Of a stretch of 57,117 bases of DNA, positions 1-57,117 are shown piece after piece. Source of the DNA: Krasilnikovozyma curviuscula (lineage: Eukaryota; Basidiomycota; Tremellomycetes; Cystofilobasidiales; Mrakiaceae); the NCBI GenBank assembly GCA_014825775.1, contig MVAQ01000136.1, forward strand, positions 1 through 57,117. The letters run 5' to 3'. The notes under the pieces were generated by a model that worked only from the letters and a program-made list of their open reading frames with translations, was not told the origin of the DNA and ran no database searches. Position 1 is the first letter of the stretch. Every line of letters begins with the position of its first letter. The translations under genes and the position numbers were made by a program.

Positions 1-1187
1 ACAAAAATAGGTGAGGAACCCTAAACTCACCAGTCAAAGCAATGTGCAAGCCACTCTCAACACTTGTCGGGTACACTTCCTCCCAAGCATCCAGTACAAG
101 CCTATCTGCTCCCTCGTAATCCCCCTTCAGAGCCGCGATGCCCATGGACCATTCATGCGCAATCGTGCCCACCGGCTTCAGGTTGTACTTCATTGCGAAA
201 TGAACGTTACTTGTACCGATCAGCTTGCCCTTCTTTCCGCCTTCCTCAACATACGTTTGGTACCCCGATATGAGGCCTTGGATGACTTGGTCGTGGATCG
301 CGTAGGTTCGTCGTCGTCGGGTCCCGAATTCCGAGAGCGCAACACCGGCGTTGAGAAGGGCGAGAGCTTTGGACTTTGATACTTCTGACACGGACTGCGG
401 TGGCAACACAGACGGGTTGGGTGATTGGGGGGACCAATCGGTAGCAGTATGGAGGAAGTAGGATTCTGAGAGGAGCGACATGAGTGGAATCTTTTTAGGA
501 GGGTTCAACCGAACCAAATGTGACAATAATTGAAGCAGAGAGTGGCGCAAGTCAACAACAGCTCCGAGTGATGAAGGTTCGCCACTGCAGCGAACGTTCA
601 GACAGAACGACAAGGACTGACCTCGTACAAAATGACTTCCTTCCAAAGCCCCTTGACGGTGATTTCGACATCACCGATCCATTCCAACCCTTCACATCCA
701 CCAATTTCAACTTCCTCGACCGGTTTGAATTCTAAGACAACCTGATTCGCAGGGTCGAGTTTCAGGTTTGATAAGAAGGTAAGGTAGGCCTGAGTGAAGA
801 AAGAGCAGGTTGTTTGGAGGTAGATGAGTTCGTCAGGTGTTAAAGACACTGTCGATAGGGCTAGATAGGAACAGCAAAGTGCGTCGCTTCTCAGAGGAGT
901 GTTTGGGAAGCAGGATGAAGCCAAGCTTGCTCACCAAACACTCTTTCTTGGAACCAATCAAACGACGTCTTTGAGAACTTCATGTTCGGAGATCTGTTGG
1001 TGAATTTGCTAAATATAACAAGCAGAGTAGGAGGACGAAACTGGTCAACTTGACCAAAAGAAGAGAAGCACTTGGAAACCGAAACCCACTATTCGACCAA
1101 GCTCTCTGGGAAATGATGCAAGACAGCTGCCTGCATCGTAAGCTTGTACAGATCCGTATCCAGCAGGGAGAAGATCGGAGGAGCCAT
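1..1187 (-). CDS. NPT1: Nicotinate phosphoribosyltransferase, 3' end beyond window
   Basis: Converts nicotinate and PRPP to nicotinate mononucleotide in the NAD salvage (Preiss-Handler) pathway. Exons on the minus strand are 1090-1187, 935-1008, 622-860 and 31-490; the last ends at a GTGAG donor at position 30, so the C-terminal exon or exons lie off the left edge. About 290 residues are visible. Diagnostic family motifs are present: N-terminal SLLDTDLYKLTMQ, then YKFTNRSP, LWKEVILYEIPLMSLLSE, EFGTRRRR, GTSNVHFA and GTIAHEWSMG, in the order found in yeast Npt1. Several codons are rebuilt across introns (TA|C giving Tyr in YKFTNRS), which supports the splicing. The start ATG at 1187 gives the expected short N-terminus. 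The gene lies 185 bp downstream of the TRAPPC2L gene on the same strand. Identification is firm; the missing C-terminus is purely a window effect. Confidence 0.95.
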
Positions 1188-1372
1188 TGTTGCTGAGGTT
1201 GTAGCTTCTCTGCTGGAGAGAGCTGGAAAATAATAAGAAAGTTAAGAAAGTGGCGGTTCACAGGTGAAGGGCATGATGCAGCGTGTTATTTCGAGTCATT
1301 TCTTTTGTGGCTCACCACAAGGTGAAAGCAACATGGTAGTATAGCTTCAGATCTATTATAACGGGACTTCTA

Positions 1373-2217
1373 TCACGCAGTAATACCTAGCGACTTCACA
1401 ATCTCCCCTATATTTGCCTCCAGCTTTTTACTCTTCTCAAACGGTATCGGAGAGTTCAACACTTCACTTGATTCCTCTGAAAGAGTTTTAGATGATGTCG
1501 GCCGTACAAAAAAGGGGTTTGTGATGGTTGAGAGATACGAGAGGTGGAGAGCATGGAAGATCTAAAGACAACGACGGCAGTGAGATATAGGACAAAAGAC
1601 GCGTTACTTAACAGGAGGAGAATACGTACAGAGATGACATCAGAATCTCTGATGGGCAAGGATGTGAGTCTGAAAGAGAGGAGGATGGTGATGTTGGACG
1701 GCGGGCGATAGCCATATCTGGTACGAAGAGGAAGAGCGAGGACCACTTCAGCACTAACAACAAGATACTTAGGAATGCAAGAAGTTCATACACTGCAGAG
1801 TCCTCCAACACAAATAACAACCCCAAGTACCCTGCCGTCAAACGAATAGTCGTGCGTTAGCCCTCTAATCCAATTCATCACTTCAAACTGACTCATGACA
1901 AGGAAAATAAACACGCTAGGAGATGGACGTACCTTCTTTACCAGCCACAGCAGGAGTTGTCGCCAATACAGCTTGATCCACGTAGTCCAACGCGGCGAAG
2001 GACAGGTAATGTGCTGAGAGGAGGTCTGTGCCTAGAAACGACCTCACAAAGCTACAATATATAATTTGAGAATCAGATATGAGCCCAAATTCGATAGGAA
2101 CTGGTTCCTAGCGGGTTTCAAAGGGAGAGCGGGGGCGTATGCTTACACTGGCGTATTCGCTGCGGATAGGAAGGATATCGAGGTGAGGTGCAGGGTTGGA
2201 TGGAGAGTTTGAGCCAT
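1373..2217 (-). CDS. TCA17: TRAPP complex subunit 2-like (TRAPPC2L / Tca17)
   Basis: Small longin-fold (sedlin family) subunit of the TRAPP tethering complex, acting in Golgi membrane traffic. Five exons: 2147-2217, 1933-2051, 1792-1831, 1630-1717 and 1373-1561, giving 168 residues. After splicing the order of conserved segments matches human TRAPPC2L: a beta strand ending TPVFVRSF, YVDQAV, GYLGLLFVLEDSAVYGY, RDSDVISIFHALH and TNPFF. The YGY strand is recovered only when the intron from 1718 to 1791 is removed, making GT|A a valine codon. A C-terminal extension of about 40 residues is present beyond the human length. Divergent from the NCBP3-like gene across about 1.2 kb. Family assignment is confident; Tca17 as the yeast equivalent is by family knowledge. 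Confidence 0.88.
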
Positions 2218-3380
2218 TTTAGGCTCTGTGAATTACTCAGATGGTCACAGGAATCTAAAATAAACTTGAAGAGCCTGCTTCTGTCGGTCAGCCTGCAAGG
2301 GAAGAGGGGATGGTCAGTTTCTCGTCAATCAAGCCAATTCGAGCTAAATTTGATGGGGAAATCCATACACTGTTTTTAGTAAAGCTGAATCGTTATGGCC
2401 GGGATGTGCAGATCGGTTAATTGGGGATGCAGAAGATTGACCTGTTGAGCGCCAGTGGGAAGATCGCGCTGAGCGGTGGTCCCCTTCGACTAGGTTGAGT
2501 TGGACGACAATTCGTTAGAACAACAGTGCAAGCTGTCAGTTAACAAGATTCGCCCCAATGGGTTTGTATATCTGCCGATGAGACTTCTTGAGTAAGGGCT
2601 AAATTGAAACAGCAGAATGGAGTGTTGGCGCTTTGTGTGTCGCAAATTCAGTCAGACCCCTTCGCAGTCAACGACTCCGGGCCGAACATCTCTGAAGATG
2701 GACATCTTCTATCTCCCTTACTCCAGTTGTTCTTTTTCTCGATGGACGAACACCTGAGGTGCGGAGGCTTCTTGTATTGTTATTACCAAAAGTGAGCGAG
2801 GGCAGTCGTGAATGGCAGCCGGATCAATGCTTCAGATTGTGCCGATCAATCATACATAATTATGCTCCTGCAGTGCATCAGTTAGTTTCTCTCCATCTCT
2901 CCGATCTCTCCGTTATCTTCTCTTTCTCTTCGTTGCGCATGCGCAATGAGATTGAGATGAAATTCAGTGGTCAGTCGGGTAGTGCAGCTCGCGATCTTTG
3001 GCAATGAGCTCTGGGTATATATCTAGAAACTTGAAAACATTGAGAGCTCCATCTATGCAGTTAAATATTCTCAAACAACCTGCTGCTGCTTAAATTCAGA
3101 GTTGAAAAAGCCATATCTTATCGATCACGCTTCTAACCCTGGTGTTTGTCCAGCGACCACAATTGCCTGCAAAATCAAGAATTTTCAAAGGGCACCAACT
3201 TCACACTTTGCTGACTTCTACAAATCTATTCTATTAGCCAGTTCTGGTAAGTGATGGTCATTCTAGCCGAAAAGCTTTTTTTTTCCTGACATAGAATAGT
3301 ATTGACGAATTCATTACTCTCCATCTTAGGCTCGTCGGTTCAGTAATCTCCTTTCAAATTCCTTACCATCAAGCTTTGTA
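2218..3380. promoter_or_regulatory. Divergent intergenic region TRAPPC2L / NCBP3-like
   Basis: About 1.16 kb between two divergent starts. Open frames here are short, lack splice-consistent extension and have no recognisable protein. A CT-rich stretch (2880-2932) leads into a perfect 14-bp palindrome at 2933-2946. The segment just before the NCBP3 start has a CT/T-rich leader (3275-3330). Confidence 0.5.
2933..2946. promoter_or_regulatory. Perfect 14-bp palindrome TTGCGCATGCGCAA
   Basis: The sequence equals its own reverse complement and contains TGCGCATGCGCA, the form of the site bound by NRF1-type factors in animals. It lies between two divergent housekeeping genes, 435 bp upstream of the NCBP3-like start. 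A role as a dyad transcription-factor site is inference. Confidence 0.4.
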
Positions 3381-4833
3381 ATGGAATCAGAACGCATGGA
3401 TACAGAGGAAGAAGAGCAGCGCGATCCTCTCGACCAGCCTCTCTCAGCAGGAGCTTCCACCTCGAATGGAGGTTCAGGCGACCTCTTTGCCCGTCTTTCA
3501 ACCAACAAGGTTTATCTCTACAGCGATATGGTACCCCAGAAGAAGAAATCGAAGGGGAGGAAAGCGTCTGGTGGAATGAGAGGGTGGGATGAAGAGGAAG
3601 GGGATGGCGAGGACGACGGGCAAGAGGAAGAGCTGGCGTTAGATGGTAAGTCCAGCTGCAAGCTGCTAATTTGGTGACCTTATAGAGAAGCAATGAAAAC
3701 CGGAAGCTGACTCGTGTTTAAATTTCTGCAGACTCCACCGAAGAACCAGCATCCATTCTTCTCTCAGAGGAAAACCCAATTCGACCAAACGCTATCTTCC
3801 TCTCTGGTCCACCACTGGTCCATCTACCAACTGACAAAGTATTTGAATACATTGGGTGGGTAGCTATAGCTCCACTCTATCCGAGTTTCTTGCGGTACTG
3901 ACGGTCGTATGCCTGACGACTCTTCGTTAGTACTTTCTCCCCCCACGCGCCTCTCGGTATCGAATGGATAAACGATACAAACTGTGTTGTGGTCTTCCAC
4001 AGTGCGAGACATGCATTGGAGAGTTTGGTTGCGTTGATCAGAGAAGGCGAGCTTGAAACTGTCGCTGACGAGCCTGCTGAAGCGAAAAAGGGACTTTTGG
4101 AGCGGGTTGGAAACGTCAAGCAAAATAGTGGTGTCAAGGAAGCTGATTTGAACACACGCGAGTATTTTTCTATATTATTCATACTCCTTCTTGACGCCCT
4201 AGTAATTCTGACACGTACTGTCAATCTCTAGCTGCCTCACACATATTCCCAACCCATCTCATTCCTCTCTCCTTATGGCCGGCCACGACACTGATATCGA
4301 CGGTTCTCGACTCAACTCCAAGCCTCGTTAGTACGATCCCATCCTCCCACCGCTCCCGCCATGCGCCAAAGGAGAAGCCCAAGCACACTGTCGCGATGGA
4401 CTCGATGGGCGATGACGGCGAAGATACCCTCGAACCAAAGCCTGAACACATTGAAGAGAGCGAAGAAATGAGGATGAGTCTCGGAGCCCGAAGGGCGAGG
4501 GCGGACGACAAGAAACCCCCTCGCGGTGGTGACCGTGGTCGAGGTGGAGGGTCAAATTCGAGGTTCTACGCCAAGCACGGAAGAAACGCTGGGAAGCCAC
4601 CGTCCGAGCAGAGGGAAAGGTACGAAGGCAAAGATCGAGGTGGACGTAGTGCTGGGTTCTGGTCGAGAGATAGGAGCAGAAGTCCTGATCGCAGAGGCGG
4701 CGACAGATGGAACGGCGGCGGTAGGGACAGAGACTATGACGATAGGAGAGGAGGAAGGGAGAGGAGGGAGCCAGCTGCAAAGGACGATTTGGATGCTGAG
4801 TTGGAGGCGTTCTTGAAGTCACGACCGTCTTGA
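3381..4833 (+). CDS. Nuclear cap-binding protein subunit 3 (NCBP3)-like
   Basis: Predicted RNA-binding protein of the NCBP3 (C17orf85) family, which joins NCBP1 in an alternative nuclear cap-binding complex. Exons 3381-3645, 3732-3855, 3931-4157 and 4232-4833 give 405 residues. The N-terminus is acidic (runs of E). The core has FLSGPPLVHL, then an RRM-like segment with GIEWINDTNCVVVFHS, corresponding to the family's WLDDT-type motif. The last exon continues through a frame without stops into an RGG/RS-rich basic tail (GGDRGRGGG, RSRDRSRSPDRR), typical of mRNA-binding proteins. The third intron (4158-4231) starts with GC (GCGAGT) rather than GT; using it restores an open frame and a codon split C|CT. 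Family assignment comes from the central motif and tail, not from full-length alignment. Confidence 0.8.
4158..4231 (+). other. GC-AG intron in NCBP3-like gene
   Basis: The intron begins GCGAGT and ends CTAG. No GT donor nearby joins the phase-1 upstream exon to the long downstream frame. Removing 74 nt gives NTPASHIF across the junction. Confidence 0.7.
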
Positions 4834-5229
4834 GCAGGGTCAGTGGCAGAGAATCATGTTGGCCTAGAGGGTTATTTCTTGTGCCATTTTTTTTTATCAA
4901 CAGCGTTTGGTTGTACATTTTCCAATACTCGCAAGGCTGCTTGTAGAGAGTATAATATACCGTCAGGTTCAACCTGGTCTCGTCGCTTGTGTCGCACATC
5001 TTTCAGGTCGACCGCGAGCAATCAATCAGCTTCTCTTTGACTCAAGCCCTCAGTTATTTAGCCCTCAACCACCGTCCCAGTTCTCCAAAATATATTTAAG
5101 GTAAGCTCAAGTTCTGTTAAATCTCTGTGAAAGATACATTGTTGACTGTCGGCTACTTTGCCCTCAGAGCTGAAGCGGTCGCCAGCTCGCACCGCCACTC
5201 CCTCCCAAATAGTAAACAAAGCCCTCAAG
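4834..5229 (+). promoter_or_regulatory. Intergenic region with 5'-leader intron of the arrestin-like gene
   Basis: Contains the 3' end of the NCBP3-like gene (T run near 4890) and the leader of the next gene. A probable leader intron runs 5101-5167 (GTAAGC to CCTCAG), 62 nt before the ATG. No coding sequence seen. Confidence 0.5.
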
Positions 5230-6846
5230 ATGGGATTCCTTGGCATTCACTCTCACAAGGATGACAATGAACCTCTTCCGATGACGGTCGAGAATGCTTA
5301 CGGACAGCTCATGGGGCCTGGGGAGGACATCACAGCTGGTTCTATCCTGAGAGGTGCTGTAATTCTGGACGGGAGGACAAAGATTGAGCAGCTCACTGTG
5401 AAGCTCGAGGCTAGACAGGTAAACTCGTCTTTTTGTTATTTGCCCTTCTAGACCTGCTAAGGCAGAGTTCATGTTGTTGACTTGATTGCACTTAGACATT
5501 TTACAAGACGGTCACGACCTACACGCCTCAAACAGTGAATGGAATCACTACCATGTGAGCTCCAACCTGCTCTTTCATGATATTCGTATTACCTCATCCC
5601 TACTCATCCATCTTGGTCTTCACCTAGGGTCCCACGAACAGAACAGCGTCCGGTTCATAACGAGTTCTAGTACTACTATCGCCACTTCATATCCCCCTGA
5701 TCTTCTTCTGACTGACACATTCATCTTTGCAGTGTCGTCGAACAGCTTTTGTGGAACTCAAATCAAGGCCCAGGACCGCAACCCCTGTATTTTGATGAAA
5801 AATCAACAAATGCAGCTGCTCCTCCTCAAATACGTCAACCGTTCTCATTCATAATCCCATCACTTCAAGAACAGTATCCAACGTGGCCTCCTTCTCTCCA
5901 TAATACTCCAATGTCGTCGGATACTGGAAATCACTGTGAGTCAATTCTTTCCCTTTTCTTGCGCTTTGCAGTTTGGGAAAACATTCTCAACGCCGTTCAC
6001 TTTAGATACACTGAAGTTCCATGGGAAGAGGAAGGAGTTCTTCAAGTCAGATGAACGAAAGGAAATTTACCTCAACTATCTCCCGCCTCAAGAATATTTG
6101 ATCTCTTGTCCACCAATAATAGTTCAGCCCCATCTCCCATCACTCCCGTCCTTTCCGCCCCCAATTCCATCTGGGCCACCTTGGGGGCAGTACCAGCACT
6201 CAGAAAAGCTGCATTTTGGAGTATTTGGGAAGCGAGGTCGAACGATCATCACAACTTACATTCCCCAGCTGGATATCTACCCTCGCAACGTCTTCATCCC
6301 CGTCTACGCAACAATCCTCACACTGGCCCCTTCTGCTGACAAGCACAAACTACAGCCGCCTTCTCCAAGCAAATATCAAATCCGTCTTCGTCGACATGTC
6401 ACCAAGTACACTGGCATCAACGGATCAGATGGCCATGGTGAGACGTCGACCGAGGAGATTGGCAAGAATATCTGTGATGACGCGGCTTATCGTGTGTGGT
6501 ATGGGACTCCTAATTTGATTCGGTTCGAAGGGGAGGATAAATGGGGGTGTGAGATCACTATCGTGACCGAGATGCTGTTTGGCGACATGGTGAATCCGAG
6601 TTTTGAAGCTGGGCCGTTGAAGTTGGCGTGTCATGTGCGTAGCTCTTTTTTATTTTTTGTTATATCTGAAGCGTTCTGATTGTCGTTATGTTTCTTCGTT
6701 CTTTTGACTCCTTCCCGTTGCAGTATGATCTTGAAGTTCACATGCACATCGAGGGGTTCTCTAACAACGCCTCGCACGACCTCATGCCTATCAGAATAGC
6801 TAGTGGTGCTCAGTTGGGACAAGATGGTAGTTGTATGAGAGTTTGA
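5230..6846 (+). CDS. Arrestin-fold protein (alpha-arrestin-like)
   Basis: Probable member of the fungal arrestin-related proteins, which recruit ubiquitin ligases to plasma-membrane cargo; the specific role is unknown. Exons 5230-5418, 5496-5554, 5733-5935, 6006-6634 and 6724-6846 give 400 residues. An N-terminal arrestin strand pattern is visible (PGEDITAGSILRGAVIL, then KIEQLTVKLEAR), followed by PFSFIIPSLQE, HYTLKFHG and a second sheet region (IIIVQ.. region, LDIYPRNVFIPVYATI, YQIRLRRHVTKY). No PPxY motif was noticed in the readable segments. The exon 3-4 junction at CACTTTAG (6005) is needed to keep frame. The 3' end is ambiguous: instead of stopping at 6846, a 57-nt intron starting GTAGTT at 6827 could splice to 6887 and stop at 6954. 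Fold assignment is moderate. Confidence 0.68.
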
Positions 6847-7395
6847 ATTTAAGTTGCTTTCATGATGCCTAAATGGGGTTTGCCAGATTTGCGACGCGCA
6901 GAGCATCCCAACGACTTTCGTGCAATTTTCTCTCGTGACTTTACTCTTATTTGATATGAATCTGAGGTTCTTTGGAATCCCACTGTTTGCATTACTACCT
7001 CAGTGGGCCATAAAAGTATACGAACCCAGCACGTCGAGTCGATCGTTTGTATCATCAAGCAAGACGAGGCGACTTGAGTGGAGGTTACAACTTGGCCACT
7101 ACATCTCCTTGGAACTTCTTGAAGGTGTTGTCAAATGTAAAGTGCCTGTCTGGAGTGAGTCAGGATGTGAATTCATAGAGGTGTTGTTACTTTTTCTTGA
7201 TGAAAACAAGTGTACTTCTATTGACACTGTTTAGCTACGAAGAATCATTCGCAAAATCAAACGTATCCATAAACATATCAAAACTAATTACAACTTGTTT
7301 CTTTTTTCAGCTAAGCTAACTCTCCGAAGCAAACTTCAAGTTCCTGCTCCGTAATTGCTCGCCGCGGGGACCGAGTCCCAATGCTGCTTGATAGC
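6847..7395. other. Convergent intergenic region
   Basis: Lies between the 3' ends of the arrestin-like and peroxiredoxin genes. It holds a 104-codon plus-strand open frame (6920-7234) without splice-consistent context or recognisable motif; probably 3' UTRs, possibly one extra small terminal exon of the arrestin-like gene (6887-6954). Confidence 0.4.
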
Positions 7396-8685
7396 TTAGA
7401 ATGGAGACTTCGCCAGTCTAAGATATGGCAAGACAGTCTCGTGGCCAGGGAAGAGCTTCTCCGCCTCCTCGCCAGACTTGACGGATGGGTGGATAATGAC
7501 GTTGTCACCCTTCTGCCAGTTGACTAAATTCGAGAACGAAAGATCAGTCAATCAAGTCTTCTCACGAAGATCGTGGAAAGTCAAACATACCTGGAGTGGT
7601 GATTCTGTGCTTGTCACCGAGTTGCAAAGAGTCAATCTGTGATAAACGATCGATGTGTCAGAAATGGGATGTGAACCAGGGTGAGGTGTAGATGGCTGGA
7701 CGTACCACTCTGATGATCTCACCGAAGTGTCTACCAGTTGAAGCTGGGTAGGAGAGGGTGAGTCTGATGACTCTCTTCGGGTCGAAGACAAAGACGGTTC
7801 TACGTACAACGGACAAAAAAGGTCAGATTTGGGAAATATGGAGGGATAATAGAGTACTTACCTGACAGTGAACGGAATACCGACAGCATCGACGTTGGTT
7901 GGGTCCAAAGCATCGAGCATGCTAAATGAGACAACACCATTGGAAGGACGAAGGTAGAGCACGCCACGCCATCCAATTCAAATGAGGATCGATCGCAGAT
8001 TTAGAGAAGAATAAATACAAGCAATCAGACATCTGGCAAAAAACTCTAAAATGCGCAGAGCAAAAGACTAAGCGAAGTTGGGAAAGTGGAAAATAGAGCT
8101 TACTCGTAGAGTCGGGCGACTTCTCTAGACTTGTCGGCGATGATGGGGAACTTGACGATGGTCTCCTCTTTACCCAAAGTGGCGGCAGCAGTAGTGATGT
8201 CCTTCTTCCAGGCCTCGTGGGAACCCAAGTCGTTGGCAGAGAGGCCGATGACTGTACGAGGAACCAAGCAAAAGTGTTGGGTGAGATTGGGTTCGCTGGC
8301 GCGAAAGGTTCCAGTCTACCGAACCAGAAACAGACGTACCTTTGACTCCTCTTTTGTCGAACTCTGGCTGGAGACGAGCAACTTCACCTAGTTCGGTGGT
8401 GCAGACAGGGGTGAAGTCGTCTGGGTGGGAGAAGATGATACCCTACGGAAGAACGTTGGCACACAAATTAGCTACAAGTCTCAAATCTTCGTGGTAGACA
8501 ACGCGAACTACTCACCCAAGAGTCCTTTGCCCATTCAGAGAACTGGATTGGGCCTGTAGAACGGAGAGAAGAGTCATCAGAATAAGAGGGCCAGCACATC
8601 CGGGGTTTGGTTCTTTATAACTATACTGACCGTCAGTGGTATCAGCCTTGAAGTCTGGTGCGATGTCTCCCAATCGAAGTCCCAT
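7396..8685 (-). CDS. PRX1: 1-Cys peroxiredoxin (Prx6/Prx1 family)
   Basis: Thiol peroxidase reducing hydrogen peroxide and organic hydroperoxides. Eight exons (8631-8685, 8516-8553, 8340-8442, 8104-8251, 7862-7921, 7706-7799, 7591-7636, 7396-7523) give 223 residues, the normal length for this subfamily. The N-terminus [10 protein letters not shown] leads to the active-site segment [12 protein letters not shown] with the peroxidatic cysteine and the conserved P-x3-T-x2-C pattern. Later landmarks are [12 protein letters not shown], a Prx6-type [23 protein letters not shown] and the C-terminal [12 protein letters not shown]. The true protein spans codons split by nearly every intron. No clear mitochondrial presequence precedes the conserved start, so a cytosolic location is inferred. 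Divergent from MET10 with 373 bp between start codons. Confidence 0.95.
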
Positions 8686-9058
8686 TGTATATTTGATAGT
8701 AGTTAGAAATGTAGGTGTTTAGTCGAGATGTGGTTGGCAGCCAAAATGAAGACGAGATGCTCTTACGTCTGATGGCGACACAATGGTCTCTCCTCCGGGG
8801 GGGATGTGGCGTCGATGGTGCGATTTTCTCCAGCCAATTCCAAATTGGCTCTGCAGGCCAGACTCACCAAAAAAATGCCCAGCTTCCCTTCAAACTAGCA
8901 CTGACCTATTTGGTTGGAAGTATTATAAAAAGAAAGCTCAACAGGTTCTCAATCTATAGCAGAGGTTTGGTACGTCTCTATCCACTTCGAATTGATTTTT
9001 TACAGCGCATATTGACCAAGTCTCGGGCCTTCTCCCACGTATTGTTTAAATAGAAATC
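8686..9058. promoter_or_regulatory. Shared promoter region of PRX1 and MET10
   Basis: Only 373 bp separate the two divergent start codons. It contains a G run (8798-8807, near CTCCGGGGGGGAT) and a T-rich segment before MET10. No factor site could be assigned with confidence. Confidence 0.5.
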
Positions 9059-12000
9059 ATGGCTTCTATCGTTCCTTCTCCATCTTCGACGGTTTATCCA
9101 TCCCCATCCAGCTCTCCATCTCCTTCCGTCAAGGGTTTTTCCTCCAAAGCGGGCGTCGCCAGTCCAACTCTCCGCACCCCACTCGAAACCCTCGCCGCCT
9201 TCCCAGGTGTAGCACTGCAGGTCATCTTTGACACTGCTGTTCTTGCTGGCTTCCCAGCTTTGGAGGCGTCTGAGTCCGTTTGGAGACTTCAAAGTCGGTC
9301 CGGAGCTGGCTCCAGCTTGTTAGGATATTTGAACGAGGCTGGGGATGATGCTGAAGGAGTCGTCAGTGTCGTTCTTGGTGAAGAAACTGTCAATTTATTC
9401 TTGCCAGTGCTTAGAAGCATCAAGGCCGGTGGAAAGAGGTCAGTCTTGATCATTTTGCTTGTCAGTTGCGCCGCTTGACCTTGTTTACTCATGTGTTCTT
9501 GTATTTGTTTATACCAGGGTCGTTATCACCGTCCTCCCATCAACCTCTTCCTCCTCAACTGGTGGTCTTCAGTTCCTTTCTTTGGTCCCAACTTCCACCT
9601 TTACTGCTACTGTTAGCACAAACGCCGCTTCCATCCTCACCAACGGCGCTGCCATTGCTTCCGCAGCAGGCCACTCCATCCACTTCGTCACCTCTCTCAC
9701 CTCTGCCAACGAGATCTCCTCCTCTGTTGCTGCAGCGTCTGCCGCACCCGCGTTCGAATACATCGCCGGCGGCTCTACCCCAAGCGGTCTCCCGGTTGTG
9801 GTTGAGAACTCTTTGCTCAAGGCTAATAGCAAAGCCCACATCAAAATCAACTCCTTTACCAACTCAGTCGATCTTGCATCTGTTATTCCAAAAGGATCTG
9901 AAGACCTCATTGTCATAGAGCCCGAAATCTATGGCCTCGTCTCGACCTTGTTCAACGGCATCGCTACCTCCAGCACCAGCAAGGGCTCTGTTAAGTTCAT
10001 CACGTCTCCAGCTGAGATTGAGTACTTCACTACTCTCTCGACACCACCTCCATCAGCCAAGAAAGCTGTCTTCTTTACCCCCGTCGGAGAGGTCGCTATC
10101 AAGCAGCAGATTGCGGCCACTTTCTTGCCCTCTAAGAACCTCTTCACGAGATTGTCCACCAGGACATCCACCATCCCCGTGGAAGTCAACTCCACCGTCT
10201 TGTCCCTATCGTCTGCTAAAGCAGCGGACGAAACCCCACTCTTTGACGGTGCCAACGACCTGGTCTACGTCTCCGCTGCCGAGCTCGTAAAGTCCACATC
10301 AGACGCATTCAAATCCCTCAAGACTGGAGGAAATATCATTTTGCACAATGTCTCTGTTGAACTGTTGACGGCGTTCGATAAAGCTGTCTTGGCTGAGAAG
10401 AATGCGAGGGTGTTCGCTCTAGAGAGCAATAAAGTCGGCGCTGGTCTCGTTGCCTTCCTTATCCTCTACTTCGGCCTTCCAGTTGGTTCACCAATTGCTG
10501 AAAAGTTCATGCCGCTGTTAAAAGCTGTCGTTGGAGATGATATCGTCAGAGACGTCGAGAGCAAATTCCACGAGGTCACCGTTGAGACAGAAACTGTTGA
10601 GGGCGAGGACAAGAGAAGTGAAGGATTGGAATTCGACGTCATTCCAGCCTGGGGTTCCGTCAAGGAAACTGCTGTCTCACATGCTGATAACGTTTCTGGA
10701 TGGGAAGTTGCAGCTCAACACTTCATCTTCTCTGAGGCCTTCGCTTCCTCGCCAGAGACTTCGACTACTATCTCCACCCTCGCGCCTTCCGTCCCCGTCA
10801 AGACCTACCTCGCAACGGTCTCCGAGCTTCGCAGGCTCACCCCCAAATCATATGACCGAAATGTTTTCCACCTTTCCCTCTCCACCAAGGGTACCGGCTT
10901 GACATACGCTGTCGGAGAAGCCTTGGGTGTTCACGGCTGGAACGATGCTGCCGAGGTCACCGACTTCCTGAACTGGTACGGCGCCTCTCCCGATACGCTG
11001 CTCACCATCCCTCTTGCCAACGGCAGTGCAGAGACTAGAACCGCACAGCAGTTCTTTGAGCAGAACATCGACGTCTTTGGTCGTCCGGGCAAGCAGTTCT
11101 ACGCATTCCTCTCCACCGTTGCGACGTCTATTGATGACGCTAAGGCTCTCAGGTTCATTTCCGATGCTGCAGGATCTAGCACTTTTAAGAAGATGGCTGA
11201 GGTAGAGTTTGTTACCTTCGTTGACGTGCTCAAGAGGTTCCCAAGCGCCAGACCGAACTTGGTTGATCTGGCGGAACAGGTTGGAGAGATTAAGGAGAGA
11301 CATTATTCGATCTCCTCGGCTCAGGTTGTCGTTGGAGAGCAGGTTGACTTGTTGGTTGTCACTGTTGATTGGAAGAAGGATGATGGTAAGCGTCTTCTGT
11401 GTAGCATCCTGCAACCTTTCTAGACCGTGTAACTGAGTTTTTTTTTGCTATTTTTCTTTAAGGATCTATTCGTTACGGTCAATGTACCCGTTATCTCGCT
11501 GGTCTCGTCCCAGGCCAAAACGTTACTGTCTCTATCAAGCCATCCGTCATGAAGCTACCCTCATCATCTCTTCAACCTATTATCATGGCTGGTCTCGGAA
11601 CAGGTGCTGCCCCCTTCCGTGCCTTCATTCAACACCGTGCATGGGAGAAGGCCCAGGGCAAAGCCATCGGTCCAATGTACTACTACTTCGGTGCTCGATA
11701 CAGAGCGATGGAGTACCTCTACGGCGAAGAGCTCGAGGCCTACGTCGCCGATGGCATTATCACCAAGATCGGGCTCGCCTTCTCCAGAGATGGAAAAGCC
11801 AAGAACTACATCCAACACTTGATGCTTAAGGACGGTGAAGTATTGAGTGAGATGTTGGATGGGGAAGAGAAGGGCTGCTTTTACCTCTGTGGCCCTACCT
11901 GGCCTGTTCCAGATGTATTCGAGGCTATCGTTGGATCTCTGATGAAGGGTAAGAACTCTTACGAGAGGAAGGTCGCTGAAGGAAGGGTTGAGGAGTGGAA

Positions 12001-12100
12001 GGAAGAGGAGAGATACGTTTTGGAGGTGAGTTTCTTCTTCTTGTCTGTGTCTCTTTTTTTGAAGCAGCAGTGCTGACATGCACCTTTACAGGTCTACTAA
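9059..12100 (+). CDS. MET10: Sulfite reductase [NADPH] flavoprotein component (alpha subunit)
   Basis: Electron-input subunit of assimilatory sulfite reductase, passing electrons from NADPH via FAD to the haemoprotein subunit that makes sulfide for methionine and cysteine synthesis. Exons 9059-9438, 9518-11385, 11463-12025 and 12092-12100 give 939 residues. The N-terminal half is the pyruvate:ferredoxin-oxidoreductase-like region of fungal Met10; the C-terminal half is a ferredoxin-NADP reductase module with RHYSISSAQ (FAD), MAGLGTGAAPFRAF (NADPH), YYFGARYR and FYLCGPTWPVPDVFEA. As in other fungal Met10 proteins, no flavodoxin domain is seen. The final exon is only 9 nt and encodes Val-Tyr-stop, completing the family's conserved C-terminal aromatic (RYVLEVY). 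Confidence 0.95.
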
Positions 12101-12538
12101 ACATCTCAATCTGAAATCAAAATTGCGCTGGGCAGCGTCTCCGTAGAACATCCTTTTTTTCGCAACTTAGAGCTTGTATATGCATTACCGCTTATGCAAC
12201 GTCAGCTCGCAAAGCAAGAAGTGTATTTTTGGGGGTGTATTTCCGAGATTAAAAGGTCTATATTTTAACATCAGTTTCCCAATCAGTCCAGCTTGCTCTG
12301 ATGGGAGTGGACCGTTTCTGGTACTGTGATATGCAAAGGATTAGAGGAGTCCATATCCATACTTACTGTCAAGACAAGATGAATGATTTATCGTCGCAGG
12401 GTCCGTGAAGTTTCGAGCTTCCCCGGTGGCGTTTCAAACTGGCCTCTTGCTTGTGCTTCTTCCTTCGTCGTCAAGGTGAGCGATTCTCAGCTCCAGACAG
12501 TCAAACTGCCCAAACTCCAAGCTCAATCTCATCCCGCC
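12101..12538. other. Intergenic region MET10 to GH5 gene
   Basis: Holds the MET10 3' UTR and the GH5 leader. An ATG at 12383 is in frame with the GH5 start and would add 52 residues, but these do not resemble the family; the downstream ATG is preferred. Confidence 0.4.
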
Positions 12539-14887
12539 ATGTTCGAGAAGCTTGCACAGAAATTCCAAGGCCTTAAGACCAAGGACGACGGCTCCAAAGA
12601 GCCAGTCTCGCTGGTGATCAATCCTGCGACCGTCTACAGATACAGAAAACAGAGAGGAGTAAACTTAGGTCCGTAACTTGTATACACATTAGGACATGGA
12701 ACTTATTCTGATAGCCTGATCCCTGTCTGGCTGCTTGTAGGAGCTCTTTTTGTCCAAGAAAGTACGTTCAACGACCGCGTCGTCATGATGAGAGGATCCA
12801 TCCACCGAAACCACGAAACATCTCCCTGGTTGACCCTTCCCAGCCACTGATACAGCCTCTATATCTTTTTCAATAGAATGGATCTGTCACAGCACTTTTA
12901 CTAACACACCAGGTGAAGACCCAGCAGACTTGGATATCGTTCAGAATGATCCTAACGCCAAAGCCATGTTTGAGAAACACTGGGACTCCTGGATTGATCC
13001 CGACAAGGACTTTGACTATTTGGTTGAAAGAGGCATCAATACGGTCCGACTTCCTGTGAGAACCGTTTCTCTTTGTTCGCTCTGCTGTGTAAAAGAAGGC
13101 TTGCCTGCCCCGTTGGCGAGCGAAAGAGTCGTTTAACTTTCGAAGTCACTGGTGCTTCTGGGTATTGAAGAACTGTGTAAAGAATAACATCAGGTTATCT
13201 TTCAGGAACAGTTTGTGAACGTTTTATTCCTTCTTCCGCCTCGTGCGCTCTCAGCTTTAAACCATATCGACATCGCGGGCTCTCGCTCCTTTATCCGTAC
13301 CCGCCATCATCCTACTTAAGTCGCTAACCTCTTTGGATACTCTTTTTCTTTTCAGATCGGATACTACCACTGCGTCGGCCTCGACCCATCCATCCTCAAA
13401 GGAACCGATTTCGAGAAATACGCTGACGTCTTCTCTGGCGCTTGGGATCGAATCGACAAAACCATTATCAAAGCCGGAGAAAAAGGAATCGGCGTCCTCA
13501 TCGATTTCGTAAGCCTCTTTGCCTTCCTGTTTTGCATCGGTGTCGTTTCTAACGCGCCGCGCTTCGCTTTCAGCACGCCGCCGTCGGAGGTCAGAACCCT
13601 CAAGCACACTCCGCTGTCCAAGGCCCCTCTCGCCTCTTCTCTGGCTCTTTCAACCAGTCCCAGTCGACCGCGATCCTCAAGCTCGTCGCGAGCAAGATCG
13701 CGGGGTACGAAAATGTTGTCGGGTTGGAGCTGTTGAACGAACCTCAGATGGATGATAAACTGTTCAAATGGAATGAGAAGACAATTGAGGCGATCAGAGA
13801 GGTCGTTGGTGAGGATTTCCCTCTGTGAGTGAGACAGTTTCCATCAAATTCTGCTGCGTTTGATGGTCTGAGGCTGACATATTTCCATCGGTCATTTGCG
13901 AAAGCATCATCGGTGATTCCTGGTTACTCGATCATGCAGCCTCATGGGCGTCTAGTAGGACCGACTTCACCATCATCGACACACACGTCTACCGCTGCTT
14001 CACACCCCACGACGCATCCCAGTCGTCCTCACAGCTCGCTGCTGCACTCACGGCGTCGAACGAGTTCATCCAGGCGTCAGAGAAGACGAAAGGCTGCCTA
14101 ATTGTTGGTGAGTGGAGCGGTGCGCTCAATCCACAAAGCTTCGGTGGTAAAGAAGGGGGGGAGAAGGACGCGTTGGAGAGGGAATGGGTTCGCGCTCAAC
14201 TGGTTTGTCTCCTGAGTACATCTTCTTTAATTTTTACACCTTTTCTGACCATCTTTAAAAATTTCGGCCAAATCAGGATGTATTTGAGAAGACGTGCGGA
14301 GGTTGGTTCTTCTGGACATACAAGAAAGAAGCTGGATGGGACGCGGGCTGGGATTTCAGAGATGCGTGCCAGGCAGAAATTTTCCATTTGTTCTTGGGAA
14401 CCAAAAGGAATTCAAGCAGTAGAACTGAATTGTTGAAAAAAGAGGGCGCTGATTCATGCAAGAAGGCAGTCGGTGAGTGAGAACACTTTAGTTGTGTGGG
14501 AGAAAGCTACTGATGCTGACTTGTATTGTTTTACAGAATCGCACAGTAACTATTGGTCTTCGACATCTCCTGGTGAGAAGATGGAGCACGATAGATTCGA
14601 GAAGGGATATATTCAAGGATGGGAAGATGCTGCTGCTTTCCTTGCTTCGACGATCGCTGGACAAGCAGCGTCTGAGTTGGGATACGTTGGAAGGTTCGCC
14701 CGTTCTTCTTTTTCTCCTCTTCAGAAAAGCAATCGGTTGTTAAGCTCTGCGTTATTACAGATGGAAATATCTCAGATCACAAGCCCACGTTGCTGAGTTT
14801 GGAGACTCCAAATACGTCTGGGAGTACGGCCACGGCTTTGACCAAGGAGTCAAAGAAGCCAAGGAAGCATATACCACCAATAGCTGA
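12539..14887 (+). CDS. GH5 family exo-beta-1,3-glucanase-like protein (cytosolic type)
   Basis: Glycoside hydrolase family 5 protein resembling the intracellular yeast YBR056W type rather than secreted Exg1. Nine exons (12539-12668, 12741-12761, 12877-13055, 13356-13508, 13574-13824, 13905-14202, 14277-14472, 14537-14693, 14761-14887) encode 503 residues. Visible are RYRKQRGVNLG, EKWICHSTF, HWDSWI, GINTVRLPIGYYH, the acid/base segment LELLNEPQ and the nucleophile segment LIVGEWSGAL, so both catalytic glutamates are intact. A C-terminal extension ends with EYGHGFDQGVKEA, a feature of the YBR056W-like group. There is no signal peptide, so a cytoplasmic substrate is inferred. Exon 2 is only 21 nt and intron 3 is unusually long (300 nt). 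Confidence 0.9.
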
Positions 14888-15304
14888 GGTTAATTATTCT
14901 CATGAATGATGGTTGCATGTGATCTCCGTGATTATAACGAACAATGTGTTTTTTTACGCCTGAAGTGATACTCTCCGGTCACTTCTGTTACGAAACTTCT
15001 TGGATACCTTTCTTGCTCATACCATGACGAATCTTCTTTGATATCAGCGTTAGCCAGCCAAAAACTTCCGAAAGTTTCCACTAATTGAACAGATGATTAT
15101 ACCCTGCAGGGTCGTCATAAGTAAACACAAAACCCAGAAAACCGTACAGATAAATAACGAGGATATAGAAATACAACACAGACTGACACCTTGGTTCTTT
15201 CTGGAGGCTACTTCAGGCATGAATGCTTATCGTGAAGGATCAACGGTTGGCCAAGGCGTTTGCGGTGAAGTGATGGAACGGCCTACAACCCGAAACAAGG
15301 CGTG
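14888..15304. other. Convergent intergenic region GH5 / LtrA
   Basis: Lies between two gene 3' ends. Short open frames only; nothing recognisable. Confidence 0.4.
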
Positions 15305-18054
15305 TCAGTGGAACAGTGTGCTTATCGTCTGAGTAGAGATAATTCTCAAAGGATACTTACAATCTGCAGTAGCCAGACTACGAACCAAACGAGCGTGACA
15401 GTCGGCAGTAGCATATTCCCATTCAACAAATTCCACACGTCACTCGTCAGATACTCCTTCCCATACCCGTTTAAGAACCCTAGAAACGCAAGAGCAAGAC
15501 CAGAAATTAGACAAGCCAGCTCGTGAGCCCAAGCAGTCCAGTGTGATGATTCGTATCGCACGACGTTGATGGCGGCGATCAGAATGAGGAGGATACCCTT
15601 GAGTAGAAAACGCTGCAGCGTTAGTTCCAGTCTTGGTTCTCAATATTCAAAGTGGAGCTCAACATACAGAGGTGGGTAGCACCCATGTCGTTCCACTCCC
15701 TGCGGAGATAATGAGTAACTCCCCAAGTTGGTAACAAAGCGCATAAAACTCCTCTTCGACAATGAGCCGCTCTGCCTCGTCTTGGATAAGTGTTGTGTTG
15801 AAATTCTCAATCTCTGCAACCATGATCTGAATCTCGGGGTCTTCGACGTCGACTTTATAAGTCGTGGCGCCCTCGAGGAAAACGGACTGAGAGTAGTGAA
15901 AAAGAGATGTGCAAGGCAAGTCAGCTTCGGAGTCAACGCGGAGATGTTGGCGAGAAACAAGATGTACGATGATATATTGACCACCAGCAATCACAACATC
16001 AGCTGTGTAAGTCAAGGTGACAAAATCAATGATCAACAACGGGGCAAGAAGGGTTTATATAGGAACACAAACTCACTGTTGTCGTGAGGATCATAAATCG
16101 AGTTGTTGAGAATCTGCACTTCTTCAGGCCAGGTAACAGGACTGTTCAACCGAGCAAGTTTGATTCCGAAACCGTAGTTGTCAAAACCAACTGGAGGAAA
16201 GGTGCCATTTGCCAGGCCCTCTGCAGCGAAGAAGACCTGGCCCTCGATCTCGTTCACGGCGGAGATGTACGAAAGGGCGGTGATGTTGTTCTGATGTTGA
16301 GTGAGGGGTAGGATTATTAAAGAGTAAATATTTGAGGAGTAAATGAGGGGTACATACTCGAGCGCCCCACATCCACAACATACAGGTGAAGTGGAGAGGA
16401 AAGTGTAAACAACACCAGATGACTTGGCGGCGTTTGCCCACGAAGTGCTCCGCACTGAAACCTATAAGCAGATGTAAATTGAGTACAATATCGTCGTGTC
16501 AAAAAGAGCAAGAGCAAAGATGACATACCTGAGAAAAGAAACGAGCACAAGAAGAATACACATACTAGAGTACAGAGTGATTGGACGTAGATTGCTCCGT
16601 CGCTTGATCCAAAGGATGACAAAGAGATAGAAAAAGATTCTGGGAAAGGAGACAGTGACGTTGTTTTCAGATCATTTTCTTGGATTATAGACTCAACGCG
16701 ACGTACTGAGCATCGCGTTCACGCCTTCGCCCATCACCACCAGAGTAAATGCAGCGATTCGCATGGCTACGGCAGATGAGGGAGGAATTATCTGAAGAAG
16801 AACATGATCAGCTTATAAAAGATGGACGTAGCTCTTCTTTCAGAAGGACCCACATAGCTCTTCAAAAACATGATTCCGAACTCAGCTGCAAGTTCGATTC
16901 CCAGACTCAAGTACAACAGGATGATCTTCCCCAGAATGGCTAGTGAGCACGAGAATTGATCAGTGTTCATTATCGATAATCAGAATCATAATGGCGGCAA
17001 ACTGAGATACTAACGCCCAAGTGAAGAAGGCATTAGACCGGCGCCCACAAAGCACAATACCGCCGAGACAGTCGTAGCGGTCGCAATTACCGCGACAGAC
17101 GTAATGTTCCTCTTGACTTTTCTCCCATTCCATAGTGCAACCCAATACTCGAACGCCAGCAGCAACCTTGTTGCTGCGTAAGCAAAGATGGATACCTTGA
17201 AAGACTCTTGTGCTGCTAATCCTGCCGCCGCCTCCGAGCTGACATTGAGGGTGACCCCATCAGAAAGGTACTTATTCACTTGCAATATAGACAGGTCCCA
17301 TCCCGCACATCCCGCACCGACGAGCCCAATCAGCAGAAGCTGCAACATCTTCATTACGCGGTGGTACGTGTCTTCGGTTTGGTGTCGGACGTCGTAGAAG
17401 ACTTGGGAGGCCCAGATCCACCAAATGACGATGAAGAAGGAGAGGTAGGAGACGATGGCGGTTGAAGAAGTCAGTTCGTGTCCTTCACCAAAGACCTGCA
17501 CGAGAAGAAGGGGTAAAGGTAAACCACGGGGTAGCAAAGTGTCGAAAGCTCAGAAACCTACCACGAGCACCGCAACAACTACATCAACGTGTAGATAATG
17601 AGCAAGAAATATTTAGTCCCGTCTTCAAGAGGCAAGAGGGAACAACACGCCACACCCAGGAGAAGGGGAGCAAAAGACACTCACGAATCAAATCGTACAG
17701 CAGGGAGAGCCATTCAGCACCTCGAAACTTCTCGGGCACCCACGGAACGTGCTTCTCGTGAAGAGCTTGGTCATGTGGTTGAGGAGTGATGAACGCTGGG
17801 ATGAAGTGGGTTTGAGTGGTCATCCGAATATGTTTTTCATGCTCTGGAACCGCCGGTGCTGAACTATGTCGTGGGTGCTGGAGTCTCTCTACTGAATCTA
17901 CTGCTGCCTCTAATTCCTTTTTCTTGTCGAGTTCTAGATCCTCATCGTCTCTGTAGCTGGAGAACCGTGCGAGACGCCGGAGTTCTGACGCTGTCGATAT
18001 CGAGTGAGGGAGTGTCGTCTTGGAAGGGAAGGGGAGGGATGGTACAGAGTCCAT
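15305..18054 (-). CDS. LtrA-family (low temperature requirement A) multipass membrane protein
   Basis: Fungal member of the LtrA family (Pfam PF06772), polytopic proteins of unknown transport or structural role. Eleven exons: 17685-18054, 17562-17578, 17015-17495, 16854-16939, 16707-16791, 16529-16639, 16358-16461, 16077-16290, 15668-16002, 15361-15612 and 15305-15328; 692 residues. After a hydrophilic N-terminus come EWLSLLYDLILVAVLV (the family's first helix motif), YLSFFIVIWWIWASQVFYDVR, VVMGEGVNAM, VIWCCLHFPLHFTC and C-terminal helices (FLLKGILLILIAAINVV, LISGLALAFLGFLNG). The second exon is only 17 nt yet completes the first helix. An upstream intron (18057-18132) probably lies in the leader, ending two bases before the ATG; because the preceding exon is open in more than one frame, a longer N-terminus cannot be excluded. 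Middle exon joins rest on phase alone. Confidence 0.82.
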
Positions 18055-18857
18055 TGCTGTTTGAGGACTTTACGTACGCAGTTGTGAGTTAAGAGATGGA
18101 ATAAGAATCGAAAGGCAAAAGAGAGCACTTACCTTCCCGGAGGGATAGTCTTCCAGAGAGCTGGGAGCCAGATGCAGTTCGCGAGTATCTTCACTGCCTA
18201 TGTTTTTTCATTAGTGGCAAAGGACGATCCTTGTTCTCGATCAGGATTTTTACCTGCAAGGAACTTAAATATGCCTATAATAATAACGCTCAGTATCAGT
18301 GACCCGATAAGATGGGGATCAAATATGGGAAAGCTTCCTAGCAGAACATTGAAATGAAGGTAGTTTCTTTGGAACTCCCGCTTCCTTGCTGAGTTCCTCC
18401 GTTTGCTAACCCTGACACACACCCTTGGCCCTTAATCAACACAGAACTCAATAAATGTAACAGAGATGAGTAGCTGAATCAAATACGGCTCAGTGATCGC
18501 CCATCATAGTGGTTCTGTCGCGCTTTGAAGGTTTCTCATTCAGAACCTCGCTTCGCGGCACCTTCATGGGTCATTGTCGGATAGGGGTGGAAATTAAGAG
18601 ATACGTAGCTTAACCACGACTGGCCAGGGCTACTTGGGTTCTAACCTTTGATCAAGTGTTCAATGGAATCGTGTGATCAGAAGAACTCAGTCGAGTCAAG
18701 GTAGAGAGTTGGATTGTATTGCTGTCATACCCGTTTACTGTATCCGTTTTGTGTAGTAATAATGTAATCTGAAAAATGGTCAGAAACGAAGCGAATATCA
18801 CACGAACACAACAAATAACAGCGAGTGTCTTCGAACGGTGAAAATCCAGACCCAAGG
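18055..18857. promoter_or_regulatory. Divergent region LtrA / amidase
   Basis: About 800 bp between divergent starts. On the minus strand it includes the probable leader intron of the LtrA gene (18057-18132) and an open frame of 75 codons (18198-18422) with a hydrophobic stretch, which I could not link to a gene. Confidence 0.4.
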
Positions 18858-21310
18858 ATGGTCGTTCCTTGTCTCTGTCTCTTACTAGGAATAGTAGCAA
18901 CAGCAGTGGGCCTTCCTCTGGCTGGAGCTAGTCCGACATATATGGCTCAGTCGACCTCTCAGCAGTCCGTCGCTCAGCAGCTTAGGGCTCTCCCGGACTT
19001 GAACCATGCTTCCGTAGAGGAACTGCAACAGGGACTAAGAAGCTCTCTATTTACTGCTCAGGATCTGGTTGCTGTAAGTGGCTTTCATTAGATTTTATTT
19101 GAAGCAGGTCGCTGATCTATGAGCCCTCGCTTCGCTTAGGCCTACAGGAAACGCGCAGATTCAGTCTCCCACTTGCATTCCATCATCGAATTCAACCCGG
19201 CTTCTAATGCACAGGCTCATGAAAGGGACCTCGTCAGGATGAGAGCCAGGGAAGAGTCTATTGAGGCAGAGGAGAAGCTGGGATTGCTGTGGGGGATTCC
19301 AGTGCTACTGAAGGAGTAAGTAAGACACACTTCTGACGAATAGACTTGGTTCTGATACGATTGTTTCTTCTAGTAACATTGTGCAGTCTGATCCCCAGGT
19401 CAATTCTACAGCAGGCTCCTTCTCCCTCGTTGGCGCCCAACCTCGCAGAAGCGCGACTCTCACCACACGCCTCGAAGAAGCGGGTGCTGTCGTCTTGGGG
19501 AGAACAAATATGGATGCGAGTTCGTTTGCTACTATCTTCCTGATTCCTTGTACCTAACCTGCTCGTGAATCTTGATGCCCAGGTCTTTGCTAATTGTGGT
19601 CGAAAGCCCGTTGCTGAGAACAGCACAGATTACATCGATCTCTCGTGGGGATGGAGTCCCCGAAACGGTCAGACGTTGTCACCATTCCATGAATGTATGT
19701 GAATATTCTCGTTCTTTATTATCTACTCCAGCTTTGACACCCACAACCTTCCCAATCAGATGGCAACGTTTGCGGCTCTTCAGGCGGTTCAGGAGTGGCC
19801 GCTTTCTTGTCTCTCGCTCCAATCACATTCGGTTCTGAAACAGGATGGTCAATCTCCTGCGTAGGTTTTCCTCTCTCTTCAATTCCACCCCTCTTGCTGC
19901 TCGAACTTTCTCTGACAGCTCAACGCAGCCGTCGAACAGGAACAACATTGTCGGCCTGCGTCCAACCACCGGTCTTGTCTCTCGCGCCGGAATCATTCCT
20001 CTTGGACCGACGAGGGATACACCTGGGCCGATGGTTAAGAGCGTGCGCGAAGCTGCTATCGCCCTGAGCGTCGTCGCTGGTCCAGACCCCCTAGATATCG
20101 CTACGATGGAGCAGCCAGATGGGATGGAAAGAGATTACTTAGAGGGGTTGGAGTATGACGGATACTTGAAAGGAAGGAGGATTGGAGTACTCAGAGAGGG
20201 GTTTGTCAATATGAGTGACACAAGTCAGGTTGCGCTCAACGCGCTAGATGGTGCGCTTGACAGGGTGAGTGTGCTTTGTTGTTTATCTTCAGAGTGCTGA
20301 AGTGAGAGCACAACTCTGACTTCCTTTTTTTTTGTAGCTAAAAGCTGCTGGCGCTGTGATTATTGACCCGTTCCCTTACAACATCACACTGTACACTGAA
20401 TGGCAGGAAACGCCTGCAGCTCAAGAGGCGATGAATGTGTGTCATGTCACCACGCCCTTTCTCGTTCTATCTTTTAGGGTTCTTTCTTACTATTTCCTCC
20501 TCCCTTCAGGGCATGTCAAGGTACTTCGGCAGAAAAGGAATGGACGACTTTCTTACTTCACTCCTTTACTCTCCGAACGGTGTGCGCTCGACACCGGACT
20601 TGCTGGATTTTGTTAAGTCACACGCTGAAGAAAGACCTCAGGGGCACGATGGATGCCAGTACTTGTAGGCCCTAAGTTACTTTCTTCCCTCTCTGGCCCC
20701 CATTCTTGACCTGTCATGAAAACTTGCCAGGTTCGAGGTCTGGTCAAACACCTCTACAGCTCAACCGCTGAACAGCACGTACCTGCCTTTCATCTCCAGT
20801 GCATTAGAATTGCTTACCCCGCAACGCGCGATGGATGAACAAAACCTAACCGCCCTCGTTGGTCTCTGGCATCCGGGTAAGGGACTGAAGGGAGGAGGCA
20901 AGATCAGCGGTATGACGGCCGCGTTCAACTTACCTGGTCTGACAGTGCCGGCTGGGTGGTGGACTCAGGATGAGAATACTATAAGGAAAATCGAGGATGA
21001 ATGTAAGTCTCGTTTCATATACTGTGTCTACGCGCACTTCAATTGATGAAGGCAATGGCAGATGTATATCCGCTGGAGAACATGCCGTTAGTGCCCCCAT
21101 CTATCTACCTCGATCCGCTTCATTTTTACCCAGCCATCTATTTCTCAACTTAGTTTTGGCATCGAATTCGTCGCCCGTCGGTGGGACGAGCACACGCTCC
21201 TCAAAGTCGGGCGCGCATATGAAAAGGCAACCGGGGCACCTTCTGTCTGGAGGAAAGAAGGTTGGGAGAGAATCAGAAAAAGGGTCAGTGTTTCGAAAGG
21301 CTGGAACTAG
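18858..21310 (+). CDS. Amidase signature family protein, secreted
   Basis: Hydrolase of the amidase signature family (GatA/FAAH superfamily); substrate unknown. Eleven exons: 18858-19073, 19140-19315, 19374-19515, 19583-19694, 19760-19860, 19929-20264, 20338-20436, 20510-20664, 20731-21002, 21062-21086 and 21154-21310; 596 residues. A signal peptide is visible (CLCLLLGIVATAVGLPLAGA). The catalytic lysine lies in IPVLLKDN, the cis-serine region in VCGSSGGSGVAA and the nucleophile region in GSETGWSIS. VFANCGRKPV and NNIVGLRPTTG are further landmarks, and the C-terminus has FVARRWDEHTLLKVG. Exon 10 is 25 nt. The third intron (19516-19582) has a GC donor. The chosen start ATG gives the signal peptide directly. 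Confidence 0.9.
19516..19582 (+). other. GC-AG intron in amidase gene
   Basis: Begins GCGAGT and ends CCCAG. It joins GRTNMD to VFANCGRKP in phase 0, the arrangement expected in fungal amidases; no GT donor nearby works. Confidence 0.75.
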
Positions 21311-21902
21311 ATTGTTAGAGAAGTGGAGCCAATCCTATGGAGTTGCTGGGAGCGCTATGTGCCAAGTGGCTTAACCCTGCAGTCTTCCGTCTTGTGAATA
21401 GTGAAATCAGAAAATCAATACTTCAGTTGTAGAGTTGGATACAGTTTCGAAGGCCATCTTACGTCGTGACATTTTCATTCTCAACTTGCATCAATTTCTT
21501 GAATTAATTAAATAAATAATAAAGAACGAATATAATGGAATAAATATAACCTGTCTTCAACAGAACAAGAGTGGAGAAGTCAACCCCAACGAAAGTGAGC
21601 TTCCGACCACTGCTTCAAACAGCCATCTAGCCTTACTGTTTCAATTTTCCTTTCTGTTTAGGTTTTTTTTGGTTAGCTCCGTTCTTCCTGTTCAGTCCTC
21701 TACGGCATTGAAAGCTACCCTGACAGTTTTCTTCTCCGATCGACAGCTCAAAGCCACATCAGAGCTTCCTTTGATCCATCAGTACAGCATATTGACACTC
21801 TGTATGTGTTCTGTACTTTATACGGCAGCATCTAGCTCTTAGAGCTCACTCAACGAAATCTGTTTGTCTAGACAGAGGCGCCCAGCTCCGGCAATAATAT
21901 TA
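21311..21902. promoter_or_regulatory. Intergenic region with probable leader intron of thioesterase gene
   Basis: AT-rich segment near 21500-21545 is likely the amidase 3' end. A probable leader intron runs 21802-21871 (GTATGT to TCTAG), 31 nt before the next ATG. Confidence 0.45.
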
Positions 21903-22370
21903 ATGGCCACAGACCCGCAACTGACCTCAGATCTTCACTCTCTGGTCTCCACCGTTGCATCCAATTACATTAAAAACTCACCTCTATACGCTTTCGTTCT
22001 CACCTCCGCGAAGCTCGAATCCACGTCCAAAGGGCGCATCACCGCGTCAATCAAAGTAGCCGAGCAGCATGTCAACTCGAAAGGAATCCTCCATGGTTCT
22101 GTGACGGCGACAATTGTTGACTGGGCCGGCTCTCTCGCTGTAGCTTCCTGCGCCTCCACCCTGGAGGCTCTTCCTGCCACAGGCGTGTCCGTCGACATTC
22201 ACATTCGATACGTCGGCGGTGCAGTGCTGAATGACACACTGTTCGTTGAAGGAACTGCAGAGAAACATGGTGGCACGCTGCGATTTACCAGCGTAAGGAT
22301 TGAGAAAGTGATTCGCGGTGAGGAAAACAAGCTCGTTGCGATAGGCAGCCATACGAAGTTTGTCAAGTGA
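21903..22370 (+). CDS. Hotdog-fold thioesterase (ACOT13/Them2-like)
   Basis: Predicted acyl-CoA thioesterase of the 4HBT/PaaI superfamily, 155 residues, without introns in the coding part. The hotdog signature HVNSKGILHGSVTATIVDWA corresponds to the Them2 motif in which Asn, the HGG turn and the Asp take part in catalysis; here the second glycine of HGG is serine. The following VSVDIHIRYVGGA and LFVEGTAEKHGG match the strands of the fold. The upstream in-frame extension begins with TTG inside the presumed leader, so the ATG at 21903 is used. Substrate preference cannot be read from sequence. Confidence 0.85.
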   Translation: MATDPQLTSDLHSLVSTVASNYIKNSPLYAFVLTSAKLESTSKGRITASIKVAEQHVNSKGILHGSVTATIVDWAGSLAVASCASTLEALPATGVSVDIHIRYVGGAVLNDTLFVEGTAEKHGGTLRFTSVRIEKVIRGEENKLVAIGSHTKFVK

Positions 22371-23231
22371 TCAAGTGATCGGGCTGGTGTAATTATCTGC
22401 GTCATGTATGGATCAAGCTGAGATCTTTGAGAAATGAAAGCGAAAAGGGAACTTGTACTGAAAGGTGAGAAGAAGGACTTTTATTGCTGATGATCCAGCG
22501 TTAGAACCCTCTAGAGGTGGCAGCATTACTTTTGCTACTTTAGATCATACTCGTGTTTGTGACTTACTTTATGGGATGATGGGGTGATGTTGTTCCTGGA
22601 GTGAAGATACCAGGTCAAGAGACGATAGGAAGACCTTCGCTTTGTTGAAGATCATCTTGCGACTGGCTTGAAGAGCAGTTAGCCAGTGCTGAAAGCTCAG
22701 CTTCATAGTCAGATGTAATAGCAGATTGCTCATCACTCAAAAACTAAATTTGCTCCTTATGAAAGAGGGAGTTAGAATAAAATAAAAACACCTCCTTCTC
22801 TTTCCAGTCGAACACCAAACACAACAATTTCAAAGATACGATTGAGAGCAAGAAAACTATAGTAAAACAACTGTGATGATGAGGAGAGGCCGTAAAACGA
22901 GGAAGAGGAACGGTGAGAAAAATGATGCAGGTGGGAACTATTACTATTCAAGACGCTACTACTCAGTTGTACAAAAGGATCTCCATCAGCAAAGACGGAG
23001 AAGTGGAAGGTTTAAAACTTGGCAGAACATTATTGAAAGCATGAGGAGAAGAAACGAGAAAAGCTATGTGTGTGGATGACGAAAAACGCGCGAGCGAGGG
23101 ACAAACAGAAGAAGAAAGCGTTCCTGATAGTACAATTGGCTATTTTTGGAGTGAGAATGAATTGATCGTGCTGTAGTTATGTTGAAGTCTGATCAATTGT
23201 GGACGTGTGAGGTGAGTTGATCCTCCGTGCT
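22371..23231. other. Convergent, purine-rich intergenic region
   Basis: Between two 3' ends. The stretch 22855-23110 is strongly purine-rich on the plus strand and contains a 69-codon basic open frame that looks compositional rather than coding. Nothing else seen. Confidence 0.4.
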
Positions 23232-25381
23232 TCAAGCAAGGAAGTCGACGCCTTCTCTTCTACCCAAGAGAGAAAGATTGGATCCGGCTTGTTTTCGGAT
23301 ACTGAAATTTACGATGAGCAGCTTAGAACAGACATCAGAGAGCATATACAGGAATGGAGTTGGAGACTAACCGACTTGCAAAGTTTCTGGGGCCAAGTTC
23401 ACCACTCTCGCTTGGTGGACCACGAGGCTGTCTGACAGGCTGACCGCCAATCACCCCAGTACTCCACACACCCTCCAACGCACCAGAGGAGCTCTTACTT
23501 CTCGAAGTACCACCAGCTGATCCAGGGGCGAAGGAGATGACTGGATCGCTTTCGCTAGCTAGACCTGAGGTTACAGCGGCAGAGGTTACCGCTCTATTGA
23601 AGCCATCAGTTGGTCTTGAAGAAGGGCGACCGAGACCGATCAGATTGTCAAATGCTCCTCTGGTCACTGATGAGATGGGCTGAGGTGGCAAGATCTCAAT
23701 AACAGGTGCCTGGTTCTCCTTTGGCGATGTTCCAGAGGCTGGCGTTCCACCTTCACTCGAGCTCGTCATGTTAGTTTGAGGACTCTTTCTCCCACCGCTA
23801 ATGAGGATATCGTTGTCGGATTCAGTACTGGGGTTAGTCGTCGAGCTGGAAGAAGATGACCTGTTGGACGATCTCATTTCATTGCCGAATGGTGGAGCAG
23901 AAGAGACACCTCGGAAAGGTTCAGGGGTTCTTCTAGTAGGACCACTGAAGAAAGAGGACGGCTGTTGTTGAGCTGTCGGTTGCTGGTTCCCTCCACGCCA
24001 GTTGGTTGAAACATCACCACGATTTGGAGTCCAAGCACCATTGGTTGAAGACGTAGAACTCAATATTGTACCCGATAATCCACCTCCAAGGACAGCTGTG
24101 CCGTTGGAGGCACTAGAGTCGCTCTCGTTTCCACCACCAAAGGCAAATTCTCTCGCTCCTGGATTCAACCCCCCAGTCGCTGACTGGTGAGCCGACGGCG
24201 GTGAAGAGAAGTTGAATCGGCTACCACCACCACTGGTGCTAATAGCTGGAGTACTTGGAATAGACGGTACGGGTGGACTGCTCAACGCGGGTGAAACAAG
24301 CGCTGTGGTGGAAAAGCCAAAGGATGAAGCAGCCCCCTGTCTGACAAGGTCAGGAGGCGGAAGAGCTCGAGACTGTTGATGTTGCTGAGGTTGAGTCTGA
24401 CTGGTAGAATGAAAGGCTTCAAAAGCAGATCGTTCACGTTGGAGTTGTTGGAGTTGCTGTGGTGAAACGCCTCTGAACGAGGATATGTCTGTGTGCGGTG
24501 AAGTCGCTGAACCAGATGGTGATCTAGAACTCTGTGGAGGTTGAACAGCCAACAACGCGGCCTGAGCTTGTTGGGCTTGGATCTGGAGTTGTAACTGCTG
24601 CGCTTGCTGGGTAACCTGGATGAAAGCAAGAAGAAGCAATTCAGCCGTCTGCACTACATATATCAGCAGTCAAAGAAGAGAACAGACTCACCTGATACTT
24701 CAACAAAGCTTCAACTTCCTTCTCCCTCTGCTTCGCCTGAGCCTGAAGCGTCAACGCCTGAATTAATTGAAGCTCCTCCAGGTTTCTGGGCACTACATTA
24801 CCACCACTCTGGTTATTTACACCACCTCCGTTTCCGCCAAGCCCAAGGTTCGACATCAATAACTCGAGTTGCACTCGTTGAAGATGTTCAGCCTGTTGAA
24901 TCTGCGCTTGTCGTTGCTGCTTCTGCTGCTGCTGCTGAGCGGCGGCATAAAGATCACGTTGGGCACGAGGGTGTTGTTGGTGATGGTGATGATTGTTGTG
25001 GCCATTATGATGATGGTTCTGATTGTGATATTGCTGATGATGTTGGTTATGATGGCCGCCGACAAAGTGCTGCCCTCTGTCCGAACCGTGCCCACCGCCG
25101 TAGCTGTCTGCATTTCCACCCCGATGATAAGCATCTCGTGGACCGGCACCACGGGTTCCTGGAACGGGAAGCATACCAGCATTAAGAGCTGCCATTTTGG
25201 CAATCATCTCGACATCCTCCTCGTCGTCATCGAAGCTCGGGCCTAGAGTGTGTTCAGAAGGGAATCGTTGTCGAGGGTGTTGAAGAGGCGGGAGAGGTGG
25301 AAGGGGTTGTCGTGATGAAGTGCGGAGGTTAGAGAGAAGCGATGATCGCGATGTTTGAGCAGGTTGTTGGTTATAGGACAT
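23232..25381 (-). CDS. Large low-complexity Q/H/S-rich protein with conserved C-terminal motif
   Basis: Unrecognised protein of 678 residues in three exons: 24692-25381, 23372-24648 and 23232-23301. Segments in order: N-terminal acidic patch FDDDEEDVEMIAKMAALNAG; His/Asn/Gly-rich tract; poly-Gln; a Gln-rich helical region (EELQLIQALTLQAQAKQREK); then a long Ser/Pro/Gly/Gln-rich disordered region. Without splicing the frame would stop at 23335, but a GTTAGT donor at 23371 and a TTTCAG acceptor at 23302 join NFAS to RIRKQAGSNLSLLGRR, giving an ordered basic C-terminus; similar NFASR-type endings occur in uncharacterised fungal proteins (from memory, unverified). The composition suggests an RNA-binding or regulatory scaffold; this is inference. 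The leader may be long (see next region). Confidence 0.75.
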
Positions 25382-27063
25382 TTCGTTCGGGCGGGTTGAT
25401 ATCCGGTGTAGGATGGAAGGAGCAAGCGGTGAACGACGCTACTCTGAAAGAATACAACGAGACCAAGAAGAAAATGCGAGCAACAAACTCCGTTAGAGAG
25501 ATTGATTCTTGAAAGGAAGAATTTAGGAAGCCGTGTAACGGTTTCAAGGCTCACTTTTTTTGTGGATTTAGTAACGGAGTCGGCGACAGGGGATGTCACA
25601 GAAACTAGAAAAAAATTGCTGGATGTTGGTATGAAGAAGAGCTTGGAAGAAAGTCAGAATGCTAGGTTGTTGTTTAGGTATCGGTTTTCGTTTGAGATTG
25701 AGATATTGTGTTACAAAAACAAGTTGGCGTGTGACGGTCGAAAGCGCGAGTGTTCCACAGAGAAGTACCCCAAAAAAAGTTGTGGGAGTAGACGAGTCGT
25801 TAAGAATGCAAGAAAGAGGATGGTGGTATTTGGATCTAAAGAAGAGAAAAATGAAGCGTTTGGTCAGGTCTGATACAGTTTGGCAAGGTAATGAGTTGAA
25901 TTAGCGCAGCTCTTGTCATGCCGACTGCTGCTCCTTCCAATGGATCTGCACCAGATATTTTTTACACCCAGCAAAGTATACAAACTTTAAATAGAACAGC
26001 AAGAGAGCACCATATCCTGATGGTGGAGTGGAGGAGGTAGGGCAAGAAGCCGCAAGCATCCACTGAAACTCCTGACACGAGGACAGCGTGATTCTGGAGT
26101 GAAGCAGCTGAGGGTGGAAAAAAGGGTCCCAACGCTGCGGGTTTTTTGAAGCTTTTCCCAATCAAAGAGACATTGGAAGTGTCTGCCTCGTTAACCACAC
26201 AGTCCTGAGAACTTCCCACCAAGTTTGTCACCCCATGTGCTTCTTCGTTCGGTTCGAGCGGCACGACAAGAGCGATCGACCGCCGCCGTGCAGCAGTGAA
26301 AAAAAAGCTCTGACATCCAAGCAGGGACAGAATAAATGGGAAATGTATACTTACAGGTATAAGCCTTCTAATCTGATGATGTTGCGAATCCTGTAGTAGT
26401 TTCCCTTTGATTGGCGAAAAAAACAGTGAACTGGAAGGGATTCTGGTGCTTTTTTTTTTCTACTTCTGTTTTCTTTTACTGGACGGGAGAGGACTAGCCT
26501 GCTGGTATACTGAAGGGGAAGAAGGGGGAAATCCAAACAGAGCCCAAGGGGAGGAGGTCGGGCCTGAAGGGACGAAGGGGAAAAGGACGAAAAATGGGGG
26601 TGAGCGTCGTCGAGCAGACTCGAGGGTGCTTCGAGTTTGTGGAAAAAAAAAGGTTTTGCTAGCCACGATCAGTCATTTTTCTTGAAGAGAAGACAGGAAA
26701 CTCGGTCATTTCTACTTGCTATAAGCGTGCTCTATCTCCTCGGTTAATCTTGTTATTATGTATACTTGGAATTCACCGTAGCTGATGCGCTCGGCCCCCG
26801 CATTTGATTGGTACAGTAAAATTGTGAATGGCAAACTTACAGAGGAGCCAGACTGACCCATTTGCATCAACATCGTGGCTTGGGGTACTGAGGTTGTCCT
26901 CTGAGAAACGAATTGAAGCGCCCGCAAGGATGCGACCTGTGATCACTAACCAAACTTTCGGTCGCACGATTCAACAGTAGATCCAGGAGACCAAATCGAA
27001 CATATCACAACAAAACGTACACAGAAATCATCATGGAAAATCTATTCCTGTCCAACTCATGCT
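25382..27063. promoter_or_regulatory. Long region upstream of the Q-rich gene
   Basis: About 1.7 kb between the SEC72 3' end and the Q-rich gene start, both on the minus strand. It contains homopolymer T and A runs (26450-26460, 26642-26651), CT-rich tracts and several donor-like sites on the minus strand (e.g. after 26357), consistent with a long spliced leader. One minus-strand stretch, about 26822-26942, starts after a CAG acceptor and ends at a GTAAGT donor with an open frame of about 40 codons (SLRALQFVSQRT); it may be an exon of an unrecognised gene. Confidence 0.35.
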
Positions 27064-28806
27064 CTACTTCTTCTCATCCTCTTCCTTCTCATTCTCCTCA
27101 TCCTCATCCTCATCTTTTATCGCATTCTCAATCTCCTCCAAAAAGTTTGACAGTTCGTTGTTTGTCGGTTCAAATTCAAGTCCCAGCTCAATGGCAAGCT
27201 TGGCCTCTTGGTATCGGTGAAGGGAGAGGAGCGCTCTGACGGCCGGTGAAAAACGCCGAGATTGTCCATTGTGTAGAAGCAAGGATCAACGTAAGTCCAG
27301 ACTCGCTACAGTAGTACAGGGTGAGAACAAGCAAGAACGCACTTTGCTTTCCTGAAGTGTCCCTTCGACCAGTTCCTCCTCAACTTGATCACACTGTCTG
27401 CGTCTGTCAGCGCGAGATCCCACTGTGATGCCGAAGACAAAGTTGAAATGGGGTTGTAATTCAAGGTGATCAAGGTGGGAGCAAACACAATGATTATAGA
27501 ACAGAATATTAGTAGAACAGAGCCAGCAGAAAGAAGAATGAAACAAAGTGAGGTGTCAGCCATAGATCAGCTGCAACGATGAATCTGCAGGGAAAAATCC
27601 AAGACCTATTCCCTCCGAACTCAAACTGCAAAACATACAGAGAAGACACGGGGAAACACTCACCTCGCCAAGGGCACCAAACGCGGCGCTCCGGTTGCAT
27701 AGCACAATGCTCATCTCCTCCCGACTGACAACCTGGCTCTCCCACGGCATGCGCGACGCCGCAATCTGTAGCGCGAACGAGTACGCTGCTATCGATTGTG
27801 GGTACTGCTGACGTTTAAAGAAGGCCTGGTTTTGTTGGTGCAGGATTGAACGAGGAGAAGAAGTGGAGTGGAGAGCGAGAGGAAATGCATGGGGCGACAA
27901 GGTTTTCAAGTTTCAAAAGAAAAGGTTAAGAAAAAGAGCTGGAATAAGTATTGGAGTTTGTGTCAAATGTATTCCAGAGTTGAGAGCAGACGTACGTTTC
28001 CTTTCTCCTTCTCAGCGTTGACCTTCTCCGAGCGGCTCTTGTCAGTATGTTGCTGCCAACACCGAATACACAAATTGATCAGCACTGATTCTAACAAAAA
28101 CAAACAAGCAGCAGGATACTCACCGGTCCAGGAGGAGGAGGTATAGCGTTCGGAGGAGCACTGGCGAAGATCCTACTCAGGTTGTTGGCTTTCTCGAGGA
28201 AAATGAGGTGTTCGGGCGGGGTGTCTGTGGTGGGTGTCAGCATTGGGAAAGCAGGGTGTGGTGGTTGTGGTGGACAGATCGACATGGTGCATGGGAAAGG
28301 AGTGAAGCCCTGTATTTTGGCAAAGATATGTCAGTTTCATATGCCAGCGAAAAACGCGAAGGCGAGTCGAAGAACGGACCTCTTCGTCTACTGAAGGCAT
28401 CATCTCTGCTTTCTGGAGGTTCATCTGAGCTTGTTGTTGGAGCTGGAATGCATGCTGTTGCTGTTGCAGCTTGATTTGAGCCAGTTGGTCAGGCATGGGT
28501 TGAGGCATTCCAGGAGGCTAGCAATAGCAGAAGTTTACAGAGACGAAACAAGGTCAGCAACTGAATATGGCATATACAAGTGGTTTGGGGTATGAGTTTA
28601 CAGTTTGAACGGCTGCCATTGTATCAGGAATCCAGAATTTTGGTGGGAAATGCGGAGTCCTGGGTTGAAGCTGTTGTGCGGCGAGCTGGCGCTGCTGCTG
28701 CTGAGGTTGGTGACGAAAAGAAAAAAAAATGAGAGAGTTGACTTGTTTCCTTGTTGTTGAGAACCACTCTGACCTTTTGACCTGTTTTCTTGGAGCTGTT
28801 CGTCAT
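27064..28806 (-). CDS. SEC72: Sec72-like TPR protein of the ER post-translational translocon
   Basis: Subunit of the Sec62/63-71-72 complex that helps post-translational import into the ER by binding Hsp70 through TPRs. Eight exons (28774-28806, 28602-28700, 28380-28517, 28124-28309, 27996-28052, 27664-27825, 27343-27422, 27064-27235) give 308 residues. The N-terminus is Gln/Pro-rich. The TPR block reads KEKGNAFFKRQQYPQSIAAY, MPWESQ, EEMSIVLCNRSAAFGALGE, WDLALTDADSVIKLRRNWSKGHFRKAKALLSLHRYQEAK (here spanning two exons) and GLEFEPTNNEL, the pattern of fungal Sec72. The C-terminus is a Glu/Asp/Lys-rich tail. Exon 2 begins with CAG repeats, so its acceptor could slip by multiples of 3. Confidence 0.88.
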
Positions 28807-29385
28807 ATTAAAAGACACTTAATCCTGAAAAGATAGAGGTTTGGTTCAGCACTTAAAGGAAGGAAGTTGCGCAACAACAAAGAAGGTAAGAAAGAAAGAG
28901 AGGAGATGGTGGACCCATACCACATGGGATGTATGAGACGGTATTGATGGTGGAAAACTAGAGGCTACGGAGATTCCAATCTGAAAGACGTGAAAGACGA
29001 TGAGTTCCTTTAGCAACGTGGAAGCGACGTTTCCAGCACGATGGTCCCACCCCTTAACCAGAAGAGCACATCTATAACCCAATATTACACAAATTTTTAA
29101 TAGTTCTTTAAGCCGGGGTCGTTCCCTACATTATCCCGGGGCTGCTACGATCGATGTGGGAAGAAGCAAATCGGTCACCCCATGCCCAATGGGCCTGCGT
29201 TTCTCACTCTGTTACTAATGGATCTTTCTTTCTATTGGGCACTTTTCGAATTGGTGCGGAAAGACTCAAATTAAAACGAGCTAGCTCACCTCCAAAATCT
29301 CTCGCTGTCGCTACTCGACAAACCCTGCAAATCTCTCACTCCAAGCCAGTACCACCCAAGCACGAAACGTTCAACAAAGTTTGAG
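28807..29385. promoter_or_regulatory. Region upstream of SEC72
   Basis: SEC72 promoter side. An ATG-initiated plus-strand frame (29154-29384, 76 codons) lies directly before the coding-like stretches described next and could be their first exon, but no good donor ends it. Confidence 0.35.
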
Positions 29386-30248
29386 CTAGGTTGGGGAGAA
29401 GAAGCTAAGACAAGTGGTTGGATGCTCCAGACAGTTGTGGCTGAGAGGAACGCCGTTGGTGTTGACAAGGCACCTCATTTGTTTCGAGTCCGATGCCCAA
29501 TCGTCGCAGTCATAGGATCGCCCCCAAGTCACTTTTCTTTTCAGACCTCATCAAGCACACAGCAGACAATACTCATCGATTGATTGCTTTCGGAGAAGAA
29601 TTGGTGGGAATACAAGGGCGATGAGCTGCTGTTGCTATACCGGATGAGATGGACGAATTCTCCGCTCATCTTCTGTTTGGGATGACGTTAGACGTCGGTC
29701 TCCATCTCTAGGTAGAGGATTAATCAAGTCAAACGTCTCGTTCATGGATGAGTGACACACAGATCGAGAGGGCCGACCCCACTTGACAGCGGTGGGGAAG
29801 GCAGAGTTTCGAATTATGCTTGGGATACACCCGCAGACGAAGTACAGATAATCAAATTGGACTTGGAGGGTTGGGCAAGAGAACTGGGCTCCCAGAACTC
29901 TCAGGTTAGCAAATCAAACATTCCCTGATCGTTAAGCTTACTGGAAATAGGCTTATCAAAGTCGTGTAGTTAGCAACTTCTGGATGGAATTCTGGACGAG
30001 TCATAGCAAACCCTTTTCTTACAATTCAACGGCATGTACAAACCAAAGACTTCATTTCCAACCTTGAACGAATTTACACGTGGTCCTACGGCCTGGATTT
30101 CCCACTCAAATCACAGCCAGGCACTTTATCAACGTCTGCCTTCGCTCCCAATATCCTAAGTGTCAAAGTCTACAGATGCCGCGCTATCGGAGGGGATATA
30201 ATGGAACCGGGTATAAGTTGTGCCCCACATCGACACCTGTATGACTAA
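29386..30248 (+). pseudogene. Unrecognised multi-exon coding region, possibly decaying
   Basis: Three stretches read like protein with codon use similar to neighbouring genes: 29386-29583 (contains SGWMLQTVVAERNAVGVDKA), 29763-29904 (RVSNYAWDTPADEVQIIKLD, between CACACAG and a GTTAGC donor) and 29951/29970-30248 (NFWMEFWTSH in one frame, then ISNLERIYTWSYGLDFPLKS in another). Introns can be drawn for part of it: GTTAGA at 29691 to the acceptor at 29762 keeps frame. But stops at 29581 and around 29620, and the frame change inside the third stretch, prevent one continuous model. Either a real gene with exons I placed wrongly or a gene with frameshifts. No family recognised. Confidence 0.35.
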
Positions 30249-31137
30249 TTGACACTCTCATTTGAACATCAACTGGGTTTAAAGCCGTAAAGCCCTTGCA
30301 TAGACCTTCAACATGGCGTCTCCCTCTTTTCAGCTCCAAGGTTTCTGAGAGAAGACTTACTTTCGTTGCTATCTAGGCTGGAGACATGTTCGTGGGAATA
30401 GAGTACCGAATCTTGAAAACTTGGGTTAACAGTAGGTGAAGGGAAAGCGTCAATGATTTTTACGCTAAAAAGCAGTACCTCACCTCCACAGTGACGAAAC
30501 AGGGAAAATTGATGGAAAAGCAGGCACGAAAACGTCACTTTTTCGACGAGAACTTGCTAAAACGTGGTCTCCTTACCTTTTATTTTCTTTGGATGCCTGA
30601 GAGGCGATCTGAGCGATATCTGCCTGGCATTGCAGACTTTCTTTTAAACTTTTTATTAGAGTACACGTATTTCGGACCCAGAAGGAGTCCCAACAAAGAA
30701 ACCTATGCAAATAGTTGATTTCTGATTTCGAAAGAGTAGATGCTGCCAATAGACACATCACTTGGACATGGTTATGGACGTTGAGGGACCTGCTTGCGAA
30801 AGAGAATATGCTTCTTGAGGAGTAGGAAAGAGGGTGATATGTGATATGACTCTTAAACATCAATAGCTCCCACGAGATGACTGCGGCTTAATGTAGATCA
30901 TATCGATGCGAGTAGATGAGGGGCATACCGTTGTGAGTTTAATATTAGTCCTTTATTTTAGCGTATTGACGCTTGTAGTGAAACGCTAAGAACGGGGGAG
31001 AAGACGTCAGGAATGAGTCAACCTATAGCACTATATCACCCATTACAGTATATAACTTGTAGTTCGCCAGCAAACGCAGACTCAACCCAACTCCATCCTT
31101 TGCTAACATCCTGCGCTCTCAACAAAAAGAAGCCATC
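30249..31137 (+). promoter_or_regulatory. Upstream region of the thioredoxin-like gene
   Basis: About 0.9 kb, AT-rich. Only short unsupported open frames. Probable promoter of the following gene. Confidence 0.4.
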
Positions 31138-31677
31138 ATGATTCACCCAATACATTCTGTGGCAGAGTTCAAAAAGCTCGTAAGTAGAGACTCTAGACGT
31201 CAACAGTATATGGCTAAACACTGTCGCAACCACCACCACTAGATCAATAGTCATAAAGCTGTTGTCATCATGTTTTTCTCCTTAGACTATTGGAGCGTAT
31301 TAATGCCACAATTCGAAGATCTCTCAGAGAGACATCTGGAATGGGAGTATGCAGTAATGGAACTCCTAGATGAAGATTTGATAAAGAACTTTGTATGTCC
31401 CCCTCCCCCCTCCTATTTAATTTTTATTTTGTTTTCTGATTCGACATTCCCCAGTCCAAGGAGTTTTTTTCGAGCATAGAAGAAGATGACTTCCCAACAT
31501 TTGCTGCCTTCAAGAACGGGAAAGAGACTACTAGGGTTTCTGAAATGGAATTAAATGAGTTAGAGGTGAGTTTGCGTGTAGTTGGATTGGCGGTTTCTGT
31601 CAAAGTTCACTAGTTTGACTTGTATTTGTCGAATCTTCCTTCCTCGGGCCATTGCGTAGGATCTTTTGACAGCTTAG
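31138..31677 (+). CDS. Thioredoxin-fold protein lacking the CxxC active site
   Basis: Small protein of 106 residues in four exons (31138-31179, 31243-31392, 31455-31565, 31660-31677). The layout follows thioredoxin: N-terminal helix SVAEFKKLI, strand KAVVIMFF, helix MPQFEDLSERH, the segment VMELLDEDLIKNF, the cis-proline strand DDFPTFAAFKNGKE and a C-terminal helix. The position of the usual WCGPC motif reads SLDYWSVL: no cysteine is present in the whole protein, so disulfide exchange is excluded. The cis-proline (DFPT) is kept, suggesting the fold is intact. It may act as a binding protein or be a diverged relative of thioredoxin-like stress proteins; function is unknown. It lies immediately beside the transcription-factor array. 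Confidence 0.75.
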
Positions 31678-32504
31678 TCGGGAGCGGGATCGATATCAGA
31701 GTAGTGGTTAAGCCCCCACGGTTAAAAAACCACGCAAGACAGTGGATGTCGAAGATTGTCCCTCAGAAAAGAGCTGATATACGTTTCGTGAAGAGATGAA
31801 GATTGGAGGGGATTCAAACAGAATACAAGATGATACGTTAGCTGCGATATCATGATCACGGTCCGGGGCTTTATATTTGCAGAAAGGCTCGGTCGAAATT
31901 GTCAAGCAAATACTGACACCGCAGCCAAAATAGCAAAAAACAACCGAAAAGCTGATGGTTAGGTTTTGAAGTTTGGGGCTTGGGAGTTAAAGGAGTGGTT
32001 TGTGTCGGTGCTCATTGGGAAGGGAATAACTGCCAAAGTTGTTACTAGTGATTTACTTATGGAAGGATTATCCCGATCATACCTTGCATTATACACCTTC
32101 AAACTGATCTATTGTCTGGTAACTGATCAGAGTGAGAGTGGGTGAAGCTAGTTCTATAACATTCTGCCTTCGCGAAGGACATAGAGGTAAAAATAAAATA
32201 CATGGTGCTATTGAATACTACCACTTGCTTTGCTTGAAGGTCTAAATGGCTGCTCCTTCTAATGAAAGGGACGCGCGACAGGTGATGCCCGCCAGCAGTT
32301 ATCGTGCGTCCTACAGCAGCCTTTTCATTATTCACAGAAGACCAAACTGAGAACACAAGAAAATCTTCTGGTCTTTCTAGTTCTTTCAATTTTTTTTAAT
32401 TTTTTTTTGTTTTCTTGTGTTTGGATATTGCTTGGTTAAAAAAACGCATGGCAGCTAAGTATCCAGCCCTCGAAGGGATCTTTATCACCGACCATGTAAC
32501 CACA
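31678..32504. other. Convergent intergenic region at the left border of the TF array
   Basis: Between the thioredoxin-like gene and TF1 3' ends. Includes a short inverted repeat (GTGGTT near 31703 with AACCAC near 31728) and T-rich runs (32390-32412). No gene supported. Confidence 0.4.
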
Positions 32505-35214
32505 CTAGAACGCCCCGCTGAAGATCTTATGAAAAAACTTCTCATCCTCATTCTTCATAGATGATATGCCAGCTTCCGTCTTCTTCATTTGTTGCGAGCG
32601 GATGAGAGATCGGATGTCGAACGCTTCGTCCAATGCTGCTGGGTCCAGACTGAATAGATTGTCCATCAAAGCCGCCTCCACAAGTTGAGACTCAGCCAAA
32701 GCCTAATCGAAGAGAGATGACTATGGTAAGAGATACAATACGACAAAGTGGAGAGAGAGAAGAAGGACGACGAACTGATTGAACAGATCGAACGCTGTTG
32801 AGGGTGTTCCATGACCATCCAAGCTGCTTGAGACCGTCAATCAGCCATCCAACTTCCTCATTCCTGACGTCAGCTGTCCAGCCTAAGCTTTCCATCAGAG
32901 GCGCTCGAGCGAGGAACTCAGCTATTACGCTGAGTTGGCTGTTCGGTTCAAATGTAATCAGGATCAGTGCGTAGCTTCGAGGGAGACAGCAAGTAAAAAG
33001 AACTCACAGTAGAGTGCTACCAGCCCCCTTCAGAATATCCAAAGGTAGTAAATCACGGACTTCCGTGGCGCATTTCCGGCACGCAGAGAGACAGACCGAG
33101 AACGAATTAGTTTGGAGGGAATTGAGGTCAGAGGTATGCTCAGTGTATTTTTGTATTGTACCCTGTAAGAACAAGTGGCCTAGGTTTGTAATCATTTGAA
33201 TGTTGAAGGGGGCAAAATTACATACATGAATTTTGAGAAACAGTTTCGCAGCCCCCAGAGACATCAAGATCGTCCAGAACCGCCTACTGATTACAAACCC
33301 AGAGCGAATTAGTTTTAAGGACTGTCATAAAGTTTTTGAGGGTCAGTCTCGAACCCCGAGAGTAAGCATTAGACTCAACTCACAGATTCAGACCGGATGA
33401 ACAGGTCTTCCCGCTTTCCTTGAATCAGCAGATTGATCCTCTCGCCCCAAATAGAAAGCTCCTCCATCGCCTTCCAAGCAGTAGTACTCGCTACTTCAAG
33501 TATTATCTTGAAATTACGATTTACGTTTGAGTTGATGGTGGAGAGAGGCGGGATGGACTTCTCGAACGTCATGTAACACGACTCGTACTGGCCCATGAGT
33601 GAGATACCCATCATGAGCAGCGCCCTTGGGTTCTTGGAGATAAATTCGGGCAGAAAGGCATGGTTGATGATGTGTGGGAATGAAGCTGCGAGCTGTTGTT
33701 TCAGACTGCATGGATTGATCAGCGATGGGAAGAGACAGTTATTTGGATAGAGACTCACGTTCCAGTCCTTCCAAGTCCATTCTCAAACGTCTCCATGGCG
33801 AATGTGCTCCAGGTTACAGAATGCACGCCAGATACTGTTGGTACGTATCCAGTGAGCGAGTCGTACTGGCTTTCGCCAACGAACGAGTTGAACGGCGGGA
33901 GATCGAGGGAGGAGTAGTACGCGATCTGCTGGTCAATCTTATCTTGAATATAAAGCGACTCTATGTGCCTCTTTGCAGCTTTGTCAAGGGTGAGACCTTG
34001 TTCCACATGAGGCTAACGACGGAAGGTGAAGGTAGTCAGCTTCTAATGGATGTGATAAGCTAGGGAGTGAAGGTGAAATAGATCGACTTACAAGATAAGC
34101 ACTCTCTCGAGTAGTTATAGATTGCTCACCTTGAGCTATTGCCCGAGATTTCAGTCCGATGAGAGTAAGGCGAAGCGCTTGGATACCATCAAGCGAGGCT
34201 TCCATCAAGACCAAATCCCTTTCAAGAATGGTGAGCACACGAGTGAGAAGAGCATCACATGCGGCTTCACGATAAGCTCCAGCAAGGTGGGAAGGTGTCC
34301 CAGGAGGTACGATGGATGGAGAGTCTGAGTATCTGGTGTTCAAGAATAGTGTGAGTGAGATGTTGGGTCATTGAAACAATAGAATACTCTCACCTTCCTC
34401 CAATAGCAGCAACAGCCATCCCAAGGGCATTTCCTGTAGCTTTCAGGCCGGACTGTCGATCGACAGGCGACCTCTCACCATACCACGAGCCGTCAGAGTT
34501 GTCTAGACATATCTCCAGCCCTTCGCAGAGCTCCATAAATCCGACATGTGCGACAAACATTCTAGAGAAGTGGGCGTTGTTGAGGAAGGAGAGGATCAGG
34601 TCTTGGCCAACTGCGAGTGCGGAGATTCGGTTGTTCATCGAGGTCACGCCTGAGCGGGACGATGGGATGGAGAGCTGGAAGCTGCTACGTTCCCGGGACA
34701 TTCTGAGTACAACAGAAGATGAGCTCGGAGATGAGCCTAAAGCTGGAGATGTCACTAAGGAGGATGGATGTGGAACTGAGCGTTGAATTAAGCCTTTCGC
34801 TTTCAGTTCTTGTTTACGACGAGCGGCACCTTCTGTTGTGCTAGGAGAGAGGTACTATTAGTGAAGACACTTCAATTGTCAGTTACCGATGAAGCGAGCG
34901 TACCATGTCATACCTGAATGAAAAGAAATCCACACAGAGCGAAGTAAGCTTACTTTCTATGTTTCATTCGCAGCACAGACGGTTTACAGACCTCGTTTCT
35001 TACACTTCGTGCATCCCTCAACCTTCAGCTCATCAGACAACTCTGGCAGGTCACATTTGACCCTTCTGACTCGACAGCTGTCGCACGACTGGTATTGCTT
35101 CCTGTTGGTCTTCCTCACGACGGACTTCTTCTTCATCCCATTGCCTACTTCTGCCAGGTTCTCAATTGAGCCCACCATATCTTCTGTAAGTTCAAATAGT
35201 GAGCCACTAGCCAT
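32505..35214 (-). CDS. TF1: Zn(II)2Cys6 transcription factor, paralogue 1 of 5
   Basis: Fungal binuclear zinc-cluster regulator, 702 residues. Exons: 34992-35214, 34904-34913 (10 nt), 34394-34840, 34092-34332, 33759-34012, 33384-33705, 33226-33321, 33008-33162, 32776-32938, 32505-32702. The zinc cluster reads CDSCRVRRVKC, 13 residues, CTKCKKRGMTC, all six cysteines present; the last is split by the intron after the microexon. Shared family landmarks follow: ALAVGQDLILSFL, RYSDSP.IVPPGTP, REAACDALLTR, GFVISRRFW, ACRKCATEV and a C-terminal FFHKIFSGAF. In contrast to TF2-TF5, the first two introns of the zinc cluster are absent here, so the N-terminus is one exon. DNA target and regulated genes are unknown. 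Confidence 0.9.
34904..34913 (-). other. 10-nt microexon of TF1 (GTATGACATG)
   Basis: Flanked by a TTCAG acceptor and a GTACGC donor. In phase it encodes Gly-Met-Thr plus the first two bases of the sixth zinc-cluster cysteine. Confidence 0.85.
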
Positions 35215-36273
35215 GATGAAAGTATAGAACCCCAAGATTGAGGTAAACAGCAGGGTGAAGGGTGGGGCTTATGGCTTCGATTCTAATGGACAAAGGTCGA
35301 TGATGGGCGAAGCGAGCAATAGGTCAGTGACACAGATAGAATAAACAATAGTGGGACGAACCAAGAAAGGGATAGAACAAAAAAGCCGGGTTATTTAGGT
35401 AGGAAGATGACTGAAGTGCAGCTGGTTTGTGGCGGGCCCTGTTAAATGAACTGCTTTCGATACTGAGGGCGTCGATTATTTTTCTAGCCGACTAAGCTTC
35501 TAGTAAATATCGGAAATATGACGACCGATTGAAGCATCGAGAACGAAGTTCGAGACCATTCAGAAGCGCTGGAGCATGGACCTGCCGACGCGATACGTCA
35601 ATAGCCGGCAGACTTCTCTAATGTGAGCTAATTCTAGGAAGCGCCGTACGAATTTCGCTAATTACAAGTTTGGTGTATCAAGTTTAAAAAAGAGGGAGAT
35701 TTGGGATGCACACGTGAAAACAAGCAGTGAGGAGTTAGCCGATCGAAACAATCTGCTGAGGAGAGATTCACAAAGCGAAAAGTGGTTTTCTAAATAAAAG
35801 ATGCGGAAGGACGGGATTGCCGTTCCAGATCCTCGAGATATGTCCCTGGGATCCTGGCTAGGTAATCTGTGCTGAAGGGAGTGACTTCAAAAGCACAGAA
35901 GCCGTTAGAAAGACGGCGCAACAAGACAAGAGGATACCATTCTAACTATATACATATGTTCAGTCCAATGCTAGAAGTACGCGGTGTTGCGAGACTCTTG
36001 CGTCGCTCATATCGTATTGCTGCGATTTGCTGGAACCACAGCCTTGCAACAATCACAACTTCATTTGCACACATACCATTCGAAAATTATTGTTTCATTA
36101 ACCCAATTTTCACCATAACCTCTAAGCCCTCTGCCTGACACCACAACAAGCCGACTTCGGTAGAAAGGAACCAGCAATACCAGCAATAGAAGGATTGATC
36201 GGCGACTTGATGTTCAATGAGAAATGGAAGCAGAAAGGGCATTTTACAATCTAGTACTAAGTGACTGATTGAG
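35215..36273. promoter_or_regulatory. Region upstream of TF1
   Basis: About 1.06 kb between TF1 and the coactosin 3' end, both on the minus strand. Only an 89-codon unsupported open frame (35869-36138, plus). Presumed TF1 promoter. Confidence 0.4.
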
Positions 36274-37422
36274 TTACACTTTGTCGTAAGAAGCTCCGCC
36301 AGCCTGAAGGGAATGGTAGGGAAGAGTCAGTTTCGAACGGACGAGGAAGGTCACCGCGATCGCGAGAAATGAGAATGGAGGGCTAGGTTCCCAACTCCAT
36401 ATAGATCCAAGGGCCAAAGTGAAAAGCCTATGTCCAATCAGAGCCGTCTGTCCTAACCCCTCCATCAGCACTAATGTCCCAAGCTGTTGTCGTCTGGCCC
36501 GGCAAAATGATCAAATAGGAACGCTGCCTTACCTTCCTCAACCTAACGACGATCGGACCCTCAGCCAAGTCCTCCTTGCTCGACGCATTGATCTGAATGC
36601 TGAACGCAGGGAAGACGCGCTTGATGTCTGTCGTGTGCACCGAGATTTTGGCACGGCGCATAATCTTGACTTCTTCGCCTATCCAGACAATGAAAATAAA
36701 CTTTTCGCGGAAAGACTCTTCGTCGTTGGCATATCTGATTGAATGTGAAATGTGAATTAAGAACGCGTGCGTCAGTGTGTCTTGTTTGGTGAAAGTAGGA
36801 AGTCACTGGAGAAGAAACGCCCGCTGCAGCCGATAAAGCTTTGACATCTCTCTCTGTGAGCCTCAAAGATAACCTCCTGGGTTTCTATCTGGTCCTTCAT
36901 ACCATGACTGCATCTTATCGCCCTCCTGTAGCATGTTTGAAGCGATGAAAAAGGGAAAGTGTATACTCACTTTACTCGCACGTAGGCAAACTGAGCTTTA
37001 CCCTTCTCAAACAGCGGGGTGACCTCAGCGAGACCTCCGGAGCCTGTACCAGCGACTTTAACGACATCCGATTTGTCACTCTGGTGGTGGAAACAAACGT
37101 TGAGAAGACGGCAGGAGAAGGGTAGCCCGCGCGAACGACAATGAGGAAGGTTTCGTTGACGTTGCGGGACGGGACATTCGTTGTTGGGAGGCAGGGAAAG
37201 ACCGAGAAATCGAAAAAGACAGAGAGACACGTCGAAGAAGTGAAAGGAAGGCGAGGGGAGATATATAATTCGAGTTCAGTAAGACCTATTTCGGCTGGGC
37301 GACAGCTCATCATCCCCTTGTTCACGTACCGTGTAGTCAACCAAGACCCAGTTTGTTTCTGTCTTGTCGTTTCTAATGTCTTTGTAAGCCTCTTCGAGAG
37401 CCTTGTCGTCCACGTTGGCCAT
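36274..37422 (-). CDS. Coactosin-like ADF-H domain actin-binding protein
   Basis: Single ADF-homology domain protein of 144 residues that should bind F-actin. Exons 37330-37422, 36971-37080, 36533-36734 and 36274-36303. Landmarks: ALEEAYKDIRND, NWVLVDYT, ALVTPLF-like region (AEVTPLFEKGKAQFAYVRVK), KFIFIVWIGEEVKIMRRAKIS, then SSKEDLAEG and the family's C-terminal RKAGGASYDKV, nearly the same as the KKAGGANYD ending of animal coactosins. The lysine of VRVK is split AA|A across a 236-nt intron. Length and ending separate it from cofilin. It is the only non-TF gene inside the array and shows no sequence relation to its neighbours. Confidence 0.92.
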
Positions 37423-38096
37423 CGCAAAGCAACCCACAGACAAAATCGAAGGAAGGGAAGGGAAAGGGAAGGGCTGATGGGGTCAGTGGCAAGACGAGAG
37501 TGTCGCTGAAGGCAAGCAGGCCAAGGGGAACTGAGAAAATCCAAAAAATACTCTGCTGTAACAGATCAAGACTACCTTGCCCAAAGAACATCATGACACC
37601 GTCGCGAGAAGGAGCTCAAAGGCCACAGAATAGCAGCTTGAACCACCCGAAACGCAGGTCGCCCATTCTGTATGACGTCCAACCTGCGCTATAGCAGGGC
37701 AACTAGCGCTCAAAAGCCCCATTGTGTATCATGTTAATCAACTGAATACCACTACGGCTCACCAGTGCCGTTCAAGGGGAAATTACAATCGAAATGTAAA
37801 CAAGAAAGTGATCGAGTAATGCCGTGGCGACTCGTGTCAATCTAACTCCTGACTTTGTTAGAAACCAGACAAACTTCCCATGAAAGTACCATCAATAGAT
37901 ACACCTGATCTGTAGGAGTCTGTGAGTACCAAACATGATGCACTTTCCTAATGTCTTGGTCTCGTAAAGCTCACCCAAAGTATCGGTTCGCGTTCCTCAT
38001 GGATCTTGAGGTCCAATCAGACTGGAGTTTGTTCGCCAGTCCGCTTGAAAGCAGTCAGCTTTCGACAGTCAGCAAGCAACAGCAGCACTGAGAAGA
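37423..38096. promoter_or_regulatory. Divergent promoter region coactosin / TF2
   Basis: 674 bp between divergent starts. No coding evidence. Confidence 0.45.
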
Positions 38097-40991
38097 ATGG
38101 AACTCCCTATCGAACAACAAAAGCCGGCGAAGACAGGCAGAAAACTAAACGGGATGGGTCCTTATGAGAAGCCGGTGAGGAAGAAAAAGACGAATAGAAG
38201 TGAGTGGTCGACGACAGCTCTGATACTGATCCTGGCTTTACCGAATCTGCTCTCCTTACCCAGTACAGAACCAGTCTTGTGACAGGTAAGAGTCTGTTCT
38301 AAATCAGTCTTCGCGGGGAAGCACCGTGGATGATTAATTTGCCTCTCTCTTTCTCTGAAGCTGTAAGGCCAGTAAAGTCAAATGTGATCTTGCTACTCTA
38401 TCTGAAGAACAGAGAAGTCATGGGTGTAAACGGTGCCGGCAACGGCGTGAGTAATTCTGCTACAGCCTCAGTTCGAAATTCTCCTGACCTGGTTTCTGTC
38501 GGCGTCCCACATTCCCAGGAGCTTTTTGGTGAGCCTGTTTACTTTAACTTGAAACCCGAGATTCTGAGACCATCCTCTGAAAAAAATGTCCCGTTTCCTA
38601 TCAGCACCACCGCCCTGATCGACTCGCTCAAGAATAAATCAAAATCCGCACCCTCATCATCTTCAGGACAAATTGCTACTGCTTTTTCATCTCCCTCCTC
38701 ATCGTTGACCCGAACCAATGTGCCGACCTCCCAGTCCGGCGCATCGTCAATGCATCGGCGGACTCTTGCCCTCGCGCTCGGCCAGAACCTCATCGAGTCA
38801 TTTTTGAAACATGGACATTTCCACCGGATGATGGTTCGCCAGGATTTATCTCTGACCGGCGAATCTCATTGGTTGTAGCTGAATAATCTTCCTCTTCCAT
38901 CGATTAGGTATCAGACGTTAACTTTGTCAGCCTTGTCGACGGCCTAAATCTCAGCTTGGAAGTCGCTAATCCGTGGCATAAAAGTGCTGATGGAGGTCCT
39001 GGGTTTGGAATTGGAAGCAGTCTTGGCGTGGCTGTCGCTGCTATAGGCGCGAGGTGAGTTGCTGTCCCACAAACAGTACTAATGCAGTGAGACTGACCAT
39101 TACGCCATCACTTCCCGCCCTTCAGGTATACTGATTCACCACTTCTGGTACCTCCTGGAACACCAACAGAACTAGCTGGTTCTTATCGAGAGTCGGCGTG
39201 TGACTCGCTCCTCAGTCGCGCGTTACAGGTGCTGGAAGATGAATCTGTCCTGACCAAGCCGACCCTTGAAGGAATACAGTCTTTGCGTCTGTGTCATATT
39301 GGTTTGAAATGGAGAGCAATTCTCAAAGGGGAAAGGAAGACAATGAGGGAAGGTGGAATTGTTGGAGTGAGTCTTGGCCTTCTTTCACCCTCTCTTTAGT
39401 CTATACCTGATTGACTTCGCCGTCAGCCTCATACACAACAAGGAATGGTCCTTCAGAGAGCTATCAAACGACACATGGAGGTCCTCTCTATTGAGCAGAA
39501 ACTGGATTCGCAGATACAGCAGTACTCTAACAAAGACTTCTCTTATGAGATTCTGGAGCAATTCCAACATAATCCTGGTTATGTCCCGGTGGTCTCTCCA
39601 CTACATCGCGTGATCTGGTCCACCTTCGCGCTTGAGACGTTTGAAGCCGTCAGTTATAACTTGTAGCCTTTGCATGCAGATATTTGACTAATAGATTATT
39701 AATTTTCGACAGATGGAAGCCGACACTGAGTTTGGGATAGCAAAGTATGGGACGTGAGTTAAGATTCAGTTTCTAACCCACGACTTTTCCCATGATTTAC
39801 CTACCTTCTACAACGGATTGAACTCTCAGTGGTATCCGACACAAGCTCCTCGTGTCCTTTCCTCAAATCACATGTCATATGCCTTTATCTTCCTCACTCG
39901 TCAATTCCCCCAAAGCTGTCCTTCTCATTGGTCTCTCCATCATCGCTCAGTTTGACCTCACCTGGGATATTTTCAAGACTTCAACTGCATGTGTTCTCAA
40001 CCAAGACGTTTTTGTAGCCGCGGCTGAAAAAGCGTGGTCTTCGATGATGAACCTAACACAATGGGCTGATCGGGTGGGAGAGGTCATCAGGGGAAAGGAG
40101 AAGTCGGTCGACTTCATCTTCAAATTTGAGGTGAGAGTTCTCTCCATCGCATTCAATTCATAATCTGTCTCATGTTATTTCTTTTGCTATGGAGACATTG
40201 CGGCCAGGGTTCGACGTTTCCAGGCGTTTTTGGTCTGTCCTGATCTCTTTGATCAACTCAAAATTACACTTGAAAATCCATGTAAGTACTTGATGTATAC
40301 CACAGAGTTTTTGTGTCTGAGCGTATTTAAAAATCGTGGTTTGATAGAGCATCATTAAGTCCAACGCTGCATCATCTCCCGGGCTGTCTCCCCTTTTGGT
40401 TCGAGCCTTCGAGGCGACACTGTTCGCCTGTCGAAACTGTGCTGCTGAAGTAGGAAGGCTGGTTGATACTGGAATTTTTAGAGGTGGAGGAAGTGCACTA
40501 TTGTGGGTTCTGTTATACAGATTCTGCCTGCTTCATCTTTTTGAAATCATTTTCTTGTCTTCTTTTTTCAGGATCATGACAAATGTGGCTGATTTCCTTG
40601 CAAAAGCCCCAGTCGCTATGTCCCTTCAGTGGAGTTTAGAGGCTAAAAGAGAAGAAGTCGGGTATCTCCTTGAAGGTCTCAAGCAACTGGCGTTCGCATT
40701 CCCGATTGCTGACAGCCTCAGCAACGTCCGATCGGTGAGCGTTACATTACAGGGTTGATTCTGCTGGTAATCGACTCACGAAGTTTCTTTCGGAAGTCTA
40801 TGGATGATATGAGATGTATTGACGAGCTTAATAGCACCCTTTACACCCTTTCTCCAATAATTTTGGACGGGATGGGTCTGTCTTCGTTCACCAATTCTTC
40901 ACCCGAAACCGCAATGTTTCCGAAGCTCTCACAAAACCTCAATGAAGAAGATGATTTCTTCAACGCAGTGTTCAACGGTACTTTTCAATGA
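38097..40991 (+). CDS. TF2: Zn(II)2Cys6 transcription factor, paralogue 2 of 5
   Basis: Zinc-cluster regulator of 666 residues. Exons: 38097-38199, 38264-38285, 38361-38446, 38519-38528 (10 nt), 38605-38833, 38908-39053, 39126-39366, 39427-39648, 39713-39753, 39830-40130, 40195-40281, 40348-40502, 40572-40734, 40797-40991. The cluster is CDSCKASKVKC, 13 residues, CKRCRQRRAFC. The basic stretch KPVRKKKTNR precedes it. Conserved landmarks: TLALALGQNLIESFL, RYTDSP, VPPGTP, RESACDSLLSR, SRRFWSVL, ACRNCAAEV and a tail DDFFNAVFNGTF. It has two introns not seen in all paralogues: one after HRMM (38834-38907) and one making a 41-nt exon (39713-39753). Same orientation as TF3 and TF4. Confidence 0.9.
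38519..38528 (+). other. 10-nt microexon of TF2 (GAGCTTTTTG)
   Basis: Between a TCCCAG acceptor and a GTGAGC donor. Encodes the end of Arg, Ala, Phe and the first two bases of the sixth cysteine codon. Confidence 0.85.
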
Positions 40992-41832
40992 TCGATGACA
41001 GCCCGCTTTGTCTGTTGTGGAGGCGCAGTTGTATTTTGTCTGTTTTCGATTTCTCTATTTGTTCCTCGTATCACATTTGATTGCTTGTATCGATAAAAAA
41101 TTACTACCAATCCTCGTGTGAAAAATGCGAACAAATTTGGCTCGGTGATATTCTTCAATTTTGTGACCAACGGCAGCAAGGACATCGTTCCAAGGCTGGA
41201 AACCTCCCAATATAATGATGATTTCAAAAATATAAGAAAGGAGGGGTACTGTGGTTGTTTTTGGCTCCGGATTTTTGGTTTCCGAGGCTACTGATTTTCG
41301 ACTCGCCGGTGCCCATTTTGCTCCCTTGTGAGGATCACGTCTTCTTCTACAGCCTGTTTCCTCCAATGTATCCTTAGGATCGTAGTCTCAATGGTACTAT
41401 TTAAGTGGGTTCGAACTGTGAATTCATTCCCGTCGCAATCACAAGTTATTATCGTCATTCCTTACATTAAATCGCTGGATACTATCGTTCAATTTGTTTT
41501 GGATTCATAATTTAATGGGTTTCATTCACCATGTATGTTTGTTCAGTGTGAAAGATAACGCAAGAAAATATGAAGAAAATCGTCCATCGGCTTCGGCGAC
41601 TCAGCTATGTATATTTACTCAACCTACCGAGCCACCGGACTACGACTGCTTCGCCCAAGCTCTCCCTTCGGCCTTTTGAATTCTTTGAAGGAAATAGGGT
41701 AGTTCTTCAATCTGATTCCTTTGTGAGTGTCTTTCCGTCTCTTTTGTCTCTCGTTTTTTTCCCGTAACTTCACTGAGCTCGGTTTCCGTCCCAAAAAAAG
41801 TAACGGTTGCCCACCCGACCGTAAACACCAAT
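40992..41832 (+). promoter_or_regulatory. Spacer TF2 to TF3
   Basis: 841 bp, AT-rich. A TATA-like TATTTAAG near 41399 precedes TF3 by about 430 bp. No coding evidence. Confidence 0.4.
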
Positions 41833-44730
41833 ATGGACAATGCTCCCTATGAACCCTCGACTGTCTCTGGCTACGCTACAATCTACGAGATGGATGTTGA
41901 AAAGAAGAAGAGGGGGAGGCCTAAGAAAGAAGGGTTCGAAAAGGCAGTCCGGAAAACCAAGACGACCAGGAGTAAGCCCATTTCCATTAATGGTCGATCC
42001 AGTTTCATAGTAGACTGAGTCTTATCTATTTCTTTTCTTTAGAGCAAGGCCTTGCGTGTACGATGTGAGTTTCGAAAATTGTGGTCCCTTTTCAACTTGA
42101 TAGCGCTAACGTGAGTCTACCGGTTCTTCCCAAAAAGGTGCAAGAACAGGAAGGTCAAGTGCAGCTTTCAGGAAATGAATCCACCAAGTTCTACAGCAGG
42201 GCCATGTACGAGATGTTCGAAACGAGGTACGCTTGACTTGCACCCAAATGGTCAATTCGGTGATGATGAATACCCCGGTGCTGACAGATCTCGGCGTTCT
42301 TTCTTTTCGCGTCTTTCCAAAGGTGATAACTGGTGAGCTATCTCTTATGGAATCCAATTCCAGAATCTAACGTTTGTCACTTTCAAATAGCACGACTCAA
42401 ACTCTACGGACTGGGTCCTACAGGGATAGAATCACACAGCACCGACTGCCCCCTATTTTAGCTGCATCGTCCTCCTCGTCATCATCATCATCATCCTCTA
42501 GTGCTTCAACACCACCATCTTCCTTGTCAGCTCAAAGTCCACCATTAACCCTGAGTGTTCCAAATGCGACATCCTCTGTGGCATCAATGAATCGAAAGAC
42601 TCTTGCCATGGCTCTCGGCCAGGATCTTATCAAATCTTTCTTGGATAACTATCATATCCATCAGATGGCGATACCTGAAGCTGGCCTTGAGGTCCTGAGC
42701 GAAAGCTTAAACTTCAGTCTCGATACTAGCGGCGCGTCGAGGTATAGCAGGATTGGCAACACCTCCTTCAACAAGCTATATCAGAATATCGGATCATCTC
42801 TAGGAGCTTCTGCAGCTGCTATTGGTGCTAGGTATGTCTTCCAAAGCTACATCTGTTCATTCTGTTCATTCAACTCTTTCTTATTGCTGGCCGTCCCCCA
42901 TCACAGATATAGCGATTCTCCCCTTATTGTTCCTCCTGGAACTCCTGAACATCTCTTTGGTGTTTATCGAGAATCAGCGTGTAGTAATCTCCTTACTCGG
43001 GCGCTCAAAATTTTGGAAAAGGAAGATGTGTTGAACTTGCCATCTTTCGATGGTGTTCAGAGCTTGAGGCTAGCTCGTCTGGGTTTACAATGGAGGGCTT
43101 CGCATTATAGAGAGGTTAGAGATCTGAAAGTTGGCGTGATTGGGGTCAGCAATCAATAACTCATCAGGTCATTGTTGGGGTGCCACAGCTGACAAATCTT
43201 GTTTGAGTACAGATTAATCTCCAGCAAGGATTTCTCTTCGACGAGGTCATCAACAATCAAGTGAAAGTGCTCTCCTCGGCTTACAGTCTCGGTTCGGAAA
43301 ATTGCGCTCAAATTGTTCCACCCGGGGTACAGAACTTCTTGATCTCTGAAAGCCGGCGGAGTGAGTACACCAGTCTACTTCCGAATATCCACAAAAGTGG
43401 TATTCAAAGATTCGTGGTATCTGGGTTCATTTCTCTTCTGGAGACAATGATCAGCAACAATTCCGAGAGTAGCGACGACCAGTGAGTGTGTAATTCCTCA
43501 GTTGCGCCGCATATCGGTACTGAATCACTCATCCTCATCCTGGCAGACTGCATGAAAAACTCTGTCACTCTATACCTGAACTGAGTACAGTAATGACTAC
43601 CTCAACTTTAACTGCCGTACCGCCTCCTGCGATCCTGCTGGTCGGTCTTCAAGTATTCGCTCAATTTGACTACATCTCCAGGATGTTTGGCTCTAATTGT
43701 TTACCAACGGAGCAGGGACAGCCTCTGGTCTCTCTATCTACACTAGAAAATGCGAGTGAAACTGCTTGGTCAAGTATGAGCGATCTTTACTCATGGGCGT
43801 CAAGAGTTGGAGACATCATCATCGGGAACGTGCAGGCGTCGGCGGTTTCTGGCGAGATGGACGTGAGTTTTTACTTTTCACTTAGTTCAACATTTTTTGA
43901 TGAAGATTCTGTTTTCTTTCTGATTTAAAAAGGATTCTGTACCAAGCTTCCTGATCTCAAGGATGTTCTGGCAGATCCTCTTAAGTCAAGTCAATGCCAA
44001 GAGTCACTTGACGTTGCTTGTATGACATTTCTCCCACCTCATCGGTAGAATTCTTTTTGTTCTTACACTTGATAATTTCTCTGTAGAATCTCCACAACTC
44101 ATATGCTCATTTCTCTCCGGATCTGGACGCCCTACATATGAAGTCATTTCAAATCACTCTAAACGCTTGCCGTCAGTGTGCCGCCGCTGTGCGTGATATC
44201 CTTCCGAAGAAGATATTGAAGGGAGCTGGGGCATTCATGGTGTAAGTTCTATGAAGGGTCCGACAATTCCGAATTCTGAACTGACCCATTTCATTATCTG
44301 CAGGAGAATTGATTTTGCTGGACATTTTCTTAGCTCTGCACCGGTCAGTGCAGATTTAGGCTGGACCCTCGAGACCAAAAGGCAGGAGGTTGGATGGATT
44401 CTTGACGGACTGAGACAGCTAGGCAGAGTTTGGGCTACAAGCGATATCGTTTCGGCGATCGAGAAGGCAAGAGGTTCTTGATCGCCACTGCTCTTCATCA
44501 TTATCGCTGACGAACTATTCTCTCCTTCTCACTCTTAGCAAATGGACAATACTCGTTCCGGAGATGAGATCCGGAGTTACTCTCTCGAGTTTCTCCCTTC
44601 TCTGTTTGAGGATCAGGACGACAGCAATGTCTTCACACATTCTCAAGAGGCGCCTATGACACCAGAGCGCGACAAACCTCTCAATCAGGACCACATGTTT
44701 TTCAACAAGATGTTCTCGGGTGGTTTCTAG
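41833..44730 (+). CDS. TF3: Zn(II)2Cys6 transcription factor, paralogue 3 of 5
   Basis: Zinc-cluster regulator of 706 residues. Exons: 41833-41971, 42043-42064, 42138-42226, 42323-42332 (10 nt), 42391-42831, 42907-43144, 43213-43481, 43547-43862, 43933-44019, 44087-44241, 44304-44466, 44539-44730. The cluster reads CTMCKNRKVKC, 14 residues, CTRCSKRGDNC. A basic KKKRGRPKK segment (AT-hook-like RGRPKK) precedes it. A Ser-rich tract from TCA/TCC repeats lies at 42466-42500. Landmarks: LAMALGQDLIKSFL, RYSDSPLIVPPGTP, ISRMFWQIL, ACRQCAAAV and the ending FFNKMFSGGF. The middle exon 43213-43481 is the most diverged among the five. The intron 44467-44538 has a GC donor, required to keep the conserved 163-nt exon length. 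Confidence 0.9.
42323..42332 (+). other. 10-nt microexon of TF3 (GTGATAACTG)
   Basis: Between TTCCAAAG and GTGAGC. Encodes Gly-Asp-Asn and the first two bases of the sixth cysteine codon. Confidence 0.85.
44467..44538 (+). other. GC-AG intron in TF3
   Basis: Starts GCAAGA, ends CTTAG. The upstream exon is then exactly 163 nt in phase, as in all four paralogues, which supports the GC donor. Confidence 0.75.
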
Positions 44731-45347
44731 CACAGGAGGCTATAGATCCTATAGATTTGCTACTGTATGCCCTTTACGTTGTTCTCGTCTCAAATACAAT
44801 ATGTCAATTCTCTGAAGTATCACATAGCACCTTCACTGTACAGCAAAAACGTACAATAAACTATACAAGGGCAACATGGCATGTATCGCGCTCATTTGAT
44901 ACAGTTGGAGATTCGTGTGTGTTTCCCGTGGTCTGCTGCGGGCGAGCACCCGACAGGTAGCCACCTCAATATCTCAATGCTAGATATCTGGTACAAAATT
45001 GGTACCATTCCAAAGCTGAGAACTCTGTAAACCTCTTAGTGGTCTTCATCTTCTCAGATTTTTACTTGAAGAAAATCTATCTTGGTTCTCGGTACCTCCG
45101 CGAGCGACCCACGCAAACACGCTCTCTGGTCGACGTTTGCCTAAGAGCCCTTAGTAACGGGCTCCGGGCTCGCTAGTTAGGCTGAATAAATTCGTATGTT
45201 TCTCTCTCCCAACTACTAACAGCCCGTAACTGATCGTTGAGCCTTCCTGAAGCTGAAAGCGTTTGCTCAAATCGGATTATAGCTCAGTAGGTGTTGCTGC
45301 AGCCCCAAAGAGCAGTAACAGCAGCAGCGTTATCGCAACGTATCCCA
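44731..45347 (+). promoter_or_regulatory. Spacer TF3 to TF4
   Basis: 617 bp with a small GC-rich hairpin (GAGCCC at 45145 pairs with GGGCTC at 45159). No coding evidence. Confidence 0.4.
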
Positions 45348-48300
45348 ATGGAGTCGAATCATGCTTCTTGCAGTACCCTAAACATCCGATGTGATGCCAA
45401 GGGAAAGAAGCGAGCTGTTTTGTCCACGACTGCAGGTGGTAAGTCGTCGACATCGAGGAAGAGAAGTACGTATTTTCTTGGTTTTTGGAGGTAAATGGAT
45501 TTTGACGTTTAACGTTCTATTAGAGCAATTTGTGAGCTGTGATAAGTGCGTAAAATGGCCAAATTTTGAGCGGTTCGAACCACAGCGAGGTACTGAGTCG
45601 GCCCTTGTTTCTTCATTTTTCTAGATGTATGAGTAGGAAGGTGAAATGTGATTTGATGGAACTTCCTCAAGATGTAAGGCGCCAGGGCTGCACACGGTGT
45701 GTGAATAGAGGTGAGTTATAGCCGGCGCTTGTTCGAAGTTAGCAGTGACTGAACCCACGCAACATACATGCTGTATCTTAGGTGAAACATGGTAGGTATT
45801 CCCTTTCGTTGGGGATTGGAGTTTATTACTGATCATCTTTCGCTCACTTAGCACGACCGAAGTCATAAAGCGACGTAATGAAGTCAGCACCAGTAGACAA
45901 CATGCTCCCTCCAACCTATACACATCTTGTTCTCCTCAAGCAACACCGTCCCCTGCACCTTCCTCGTCCTCGTCCCACCTCAGTATACCTAGCTCGACCT
46001 CCTCCACTTCCTCTCTCAACAGAAGAGCACTAGCTTTGGCACTAGGAAACGACCTAGTCCTGTCATTCTTACGTGACAGTCACTTTCAGCGAATGATCGG
46101 TAAGTTCATTTGTAGTCTTTCGTTCGTATGAATCTCACAAAACTAAATTGTCTCACTCTGTCTCAGTGACCGACTCCAGCTTTGTCGCTCTCAGTAACAG
46201 CATCAACATCAGCCTAGACATGTTCAAAGGTTGGACTTTTGGATCAGAAAGAGATCATTTGACGTCCTCAACTTTTGAAGGCGCCGAAACGACTCTGAAG
46301 ATCGGTGGAGCCCTGGGTTCAGCCGTCGCTGCAATTGGTGCTCGATATTGCGACTCTCCTTACTTGGTCCCAGCAGGTACTCCTCGTCATCTCTGTGGTG
46401 TCTTCCGAGAGGCTGCCTGTAATACCCTTCTCGATCGAGCGTTCGAGGTCTTGGAGGAAGAGCAGGTGATGCACTTTCCCTCCATTGAAGGTATTCAAGC
46501 GATGCGTTTAGCAGGCACTGGTTATCGATGGAAAGCCATGATCGCTGGGGAGAAGTTTAATCCGCTTGACGGTGTGCTGGGGGTGAGTAATCCACACTTT
46601 CTGTTTGTTCTTCTCCCATTACTGCAATGTCTCTAACAGCTTACCTTATTGATTTCCATAGCCAAACCTACAACGAGCAATAAAACTTGAGAATTGTGTT
46701 AAGAAACATATGTCTCTCCTCTTTATCCAGGAGAAGATCGACAATGAGCTCGAACATATCTCTGCTGAACGACAATCCAAAGAATGGTTACAGTCTGTCC
46801 AGGACGCTGGCACTTTCCATTCCAAGCCTGTGTCTTCTGTTCACCGGGTGATATGGTCTACATTTATTCTTGAAGCACTTGAGGGACTCGAGATCGAAGG
46901 AAGGACACCAAAGTCGGACTCGAGGTGAGTCTATGAAGTCTGCGTCGAGGACTACATTCACTAAGCTCAAGTCTTCCCCTCTCGGAACCTGTTTCTTCTA
47001 GCCTGAAGCAGAAGATCTCTAACGCCTTTCCTCAAGTCACCAGTGGTATGGATATCCCACCGGCGGTCGCATTCTCTCCACCCGCAATCTTAGTGATCGG
47101 TCTCTCGCTCCTGAATCATTTTGACAGCATCCTGATCACATTCGACTCCTGCTTTGACGGCTGTACGCCTGATCAGTACCCTCGGGTTTTGGAAAATGCA
47201 TGTTCCAAGGCTTGGAGTGAGATACAATTGCTGATGATCTGGGCGGGCAGAGTAAATGACACTATTGCTCGCAGTGCTGAACACTTGGAAGGCGACGTGA
47301 GTTAGGAACTCCCTTACCATATTTGTTCCCTTTTTTGTACTAATCAATTTTCAATCTACCATGTCTGGTCTCAAAGGGTTATCGACCTGGTTTCATCATA
47401 TCTCGACGCTTCTGGGCCGTTTTGATTGGTTTCATCAACGCTCGCTCATTTATCAAGATCCATGTAAGTTTGCTCTACACATTGATCAAAACTGTTCCGT
47501 CTCTAAACCTTGTTACAATTGTGCTCAGCGGGTTGTCAATGTTTATGCAGACATCTGCCCTGAACTTAATTTCCTCCGCACTCAATCTTTCGAGGCAACT
47601 CTAGCAGCATCTCGAAGTTGCGCCTTTGAAGTTTTCAAACTCGTTCCATCTGGACTTCTGAGAGGAGCTGGTCATTTTTTAATGTATGTTTCTGCTTCGA
47701 ACCTTGGCGAACTCTTAGACTCCAAAATTCAGTTTCGTTCCGCATTTCGTATTACAGGAAAATCGACATGGTGGGCATTTTCCTCGCCTCAGCCCCTGTG
47801 AGCGGAAGCTTAGACTGGTCCCTTGAGAGAAAAAAACAAGAGGTGGCTTGGGTCATTGACGGTCTGAAGGAAATCGGTTTCGCTTGGAACACCGCTTCGA
47901 GTGTCCAAGAACTGGAGGACGTATGTCCCGTCCCCGCTTAACCTTCGTTTCCGAACATGCAAGGCATAGTGCTGACCAATGACAATGATGTTTTGCAATA
48001 GATTCTGAACCAAATGCGACCTACAGATGAGCTCAACAGTGCCATGTACGGGCTAATGGAGATGTCACCTCTGTCCCCACAACCCTTCTCTTGCTGGGAC
48101 CACCAACACGACCTCTTGTCTACCCTCTGCCCTTCGGATACATACTCAACGAACTATTCTTCCTTTGGATCTCTCCAGTATGAAAACCCCCCGCCTCCTT
48201 TTGGAGCACCCTATCCAGATCCGCCTTTCGATATTCCTCCACCTTCCACTACATACTCCGACCCACCAGCTCCACCGTCTTTTACTACCACCCCGCTTCG

Positions 48301-48397
48301 GTACGACATAATTGATTTCCTAAATGAAAAGCCTAAATCAGGATTTGCCATCGAAGATTTCTCTGCAGCAGCTTATCTTGATCTTCAACTGGATTAG
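45348..48397 (+). CDS. TF4: Zn(II)2Cys6 transcription factor, paralogue 4 of 5
   Basis: Zinc-cluster regulator of 752 residues. Exons: 45348-45465, 45524-45545, 45625-45710, 45782-45791 (10 nt), 45852-46099, 46167-46582, 46662-46924, 47002-47296, 47377-47463, 47529-47683, 47758-47920, 48002-48397. The cluster is CDKCMSRKVKC, 13 residues, CTRCVNRGETC. Landmarks: LALALGNDLVLSFL, GARYCDSPYLVPAGTP, REAACNTLLDR, ISRRFWAVL, and ASRSCAFEV, where the first cysteine of the CxxC seen in TF1-TF3 is serine. The C-terminus differs from TF1-TF3: a long Pro/Ser/Tyr-rich stretch (PPPPFGAPYPDPPFDIPPP) and an acidic-hydrophobic end, plausibly an activation region (inference). The intron at GAR|Y found in the other four is missing. 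Confidence 0.9.
45782..45791 (+). other. 10-nt microexon of TF4 (GTGAAACATG)
   Basis: Between CTTAG and GTAGGT. Encodes Gly-Glu-Thr and the first two bases of the sixth cysteine codon. Confidence 0.85.
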
Positions 48398-48534
48398 ATT
48401 TTCCATGTGTTCAAACTTTGCTATCATCTTCTTGATACATCTAACACCAGATGAAAGTATTTCTTGCATTTACTCTATTTTTTTTTTTTCATCGTGTATC
48501 GCATACAAGACAATTTAAAATGTGTTCATTGTAC

Positions 48535-51500
48535 TTATGGAAATAAAAAGGCGCTGGGGTTGAACCTCTCATCCACCGGACTAAATGCTGGGAAGTCAAA
48601 TGCTGAAGAAGATAATTCCGCATTGCTCACATCATCCGAACCCTGAGCTGCTGTTGCCTGTGAAACTCCAGTTACCTCTGAGGCCGAACTGGGATGTGAT
48701 GACATACCGCTGAAAAACTCTTCTGATTGCATAGCAGCATCAAAAAATTGCTTGGCGAATTCAAAATTAAAGGAGCTTGGAGAGAGTCGTTCGGTACTCT
48801 TCTGACATGCTGTGGGGGGTGGTGAGAACTTGTCGACGTCGGTTTCGTTCCATAGAGGAAGGCTGAAGGCGTAGATGCCATCGTTGATCTCATCAATGGG
48901 GCGCATGCGCTGAAGAAACTGCAGTCATCAACAGCATGATTTAGTATCCAACCTAGGAGCTTCACCATGAAAGGAACTGCATACAGCTTCGATCTGCTCG
49001 ACATTGCGCGTAGTATCCCAAGCAAAACCTAGCTGGCGCAGAGCTTCAACGATCCAACCTACTTCCAGTAGCTTTATTTCCAGCGTCCATCCAAGAGCAA
49101 CAGAGACAGGAGCTTTGGAGAGGAAGTCGCCAATTCCACCAATGGTGCTATGAGGGTGGAAGATGTAACAGGTTAGCTTTCAATTAACGTCGCTATAAAA
49201 CGAACGCCTTTTCTCACGTTAGGAAGTGGCCACCACCTTCAAAGAGCTTGGTTCCTAAAGTTCCTTTCACCTCAGTAGCGCACTTCCTTGAAGCCCAGAG
49301 GGTCGTTTCAAATGACTTGATTTGAAGCATGCTGAGTTGCGAACATGCGGAGCTGTACAAATCGACAACTGTCTAAATTACAAAAAAGATAATATATGAG
49401 AGACCTATGGAAAGCAAAGGGAGGGGGATCCAACTCACATTGATTCGAATGTACGCTTTGGCGCTCAGGAAACTGACCAAAACACTCCAGTATCTTCGAG
49501 ACACTTGAGATCCCGGCTTTCTCCTCTAGATGAAGCAAACAGAAGCACTGTCAGATTTTCTCCCAAAAGAAAATGAGGGAAAGGCAAAAAACTAATAAAT
49601 TAGCTAACCTCCATTTCGACAATCTCATCTTCTCCAACTTTCCTGATAATTTCCCCAACCTTATCCGCCCACATCGAAACCTTCATCATCCCTGTCCAAG
49701 CATCTTCGCACGCTTTTTCCAAAATGTTTGGGTATTCAGCCGGATTGTCGTGCCCGACGAAGCATTCGTCAAAGCGCTTCAGGAGTGTATCGTAGTGCTG
49801 GACGATAGAGAGGCCAATGAGAAGCGTCGCTGGTGGTGAAGGAATGACAGTGAGGGGAAGATCGATGGTAGGTACTTCGGGGAATGTTTGGAATAGATGG
49901 CTTTGTGAAAATCTATTGAAAGACGAGAACAAACTGGTGTTAAAAGGCACCGTATGATGAAAGTAATGTTCATCCTAAAGAAAAACCCACCCATCTTTCG
50001 CCTGCGAGAAACTTGGAGATTCAAACCTTTGGGAAATACAAAATCATAATTCTCTCTGTTAATGTCACAATCCAAAATTAAATCTAGCGGCATCTCTTAC
50101 CCTCTCAGCGTCTCACCTACAAAGGTGCTCCACACCACCCTCTGAACCTCACTTTCTCTGACGATTCCATGATCATCAACTGTATTCAAAATTTTAAGTT
50201 TATCATTGTTTGCGTTGAGCCAGTTGTCGGTGTCGCGGTATAACTTGTACGCTGACATCTTCGCCGTAATGACGTCGTTGATGGAGAGGTTTTCCATGTG
50301 GGATCTGATGGCTGTTTCGAGGAGAGAAACCTGTTGTAGATTAGGCTGTGGAAACAAATTACAGAGCAGATCAATGAAAAGAACAAGTGAGTGAAAAAAA
50401 AAAAAAAAAAAAAAACAGTCAGAACCGAACATACGCCTAGTTTCCCTGTTCGAGAATCACAACCTTCCCCACCAAGCATTGCCCTCCACTTGAGGCCATA
50501 AACCACGAGTCTCATCGCTTGTATATTTTCCATGGTAGGAATTCTCAGGACACCCTCGTCGTCAATCACCTTGATCGCCCTATCCAGCAGCGTCGAACAG
50601 GCTGCCTCTCGCGCGCGACCAAACAGATGAGGCGGCGTCGACGGAGATACGATGTGGGGAGATTTTGAGTACCTGATCGCACATAAAGCGTGAAGTGAGC
50701 AAGCGAAGAGTACGATGACATCTTGTTATCTCGATCGAGCTCCCTCACTAAGCGAAACCCAAATCAAAACTCAGACGTACCTCGCTCCCAAGAAAGCGAC
50801 CGCGGCACCCAAAGCTCCACCAACCCCTTCTCTCTCGCCCTCATCGACCCTCCATCTCCTCCCGCCTCTTCCCATCTCCCACCCGGGCAATCTGTCGAGA
50901 CTCAAGTCGATACTGCGCGAGAGAGAAACAAAGGTCGCGTCGCTGACGATAGCGCGGAAAAAGAAGGCGCGGTTGAGGAAAGAGGTAATTAGATCCTGTC
51001 CTGTTCAGTTGAATGTTCAGGTATGTTAATGCGCTAGGCTAGAGTGTTGAGGAGCGAGAGAGGATGAATGAGCAACATACCAAGGGCGATGGCCAGCACG
51101 CGCCTATTGAGGAGGGACGCTGGTGCGTTAGTTTGGGGTATCAACGACTTGGATGATGAGGATGAAGAGGAAGAAGATCGAGAGCGGTTCGTTGGCTGAA
51201 ATTTTTGGAGCGTTGATGAGGGTGGGCGGATCACAGGAGAAAGGCTCGGCTTTGAGATGCGCGAATCGATGACTTTTGTCGTGCTGTTTTTTAAGACAGG
51301 TGATGAGAGACATTCTCACAAGAAGGGAGAATGCATAGAGGGAATCCTTTCTTACCAATCAATTCCTATCATTAAGTAAAAAAAGATCAGTAAGCCTTCG
51401 CTTTTGCCAGACATTAAAGGTCGGGGAGCTCTCTCACCTCTTGATCGACACCTCGTACATCCATTACTCCTCTCGTTCTCGTTAAAGTCCACGAGGTTGC

Positions 51501-51917
51501 ACTTGACTCTTTTGATACGACATCTGCAGGGTCAGGGAGAAAGGGGTCAGCTTAGCGCTCAGGCCAGCAGAGGAGTTGGCTTACGGGTCACAGGCTACGA
51601 ATCTAGCCAGACGGGAGATACCAAGGGTAGCAAAAGAGTTCCACGTCAAATCGACACAGGGAAGGGTTTGCGTGAACAGGCGTTGAGTTCAGGCGTTAGC
51701 GTCTGTCCCTCCTTCTCGCCGATATAAAGCTACACATTGCGACTCACTGCTTCCTCTTCTTCTTGACCACAGGTCCATACCCATCGTCACCAGAAATAGT
51801 TCTCTTCTTGCTCGCCCCTACGCCAACACTGGTGATGGAAGACGTCCAGGTACTCTGCCAACTCCCACTTGTTCCCTCATGGCTGTCGTGAAAACGGCTG
51901 CTGCTGGTCGAAGCCAT
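48535..51917 (-). CDS. TF5: Zn(II)2Cys6 transcription factor, paralogue 5 of 5
   Basis: Zinc-cluster regulator of 760 residues, convergent with TF4 (137 bp apart). Exons: 51748-51917, 51585-51602 (18 nt), 51438-51523, 51356-51365 (10 nt), 51081-51283, 50781-51000, 50435-50672, 50101-50345, 49609-49912, 49439-49525, 49218-49372, 48985-49147, 48535-48918. The cluster reads CDPCRIKRVKC, 13 residues, CTRCRSRGIDC. Landmarks: VLAIALGQDLITSFL, RYSKSP, REAACSTLLDR, SRRYWSVL, ASRKCATEV and MRPIDEINDGIY. The C-terminus ends in a long tail without the FSG-F ending of TF1 and TF3. The intron 50346-50434 contains a 22-base homopolymer (50394-50415), a pyrimidine tract on the coding strand. TF4 and TF5 share the ASRxC form and long tails, so they look like closest relatives. 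Confidence 0.9.
50394..50415 (-). repeat. 22-nt homopolymer inside TF5 intron
   Basis: A run of 22 A on the plus strand, T on the coding strand, within the intron 50346-50434. Its length may be uncertain in the assembly; coding is unaffected. Confidence 0.8.
51356..51365 (-). other. 10-nt microexon of TF5 (GAATTGATTG)
   Basis: Between GATAG and GTAAGA on the minus strand. Encodes Gly-Ile-Asp and the first two bases of the sixth cysteine codon. Confidence 0.85.
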
Positions 51918-52438
51918 ATTCTCCCTTCTTCGACAGTAGTGGTTCGTTGGAAGGTAATGACTGCTTGATGATGAGTTTGTTTCTTTTTATTTATGGTGAC
52001 AATGGAATGCTTGGCTTTTCTGGTGGTCTTAATCGAGGAAGGGCAAGAGGGAGGGAAGCGAGAACAACCGTTATTACTTCAGTTCTGACCAAACAGTGAT
52101 AAAGATTGTACTAACAGAATCCTGAGAATGTCAGCTTTCCAATAGTGCCATTCTTTGTGTCAGGTTCGAAGATATAGAACTTGAAGAGGACGCCGCTGGG
52201 AGAGGTCGATCGGATCATGGGCTTTCCCAACGGAGGAGGTCGGTGGCGGTGCTGAGTCGGAGACCTGTCGCTTAGTAGAAGAGACCTATAATGGTTTCTG
52301 CATAGCAGCAACAATCACAACAGTAACATCGATAAAGTAGGCAAATATGCGGAAAATCCGATGACGCGTCCGCCTTGATATTTGACACAGCTACCCTTGG
52401 TATTCGCCTCTCTCCCAACGACCACCACCTCATCAGCC
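51918..52438. promoter_or_regulatory. Divergent region TF5 / O-acetyltransferase
   Basis: 521 bp. Holds a short coding-like minus-strand stretch (52111-52218, listed separately) but otherwise nothing recognised. Confidence 0.4.
52111..52218 (-). CDS. Short coding-like open frame, possible terminal exon
   Basis: From an ATG at 52218 the frame encodes 35 residues (includes SGVLFKFYIFEPDTKNGTIG) with codon use like the real genes nearby, ending TAG at 52111. Upstream the frame stays open to about 52314 without an ATG. It may be the last exon of a small gene or a chance frame in the TF5 promoter. No family recognised. Confidence 0.25.
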   Translation of the reverse strand: MIRSTSPSGVLFKFYIFEPDTKNGTIGKLTFSGFC

Positions 52439-53264
52439 ATGCCCACCATCAAAGACTTGCCCCCAACAGACCTCGACACGGCGGAGTTCAAACGCATGGT
52501 TGCAGGCGAGTTCTACGCTGCGTCGGACCCTTACATACGCCAGGTTGCAGACGCCATGGGGGCCAGAGCAAGGGCCATTAACGAAGAGAAGGACGGAGCC
52601 AAAAGACAGAAGATGCTCGAGGATTTCTACAACGTCAAGAAGGGCACCAATTTCTACGTCGTGCCGCCGACCATGTGTGAATACGTGCGTTCTTTACGGG
52701 TGTTTTTCTTCCGTACTTCCGCATAATCTGACCTGGTGGATATGCTGTATACACAGGGATTCAATACGTCTATTGGGCAAGATAGCGGTGTCGGGCCCAA
52801 CTGCACCCTCTCTGATGTCTCGCCTATCTGTATCGGCGACCGCGTGTTGATCGCATGCAACGTCTCCCTCATTACAGGTACCATGTCTCCCCCGACTTTT
52901 CTTCTTACGAAATCTTTTTGACTCATTCTCGTACGCACAGCGACCCACCCGATCGAACCCGAGCGTCGTCAAGGCTCCAAAGGCAAGGAATACTCACAGC
53001 CTATCATAATCGAAGACGACTGCTGGATCGGAGCAAACGTCATCATCCTACCCGGTGTAACTGTGGGTAAAGGAAGTACAATCGGTGCTGGCAGTGTGGT
53101 GACGAAGAGTGTTCCTGAGAGGAGTGTCGTCGTTGGTGAGTCTTTTTCTCAAATGAGATGGACCGGCCTCGAAATATCAAGGGAGAACGTCTGATCAGTT
53201 TGATACGACAGGGAATCCTGGGAGGGTTATTAAAACGCTGCCTCTGCCTGTAGCTGGGTCTTGA
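52439..53264 (+). CDS. Maltose/galactoside-type O-acetyltransferase (left-handed beta-helix)
   Basis: Acetyl-CoA dependent sugar O-acetyltransferase of the maltose acetyltransferase/NodL group, 204 residues in four exons (52439-52684, 52757-52877, 52941-53135, 53212-53264). The N-terminal Mac domain is visible (EFKRMVAGEFYAASDPYIRQ) followed by hexapeptide repeats: IGDRVLIACNVSLIT, ATHPIEPERR (with the catalytic histidine of the THP motif), PIIIEDDCWIGANVIILPGV, IGAGSVVTKSVPE and the end VVGNPGRVIK. The first exon ATG lacks upstream in-frame ATG; the TTG-extended frame is ignored. The physiological acceptor in fungi is unknown. Confidence 0.93.
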
Positions 53265-53617
53265 TTTGGTTGGTTTGCTGCACTGAGCTGGAGATATGAG
53301 GTGCAATAAAACCTCTACAGTATTGCTCAGCCAGGTCTCATGTCAGCGCTATTCATAATGCCGAGTAGTTGTGTATTAAATGAACTGTAGTTTGAACGAG
53401 ACGTATCGTTCTGAAATGTGAAAGGTCATCTCGCAACATCTGAGGCAACATTCCCGGCGCTGCGGCTGCCAACTCGGTTCGCGACGAACCGTCAAAGCCG
53501 GAAGATTGCAGAGTTCTCTCACCAAAATACAGAGTACTCAGATGTTATTTTCTTCCTCTACATCAAGCTTACATTAATTAACGAAAGGACTTTCTAGTAC
53601 CATCATCCCCTACAAAA
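53265..53617 (+). promoter_or_regulatory. Intergenic region
   Basis: 353 bp between two tandem genes; no coding evidence. Probable terminator and promoter. Confidence 0.4.
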
Positions 53618-55057
53618 ATGACAAGCTACACTGTCCTATTGGGTACGACCAAACCATCGAGCTCAGTCCCGCTTCTCACCTTCACGACCCAACCAACCCT
53701 CTCGGTCTCCCCACCGACAACCTTCCTCCCTGCCACCCACCCAGGCCTCACCTGGCTAGCCCAGTGCCCCTTGAATAAACATCTTATCCTTGCTGCCTCC
53801 TATCCAACAGGAACACTCACAACATATCTCCTAACCGATACCACCTGGCAGCCCATCTCTACTGTCGGCTCAGAGGCTAAGGACCGGTGGGAGCGGGTCG
53901 TCCACGCCTGCTGGTCGACGGACGGAACGACGGTCTTTGCGGTCGACTACGACGCGTCGTCCCTCTTATCGTGGGCGGTAGACCCGCTCACCGGTGTGTT
54001 GGAGGATGGGGTGAAAGGAAGGTGGAAAACAGAAGGTCGCGGCGGGCATTGGAGACAGGAAGGCAGTCATTTGCACCAGATCGTGCCGCAACCGAACGGA
54101 AAGTACGTGTGGGTCACGGATTTAGGGCTTGATAGGTATGCTCTCCTTTTTTTCTTTTTTTTCTCTTTGTTTTCGGGTCTGAATTCTACGGTGAAGGTTG
54201 GTTTCACTGTGACACAAGACTTACCATTTTCGTGTCTCTGCCACCGTTTTGCGTCAATGTATTAACCGACGCTATTTCCAGGATCTACACTTTCTCTTAC
54301 TCTCCCCGTACCCACTCTCTCACCCATACATCCACTGTTGAGACATCTTCCGCCTTTGGCCCCCGACACCTCTCCCTCCATCCGTCTCACACTGTACTCT
54401 ACGCGCTGGGAGAGATCAGCAATGCCGTCGCTGTGTACGCTGTCTCCCCGGACGATGGATCCCTCAGCTTCGTCGAAGGAAGCGAGAGCAGTGTTCTTCC
54501 AGATTCAGTGGAGGCACAAAAAGTGGGGGATGTGATGGATGCAGCAGGTCCGTTCTTCTCTCTTACGCCTTCTTCACATGCCACATCTAGCTGACTCTTT
54601 ACTGTTTTTGCCCCTGAATATGCGTCTCCATAAACAAAGAAATCATCTGCACTGCAGACGGCGCAAACCTGTATGTCTCGAACCGACACGAGCCGCCCTC
54701 CTCCGGCCATGACGGCGACGCAATCGCCATCTTCACCCTCTCCTTGACATATCCATACCGCCCTCTCTCAGGGACTAAGTGGGTACGTTCTGGTGGACGT
54801 GGGATCAGAGGTATGAAGTTCGACGACGGCGAAGGGGTGTTGGTCTGTGCAAACCAAGAGAGCGGAACGTACGCTTGTTCTCAGATTCTTCCTGTTTCCA
54901 CTGCAGATATGCTGACTGGTAGTTGCTTTTCACGCTTAGATGTTCGGTTTTTACAAGGAACAAGATTGGTGCACTAGAAAGGAAGGAGGTTGTGAACCTC
55001 AGAAATGTGCTAGGCGATGGAGCTGGGCCGACGTGTGTGGTGTGGATCAAGAAATGA
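53618..55057 (+). CDS. Lactonase-like seven-bladed beta-propeller protein
   Basis: Protein of 376 residues in four exons (53618-54135, 54282-54547, 54640-54868, 54940-55057), resembling the 6-phosphogluconolactonase/carboxymuconate cyclase propeller family (Pfam PF10282). Visible propeller elements: GLTWLAQCP, HLHQIVPQPNGKYVWVTDLG with the family's H-Q/D-LGxDR strand, then RIYTFSYSP, FGPRHLSLHPSHTVLYALGE, NAVAVYAVSPDDGSL, ICTADGANLYVSNRH and GMKFDDGEGVLVCANQESGT. The C-terminus ends GPTCVVWIKK, close to the family pattern. It could act in the pentose phosphate pathway or on an aromatic lactone; sequence does not decide. Residues that bind the metal in characterised members were not checked. 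Confidence 0.85.
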
Positions 55058-55645
55058 ACACTTATAAAGAGAAAGCACAAGTAATATACATACGGAGTGG
55101 TATTTGTAATTTCACTTAAGGTTTTGAGCTGTTTTCTCTGTGTTGCTCTGCAAATTCCCTCAAGCAGACCCGGTCTCTGACACGCAGGTTTCTGGTGCTG
55201 ATCTCTCCATTCTCTCTATCCCGACGCGAAAAAGCCCTTCGGTTCCAGTTTAGCAATCCAACAGAACAGTGACTTGCACTTCTTTAGTAAACTGGTCGCA
55301 GATGGAGCGCAAGTATACATCTATATGTTAAGTCGACATGTCGATAATTGTTGAGGAGTACGAAGAGCTGATTTATGTTTCCGAAAGATGGACTTGTTTC
55401 AAGCCCCTTGCCATTATGCAAGTCTCAATACACTAACTCAGATACTAATCATGTGGTATGGGGAGAAACTAGCTCTGGTTGATAACAGAACCCAGAAGGG
55501 AGGGATCGAGGACCACGCGCATGAGGGGGCTGGAATTCAGCAGGTACATCTTCCAGTCGGACAGGCGAGCTAGCGAGGTCTCTGTTCCGCTGAACTAACG
55601 GATTCCGACCCTGAAGCATCAAGAAGCTCGTCAGTACTAAGCTAT
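55058..55645. other. Convergent intergenic region
   Basis: Between the lactonase-like gene and the next minus-strand gene. Short open frames only. Confidence 0.4.
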
Positions 55646-56388
55646 TCAGGTATCTTTTGGCTCAATAACACGGACTTCAACTCTTCGTTTACATCCATAT
55701 AAGTTAACGACATTGCCTTCCTGCAGATCTGTTGTCTCCGCTATAAGACTTGCCTGAAAGAGCAAACGTACAATTAGTACGTACAGTATTCGGGGGGAAA
55801 TAAGAACAGCTAACGCTCCTCTTCTTCTCCCTCATAAACCTCAGTTCTTTCAACGACAAACGGTGGAAGCTCATCGCTCTCTGCCCAATCCCTCACCCAA
55901 CGTAAGAATTTGATGTTCATATCGCGGACGTTTCGAGTCCAACCCGACGGTGTCTTGCCAGACTGGACTTTAGCAAGTTCCTTATCAAAATCGACTCCAT
56001 ATCTGCCAGCCCATTCCCGCAACAAATTCAACTCTTCCAGTGTTGCTTCATCTTCACCTCGACGTATACCAGCTAAGATCCATCGGCTGTTAGGAGGGAT
56101 GGTCAAGTCTGGTCTGGAGAATATTTCAGCTTTCTGGATGATACCAGAGATCGACATGGTTCCTATGGATGGACCTGGTCTAACTCCAGCTGAAGAAAAC
56201 CTATCGTGATCGAAGAACATTGGGATTAAGCGGTGGGTCATGGTAGTCGGCATCGTAGCGTCGCGGAATCGTCCAATGTGGACGATGCAGTTGAGAGGAC
56301 GCCTGATGTTATCAGAATCAGAACATCTTCGTTTTATCGCCACAACCGCAGAATGACGGTGAGCTCCGCGAAGTATCGCTTTGTTCAT
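55646..56388 (-). CDS. Unrecognised protein, probably mitochondrial
   Basis: No family recognised. From the ATG at 56388 the frame is open to 55810. A basic, Arg-rich N-terminus (MNKAILRGAHRHS, VAIKRR) suggests a mitochondrial presequence; the body contains HRLIPMFFDHDRF, RPDLTIPPNSRWILAGIRRG and ELNLLREWAGRYGVDF. A second exon is likely: 55646-55753, after TTTCAG, is open for 36 codons (LQEGNVVNLYGCKRRVEVRV) and joins in phase 0 if the donor is GTTTAT at 55839, giving 218 residues. Alternatives are a read-through stop at 55810 (192 residues) or a GTTAGC donor leading to a different short tail. The donor for the preferred model is weak, so the C-terminus is uncertain. Confidence 0.55.
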
Positions 56389-56514
56389 TAAAGAATATGT
56401 AGATCTACAATTTTGACAGCGTCATGGATATCCATGGCTGCTCAGCAGTAGCAGTAACAACAGATCAACATCAACATCTTCCTTGCTTCAGACATATAAT
56501 TTGAGGCTATCGCT

Positions 56515-57081
56515 TTAGTCCACTCTCACTACTGGTCCATCCAGACAACCTAATTCTGCGAATAAACCTTTATCGCAGAATTGGAGATGTACGTTGGCAG
56601 TGACGAAGATGAACGCAGTTTGCGCGGATAGTGGCCAAGCCAGAAAAATAAACTTGTCTGGCAAAGGCACAGGTGTTGTAGAGGCAGTAAGAGAAAGCTC
56701 TTCACATCGAGGCTTTGTGGTGGCCTCAGAGGCTTATGACACAGACTTACAAATCACCCCCTCCTAGATCTTTAATTACTTCTCTGACTGGCCTGTATGC
56801 CTCGGCTGGACATCTGAGGTGACGGAATAACAAAGCTATTGTATAGCCTTAACCGATTTCTGCAAACATGAGCAAGCTTGAAAGCAAAATATACTTCTAT
56901 CCACCATTCGGACATACGCTTTCTCTTCCGGCTTGGGGTTAGAAGCGGAAATCTCTAGCTAGAAATATCTATGTGTCATCTTCTGATCTATAAGCATCCT
57001 CATAATACGCAGAACATGTGTAGTGGAGAAAATATGGGAAGGCTGACGGCCAACTGACAACCCTTGAGCGAGAAGAGCGAG

Positions 57082-57117
<36 letters not shown>
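56515..57117 (-). CDS. 3' exons of an unrecognised gene running off the right edge
   Basis: Three exons can be joined in phase on the minus strand: 56895-56954, 56758-56835 and 56515-56657. They read KPEEKAYVRMVDRTLLFRHL, then CPAEAYRPVREVIKDLGG, then DKFIFLAWPLSAQTAFIFV to a stop after GPVVRVD. Introns are 59 and 100 nt with GTATAT and GTGATT donors. The aspartate at the second junction is split G|AC. Upstream exons should lie to the right (57 kb and beyond); none has a start codon in the window. I do not recognise the family. The gene is 126 bp from the start of the previous one. Confidence 0.5.
57084..57116. repeat. 33-nt T homopolymer at window end
   Basis: Uninterrupted T run ending one base before the window end. 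Either a genomic homopolymer or an assembly edge effect. Confidence 0.9.

Follow-up and report, generated by a model that had tools for sequence, protein, structure and literature searches.

Analysis at the sequence level confirmed that 10 nt within the zinc cluster of five Zn2Cys6 factor genes form a genuine coding exon, all five genes lying in the window, the whole 57,117-nucleotide stretch of DNA analysed. Inclusion of this exon is probably constitutive, with the flanking introns removed sequentially. Half of the relatives examined carry the same 10 nt fused to an adjacent exon, so the feature resembles an ancient quirk of routine splicing more than an established on/off switch.

The 10-nt exon within the zinc cluster

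The Zn2Cys6 motif follows the pattern C-X2-C-X6-C-Xn-C-X2-C-X6-C. The window genes encoding such factors are g1 (32505..35214, minus strand; 702 aa, 10 exons), g2 (38097..40991, plus; 666 aa, 14 exons), g3 (41833..44730, plus; 706 aa, 12 exons, the last intron being GC-AG), g4 (45348..48397, plus; 752 aa, 12 exons) and g5 (48535..51917, minus; 772 aa, 14 exons), which the tree places as paralogues in one clade, not as five independent cases. Cysteines 2-5 are encoded by exon 3 in g2 (38361..38446, plus), g3 (42138..42226, plus), g4 (45625..45710, plus) and g5 (51438..51523, minus), the first exon of g1 (34992..35214, minus) corresponding to exons 1-3 fused and carrying cysteines 1-5. Intron 3 follows the first base of codon X4 in the C5-X6-C6 segment and intron 4 falls within the C6 codon (TG/Y), each being 58-96 nt long. 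The exon between them supplies two bases of X4, all of X5 and X6, and the initial TG of the C6 codon; it reads GTATGACATG in g1 (34904..34913, minus), GAGCTTTTTG in g2 (38519..38528, plus), GTGATAACTG in g3 (42323..42332, plus), GTGAAACATG in g4 (45782..45791, plus) and GAATTGATTG in g5 (51356..51365, minus). The sequence-only reading had described an exon that starts with G and ends with TG, followed by an exon beginning CAC to give C-T-T, and both descriptions hold in all five genes; beyond the window, A is the first base of the exon in C70a and C70b, and TAC opens the following exon in C142b and C351.

With a microexon defined as a coding exon of 3-30 nt between two introns, the 10-nt exon is one, being short, coding and, in all five window genes, bounded by good splice sites on both sides. 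A second microexon of 18-22 nt, bearing C1, forms exon 2 in four of the five window genes, with 22 nt in g2 (38264..38285, plus), g3 (42043..42064, plus) and g4 (45524..45545, plus) and 18 nt in g5 (51585..51602, minus). The introns around it, introns 1 and 2, are absent from g1, and neither feature had figured in the sequence-only reading.

Inclusion of the 10-nt exon yields a single open frame from ATG to terminal stop in all five genes, and its omission ends the frame at residue 74-108 in all five, bearing out the claim that a transcript lacking the exon is frameshifted and no longer encodes C6. The site pattern AG/N8TG/GTRNG, sought in the gap between exons 3 and 5 with at least 40 nt on either side, occurs exactly once per gap in all five genes. 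Dinucleotide shuffling of the gaps (3000 per gene) produced such an exon in 2, 4, 2, 11 and 5 cases for g1-g5, respectively, so a chance origin was rejected. Single-intron joins were tried with GT or GC donors, taken from the position directly following C5 as far as 60 nt beyond exon 3, and with AG acceptors up to 90 nt past the start of exon 5; in none of the five genes did such a join restore C-X5..9-C in the frame of exon 5. A single intron with an alternative acceptor was rejected on the same result.

Against the Pfam Zn_clus cut-off of 21 bits, the N-termini of g1-g5 scored 27.5, 22.6, 26.1, 28.1 and 30.6 bits when the exon was included; leaving it out lowered the scores to 18.1, 15.1, 17.8, 21.6 and 18.3 bits. 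All five thus belong to PF00172 when the exon is included (22.6-30.6 bits); full-length scores were 20.5, just below the cut-off, for g2 and 23.5 for g4. Full-length scans of two of the proteins, g2 and g4, revealed no Pfam family besides Zn_clus at E <= 1. A Fungal_trans-type middle domain is frequent in Zn2Cys6 regulators, not universal, and its absence from g2 and g4 does not bar them from the family. Among sequences of solved structures, the g4 zinc cluster matched a single entry at E <= 0.1, PDB 1f4s (E = 0.055), titled as an ethanol regulon transcriptional factor. This entry is presumably the AlcR zinc cluster; its C3-C4 loop is about as long as that of g4, and the match is weak and carries no information on gene structure.

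Homologues in the same genome and intron retention

The 22.4 Mb genome contains 22 homologues, comprising the five window genes and 17 elsewhere, six of which have a separate 10-nt exon in the same place and phase. These genes form a natural series in which the 10 nt are free in 11 genes, continuous with the following exon in eight (intron 3 only), continuous with the preceding exon in two (intron 4 only) and continuous on both sides, with neither intron, in one (C13). In the 11 fused homologues the corresponding residues are contiguous coding sequence. The exon is therefore coding, old, being present in 11 of the 12 genes of its clade, and dispensable as a separate unit. With this series one can ask how splicing in a fungus deals with an exon that has no room for two complexes, and whether the cell puts such exons to use or simply tolerates them. 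At the microexon, intron states were assigned by visual inspection of the DNA; the other intron positions of the homologues were taken from automatic models.

In the tree, which was built on pass 1 gene models that are imperfect outside conserved parts and whose columns include the zinc cluster, the eight intron-3-only genes form one clade (99/96), and the minimum number of changes is two for intron 3 and two for intron 4. The tree and the intron states together place the exon in 11 of the 12 genes of clade A, to which the five window genes belong, indicating that it was already present in the ancestor of this clade.

That retention of the exon hints at selection was not borne out. Direct reading found its two flanking introns in 11 and 12 of the 12 clade A genes, and another intron (alignment column 470) is likewise present in all 12. 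Columns 364 and 369 (5 and 7 genes) would add a second intron common to all 12 only if they represent the same intron, and further recurrent introns occur in 5-10 of the 12 genes. Special conservation of the flanking introns was rejected, other introns being kept about equally. The two flanking introns lie at the upper end of clade A retention, a position that would fit selection too.

A separate 10-nt exon at this place was found in none of 38 other zinc cluster loci read by eye, drawn from 106 Zn_clus matches (30 + 8; L021 and L077 ambiguous, and four of the 30 representing two same-frame pairs), and the exon was rejected as a general feature of the zinc clusters of this genome. Searching a large collection of proteins with an alignment of the five genes gave no match at E <= 0.001 among 7996 scored candidates. 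C70a and C70b agree at 9 of 10 positions of the 10-nt exon, with identities of 0.53-0.55 in the two introns (shuffled mean 0.48) and 0.58-0.59 in the flanking exon pieces, a single short pair that proves little.

The 10-nt exon was overlooked by the automatic models of C70a and C70b in both passes, of C351 in pass 1 and of C309 in pass 2. Automated gene prediction in this genome would probably disrupt the DNA-binding domain in 11 or more regulators, and counts of these factors may consequently be too low or their proteins misinterpreted. Overlooked exons of this sort are reported for Xlr2 (PMC11121469) and CYP621A (PMC12940212).

Splice sites and the handling of the exon

Splice-site scores of the 11 genes with a separate exon, compared with 136 GT-AG control introns using a matrix derived from those controls (one GC-AG intron dropped), gave Mann-Whitney p values of 0.55-0.99, except for the intron 4 donor, with 0.085 for the full site and 0.15 for its intronic part (n = 11 genes). 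T at +6 is missing from this donor in 9 of the 11 genes against 46 of the 136 controls, a difference (p = 0.0025) that is post hoc, uncorrected and drawn from related genes. Taken by themselves, the five window genes have intron 4 donors that all score within the lowest fifth relative to the other window introns; the weak splice sites that this suggested faded once all 11 genes and the 136 controls were considered (p = 0.085). Skipping in one step requires an intron of 141-168 nt. Among the remaining 47 introns in the window genes, to which the length comparison was limited because the outside controls had been filtered to 45-110 nt, the median is 70 nt and the range 53-145 nt, with one of the 47 reaching at least 125 nt.

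Under constitutive inclusion, each flanking intron would be defined as a short unit in its own right, with removal of one followed by that of the other, because a 10-nt exon could hardly hold two complexes at once. The exon would persist because the protein requires both its reading frame and the C6 ligand, and because introns are presumably lost slowly; in genes that lack either intron, the 10 nt would simply be joined to the neighbour, as in the fused homologues. Skipped transcripts, if produced, would be non-functional by-products. Counted against constitutive inclusion were the regulated Xlr2 microexon (PMC11121469), the exons starting with GT, the shortage of T at +6, the low rank of the window intron 4 donors and the high retention of the two flanking introns in clade A.

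Passive, leaky splicing is unlikely; the exon would normally be included and a fraction lost, partly by a recursive route, setting output without acting as a signal-dependent switch. The exon starts with GT in 5 of 11 genes (g1, g3, g4, C383 and C309, three of them in the window), so joining exon 3 to it recreates a possible donor, and exons that recreate a 5' splice site upon joining the preceding exon have been described (PMC6224609). The recreated donors of g1, g3 and g4 score 7.67, 3.17 and 3.17, that of g1 exceeding its actual intron 4 donor (3.85), but the other two score below the actual donors, and GT is not the opening dinucleotide in 6 of the 11 exons.

A regulated switch, in which the exon is omitted under some conditions and several paralogues lose DNA binding at once, is quite unlikely. 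The frameshifted RNA would undergo decay or yield, through a downstream start, a factor lacking the DNA-binding domain. Its closest printed precedent is the 20-nt Xlr2 microexon of Trichoderma virens (PMC11121469), and a length that is not a multiple of three, the loss of C6 upon skipping and the depletion of T at +6 all accord with it. A switch needs the exon to be separate in all members, however, and the 11 fused homologues cannot skip the 10 nt as a unit, so those proteins are not switchable by skipping. Splice-site scores are ordinary, the skipping intron is about twice the usual length and other introns are retained about as well; the earlier suggestion that skipping switches DNA binding is thus not supported. 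A broader form, in which 11 paralogous Zn2Cys6 regulators, five of them clustered, are jointly controlled through inclusion or recursive loss of the exon that completes the zinc cluster, is very improbable; if true, one splicing signal would set how many of these factors bind DNA. That the 10 nt are non-exonic, with exon 3 joined directly to exon 5 or elsewhere, is extremely unlikely given the failed single-intron joins, the contiguous residues in homologues missing one or both introns and the rarity of chance exons in shuffles.

Comparison with known tiny exons

The Xlr2 microexon of T. virens encodes PCRRCE, including two cysteines, and is included at low glucose, generating isoforms with and without the GAL4-like domain, supported by RNA evidence and with no reads joining exons 1 and 3 (PMC11121469). 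Both systems place a tiny exon within the Zn2Cys6 domain of a fungal regulator, the DNA-binding domain is lost without it, and the standard gene model in Trichoderma overlooked the exon. Xlr2 differs in being a single gene with orthologues across Trichoderma and a glucose-dependent, RNA-supported exon of 20 nt, whereas here 11 paralogues share 10 nt between C5 and C6.

CYP621A of Fusarium has a 1-nt exon supported by reads (PMC12940212), a published fungal precedent for a tiny exon on which the frame depends. That exon also lies within a conserved motif and was deduced from homologues and an intronless relative, a logic matching that applied to the fused genes here; it differs in its length of 1 nt, in belonging to a P450 with orthologues across Fusarium and in being confirmed by reads. 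The P450s of Phanerochaete chrysosporium, a basidiomycete gene family, likewise have small introns and exons coding for 2-10 aa (PMC1184071), although these are scattered over P450 families, concern other proteins and were proposed to undergo alternative splicing.

Gene models and the 10-nt exon

The window corresponds to contig C40, one of 387 contigs in the 22.43 Mb genome, and its five Zn2Cys6 factor genes, g1 and g5 on the (-) strand and g2, g3, and g4 on the (+) strand, contain many short introns. The g4 model was made by hand, and those of g1, g2, g3, and g5 by protein-to-genome spliced alignment completed by eye. Each gene shows one uninterrupted frame from ATG to a sole terminal stop, encoding 702, 666, 706, 752, and 772 aa for g1 to g5, respectively, and the identities to g1 of 41% (g2), 33% (g3), 38% (g4), and 33% (g5) mark them as paralogues. 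The last intron of g3 (window 44467-44538, +) is GC-AG with the donor GCAAGA, the same position being GT-AG in the four sisters. The five genes do not form an unbroken run: g1 and g2 are separated by another gene (window 36280-37425, -), whose product appears to resemble a coactosin or cofilin-type protein.

In all five genes, codon X4, which lies downstream of the fifth zinc cluster cysteine (C5), has only its first base in exon 3, X4, X5, and X6 being residues between C5 and C6. The 10-nt exon comprises the last two bases of X4, codons X5 and X6, and the TG of C6, with the last base of C6 supplied by exon 5, giving C5-X6-C6 in 5/5 genes. The gap between exons 3 and 5 measures 141-164 nt and holds, in each gene, a single site fitting a 10-nt exon that ends in TG, with AG before it, GTRNG after it, and at least 40 nt on each side. 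Dinucleotide shuffles of the gap yielded a fitting site in 2, 4, 2, 11, and 5 per 3000 (g1 to g5). Over the donor and acceptor ranges covered, a single-intron join in place of the exon restored the frame and a sixth cysteine, at C-X5 to X9-C, in 0/5 genes. Skipping the exon leads to a stop at residue 86, 74, 106, 80, and 108, respectively, and Zn_clus scores are 22.6-30.6 bits with the exon versus 15.1-21.6 when it is skipped, the skipped g4 form (21.6 bits) still lying above the cut-off of 21. The sequence-only reading, that a 10-nt exon completes C6 in all five factors and is needed for the frame and the sixth ligand, is true and was well read.

A second small exon, exon 2, bears C1 and measures 22 nt in g2, g3, and g4 and 18 nt in g5, the zinc cluster of g2-g5 being split across three exons and the first base of a fourth. 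In g1, exons 1-3 are fused and both introns around exon 2 are missing, yet both introns flanking the 10-nt exon are present. In Cryptococcus, adjacent introns are reported to have been lost together (PMC2395259).

Homologous genes and intron history

With g4 and g2 as queries, 14 further contigs of the genome matched at E <= 1, and examination of a stretch of each revealed 17 homologous zinc-cluster genes in total. Reading of their C5-C6 stretches showed introns 3 and 4, which precede and follow the 10-nt exon, both present, and hence the exon, in C383, C142b, C70a, C70b, C351, and C309 (genes named by contig). Intron 3 only is found in C149, C118a, C118b, C19, C255, C221, C287, and C99, intron 4 only in C142a and C166, and neither in C13. 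With the window genes included, the four states account for 11/22, 8/22, 2/22, and 1/22, respectively, and both introns keep a constant position and phase wherever present. Genes lacking one or both of these introns serve as length markers, their corresponding residues being contiguous with the adjoining exon. Because these fused homologues encode the residues as plain coding sequence, comparison of the genomic sequences offers good support for an exonic status of the 10 nt.

A maximum-likelihood tree of the 22 proteins, built from 761 columns and with stars on 13 of its 19 inner branches, places the 11 exon-bearing genes and C142a in a 12-gene clade (100/99), the eight intron-3-only genes in one clade (99/96), and C166 with C13 as a pair (100/100). 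The fewest changes on the tree are two for each intron; since the tree lacks an outside root, gain and loss are not distinguishable everywhere. In the simplest reading, the 10-nt exon would predate the split of the 12-gene clade. C142a lies nested within the clade, with C142b as its sister (100/100), and its state is best read as loss of intron 3.

Retention of the exon had been proposed as a sign of selection, and this special status is not borne out. Direct reading of the 12-gene clade shows intron 3 in 11/12 and intron 4 in 12/12, and six other introns of the window genes are likewise kept in 5/5, counting the GC-AG intron of g3. In the clade, under imperfect gene models, another intron (column 470) occurs in 12/12, a second also reaches 12/12 if two adjacent columns (5 + 7 genes) represent one intron, and further recurrent introns occur in 5-10 of 12. 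Since other introns reach 5/5 and 12/12, retention of the intron 3/4 pair is among the highest in the family yet does not exceed its range.

Probable constitutive inclusion of the exon

Constitutive inclusion is most likely: as judged from sequence, the exon would be included as a rule, with the flanking introns spliced out sequentially. Donor and acceptor scores of these introns do not differ significantly from those of 136 control introns, the smallest p being 0.085 (intron 4 donor). One-step skipping requires a 141-168 nt intron, while the other 47 window introns have a median of 70 and only 1/47 reaches at least 125. In genomes with short introns, introns are recognised as units, and such a length would disfavour skipping. 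Persistence of the exon could be explained by the need for the frame and C6 together with slow intron loss.

A regulated switch of DNA binding by inclusion or skipping, as earlier suggested, may operate in some members of the 11-gene set; against these ordinary scores and the long skipping intron, it stays unproven and is not the likelier reading. Compatible with a switch, T at +6 of the intron 4 donor is present in 2/11 genes versus 90/136 controls and absent in 9/11 versus 46/136 (p = 0.0025, post hoc, uncorrected, and among related genes), and the intron 4 donors of the five window genes, taken by themselves, all fall in the lowest fifth of the ranking among window introns. The exon also begins with GT in 5/11 genes, and its joining to exon 3 would recreate a donor.

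The exon is ordinary in kind; what is unusual is its occurrence in 11 members of a single family. Microexons described in fungi include a 20-nt exon of Trichoderma virens Xlr2, which encodes PCRRCE, a stretch containing two of the six cysteines, and is included at low glucose (PMC11121469), a 1-nt exon of Fusarium CYP621A, first inferred from homologues and an intronless relative and backed by reads (PMC12940212), and exons of Phanerochaete P450 genes that encode 2-10 aa (PMC1184071). A constitutive 4-nt exon is reported for MPC1 (PMC9929638). Microexon splicing is reported to depend on PRP-40 (PMC8378409), and in Cryptococcus neoformans 10.6% of genes are reported with more than one transcript, exon skipping being among the classes (PMC3990503). 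No earlier report of a 10-nt C5-C6 exon was found in the titles and abstract openings of the open-licence matches listed.

Other Zn_clus matches of the genome show further arrangements. An unrelated Zn2Cys6 gene (L023; C33:173873 region, +, about 1501-1720) has an apparent 15-nt exon, TCCAACTGTATCAAG, bearing cysteine 5 and flanked by two introns of ~65 nt. Tandem pairs of zinc-cluster matches, spaced by 17-18 residues, lie in single open frames at L002/L026 (C211:10689-10925, -) and L004/L017 (C237:18644-18871, -), and contig C126 holds three matches inside one 800-aa frame.
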